A DNA stretch of 12,580 bases from Ponticaulis sp. GTDB lineage: Bacteria; Pseudomonadota; Alphaproteobacteria; Caulobacterales; Hyphomonadaceae. A program made the translations under genes and the position numbers. The stretch lies in NCBI GenBank assembly GCA_002699325.1, contig PABS01000046.1:70419-82998 (forward strand). Reading direction: 5' to 3'. Below are positions 1 through 12,580 of this stretch, piece after piece; position 1 is the stretch's first letter, and the number at the start of each line of letters is the position of its first letter. The notes beneath the pieces are model-generated. The model was not told the DNA's origin, searched no databases, and saw only the letters and a list, made by a program, of their open reading frames with translations.

Positions 1-147
1 GTCCTGATGGCCAATCGGGGTGAGCATATGCCGGATGCGTATAAGCGTTACCTGATCAACGGCCTGCGCGAAGCTTTCGATTTGCCTGGGGTTCCGATCC
101 GGCTTTATGTTCGCCAGGGCAATAACCCTTACGCAAACAAGTCTTGA
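1..147 (+). CDS. der: Ribosome-assembly GTPase Der (EngA), C-terminal fragment
   Basis: Only the last 48 codons and the TGA stop are present; the 5' part lies outside the window. The tail reads [15 protein letters not shown] followed by [19 protein letters not shown]. This matches the conserved end of the KH-like domain of Der, where E. coli has a similar YKRYLMNYFRK...GTPIR...GENPYA pattern. Der is a double-GTPase that acts in the cytoplasm in maturation of the 50S ribosomal subunit; the KH-like domain contacts rRNA. The GTPase domains themselves cannot be checked here. The gene is followed after 73 bases by a tRNA on the same strand. No strong terminator separates them, only a weak 5-bp hairpin around 168-183. 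Identification rests on the tail motif alone but is quite specific. Confidence 0.85.
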
Positions 148-175
148 AAAGACCAAATCATCCCTGAATGCGCTC

Positions 176-204
176 TTGCATTTCGAGACGCAAAACTTTA
201 GATA
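176..204 (+). promoter_or_regulatory. Possible promoter of tRNA-His
   Basis: A TTGCAT element (176-181) and a TAGATA element (199-204) are separated by 17 bases and lie about 17 bases upstream of the mature tRNA 5' end. Each matches the sigma-70 type consensus at only about half its positions. The spacing and location are right, but the match is weak and the tRNA could also be read through from der. Confidence 0.3.
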
Positions 205-220
205 ACGCCTTCCGTGGTGT

Positions 221-297
221 GCCGCCTTAGCTCAGTTGGTTAGAGCGCCGGTTTGTGGAGCCGGAGGTCCTTGGTTCGAGACCAAGAGGCGGTACCA
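221..297 (+). tRNA. tRNA-His (GTG anticodon), no encoded G-1
   Basis: A full cloverleaf can be drawn. The acceptor stem GCCGCCT pairs with AGGCGGT, the D stem is GCTC/GAGC, the anticodon stem is CCGGT/GCCGG with loop TTGTGGA, and the T stem is CTTGG/CCAAG with loop TTCGAGA. The anticodon at 255-257 is GTG, which reads histidine codons. The discriminator is A73 and CCA is encoded (295-297). Position 1 pairs as a G-U wobble with U72, and the base before position 1 is T, so the extra G-1 found in nearly all tRNA-His is not encoded. Absence of G-1 together with U72 and A73 is the known arrangement in a subgroup of alphaproteobacteria with a divergent histidyl-tRNA synthetase. The gene therefore serves as a lineage marker for the window. 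Confidence 0.97.
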
Positions 298-312
298 TTT
301 CCCAGATCTTTG

Positions 313-358
313 ATACGAGACTCACGATATGGCTCACTCGTCGGAGTGAAGCTCGTAT
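313..358. repeat. Two-part inverted repeat downstream of tRNA-His
   Basis: The outer arms are ATACGAG (313-319) and CTCGTAT (352-358), a perfect 7-bp match. Inside, CACTC (335-339) and GAGTG (344-348) close over a GTCG loop. A 15-base bulge lies on the left side between the two stems. The structure could form in RNA transcribed through the tRNA, as a processing or stability element, or it could be a protein site in DNA. There is no U-run after it, so it is not a classical terminator. Confidence 0.45.
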
Positions 359-366
359 GCGTCTGT

Positions 367-480
367 TCAAACCTCGTAGGGATCGATCATTCCCCGATCA
401 GCCTGGGGAAGCGGACCCGCAACCCAGGAAAGACAAACACCAAAAGCCATCATGCAGATTATAGAGATACGTTTCATCAT
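367..480 (-). CDS. Possible 37-residue secreted or membrane peptide
   Basis: The open frame begins MMKRISIICMMAFGV and ends DPYEV before TGA. It has the layout of a short export signal: two positive residues, then about 16 hydrophobic residues (IISICMMAF...LSWVAG type), then a polar tail of about 15 residues. A consensus-like TTGACA element lies about 40 bases upstream on the same strand, but I see no good -10 element and only a weak GAG for ribosome binding. No family is recognised. It could equally be chance coding in an intergenic stretch or a remnant of a longer gene. Confidence 0.22.
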   Translation of the reverse strand: MMKRISIICMMAFGVCLSWVAGPLPQADRGMIDPYEV

Positions 481-703
481 ACTCGAACAACGCGCGGAAT
501 GTGCACAAAAGGTGTCAAAATCCGGGTATCTCTGCCGTTTGTAGGACGGTTGGCTGCAGTTTATCTGCGAATTTCACCAGTAACTCACGCTTTTCAGTCC
601 CGACAACCTTGGCGTGAATGAGATTTTCTCTTTAGTTTAGCGCACAGACTGGATAGGTATTTTGTCTTCCTGACGGAATGTCACTTTCCAATGACCTGGA
701 GCA

Positions 704-1306
704 ATGCCTTTGGCTGACCTGAGTGTAGAGCGCATTACTGACGAAGCCTTTGCCCTCGTAAACGAGAAGGGCGCAGATGCATTCACGTTGCGCGCAGTGG
801 CGCAGCGGCTCAACGTAACGCCGATGGCACTCTATCACCACGTCAAGGACAAGGCAGAGCTCGCCGGGATTGTTGCTGATCGGGCGATCACGACAAGTCC
901 TATGCCTGAGTTGACCGATGACTGGCGAGAAGATCTCTACCAAATGGCGATGTGGGTGCGGAACAGCGCAAACAGGTTTCCACAGATCACGCATCTTCGC
1001 CGGTCCTTGCGCGTCTGGACACCAACCATGATGGGTGTGACCGAGCGCTGGCTTGAGATCTGGATGAAGTCTGGCCTCTCAGAGGACGACTGTGTGCAGG
1101 CATCCATCATGAGCAGCCTCGCCATCAACGGTCTCGTGAATGAGGAGCTCATGCTGAAGAACGGGCGCCTGCCAGATGATGAGGTTCTTGAGAAAGTGCC
1201 AGCTGCAAAGCGGGTGTTTAAATCCAAGCCGGACCTGCAGGACATGTTCCAACAAACCGTTCGTACGATTATTGATGGTCTTTATAATCGACTTTCAGCG
1301 AATTGA
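704..1306 (+). CDS. TetR/AcrR-family transcriptional regulator
   Basis: The 200-residue protein has the usual length for the family. An N-terminal three-helix DNA-binding domain covers roughly residues 7-52, with the helix-turn-helix at 28-49 (FTLRAVAQRLNVTPMALYHH). The rest is an all-helical ligand-binding and dimerisation domain with no recognisable ligand signature. Start choice is uncertain: a GGAG at 698-701 is only two bases from ATG-704 but eight bases from an in-frame TTG at 710, which would shorten the protein by two codons. The gene lies 73 bases upstream of, and in the same direction as, the M28 peptidase and acs. The gap holds a short inverted repeat (1333-1350) that could be its operator. 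Family assignment is firm; the regulated genes and inducer are inference. Confidence 0.9.
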   Translation: MPLADLSVERITDEAFALVNEKGADAFTLRAVAQRLNVTPMALYHHVKDKAELAGIVADRAITTSPMPELTDDWREDLYQMAMWVRNSANRFPQITHLRRSLRVWTPTMMGVTERWLEIWMKSGLSEDDCVQASIMSSLAINGLVNEELMLKNGRLPDDEVLEKVPAAKRVFKSKPDLQDMFQQTVRTIIDGLYNRLSAN

Positions 1307-1332
1307 GCTGACTGCGTGTTCAGTCGACAAAA

Positions 1333-1350
1333 AGTAGACCGTCACCTACT
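1333..1350. promoter_or_regulatory. Inverted repeat upstream of peptidase gene, possible TetR operator
   Basis: AGTAG (1333-1337) and CTACT (1346-1350) form a perfect 5+8+5 inverted repeat in the 73-base gap between the regulator and the peptidase. A second imperfect dyad (TGATAC...GTATATCA, about 1350-1367) lies between it and the ribosome binding site. The upstream hairpin GACTG/CAGTC (1310-1325) lacks a U-run and is probably not a terminator. Size and place fit a regulator site, but 5-bp arms also occur by chance. Confidence 0.3.
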
Positions 1351-1379
1351 GATACAGAGCGTATATCAGGAGGGTTGTC

Positions 1380-3602
1380 ATGAAGAACGCCGTGAGCGTG
1401 AGCGTCACCCTGTTTCTGACGGCTGTGTTTCTGGTTTTCCTGATCAAGCCAGCCTTATTTAACCCTCCCAGCGTCAATCCAGATCATGAGTTTGATACCG
1501 CAAGGGCGTTTCAGAGGCTGGAACGCATCCTCGGCGATGAGCAGCCACATCCTGTTGATACCGATAGCCAGGATGTCTTGCTTGAGCGGCTAAGCGCCGA
1601 GATAGAAGCTCTGGGCTTTGCCCCCCTTATCCGTGATGAATTTATCTGTGATGCGGCTTATGGCCGGGTCAATTGTGCACGGATCCGGAACATATTGTTC
1701 TGGGTGGGCGAACCGGGACCTGACGCAATTCTGCTCGCCTCACACCATGACAGCGTGCCGGCAAGTCCCGGCGCAGTTGATGATGGGATCGGTCTGGCGG
1801 TCAGTCTGGAAGTTGCAGCTATTCTCGCCGAGGCTCCCGCCGAACGCCCTGTATTGGTGTTGATGACCGATGCAGAGGAGATGGGATTGCTCGGCGCTCG
1901 CGCCTTCGTTGCCCGAGATCCTCTGGCAGATTTGGTCTCTTCAGTGATTAACATTGATGCGCGCGGCGTGAGTGGACAGGCGGTGATGTTTCAGACCAGT
2001 CAGCCGAATGGTCACGCTGTACTGAGCCTAGCCAGTACAGCGCGTCATCCCATTGCCACCTCTCTCTCGGCGAATGTGTATGATATGCTTCCGAACGACA
2101 CGGATGCCACGGCGTTTCTCGATCTGGATGTCGATCTTGCAAATTTTGCGGTCATCGACGGTGATTACTACTACCACACACCAAGGGATAATCTGGCCAA
2201 TCTCGATCGTCGGTCCTTGTTTCATATGGGCGCCAGCGCCATTGGGGCGGTTCGCGGCTTTGATCGTGTTACAGGCGAGGCTGAAGGGCAGTGGGCTTAT
2301 ACGGACATTGTTGGCCTCTTCATCCTGAAGCTGCCGGAGAAGGTGGCTATTGGAATGATCATTCTGGGCGGCGTGCTTTGCGCCTCGGGTTTTGTCAGGG
2401 CTGGCGGTGGCGCGCCAATCCGGACAGCTCTGCTTCCCGTGAGTGCGCTGGTGCTCGCCACAGCTTGCGCCTTTCTTCCGACCAGTCTGATCGATTTGAT
2501 ACGGTCCGATGAGGCATTTGCTTTCGCCAATCCGTGGGCTTTGCGCGGGTTTCAGCTGGCAGTTTCACTTTTTGCGACACTCGCTTGTTTTAAAGCGCTT
2601 TTACGAACGTCTGATCCCCTGCGAGCGTTGGCTGCTGCGTGGACGTGGATCGCTATTTTGGCTGCCATGCTCAGCCTCTTTATGCCAGGTGGCTCCATTC
2701 TGTTTGCGCCCTCTCTTGCCCTGGCGGGCTTGGGAAGCCTGTGCGTGTGGTTTCGCGCCAGCGTGATCGCAAAGGTTTTGTTTGTTCTGGCTGGAAGCGT
2801 ACTTCTGATCCTGTTGCTGCCGCTTGCGCATTTCGCAGAACTCGCGCTGAAGATTGACGCTGCAGCACCAATCGTCATCATCCCAATCATGTTGGTTCTG
2901 GTACTTCTGCCATTTCTGATCCCGCGACCGGTTGGCGGCTTGAAGACCTACAGTCTGCCGCTGGCCGTATTGTTCAGCCTGACAATCGGATTCGGTGCGG
3001 CTTCATTTCTTGTGCCTGCCTATAGCGCTGAGGCGCCGCAGCGTCTGAACATTCTCCACGCGCAGGAAGCAGGTGAAGAACCGCAATGGTCATTCAGAAC
3101 AGCCGAACAGTTGCCAGCAGAGTTTTCGGAGATTGCGCCGTTCCGGCGAGGCCAGCTGACAAGACTGGGCGGCGAGCGATACCTCGCGCCAGCACCACCT
3201 TTTGAAGAAGGAGTGATTGGCGCCCGGGTGGAGGAAGATCGAATTGAGGGCGATGGGCGGACTGTTCGGTTCGTGATCCAAGCCGACCGTGCAGATCAGG
3301 TCATTGTTCGCCCTGGAAACGGTTTACCGGACGCGAGCGAAGTTGAGGTGAATGGTTTTCAACTGAGACTGTCTGAGAATTGGGACATTTCCTGTTTCGG
3401 GCGTGCCTGCCGCCAGCTTGACATCAACCTCTCGCTCCCCGCTTCTGGGGACGAGCTCGATTTTGATGTTTTGATCTTTCAGTACGGCCTCGGACCGGAA
3501 AGCCAGACCTTACTTGAGGCACGGCCTGAACATTCCATCGCTTCGCAGCTTGGAGACATCCGTCTGTCAACGCGTCGACTGACGACATCTCCTGAAACAT
3601 AG
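1380..3602 (+). CDS. M28-family zinc metallopeptidase, polytopic membrane protein (ERMP1-like)
   Basis: This 740-residue protein has an N-terminal membrane anchor (about 4-25), a peptidase domain (about 40-295), eight further hydrophobic segments (about 321-547) and a soluble tail of about 190 residues. M28 dinuclear zinc ligands are all visible: H122 and D124 (SHHDS), bridging D134 (AVDDG), catalytic base E166 with ligand E167 (DAEEMGLLG), D193 (NIDARG) and H266 (YYYHTPRDN). C90/C99 and C672/C677 could form disulfides, which fits periplasmic placement of both soluble parts. Soluble M28 aminopeptidases are much shorter. A peptidase followed by a multi-TM region recalls eukaryotic ER metallopeptidase 1 and yeast Pff1. 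It probably hydrolyses peptides at the inner membrane; the substrate is unknown. A strong AGGAGGG (1368-1374) five bases before the ATG fixes the start. acs follows after 20 bases. Confidence 0.9.
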
Positions 3603-3622
3603 ATATTGGGAAGAAAAAAAGC

Positions 3623-5569
3623 ATGTCTGACGAAACTCACGCGCTCTACCCTGTACCGCCAGAGACCGCACTTGCCGCCAAGACCGACAAGTCGCGCTAT
3701 GAAATGCTGTACAAGGAATCCATGGAAAATAGTGAAGCGTTCTGGCGGCGCGAGGCCATGCGTCTGGACTGGGCCAAACCTTTTACCAAGGTGAAGGATA
3801 CGAGTTTTGCGAAGGATGACGTTCATATTCGCTGGTTTGAAGACGGTGAGCTGAATGTCGCCTACAATTGTATTGACCGGCATTTGGACGCCAGAGGTGA
3901 TCAGACGGCTATCATCTGGGAAGGTGATGACCCCAATACTTCGATCTCCATCACCTATCATCAGCTACATGAGCGGGTGTGCCGCTTTGCAAATGTCCTG
4001 AAATCTCTCGGCGTAAAGAAGGGTGATCGGGTCACGATCTACATGCCGATGATCCTTGAAGCCGCCTACGCCATGCTGGCATGTGCGCGAATTGGGGCTG
4101 TGCATTCGATCGTGTTCGGTGGATTCTCACCAGAAGCGCTGGCGGGCCGGATCAATGACTGCGATTCCAGCGTGATTATCACGGCAGATGAAGGGCGCCG
4201 TGGCGGTAAGACCATTCCGCTCAAGGCCAATGTTGATGAAGCGCTGAAGCATGCGCTGGGAGTAGAAAAGGTTCTGGTCATTGAGAACACCGGCAATTCA
4301 GTCGCCATGAAAGGCGGACGGGATGTCTGGTGGCATGAGGCAGCGGCAGGCGTTGATGAGTTTTGCGACGCCGAACCGATGAATGCCGAAGATCCGCTTT
4401 TCATTCTCTACACATCTGGATCTACCGGGAAGCCGAAGGGCGTTCTGCATACAATGGGAGGCTATCTCGTCTGGGCGAGCATGACGCATGAGTATGTGTT
4501 CGATTACCGTGACGGTGAAGTCTATTGGTGCACGGCCGATGTCGGCTGGGTGACCGGGCACAGCTATATCGTCTACGGCCCGCTCGCGAACGGTGCGACA
4601 ACACTCATGTTTGAGGGCGTACCGAGCTATCCGGATGCGAGCCGGTTCTGGCAGGTGGTCGACAAGCACAATGTGTCGATCTTCTACACCGCACCAACAG
4701 CTATCCGTGCTCTGATGCGGGAAGGCGATGGGCCTGTAAAAGCGACAAACCGCAGCTCTTTACGTGTGCTTGGATCTGTTGGTGAGCCTATCAACCCCGA
4801 AGCCTGGCTCTGGTATTATAATGTAGTCGGTGAAGGGCGGTGTCCGATCGTCGACACATGGTGGCAGACCGAAACCGGCGGGATTATGATTTCGCCATTG
4901 CCCGGCGCGACTGATCTGAAACCTGGCTCGGCCACGCGACCATTCTTTGGCATCAAGCCCATCCTGGTAGATGCTGACGGCAACGAACTGGCGGGCGCCG
5001 TGGATGGCAATCTCTGCATCACCGATAGCTGGCCGGGACAGATGCGCACCGTATTTGGTGACCATGACCGCTTTGTTCAGACATATTTCTCGACCTATCC
5101 GGGCCGCTATTTCACAGGCGATGGCGCGCGAAGGGACGAAGACGGGTATTTCTGGATCACAGGCCGTGTTGATGACGTGATCAATGTCTCAGGTCACCGC
5201 ATGGGGACGGCCGAAGTCGAAAGCGCCCTGGTTGCTCATGATACAGTCTCTGAGGCGGCTGTTGTCGGGTATCCGCACGATATCAAAGGGCAAGGTATAT
5301 ACGCCTACGTGACGCTCAATGCAGGCGAAACGCCCTCTGATGAGCTGAAAGCAGAGCTGGTGAAGTGGGTGCGCGCCGAGATTGGGCCGATTGCCTCGCC
5401 TGACCTTATCCAGTTCGCACCGGGCCTGCCGAAAACCCGTTCAGGCAAGATCATGCGGCGGATTCTTCGCAAGATTGCTGAGAACGACTATGGGGCGCTG
5501 GGCGACACATCCACACTGGCAGATCCGGAAGTCGTTGATGATCTGATCGAGAACCGGCAGAACACATAA
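3623..5569 (+). CDS. acs: Acetyl-CoA synthetase (acetate--CoA ligase, AMP-forming)
   Basis: Acs converts acetate, ATP and CoA to acetyl-CoA, AMP and pyrophosphate in the cytoplasm. At 648 residues it has full family length, and the key positions appear to match the numbering of Salmonella Acs. The P-loop-like [11 protein letters not shown] spans 263-273. The acyl-pocket residues V310, T311, V386 and W414 are those that select acetate over larger acids; a propionyl-CoA synthetase would be expected to differ at W414. D500, R515 and R526 bind the nucleotide. K609 lies in [10 protein letters not shown], the lysine that Pat-type acetyltransferases acetylate and sirtuin deacylases restore, so post-translational control is possible. 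A GGGAAG (3608-3613) about nine bases before the ATG serves as ribosome binding site. The 20-base gap after the peptidase suggests co-transcription. A terminator follows directly. Confidence 0.97.
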
Positions 5570-5592
5570 GGCCGACATTCAGCTCATGTCAC

Positions 5593-5629
5593 AAAAAAAG
5601 CCGCCCAGTAAAGGGCGGCTTTTCTTATT
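5593..5629. terminator. Bidirectional intrinsic terminator between acs and the lipoprotein gene
   Basis: A perfect 7-bp GC stem, GCCGCCC (5600-5606) with GGGCGGC (5613-5619), closes over AGTAAA. It is followed on the plus strand by TTTTCTTATT and preceded by seven A residues, which give a U-run when read on the minus strand. The two convergent genes on either side can both use it. Confidence 0.9.
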
Positions 5630-5651
5630 GGGGTTGTAGTAGCAGTGCAGC

Positions 5652-7727
5652 TTAGTTGCTTCCGCCTGCTGCGCTGTTTGTCGCGCGATCAACGGCTTGG
5701 TTCTTTTCACCGTTTGATTGTTCACGCATTTGGCGGCGCATCATCTGCATCGCGCCAGCGGCCATCTCTTCACGGTTGATGGTTTCACTGCCGTCTTTAT
5801 CCAGCATTTTCATCATCATTGGCGCCATGGAAGCGAACTGACCTTTTTGAACTTCTGCAAGTTCAATCTCGCCATTCATGTCGTCATCGAGCGCACCGAA
5901 CAGCATGCCTTGTTCGAGTTCTTGCTGAACATCGTCCATCATGTTGTCAGTCGTCTCACCTTTCCACTGATAAGTCAGGCGAGTGTACTTCATCTCTTCA
6001 AACGACTGGTCACCCCATGTGACAGTTTTTGAAGGGTCAGGGTTCGCGAAGTTGCGCTTGGAGTTGTCGTACCAATAGTTCGTGACGATCCGATCACCTT
6101 TTTTGATGTCGACCGGCTCTTCGAAGCGGTAGTCAAACTGCCAGTTGAAGTCGTAACGCGGAACGTTCAGCAGCACTTCTTCTGTACCGTCTGCACGCTC
6201 AAGCGTGACGAGTGTGCGTGCCAGGCGGAAGTGACCGTGCGGATAGATGCCGTAAAGCGTCGCATCTGCTGGCCAGTCCATATAGGCAACTTCTTCGTGA
6301 TAGCCGTCACCTGGAGGCAGAGTGATTGTCGGATCAACGATCACATAGCTACGTGTGTAGTATTTCGGCTTTTCATCGTGGAAGTAGAAGCCGACCTTTG
6401 TATTGTCGACGATTTCCTTGCCAATAGGCGTGTAGTGCATCTGGAAGCCGATGGCACCGCCAGCCGGGAATGGGCTGCCTGAGTTGTCCATGTGAATCAT
6501 TGGCTCTTCACCAACAGCGTAAGTACCTGTTGAGAATTTCCAGTTGCTTTCCGTACCGCGGCCGTCAGCTGGAACTTCTTCCATATAGCCAGTCAGGGCG
6601 TGGTGAACTGCTGCACGGTCGCCAGGAATGATTGCAGTGGCTTTCAGCCATTTGTCTTCTGTCTGTGGGTTCACAGCATACGGATACTGATAGTCGACCA
6701 CACCTGTCGCAGGGATTGTGTACTCAGGTACATTGAGGATCAGGTCTGGTTCGCCGAGATCTTCCGGCCACTCAGGCGCTGTGTAAGCGAGCTCGACGAA
6801 TGGGTCTTCGCCTTCGCCACGTGGCGCGCCAGCATCAATCCAGTGGATGATGGTTTGTTTCTCTTCGTTCGTGAGTGCTCGCGAATGTTCCATGGCACGG
6901 TAAGTCGTATCTGGACCCCATGGTGGCATACGGCCGTCCATCATCACCTGTTTCATCATAGGCGCCCAGCCCTGAATAGACTGGTGATCTTTCATCGCCC
7001 AAGGCGCGATACCGCCTTCAGCGTGACATTCAGCACAGTTTTCGATGAGGATTGGAGCAACGTCCTCTGTGTAGGAGATGTTCTGAATCTCCGGAGCAGC
7101 GTCACGCTCTGGCAGTGAAATATATGTGCCAGACAGTTCTTCCGAAGCGGATACGTTCACAGGCTCTTCTGCGACGATCTGATCAAGCGCCGTTTTCAGG
7201 TAAGGCTCTGCACCGGAAACCGGGCCGTGATAGACAACCTTGAAGCCTTGTTTTGGGTCGATAACAAAAACTTCGCCAGCGCGGCTCACGCCCAAATCTT
7301 CACCAACGAGCTTTGCGTCGTCCATGAGGATCGGTGTGGTCCAGCCTTTTTCGTCAGCCTTGGCCGCAATCTCTGTACGTTCACCGCCTGCTGAGTTGAG
7401 GGCCATGAAGCGAATTTCTGTGTCTGCGTAATCAGCTTTCAGCGCTTCGATCTCTGTGAGCGCTTCGTCGGCAGCTTCGCAGTCCTGGCAGTAAGTTGTC
7501 ATGACGATCGCTGGAACGTCCTGCCAGTAGTAAAGCTCCTGATTCTTGCCAGTGGCGTCGATCAGGCGGAAATTTGGCACAAATTCTGCGACCTTCACTG
7601 GTGCAGTTGAAGCCGTTGATTCTGCTTCAGCAGTCTCTTGGGTTTGTGACTGTTGTCCGCAGCCTGCAACAGCGAGCGTGGTTGCAGCCACACCTGTCAC
7701 AAGCAAAGTTTTCCATTTCATCAGCAT
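5652..7727 (-). CDS. Multidomain lipoprotein: redoxin, cytochrome c, copper type II monooxygenase-like, EF-hands
   Basis: The 691-residue protein starts with a lipoprotein signal (MLMKWK, hydrophobic core, lipobox LAVAGC with C23). Position +2 is G, which predicts the outer membrane. After a polar linker comes a thioredoxin-like redoxin domain (about 45-185) with CQDC (80-83). A CAECH heme-c motif (231-235) follows, with possible axial Met M267 (GRMPPW). The region at about 325-590 reads like the PHM/DBM fold of copper type II monooxygenases: H375-H376, H431 (FQMHYTP), H497-G-H499 and M579 (QSFEEMK) match the five His and one Met copper ligands in order. Two EF-hand loops (614-625, 643-654) follow. 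It likely performs copper- and heme-dependent oxidation in the cell envelope; the substrate is unknown. A GGGAG (7735-7739) seven bases upstream supports this start, or an ATG two codons later. The frame stays open upstream to 8051, but that part overlaps the ABC gene and precedes the signal peptide. Domain reading is firm for redoxin, heme and EF-hands; good for PHM. Confidence 0.88.
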   Translation of the reverse strand: MLMKWKTLLVTGVAATTLAVAGCGQQSQTQETAEAESTASTAPVKVAEFVPNFRLIDATGKNQELYYWQDVPAIVMTTYCQDCEAADEALTEIEALKADYADTEIRFMALNSAGGERTEIAAKADEKGWTTPILMDDAKLVGEDLGVSRAGEVFVIDPKQGFKVVYHGPVSGAEPYLKTALDQIVAEEPVNVSASEELSGTYISLPERDAAPEIQNISYTEDVAPILIENCAECHAEGGIAPWAMKDHQSIQGWAPMMKQVMMDGRMPPWGPDTTYRAMEHSRALTNEEKQTIIHWIDAGAPRGEGEDPFVELAYTAPEWPEDLGEPDLILNVPEYTIPATGVVDYQYPYAVNPQTEDKWLKATAIIPGDRAAVHHALTGYMEEVPADGRGTESNWKFSTGTYAVGEEPMIHMDNSGSPFPAGGAIGFQMHYTPIGKEIVDNTKVGFYFHDEKPKYYTRSYVIVDPTITLPPGDGYHEEVAYMDWPADATLYGIYPHGHFRLARTLVTLERADGTEEVLLNVPRYDFNWQFDYRFEEPVDIKKGDRIVTNYWYDNSKRNFANPDPSKTVTWGDQSFEEMKYTRLTYQWKGETTDNMMDDVQQELEQGMLFGALDDDMNGEIELAEVQKGQFASMAPMMMKMLDKDGSETINREEMAAGAMQMMRRQMREQSNGEKNQAVDRATNSAAGGSN

Positions 7728-7753
7728 GCATTTTCTCCCGGAGGTCTTCATTT

Positions 7754-7764
7754 TGTACGCTGTA
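7754..7764. repeat. Direct repeat copy 1, TGTACGCTGTA
   Basis: This 11-base word is found again, exactly, at 7862-7872, 108 bases away and in the same orientation. It is itself built as TGTA-CGC-TGTA. On the minus strand it overlaps the possible -10 element of the lipoprotein gene, a position suited to repression. Confidence 0.6.
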
Positions 7765-7861
7765 TAGCTGCGCCATCTAACATGAATTTTTAGAAAGGTA
7801 ACTACACTCATGCGTGAAGGCGTCATTTTTTCTTCGCACTCGCACAAATAGCACAATTTTC

Positions 7862-7872
7862 TGTACGCTGTA
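7862..7872. repeat. Direct repeat copy 2, TGTACGCTGTA
   Basis: This is the second exact copy, flanked by TTTTC on the left and AAAATC on the right. A partial copy, GTACGCT, occurs at 7929-7935 closer to the ABC gene. Together the copies could be binding sites for a regulator shared by the two divergent genes; the protein is unknown. Confidence 0.6.
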
Positions 7873-7961
7873 AAATCAGCCGAAATCTGTCCTTTTGCGC
7901 ATCTTGTACATGACATAGATAAGCTTAAGTACGCTTCACCCCAAGCGGAGGCGGCGTCAAA

Positions 7962-9815
7962 ATGTTTCACTTCTTTGAGAGCCGCGTCGAACCCTTTCCA
8001 GAAGAGGCTAATCCGACACCGCCCGATACACTGGTTGGATTTTGCTGGCACTATGTGAAGAACGCAGCAGGTTGGATCCTCCTTGTTACTCTTCTGACGA
8101 CGCTGACTTCCATTGGTCAGGTTTCGCTTTTTGCTCTTCTAGGCGTGATTGTGGACTGGCTCACTGGGACTGCTCCGGAGGCTTTATTCGCTGAGAAGGG
8201 CCATTTGCTGATCTGGATGGCCGTATTTGCGGGACTGCTTCTCCCGTTTACCGTGTTCTTGAAGAGTATGGTTCATCACCAGGTGATCATGTCGAACCTG
8301 CCAATGGCGATTCGCTGGCGGATGCACACCTATCTGCTCGGTCAGTCCATGGGCTTCTATGCTAATGAGTTCTCAGGACGGGTCGCAACCAAGGTGATGC
8401 AAACCGCGCTGGCCGTTCGACAGGTTGTAAATATCCTCCTCGATGTCTTCGTCTATGTAGTCGTGTATATCGGCTCCACCTTCCTTTTGCTCGGGTCTAG
8501 CGACTGGCTGTTTACCTTGCCTCTGGCTGCCTGGCTCGCTGTCTATGTGCTGATTGTTCGGCTCATTATTCCGCGTCTGACCAAAGTCTCACAGGCTCAG
8601 GCGGATGCACGGTCGGCTATGACGGGTCGTATTGTCGACAGCTATACCAATATCGCGACGGTGAAGCTGTTTTCGCATTCAGGGCGCGAGGAAGCTTATG
8701 CCCGACGGAGCATGAGCGACTTCCTGAAAACGGTTTATCCGATGATGCGACTGGCGACGATTTTCGACGCCTCGGTCTTCTGGCTGAACTGTCTGATGCT
8801 CGTCGGCACTGGCGCACTGGGCGTTTATCTGTGGAGCGAAGGCCTGATCACAGTCGGTGCCATTGCCGTTGCGCTCGGCCTCGCAATGCGAATCAACAAC
8901 ATGTCCCAGTGGATCATGTGGGAGATCTCTAATCTTTTTGAGAATATCGGGGTCGTTTATGACGGCATCGCGCTGATGAAACAGCCCATGTCCGTGAAAG
9001 ACAAAGACGACGCCAGGGAGCTTATGCTGCAGCGCGGCGAAATCCGCTTCGACAATGTCTCATTTCACTATGGAAAGGGGGCGGGCGTTATCAGTGACCT
9101 GTCACTTGACATCCGGCCTGGCGAACGGGTCGGCCTGGTCGGGCGGTCAGGTGCCGGCAAGTCCACCATCGCCAATCTTCTCCTGCGATTTTACGATGTG
9201 GAGGGCGGGACAATTTCGATTGATGGGCAATCCATTTCAGATGTGACGCAGGATTCGCTCCGTCGCCAGATTGCCATGGTCAGTCAGGATACCTCACTGC
9301 TGCACCGCTCTCTCCGGGACAACATTGCCTATGGTCGTCCGGGCGCGAATGATGAGGACGTGAAAGCTGCGGCGCTCAAGGCGAATGCCTGGGAGTTCAT
9401 TCAGGGGCTGGAAGATCAGCAGGGTCGGAAAGGCCTGGATGCTCAGGTCGGCGAACGCGGCGTCAAGCTTTCCGGCGGGCAGCGTCAGCGGATCGCAATT
9501 GCGCGGGTCTTCCTGAAAAATGCGCCTATTCTCATCCTTGATGAAGCGACGTCTGCGCTCGATTCAGAAGTCGAAGCCGCAATCCAGGACCATTTGTTTG
9601 ATTTGATGGAAGGCAAGACTGTGGTTGCCATTGCGCACCGTCTCTCAACCATCGCAGCGATGGACAGGTTGATCGTGCTTGATCACGGACGGATCATTGA
9701 ACAGGGCAGCCATGACCAGCTATTAGCCCATGGCGGTGTCTATGCAGACCTCTGGGCGCGCCAGACCGGCGGGGTCCTGGCAGATCAGGCGGCTCGGAGA
9801 GAGGAAGAAGTCTAA
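7962..9815 (+). CDS. ABC exporter half-transporter (membrane domain fused to ATPase)
   Basis: The 617-residue protein has an N-terminal exporter-type membrane domain of about six helices (about 35-335) and a C-terminal nucleotide-binding domain. The Walker A motif GRSGAGKST is at 394-402, the Q-loop Q442, the signature LSGGQ at 503-507, Walker B ILILD with catalytic E528 at 523-528, and the H-loop H559. All ATPase motifs are intact. It belongs to the MsbA/multidrug/ATM1-like type IV exporters and would work as a homodimer in the inner membrane, or as a heterodimer with a partner not seen here. The substrate (lipid, drug, peptide or other) cannot be read from the sequence. GGAGGCGG seven bases before the ATG fixes the start. 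It is transcribed away from the redox lipoprotein; a shared function is possible but unproven. Confidence 0.93.
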   Translation: MFHFFESRVEPFPEEANPTPPDTLVGFCWHYVKNAAGWILLVTLLTTLTSIGQVSLFALLGVIVDWLTGTAPEALFAEKGHLLIWMAVFAGLLLPFTVFLKSMVHHQVIMSNLPMAIRWRMHTYLLGQSMGFYANEFSGRVATKVMQTALAVRQVVNILLDVFVYVVVYIGSTFLLLGSSDWLFTLPLAAWLAVYVLIVRLIIPRLTKVSQAQADARSAMTGRIVDSYTNIATVKLFSHSGREEAYARRSMSDFLKTVYPMMRLATIFDASVFWLNCLMLVGTGALGVYLWSEGLITVGAIAVALGLAMRINNMSQWIMWEISNLFENIGVVYDGIALMKQPMSVKDKDDARELMLQRGEIRFDNVSFHYGKGAGVISDLSLDIRPGERVGLVGRSGAGKSTIANLLLRFYDVEGGTISIDGQSISDVTQDSLRRQIAMVSQDTSLLHRSLRDNIAYGRPGANDEDVKAAALKANAWEFIQGLEDQQGRKGLDAQVGERGVKLSGGQRQRIAIARVFLKNAPILILDEATSALDSEVEAAIQDHLFDLMEGKTVVAIAHRLSTIAAMDRLIVLDHGRIIEQGSHDQLLAHGGVYADLWARQTGGVLADQAARREEEV

Positions 9816-9823
9816 ACCTCCTT

Positions 9824-9870
9824 CCGCCTGAACGCAGTGGATCGCGACTATAGCCTCCGTTCTCAGGCGG
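9824..9870. repeat. Inverted repeat at the convergent ABC/hydrolase junction
   Basis: CCGCCTGA (9824-9831) and TCAGGCGG (9863-9870) are a perfect 8-bp inverted repeat separated by 31 bases. On the plus strand CTTTCACTTTTTT follows, so it could act as an inefficient terminator for the ABC gene. The right arm includes the stop codon of the hydrolase gene. The long loop makes a classical terminator doubtful. Confidence 0.35.
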
Positions 9871-10735
9871 CTTTCACTTTTTTCAGAAACTGAGAGATGG
9901 CCGAAACAGCTTCCGGTTCATCCAGCACAGGTGCGTGGCCGATACGCGGCACGGTCGCCATTTCAGCGTCGGGATGTGCATTCAGCATGCGCCGTGCCGT
10001 CTTTTCGGAAAGAAGCTCAGAAATCTCACCACGTATGAGGAGGAAGGGAGATGCAGACATGCCGCGATACAGCGTCCACATGCTCTCATCGTTTTCGTCC
10101 GTTGAGTCGGGTATCGCAAAGTTCTTGACGAGGTTGGGATCGTAATCGGCTTCGACTTGACCATCCTCTCGCGTCGCATGTGTGCGCCTGGCGAATTTCA
10201 GCCAGTCCTCGTCGGTATAGTCCGGGAACGCGCCCGCCTGTTTGGACTTGAGTGCTTGCGCTGCCGCCTCGAAATCAGCGACGGGCTTGTTCTTGCCGAG
10301 ATAGCTTGCAATCCGATTGAGGCCTTCGACTTCGATGACCGGGCCGATATCGTTCATGACGACGCCCTTGATGCGCTCTGGAATGAGGCTCATCAGGACC
10401 ATGGAGATGAGGCCGCCCATGGACGTACCAATGAGTGAGAACTTTTCGAGATGAAGATGCTCGATCAGCCCAATCACATCCTCTGCATAGATCGGCAGCG
10501 CATAGTGGGAGGGATCGGGATCATATTCTGATTTGCACCGACCGCGCGTGTCCCAGGCGATGAAGCGCGTGTCTGGATGATCGGGAAGAAGCGCTTCGAT
10601 CATTGGCTCGAAGTCTTTATGATTTCGCGTCAGACCGTGAAGACAGAGCACTGTGTGCGGCGCATTGGGATCGCCATAGCTGCGCGCATAAATGGACAGT
10701 CCGTCCTTCGTTTGAAATCGGATGTCGTCTGTCAT
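9863..10735 (-). CDS. Alpha/beta-hydrolase-fold enzyme
   Basis: The protein is a single-domain alpha/beta hydrolase of about 290 residues. Numbering from the upstream ATG at 10747, the oxyanion HG pair is H37-G38 (LCLHGLTRN), the nucleophile S109 is in GTSMGG, and the catalytic His is H271 (RIGHAPVLDEP). The acid is probably E241 or E244 in LLIRGEISELLS, where many relatives carry Asp. No signal peptide is present, so it acts in the cytoplasm, on an ester, lactone or similar bond that cannot be named. I prefer the start at 10735 (MTDD) because GGGA lies six bases before it; the ATG four codons upstream has no ribosome binding site. It is divergent from a TetR-family gene, and its promoter overlaps a perfect operator-like palindrome, so repression by that regulator is likely. 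Confidence 0.88.
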   Translation of the reverse strand: MTDDIRFQTKDGLSIYARSYGDPNAPHTVLCLHGLTRNHKDFEPMIEALLPDHPDTRFIAWDTRGRCKSEYDPDPSHYALPIYAEDVIGLIEHLHLEKFSLIGTSMGGLISMVLMSLIPERIKGVVMNDIGPVIEVEGLNRIASYLGKNKPVADFEAAAQALKSKQAGAFPDYTDEDWLKFARRTHATREDGQVEADYDPNLVKNFAIPDSTDENDESMWTLYRGMSASPFLLIRGEISELLSEKTARRMLNAHPDAEMATVPRIGHAPVLDEPEAVSAISQFLKKVKAA

Positions 10736-10768
10736 TTTGTTTCCCATTGTGTTTTGTGTTTTCAGAAA

Positions 10769-10798
10769 ATACTAATTCAACAAATGTTGAATTTGCAA
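10769..10798 (-). promoter_or_regulatory. Promoter of the hydrolase gene
   Basis: On the minus strand TTGCAA (10793-10798) and TAGTAT (10769-10774) are 18 bases apart, each matching the sigma-70 type consensus at four of six positions. The -10 element lies about 34 bases from the preferred start codon. The spacer is almost exactly filled by the palindrome described next. Confidence 0.55.
10774..10793. promoter_or_regulatory. Perfect palindromic operator, likely TetR-family target
   Basis: AATTCAACA and TGTTGAATT are exact reverse complements separated by AA, a 9+2+9 dyad. The length and symmetry suit a TetR dimer. It lies between the -35 and -10 elements of the hydrolase promoter and about 95 bases before the divergent TetR gene. 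The TTCAACA...TGTTGAA form recalls, without matching, the AAAC...GTTT dyads of PsrA-type fatty-acid regulators. Binding by the neighbouring regulator is inference. Confidence 0.75.
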
Positions 10799-10888
10799 CT
10801 GAAGTTTTGCCTGTCCGGCAAGTCTCGTCCAGATTGGACTTAAAGAACAAGAAGCAGCCAGACGCTGCCATCAGGGGTATGCACGTAT

Positions 10889-11536
10889 ATGAGTGAAATA
10901 TCATCGCGCGGAGAGAAGCGCACCCAGATCCTTGATGCAGCAGAAGCGCTTTTTTCCCGGCATGGTTATGATGGCGTGACGCTCCGCGCGATTGCCAAGC
11001 TGGCGAATGTGGATGTGGCGCTGGCAAACTATCATTTCGGCCCGAAACGCGACCTGTTTGATGCGGTATTTCTGCGTCGAGCGGAGATTCTAAACCAGTG
11101 GCGGCTTGAGGCTCTGGAAAAAGTGATTTCAGAGTCGGCGCCGGCGCCACCGGAAATCTGCGCGATCATTCGCGCCTATTTCGAACCCATTCTGAAAGGT
11201 CCGCATGTCCATGAGGAGGGCTGGAAAAACTATTATGCGCTGGTTGGCTATGTGAACAGCTCGCATGAATGGGGCGGCAAGCTCATGAGCCAGTTTTTTG
11301 ACCCCGCCATTCGCCGGTTCCTGGAGGCGCTGGAAATGGCGCTGCCGGGCGTGTCCGACGAGGACCTCTATTGGGGATACCATTGTCTATCTGGCGCACT
11401 GACTCTGACCTTTGCGCAGACCGGGCGGATCGATCATTTGTCGAACGGCCTGTGTCGGTCTGACGATCTGGCAGGCGCTTGCAGCCACATCGTAGCTTTC
11501 GTGACGGCCGGGTTCGAGCAGCTTCGCGACAGATGA
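10889..11536 (+). CDS. TetR/AcrR-family transcriptional regulator, divergent from hydrolase
   Basis: The 215-residue protein has an N-terminal DNA-binding domain (about 10-58) with the helix-turn-helix at 29-51 (VTLRAIAKLANVDVALANYHF) followed by GPKRDLFDAV. This is a textbook TetR signature. The C-terminal part is helical and would bind a ligand and form the dimer; its ARRAEIL..QWRLEAL-type linker region resembles PsrA-like regulators, but the resemblance is loose. An AGGGG (10873-10877) lies eleven bases before the ATG, a rather long spacing. An upstream ATG at 10879 is out of frame. Divergent placement and the palindrome in the shared 150-base gap suggest that it represses the hydrolase gene and possibly itself. 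The inducer may be related to the hydrolase substrate. Confidence 0.92.
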   Translation: MSEISSRGEKRTQILDAAEALFSRHGYDGVTLRAIAKLANVDVALANYHFGPKRDLFDAVFLRRAEILNQWRLEALEKVISESAPAPPEICAIIRAYFEPILKGPHVHEEGWKNYYALVGYVNSSHEWGGKLMSQFFDPAIRRFLEALEMALPGVSDEDLYWGYHCLSGALTLTFAQTGRIDHLSNGLCRSDDLAGACSHIVAFVTAGFEQLRDR

Positions 11537-11549
11537 TCGCCGCCGGCAC

Positions 11550-11580
11550 AAAAAAATGGCGACATCCGAAGATGTCGCCA
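11550..11580 (-). terminator. Intrinsic terminator of the TonB-dependent receptor gene
   Basis: A perfect 10-bp stem (TGGCGACATC with GATGTCGCCA, 11557-11580) closes over four bases. Read on the minus strand the loop is TTCG, the very stable UUCG tetraloop, and the stem is followed by seven T residues. On the plus strand there is no T-run, so it mainly ends minus-strand transcription, about 30 bases after the receptor stop codon. Confidence 0.9.
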
Positions 11581-11611
11581 GATGCCGGTATGATTGCCGG
11601 TTCGGGGGAAA

Positions 11612-12580
11612 TTAGAATTCGAAATCCACACCCAGTGTGACGGTGCGTGGGTTTCCATAGAAGCCGGTAAGCGTGCCTTCGAGACCCAGTGTTGGTGTGA
11701 AGGTGCCATTGGCGTTGATGTTCACGAAGTTATAGCCAGCCACGACATAACGCTCATCTGTGAGGTTTTTGCCGTTCAGGCTCACACCCCATTTGCCGCT
11801 TTCAGCTTCCCAACGCATTGAGGCATCCCAAAGCGTGAAGGCGGGCTGGTCGAGAAATGGGTTCGGTGCTTCGAACTGGCTGGAGTCGCCGCGATACGAG
11901 ATCAGCGTGTTCACAAGAAGGTTGCCGTCATTGTTGGCGATCGTGAAAGGTGTGTCGTATGCGAGGCGCAGGCTTGCGGTCCAGTCTGGTGTGTTCTGAA
12001 TAACACGATCATCAGAGACGTCTGTACCCGATGCGTCGATGAACTCGTCATAACCCGCATCAAGATAGCCCACAGACCAGCTGGCATTGAAAAGGTCGCC
12101 AGAGCTGAACACATCCGTGCCCAAGATCGCATTACCTTCGAATTCCACGCCGGCGATGGTCGCGGCACCGGCATTGGTTGTAACGCCCGTGAAGGTGTCG
12201 TTCACGCCGTCACCGTCTGTATCTAGACCAACCGAGCCTGGGACCTGAACGTCCTTATAGTCGGCATAGAAGCCGGCGATGGAGTAGTTCAGCTTTCCAC
12301 CGAAATGGCTGGCTTTATAACCAACTTCAAAGCTGTCGACTTCTTCCGGATCGAACTGCATGAAATCGTAGATTTCCTGATCCGAAACTGTGCCATCTCC
12401 GTTGAAGTCCGGCGCAGCAGTCGTCTGACCACGCGGGTCAAAGCTGCCGCCTTTGAAGCCCTGAGCGTAAGTGAAGTAGACATTGCTCTCTGACGTCAGA
12501 TCATAAGCGAGCGAGACACGCGGGCTGAAATCATCGAAGTCAGCTTCGCCCTCAAAGTCAGAGGTTGTCGAAATGAGGAT
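11612..12580 (-). CDS. TonB-dependent outer-membrane receptor, C-terminal part
   Basis: 322 codons are present; the gene runs off the window, so plug and early barrel are missing. The fragment shows typical barrel strands: SPRVSLAYDLTSESNVYFTY, AQGFKGGSF, EEVDSFEVGYKA, AGVEFEGN, SLNGKNLTDERYVV. It ends TVTLGVDFEF, with the terminal Phe used as the barrel-assembly signal. Such receptors import siderophores, cobalamin, sugars or other ligands across the outer membrane with TonB energy; the ligand is not identifiable. The NLTDERY and GYK..F motifs suit the large receptor class common in Caulobacterales and sphingomonads. Two acidic loops are odd: a perfect EF-hand-like DFNGDGTVSDQE (fragment residues 58-69) and DTDGDGVND (120-128). 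Both lie in probable extracellular loops and may bind calcium. A UUCG terminator follows. Confidence 0.93.
   Translation of the reverse strand: MLISTTSDFEGEADFDDFSPRVSLAYDLTSESNVYFTYAQGFKGGSFDPRGQTTAAPDFNGDGTVSDQEIYDFMQFDPEEVDSFEVGYKASHFGGKLNYSIAGFYADYKDVQVPGSVGLDTDGDGVNDTFTGVTTNAGAATIAGVEFEGNAILGTDVFSSGDLFNASWSVGYLDAGYDEFIDASGTDVSDDRVIQNTPDWTASLRLAYDTPFTIANNDGNLLVNTLISYRGDSSQFEAPNPFLDQPAFTLWDASMRWEAESGKWGVSLNGKNLTDERYVVAGYNFVNINANGTFTPTLGLEGTLTGFYGNPRTVTLGVDFEF

Follow-up and report, generated by a model that had tools for sequence, protein, structure and literature searches.

Conserved putative heme c and dicopper sites in a multidomain lipoprotein of Ponticaulis sp.: a predicted monooxygenase of a PHM/DBH-like bacterial family

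Peptidylglycine alpha-hydroxylating monooxygenase (PHM) and dopamine beta-hydroxylase (DBH), the copper enzymes with which animals produce peptide hormones and noradrenaline, are textbook cases of ascorbate-dependent catalysis, each with two coppers that lie far apart. A lipoprotein gene of Ponticaulis sp. raises the question whether a copper enzyme of this kind may receive its electrons from a heme domain within the same polypeptide. The gene lies in a window of 12,580 nucleotides, the whole stretch of DNA analysed here (contig PABS01000046.1, positions 70,419 to 82,998). The first-pass annotation had placed it at the correct coordinates without mentioning that it is a minus-strand gene; read on the plus strand, this interval contains 9 stops. 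All motif positions it had claimed (C23, C80/C83, C231–H235, the six copper ligands, and the two EF loops) were recovered in the translation, and the modules it had named, a redoxin fold, heme c, a PHM/DBH-type copper domain, and EF-hands, are supported (Table 1). The AF2 model of the whole protein has a mean pLDDT of 86.4 and a pTM of 0.83. The complete list of cysteines comprises C23, C80, C83, C231, and C234, which leaves the copper domain free of cysteine. A lipobox-like motif was detected with a crude pattern in only 40 of the best 120 homologues; a lipid anchor is therefore not general to the family. For the window protein, in which C23 is not followed by Asp, we presume sorting to the outer membrane according to the +2 rule.

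Table 1. Predicted features of the Ponticaulis sp. lipoprotein and their positions in the window
Feature	Position	Strand	Remark
Whole gene	5652..7727	-	691 aa + stop: lipoprotein signal, redoxin, heme c, PHM/DBH-like dicopper domain, EF-hand pair
Signal peptide with lipobox VAG|C23, residues 1-23	7659..7727	-	next residue after Cys not Asp
Redoxin/thioredoxin-fold domain, residues 45-188	7164..7595	-	
CQDC, residues 80-83	7479..7490	-	both Cys in 11/120 homologues
Heme c domain, residues about 205-312 (borders approximate)	6792..7115	-	weak Pfam matches below cut-off; CxxCH 120/120
CAECH, heme c attachment site, residues 231-235	7023..7037	-	motif and conservation
M267 of RMPPW, likely distal heme ligand (role inferred)	6927..6929	-	conservation
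PHM/DBH-like dicopper monooxygenase domain, residues about 325-598	5934..6755	-	
H375-H376, predicted CuH ligands	6600..6605	-	align with DBH His262/263 (by-eye count)
H431, predicted third CuH ligand	6435..6437	-	aligns with DBH His333 (by-eye count)
H497 and H499 (HGH), predicted CuM ligands	6231..6239	-	align with DBH His412/414 (by-eye count)
M579, predicted CuM methionine	5991..5993	-	in register with PHM DEM via the bridging family
EF-hand loop 1, residues 614-625	5853..5888	-	canonical loop
EF-hand loop 2, residues 643-654	5766..5801	-	canonical loop

A search of about 5.8 billion proteins (E 1e-3) returned 1,674 homologues. The best 120 of these were examined, each of which covers at least 88% of the query; the remainder may share one domain only. 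Many of the 120 are near-identical, and a subset of 60 members at about 80% mutual identity or less (A1) keeps the same invariant columns. Two more distant sets were obtained with copper domains as queries. The copper domain of the window protein alone yielded 508 proteins and that of L084, a locus of the window's phylum, yielded 1,570 proteins of a bridging family (A3); the best 120 were examined in each case, with protein lengths of at most 485 and 472 aa, respectively. The absence of the redoxin domain from both sets is partly by design, because redoxin-bearing proteins (about 690 aa) exceed these lengths. Most of the best 120 of the 1,674 homologues are nameless, and most of the given names are redoxin types or "hypothetical protein". 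The names found among the relatives are redoxin domain-containing or redoxin family protein, peroxiredoxin, mono- or diheme cytochrome c family protein, and hypothetical protein; the named relatives among the best 120 belong to Ponticaulis, Henriciella, Phenylobacterium, Oceanicoccus, Pseudomonadales, and others.

The six predicted copper ligands H375, H376, H431, H497, H499, and M579 are each present in 120 of the best 120 homologues. All six together occur in 117/120 of the relatives found with the copper domain and in 120/120 members of the bridging family, and a Gln two residues N-terminal to H431 is shared by all A1 members and by 120/120 proteins in each of the two distant sets. The order of these putative ligands, HH...H followed by HxH...M, is that of the copper type II monooxygenase superfamily, and the copper domain displays the two-subdomain beta fold of the PHM/DBH superfamily at 14–17% identity to PHM structures. 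The first-pass annotation had made its assignment dependent on a PHM-like fold and on conservation of the putative ligands in homologues, and both were found. A profile of the relatives of the window protein (A2) matched human DBH with an E-value of 2.5e-6. In this alignment, the HH, HY, and HxH motifs fall on His262, 263, 333, 412, and 414 of DBH (counted by eye, offset 39), which are named as copper ligands of the enzyme (PMC4846438); Met487 of DBH lies outside the aligned stretch. The bridging family aligned with the A2 profile across the heme and copper domains (E 5.8e-81) and with rat PHM at an E-value of 4.8e-22, with all six ligands in register.

The Pfam models recovered this relationship to differing degrees. 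The window protein scored 19.3 bits against PF03712, under the curated cut-off of 23, which is a detection threshold and not a biological definition, and PF01082 was not listed. PF03712 matched 33 of the 60 A1 members at E 0.01, and a precomputed PF03712 annotation was counted by eye for 6 of the 120 listed homologues. Both models matched all 20 tested members of the bridging family at E 0.001. Among 398 genomes of the phylum, PF03712 was found in a single one, and the window's own genome was not among the matches, so that this count mainly shows that the model misses the subfamily. By descent, the protein is assigned to the PHM/DBH superfamily, being neither PHM nor DBH proper. A further histidine, H477 (6297–6299, minus strand), is present in 120/120 of the redoxin-bearing homologues and is His in 67/120 of the relatives found with the copper domain.

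Besides the lack of cysteine in its copper domain, the window protein differs from rat PHM (1phm/1opm) on the substrate side. Rat PHM has Arg two residues before the CuM HxH motif and Asn and Tyr two and four residues after the Met, whereas the window protein has Tyr495, Tyr581, and Arg583 at these positions. In PHM, the three residues hold the peptide carboxylate. Among the 120 relatives found with the copper domain, Arg at residue 495 and Asn at residue 581 never occur (0/120 each), and Tyr at residue 583 occurs in 4/120. The residues at these positions disfavour a peptidylglycine hydroxylase. The column of residue 495 contains Phe, Trp, Met, Leu, Val, or Ile in 100/120 of these relatives; this mostly aromatic or aliphatic occupancy points weakly to a hydrophobic substrate.

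C231, C234, H235, and M267 are each conserved in 120/120 of the best homologues. The CxxCH motif and the distal methionine predict a heme-binding c-type cytochrome domain with His/Met ligation, and the Pfam models Haem_bd and Cytochrome_CBB3 match the region weakly, below their cut-offs. Such a domain is absent from rat PHM, which contains no heme. Human DBH (4zel) has an N-terminal DOMON domain in its place, which folds like the cytochrome domain of cellobiose dehydrogenase and lacks the typical heme ligands (PMC4846438). In the Pfam search, the parts of the window protein preceding the copper domain matched redoxin and heme c models, and none of them matched DOMON.

The first-pass annotation had described a heme domain that is fused to the copper domain and immediately precedes it, and had read this as a built-in electron route. 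The arrangement proved correct and more general than was then known. The CxxCH motif and the methionine of an MPP motif were present in all 64 relatives found with the copper domain that have at least 105 residues before it, and in all 108 members of the bridging family with at least 100 such residues, giving 172/172 relatives long enough to be judged. This co-occurrence indirectly strengthens the case for a putative electron route from heme to copper. The 68 relatives (56 and 12) with fewer than 105 or 100 residues before the copper domain were left out of the count. A signal-like hydrophobic start was found in 0/56 and 1/12 of them (P0261, which carries CxxCH), compared with 52/64 and 93/108, that is 145/172, of the judged relatives; the 68 short proteins look like 5'-truncated pieces. 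The MPP of the heme domain is present in 37 of the 68 and absent from 31, among which a heme-less family member may exist (e.g., P0249, encoded on a 499 kb contig). Proteins of about 400–450 aa matching PF01082/PF03712, from Polyangium and other Myxococcales and from L084, likewise have heme c followed by the copper domain. They differ from the window protein in their cysteine content (8–10 per chain in 98/120 members of the bridging family, five in the window protein), and a redoxin or EF-hand match was found in none of 20 members tested.

We regard the heme as part of the family core. In a midpoint-rooted tree of the heme–copper core, all 61 redoxin-bearing leaves and three redoxin-less ones form one clade (support 0.872), which is nested among 61 heme–copper leaves without redoxin. 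The tree suggests that the heme–copper fusion came first, with redoxin and EF-hands added later. The single origin of the redoxin fusion depends on this tree, its midpoint root, and a length-limited sampling, by which other redoxin-bearing proteins may be missed. Both EF-hand loops of the window protein comprise 12 residues with acidic positions 1 and 12, and these positions (D614, E625, D643, and E654) are each conserved in 120/120 of the best homologues.

The cysteines of the redoxin domain are far more variable. At the position of C80, 11/120 of the best homologues have Cys and 87/120 have Gly; C83 is Cys in 102/120, both cysteines are present in 11/120, and neither in 18/120. A CxxC as in thioredoxins is thus present in the window protein without being conserved in its relatives. 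The eight CxxC leaves group together in a single clade (support 1.0), the placement of which among the GxxC members has a support of 0.0. The thioredoxin-like redoxins 2cvb, 2ywi, and 3u5r were solved as separate proteins, whereas the redoxin of the window protein is fused and has its CxxC in one clade only. The second copy of the gene in the same genome (G000:C47:8369-10150, L002), whose product is 42% identical to the window protein, has Ser/Ser at the columns of C80 and C83. Its HH, HY, HxH, M, and CxxCH motifs are intact, and its first EF loop looks degenerate.

The first-pass annotation had seen in the protein a candidate for an undescribed enzyme. "Undescribed family" is the better term, as at least 495 loci in the genome collection encode relatives. 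A literature search, which left most subscription papers out of reach and is weak evidence to that extent, returned no description of the redoxin/heme c/copper architecture or of the branch. Of 105 genomes from the family to which the window belongs, 27 contain a match at E 1e-60. The whole-length profile matched in 157 of 299 genomes of the phylum at E 0.001; among the matches listed, full-length copies are confined to the window's own genome and G259, and the others cover parts. The distribution of the family in the phylum is patchy. The window's own genome carries two copies, and of 15 listed genomes in genus g162, 14 have 4–9 matches and one has 2, some of them fragments. The expansion of the family in one related genus (G386–G400), where a genome can have up to 9 matches, suggests divergence of substrates.

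The gene in the window is flanked by one convergent and one divergent gene and thus has no operon partner. We take the genes on the plus strand to encode an acetyl-CoA synthetase (3623–5569) and an ABC exporter (7962–9815), and those on the minus strand to encode an alpha/beta hydrolase (9863–10747) and a TonB-dependent receptor (C-terminal part, 11612–12361). Homologues of the genes at 3623–5569 and 9863–10747 also adjoin the family gene in two Ponticaulis loci (L003 and L004). Eighty loci were fetched and surveyed together with the window, with genes called by a codon-position score; the family gene was recognised in 79 of the 81 stretches. Its neighbours fall into several local synteny groups, comprising TetR regulators, DUF885, 2-hydroxyacid dehydrogenase, transglutaminase-like and DUF6644 membrane proteins, and what is presumably a methylmalonyl-CoA mutase-like protein. 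A common partner was not found across the 81 stretches, and since the neighbours vary in this way, the gene context names no substrate. Plasmid carriage was also looked for, without a match.

A gene encoding a DUF6644 membrane protein (PF20349, tested on L012) is found near the family gene in four Parvularculaceae/Aquisalinus loci, immediately upstream in L009 and L011 and further off on the same stretch in L010 and L012; its product is a possible candidate for a membrane electron donor. Two recurrent, exported-looking neighbours (L018:9998-11047 and L022:6825-7856) belong to clusters of nine genes in eight and seven loci, respectively, and gave no match in a Pfam search at E 0.01. In Ponticaulis koreensis, a gene downstream of a paralogue (L007:11314-14787) encodes a WGNLDTF unit repeated 29 times, and its homologue in L008 matches the subtilase model PF00082.

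Taken together, we consider it probable that the protein is exported and lipid-anchored and acts as a dicopper monooxygenase with a PHM/DBH-type fold, in which heme c feeds CuH, the substrate is not a peptidylglycine, and the redoxin domain is a later add-on. The fused c-type heme domain would be reduced by a donor in the periplasm or membrane and would hand the electrons to the CuH site (H375, H376, and H431) in place of soluble ascorbate. The CuM site (H497, H499, and M579) would bind O2 and hydroxylate a C–H bond of an organic substrate, which is probably other than a glycine-extended peptide. The redoxin domain may be a mostly non-thiol addition that most likely serves in copper loading or docking, and the EF-hand pair would form a calcium-stabilised tail. 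Fold, homology, and the conservation of the copper ligands and heme motifs are results of the computations. Occupancy by metals and heme, the flow of electrons, hydroxylation, the class of substrate, and the role of the redoxin domain are inferred; the donation from heme to CuH in particular is proposed on the basis of the architecture and of co-conservation. In PHM, ascorbate supplies one electron per copper (PMC6123673, PMC4846438). For DBH, CuH has been suggested as the site of electron transfer; O2 binds at CuM, where hydroxylation takes place (PMC6123673, PMC4846438). The enzyme proposed here is perhaps ascorbate-independent, ascorbate being a possible donor as well. Both cofactors are plausible, because a cytochrome c assembly family and a Sco protein are matched in the genome. 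The patchy distribution, the varying gene neighbours, the lack of an operon partner, and the 31 relatives with no MPP count against the proposed reading.

A non-catalytic copper holder or chaperone for periplasmic copper handling, with the heme as a Cu(I)/Cu(II) redox switch, would be a different explanation. Thioredoxin-fold copper chaperones (Sco) are known, which speaks for it, as do copper-binding-looking His/Met-rich tails before the redoxin domain in 48/120 homologues (most of them near-identical) and 9/60 A1 members. Ponticaulis koreensis encodes a stand-alone redoxin lipoprotein whose tail is His/Met-rich and of the MDH type (L007:7986-8711), directly upstream of a full-length paralogue (8814–10883) that has a His/Met-rich tail of its own; the stand-alone protein looks like a duplicated copper-binding module. 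However, the tail of the window protein contains no His/Met run, many heme–copper relatives lack the redoxin domain altogether, and the near-complete retention of the six ligands in the three sets of 120, like that of the Gln before H431 throughout A1 and the two distant sets, resembles an active site. The 4–9 matches per genome in most listed g162 genomes also fit substrate-diverging enzymes better, and we regard a mere copper holder as fairly unlikely. For the redoxin domain itself, a copper-loading (chaperone) role is possible; the assignment to copper loading or docking is a guess of low confidence, made because of the tails in relatives and the separate tailed redoxin beside the paralogue.

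An H2O2-driven peroxygenase mode has been proposed for some copper monooxygenases. Applied to the window protein, the heme would supply one priming electron and the copper centre would then use H2O2. The lone heme, supplying electrons singly, and the mostly conserved C83 in a peroxiredoxin-like fold that could manage peroxide would suit this mode. Two complete copper sites are kept, however, one of which is the electron-transfer site in PHM/DBH, and 18/120 near homologues have neither redoxin cysteine, which makes a peroxygenase unlikely. We judge a reversed electron flow, in which electrons taken by the copper domain from a substrate or Cu(I) would pass through heme c to the respiratory chain, to be improbable to the same degree. 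Fused cytochrome domains often link a catalytic cofactor and a partner protein (PMC6472588), but in its fold and at both sites the copper domain corresponds to monooxygenases that activate O2 and have to be supplied with electrons, and the Pfam search of the protein matched no dehydrogenase domain. The proposal of the first-pass annotation that the CxxC domain serves, in an electron relay with the heme, as a second redox partner had in its favour the CQDC motif and the retention of CxxC by all eight leaves of its clade, but as a conserved relay it is ruled out by the pair count of 11/120 and the confinement to that clade, and given the Ser/Ser paralogue and the lack of the domain in 61 leaves outside the redoxin clade and three inside, it is very unlikely.

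Cellobiose dehydrogenase and the lytic polysaccharide monooxygenase (LPMO) are separate proteins, with heme b on one side and an unrelated one-copper histidine-brace enzyme on the other. Their heme domain feeds a secreted copper monooxygenase (PMC6472588), a likeness to the electron supply proposed for the window protein. Heme domains serving secreted copper monooxygenases are therefore already known from another class; what may be new is a PHM/DBH-type branch with a fused heme c. Table 3 of a 2020 review of metalloprotein families places PHM and DBH under eukaryotes only (PMC7435645). More tentatively, at somewhat less than an even chance, we suggest a large, unrecognised bacterial branch of PHM/DBH with a non-ascorbate donor, in which the fused heme c, predating the redoxin and EF-hand additions, wires the enzyme to respiratory or periplasmic cytochromes. 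The annotation has a blind spot here, with the window protein under the Pfam cut-off and most named relatives called "redoxin" or "hypothetical", despite two copies in the window's own genome and up to 9 matches per genome in relatives. How the coupled steps work is described as not entirely clear in the DBH structure paper (PMC4846438). A bacterial branch with the six ligands and a fused heme would offer a donor that can be read by its colour, so that electron entry at CuH would be directly measurable. If the suggestion is true, the heme wiring may be the older state, and the DOMON domain of animal DBH, cytochrome-like but without heme, could represent this device in a parallel or replaced form.
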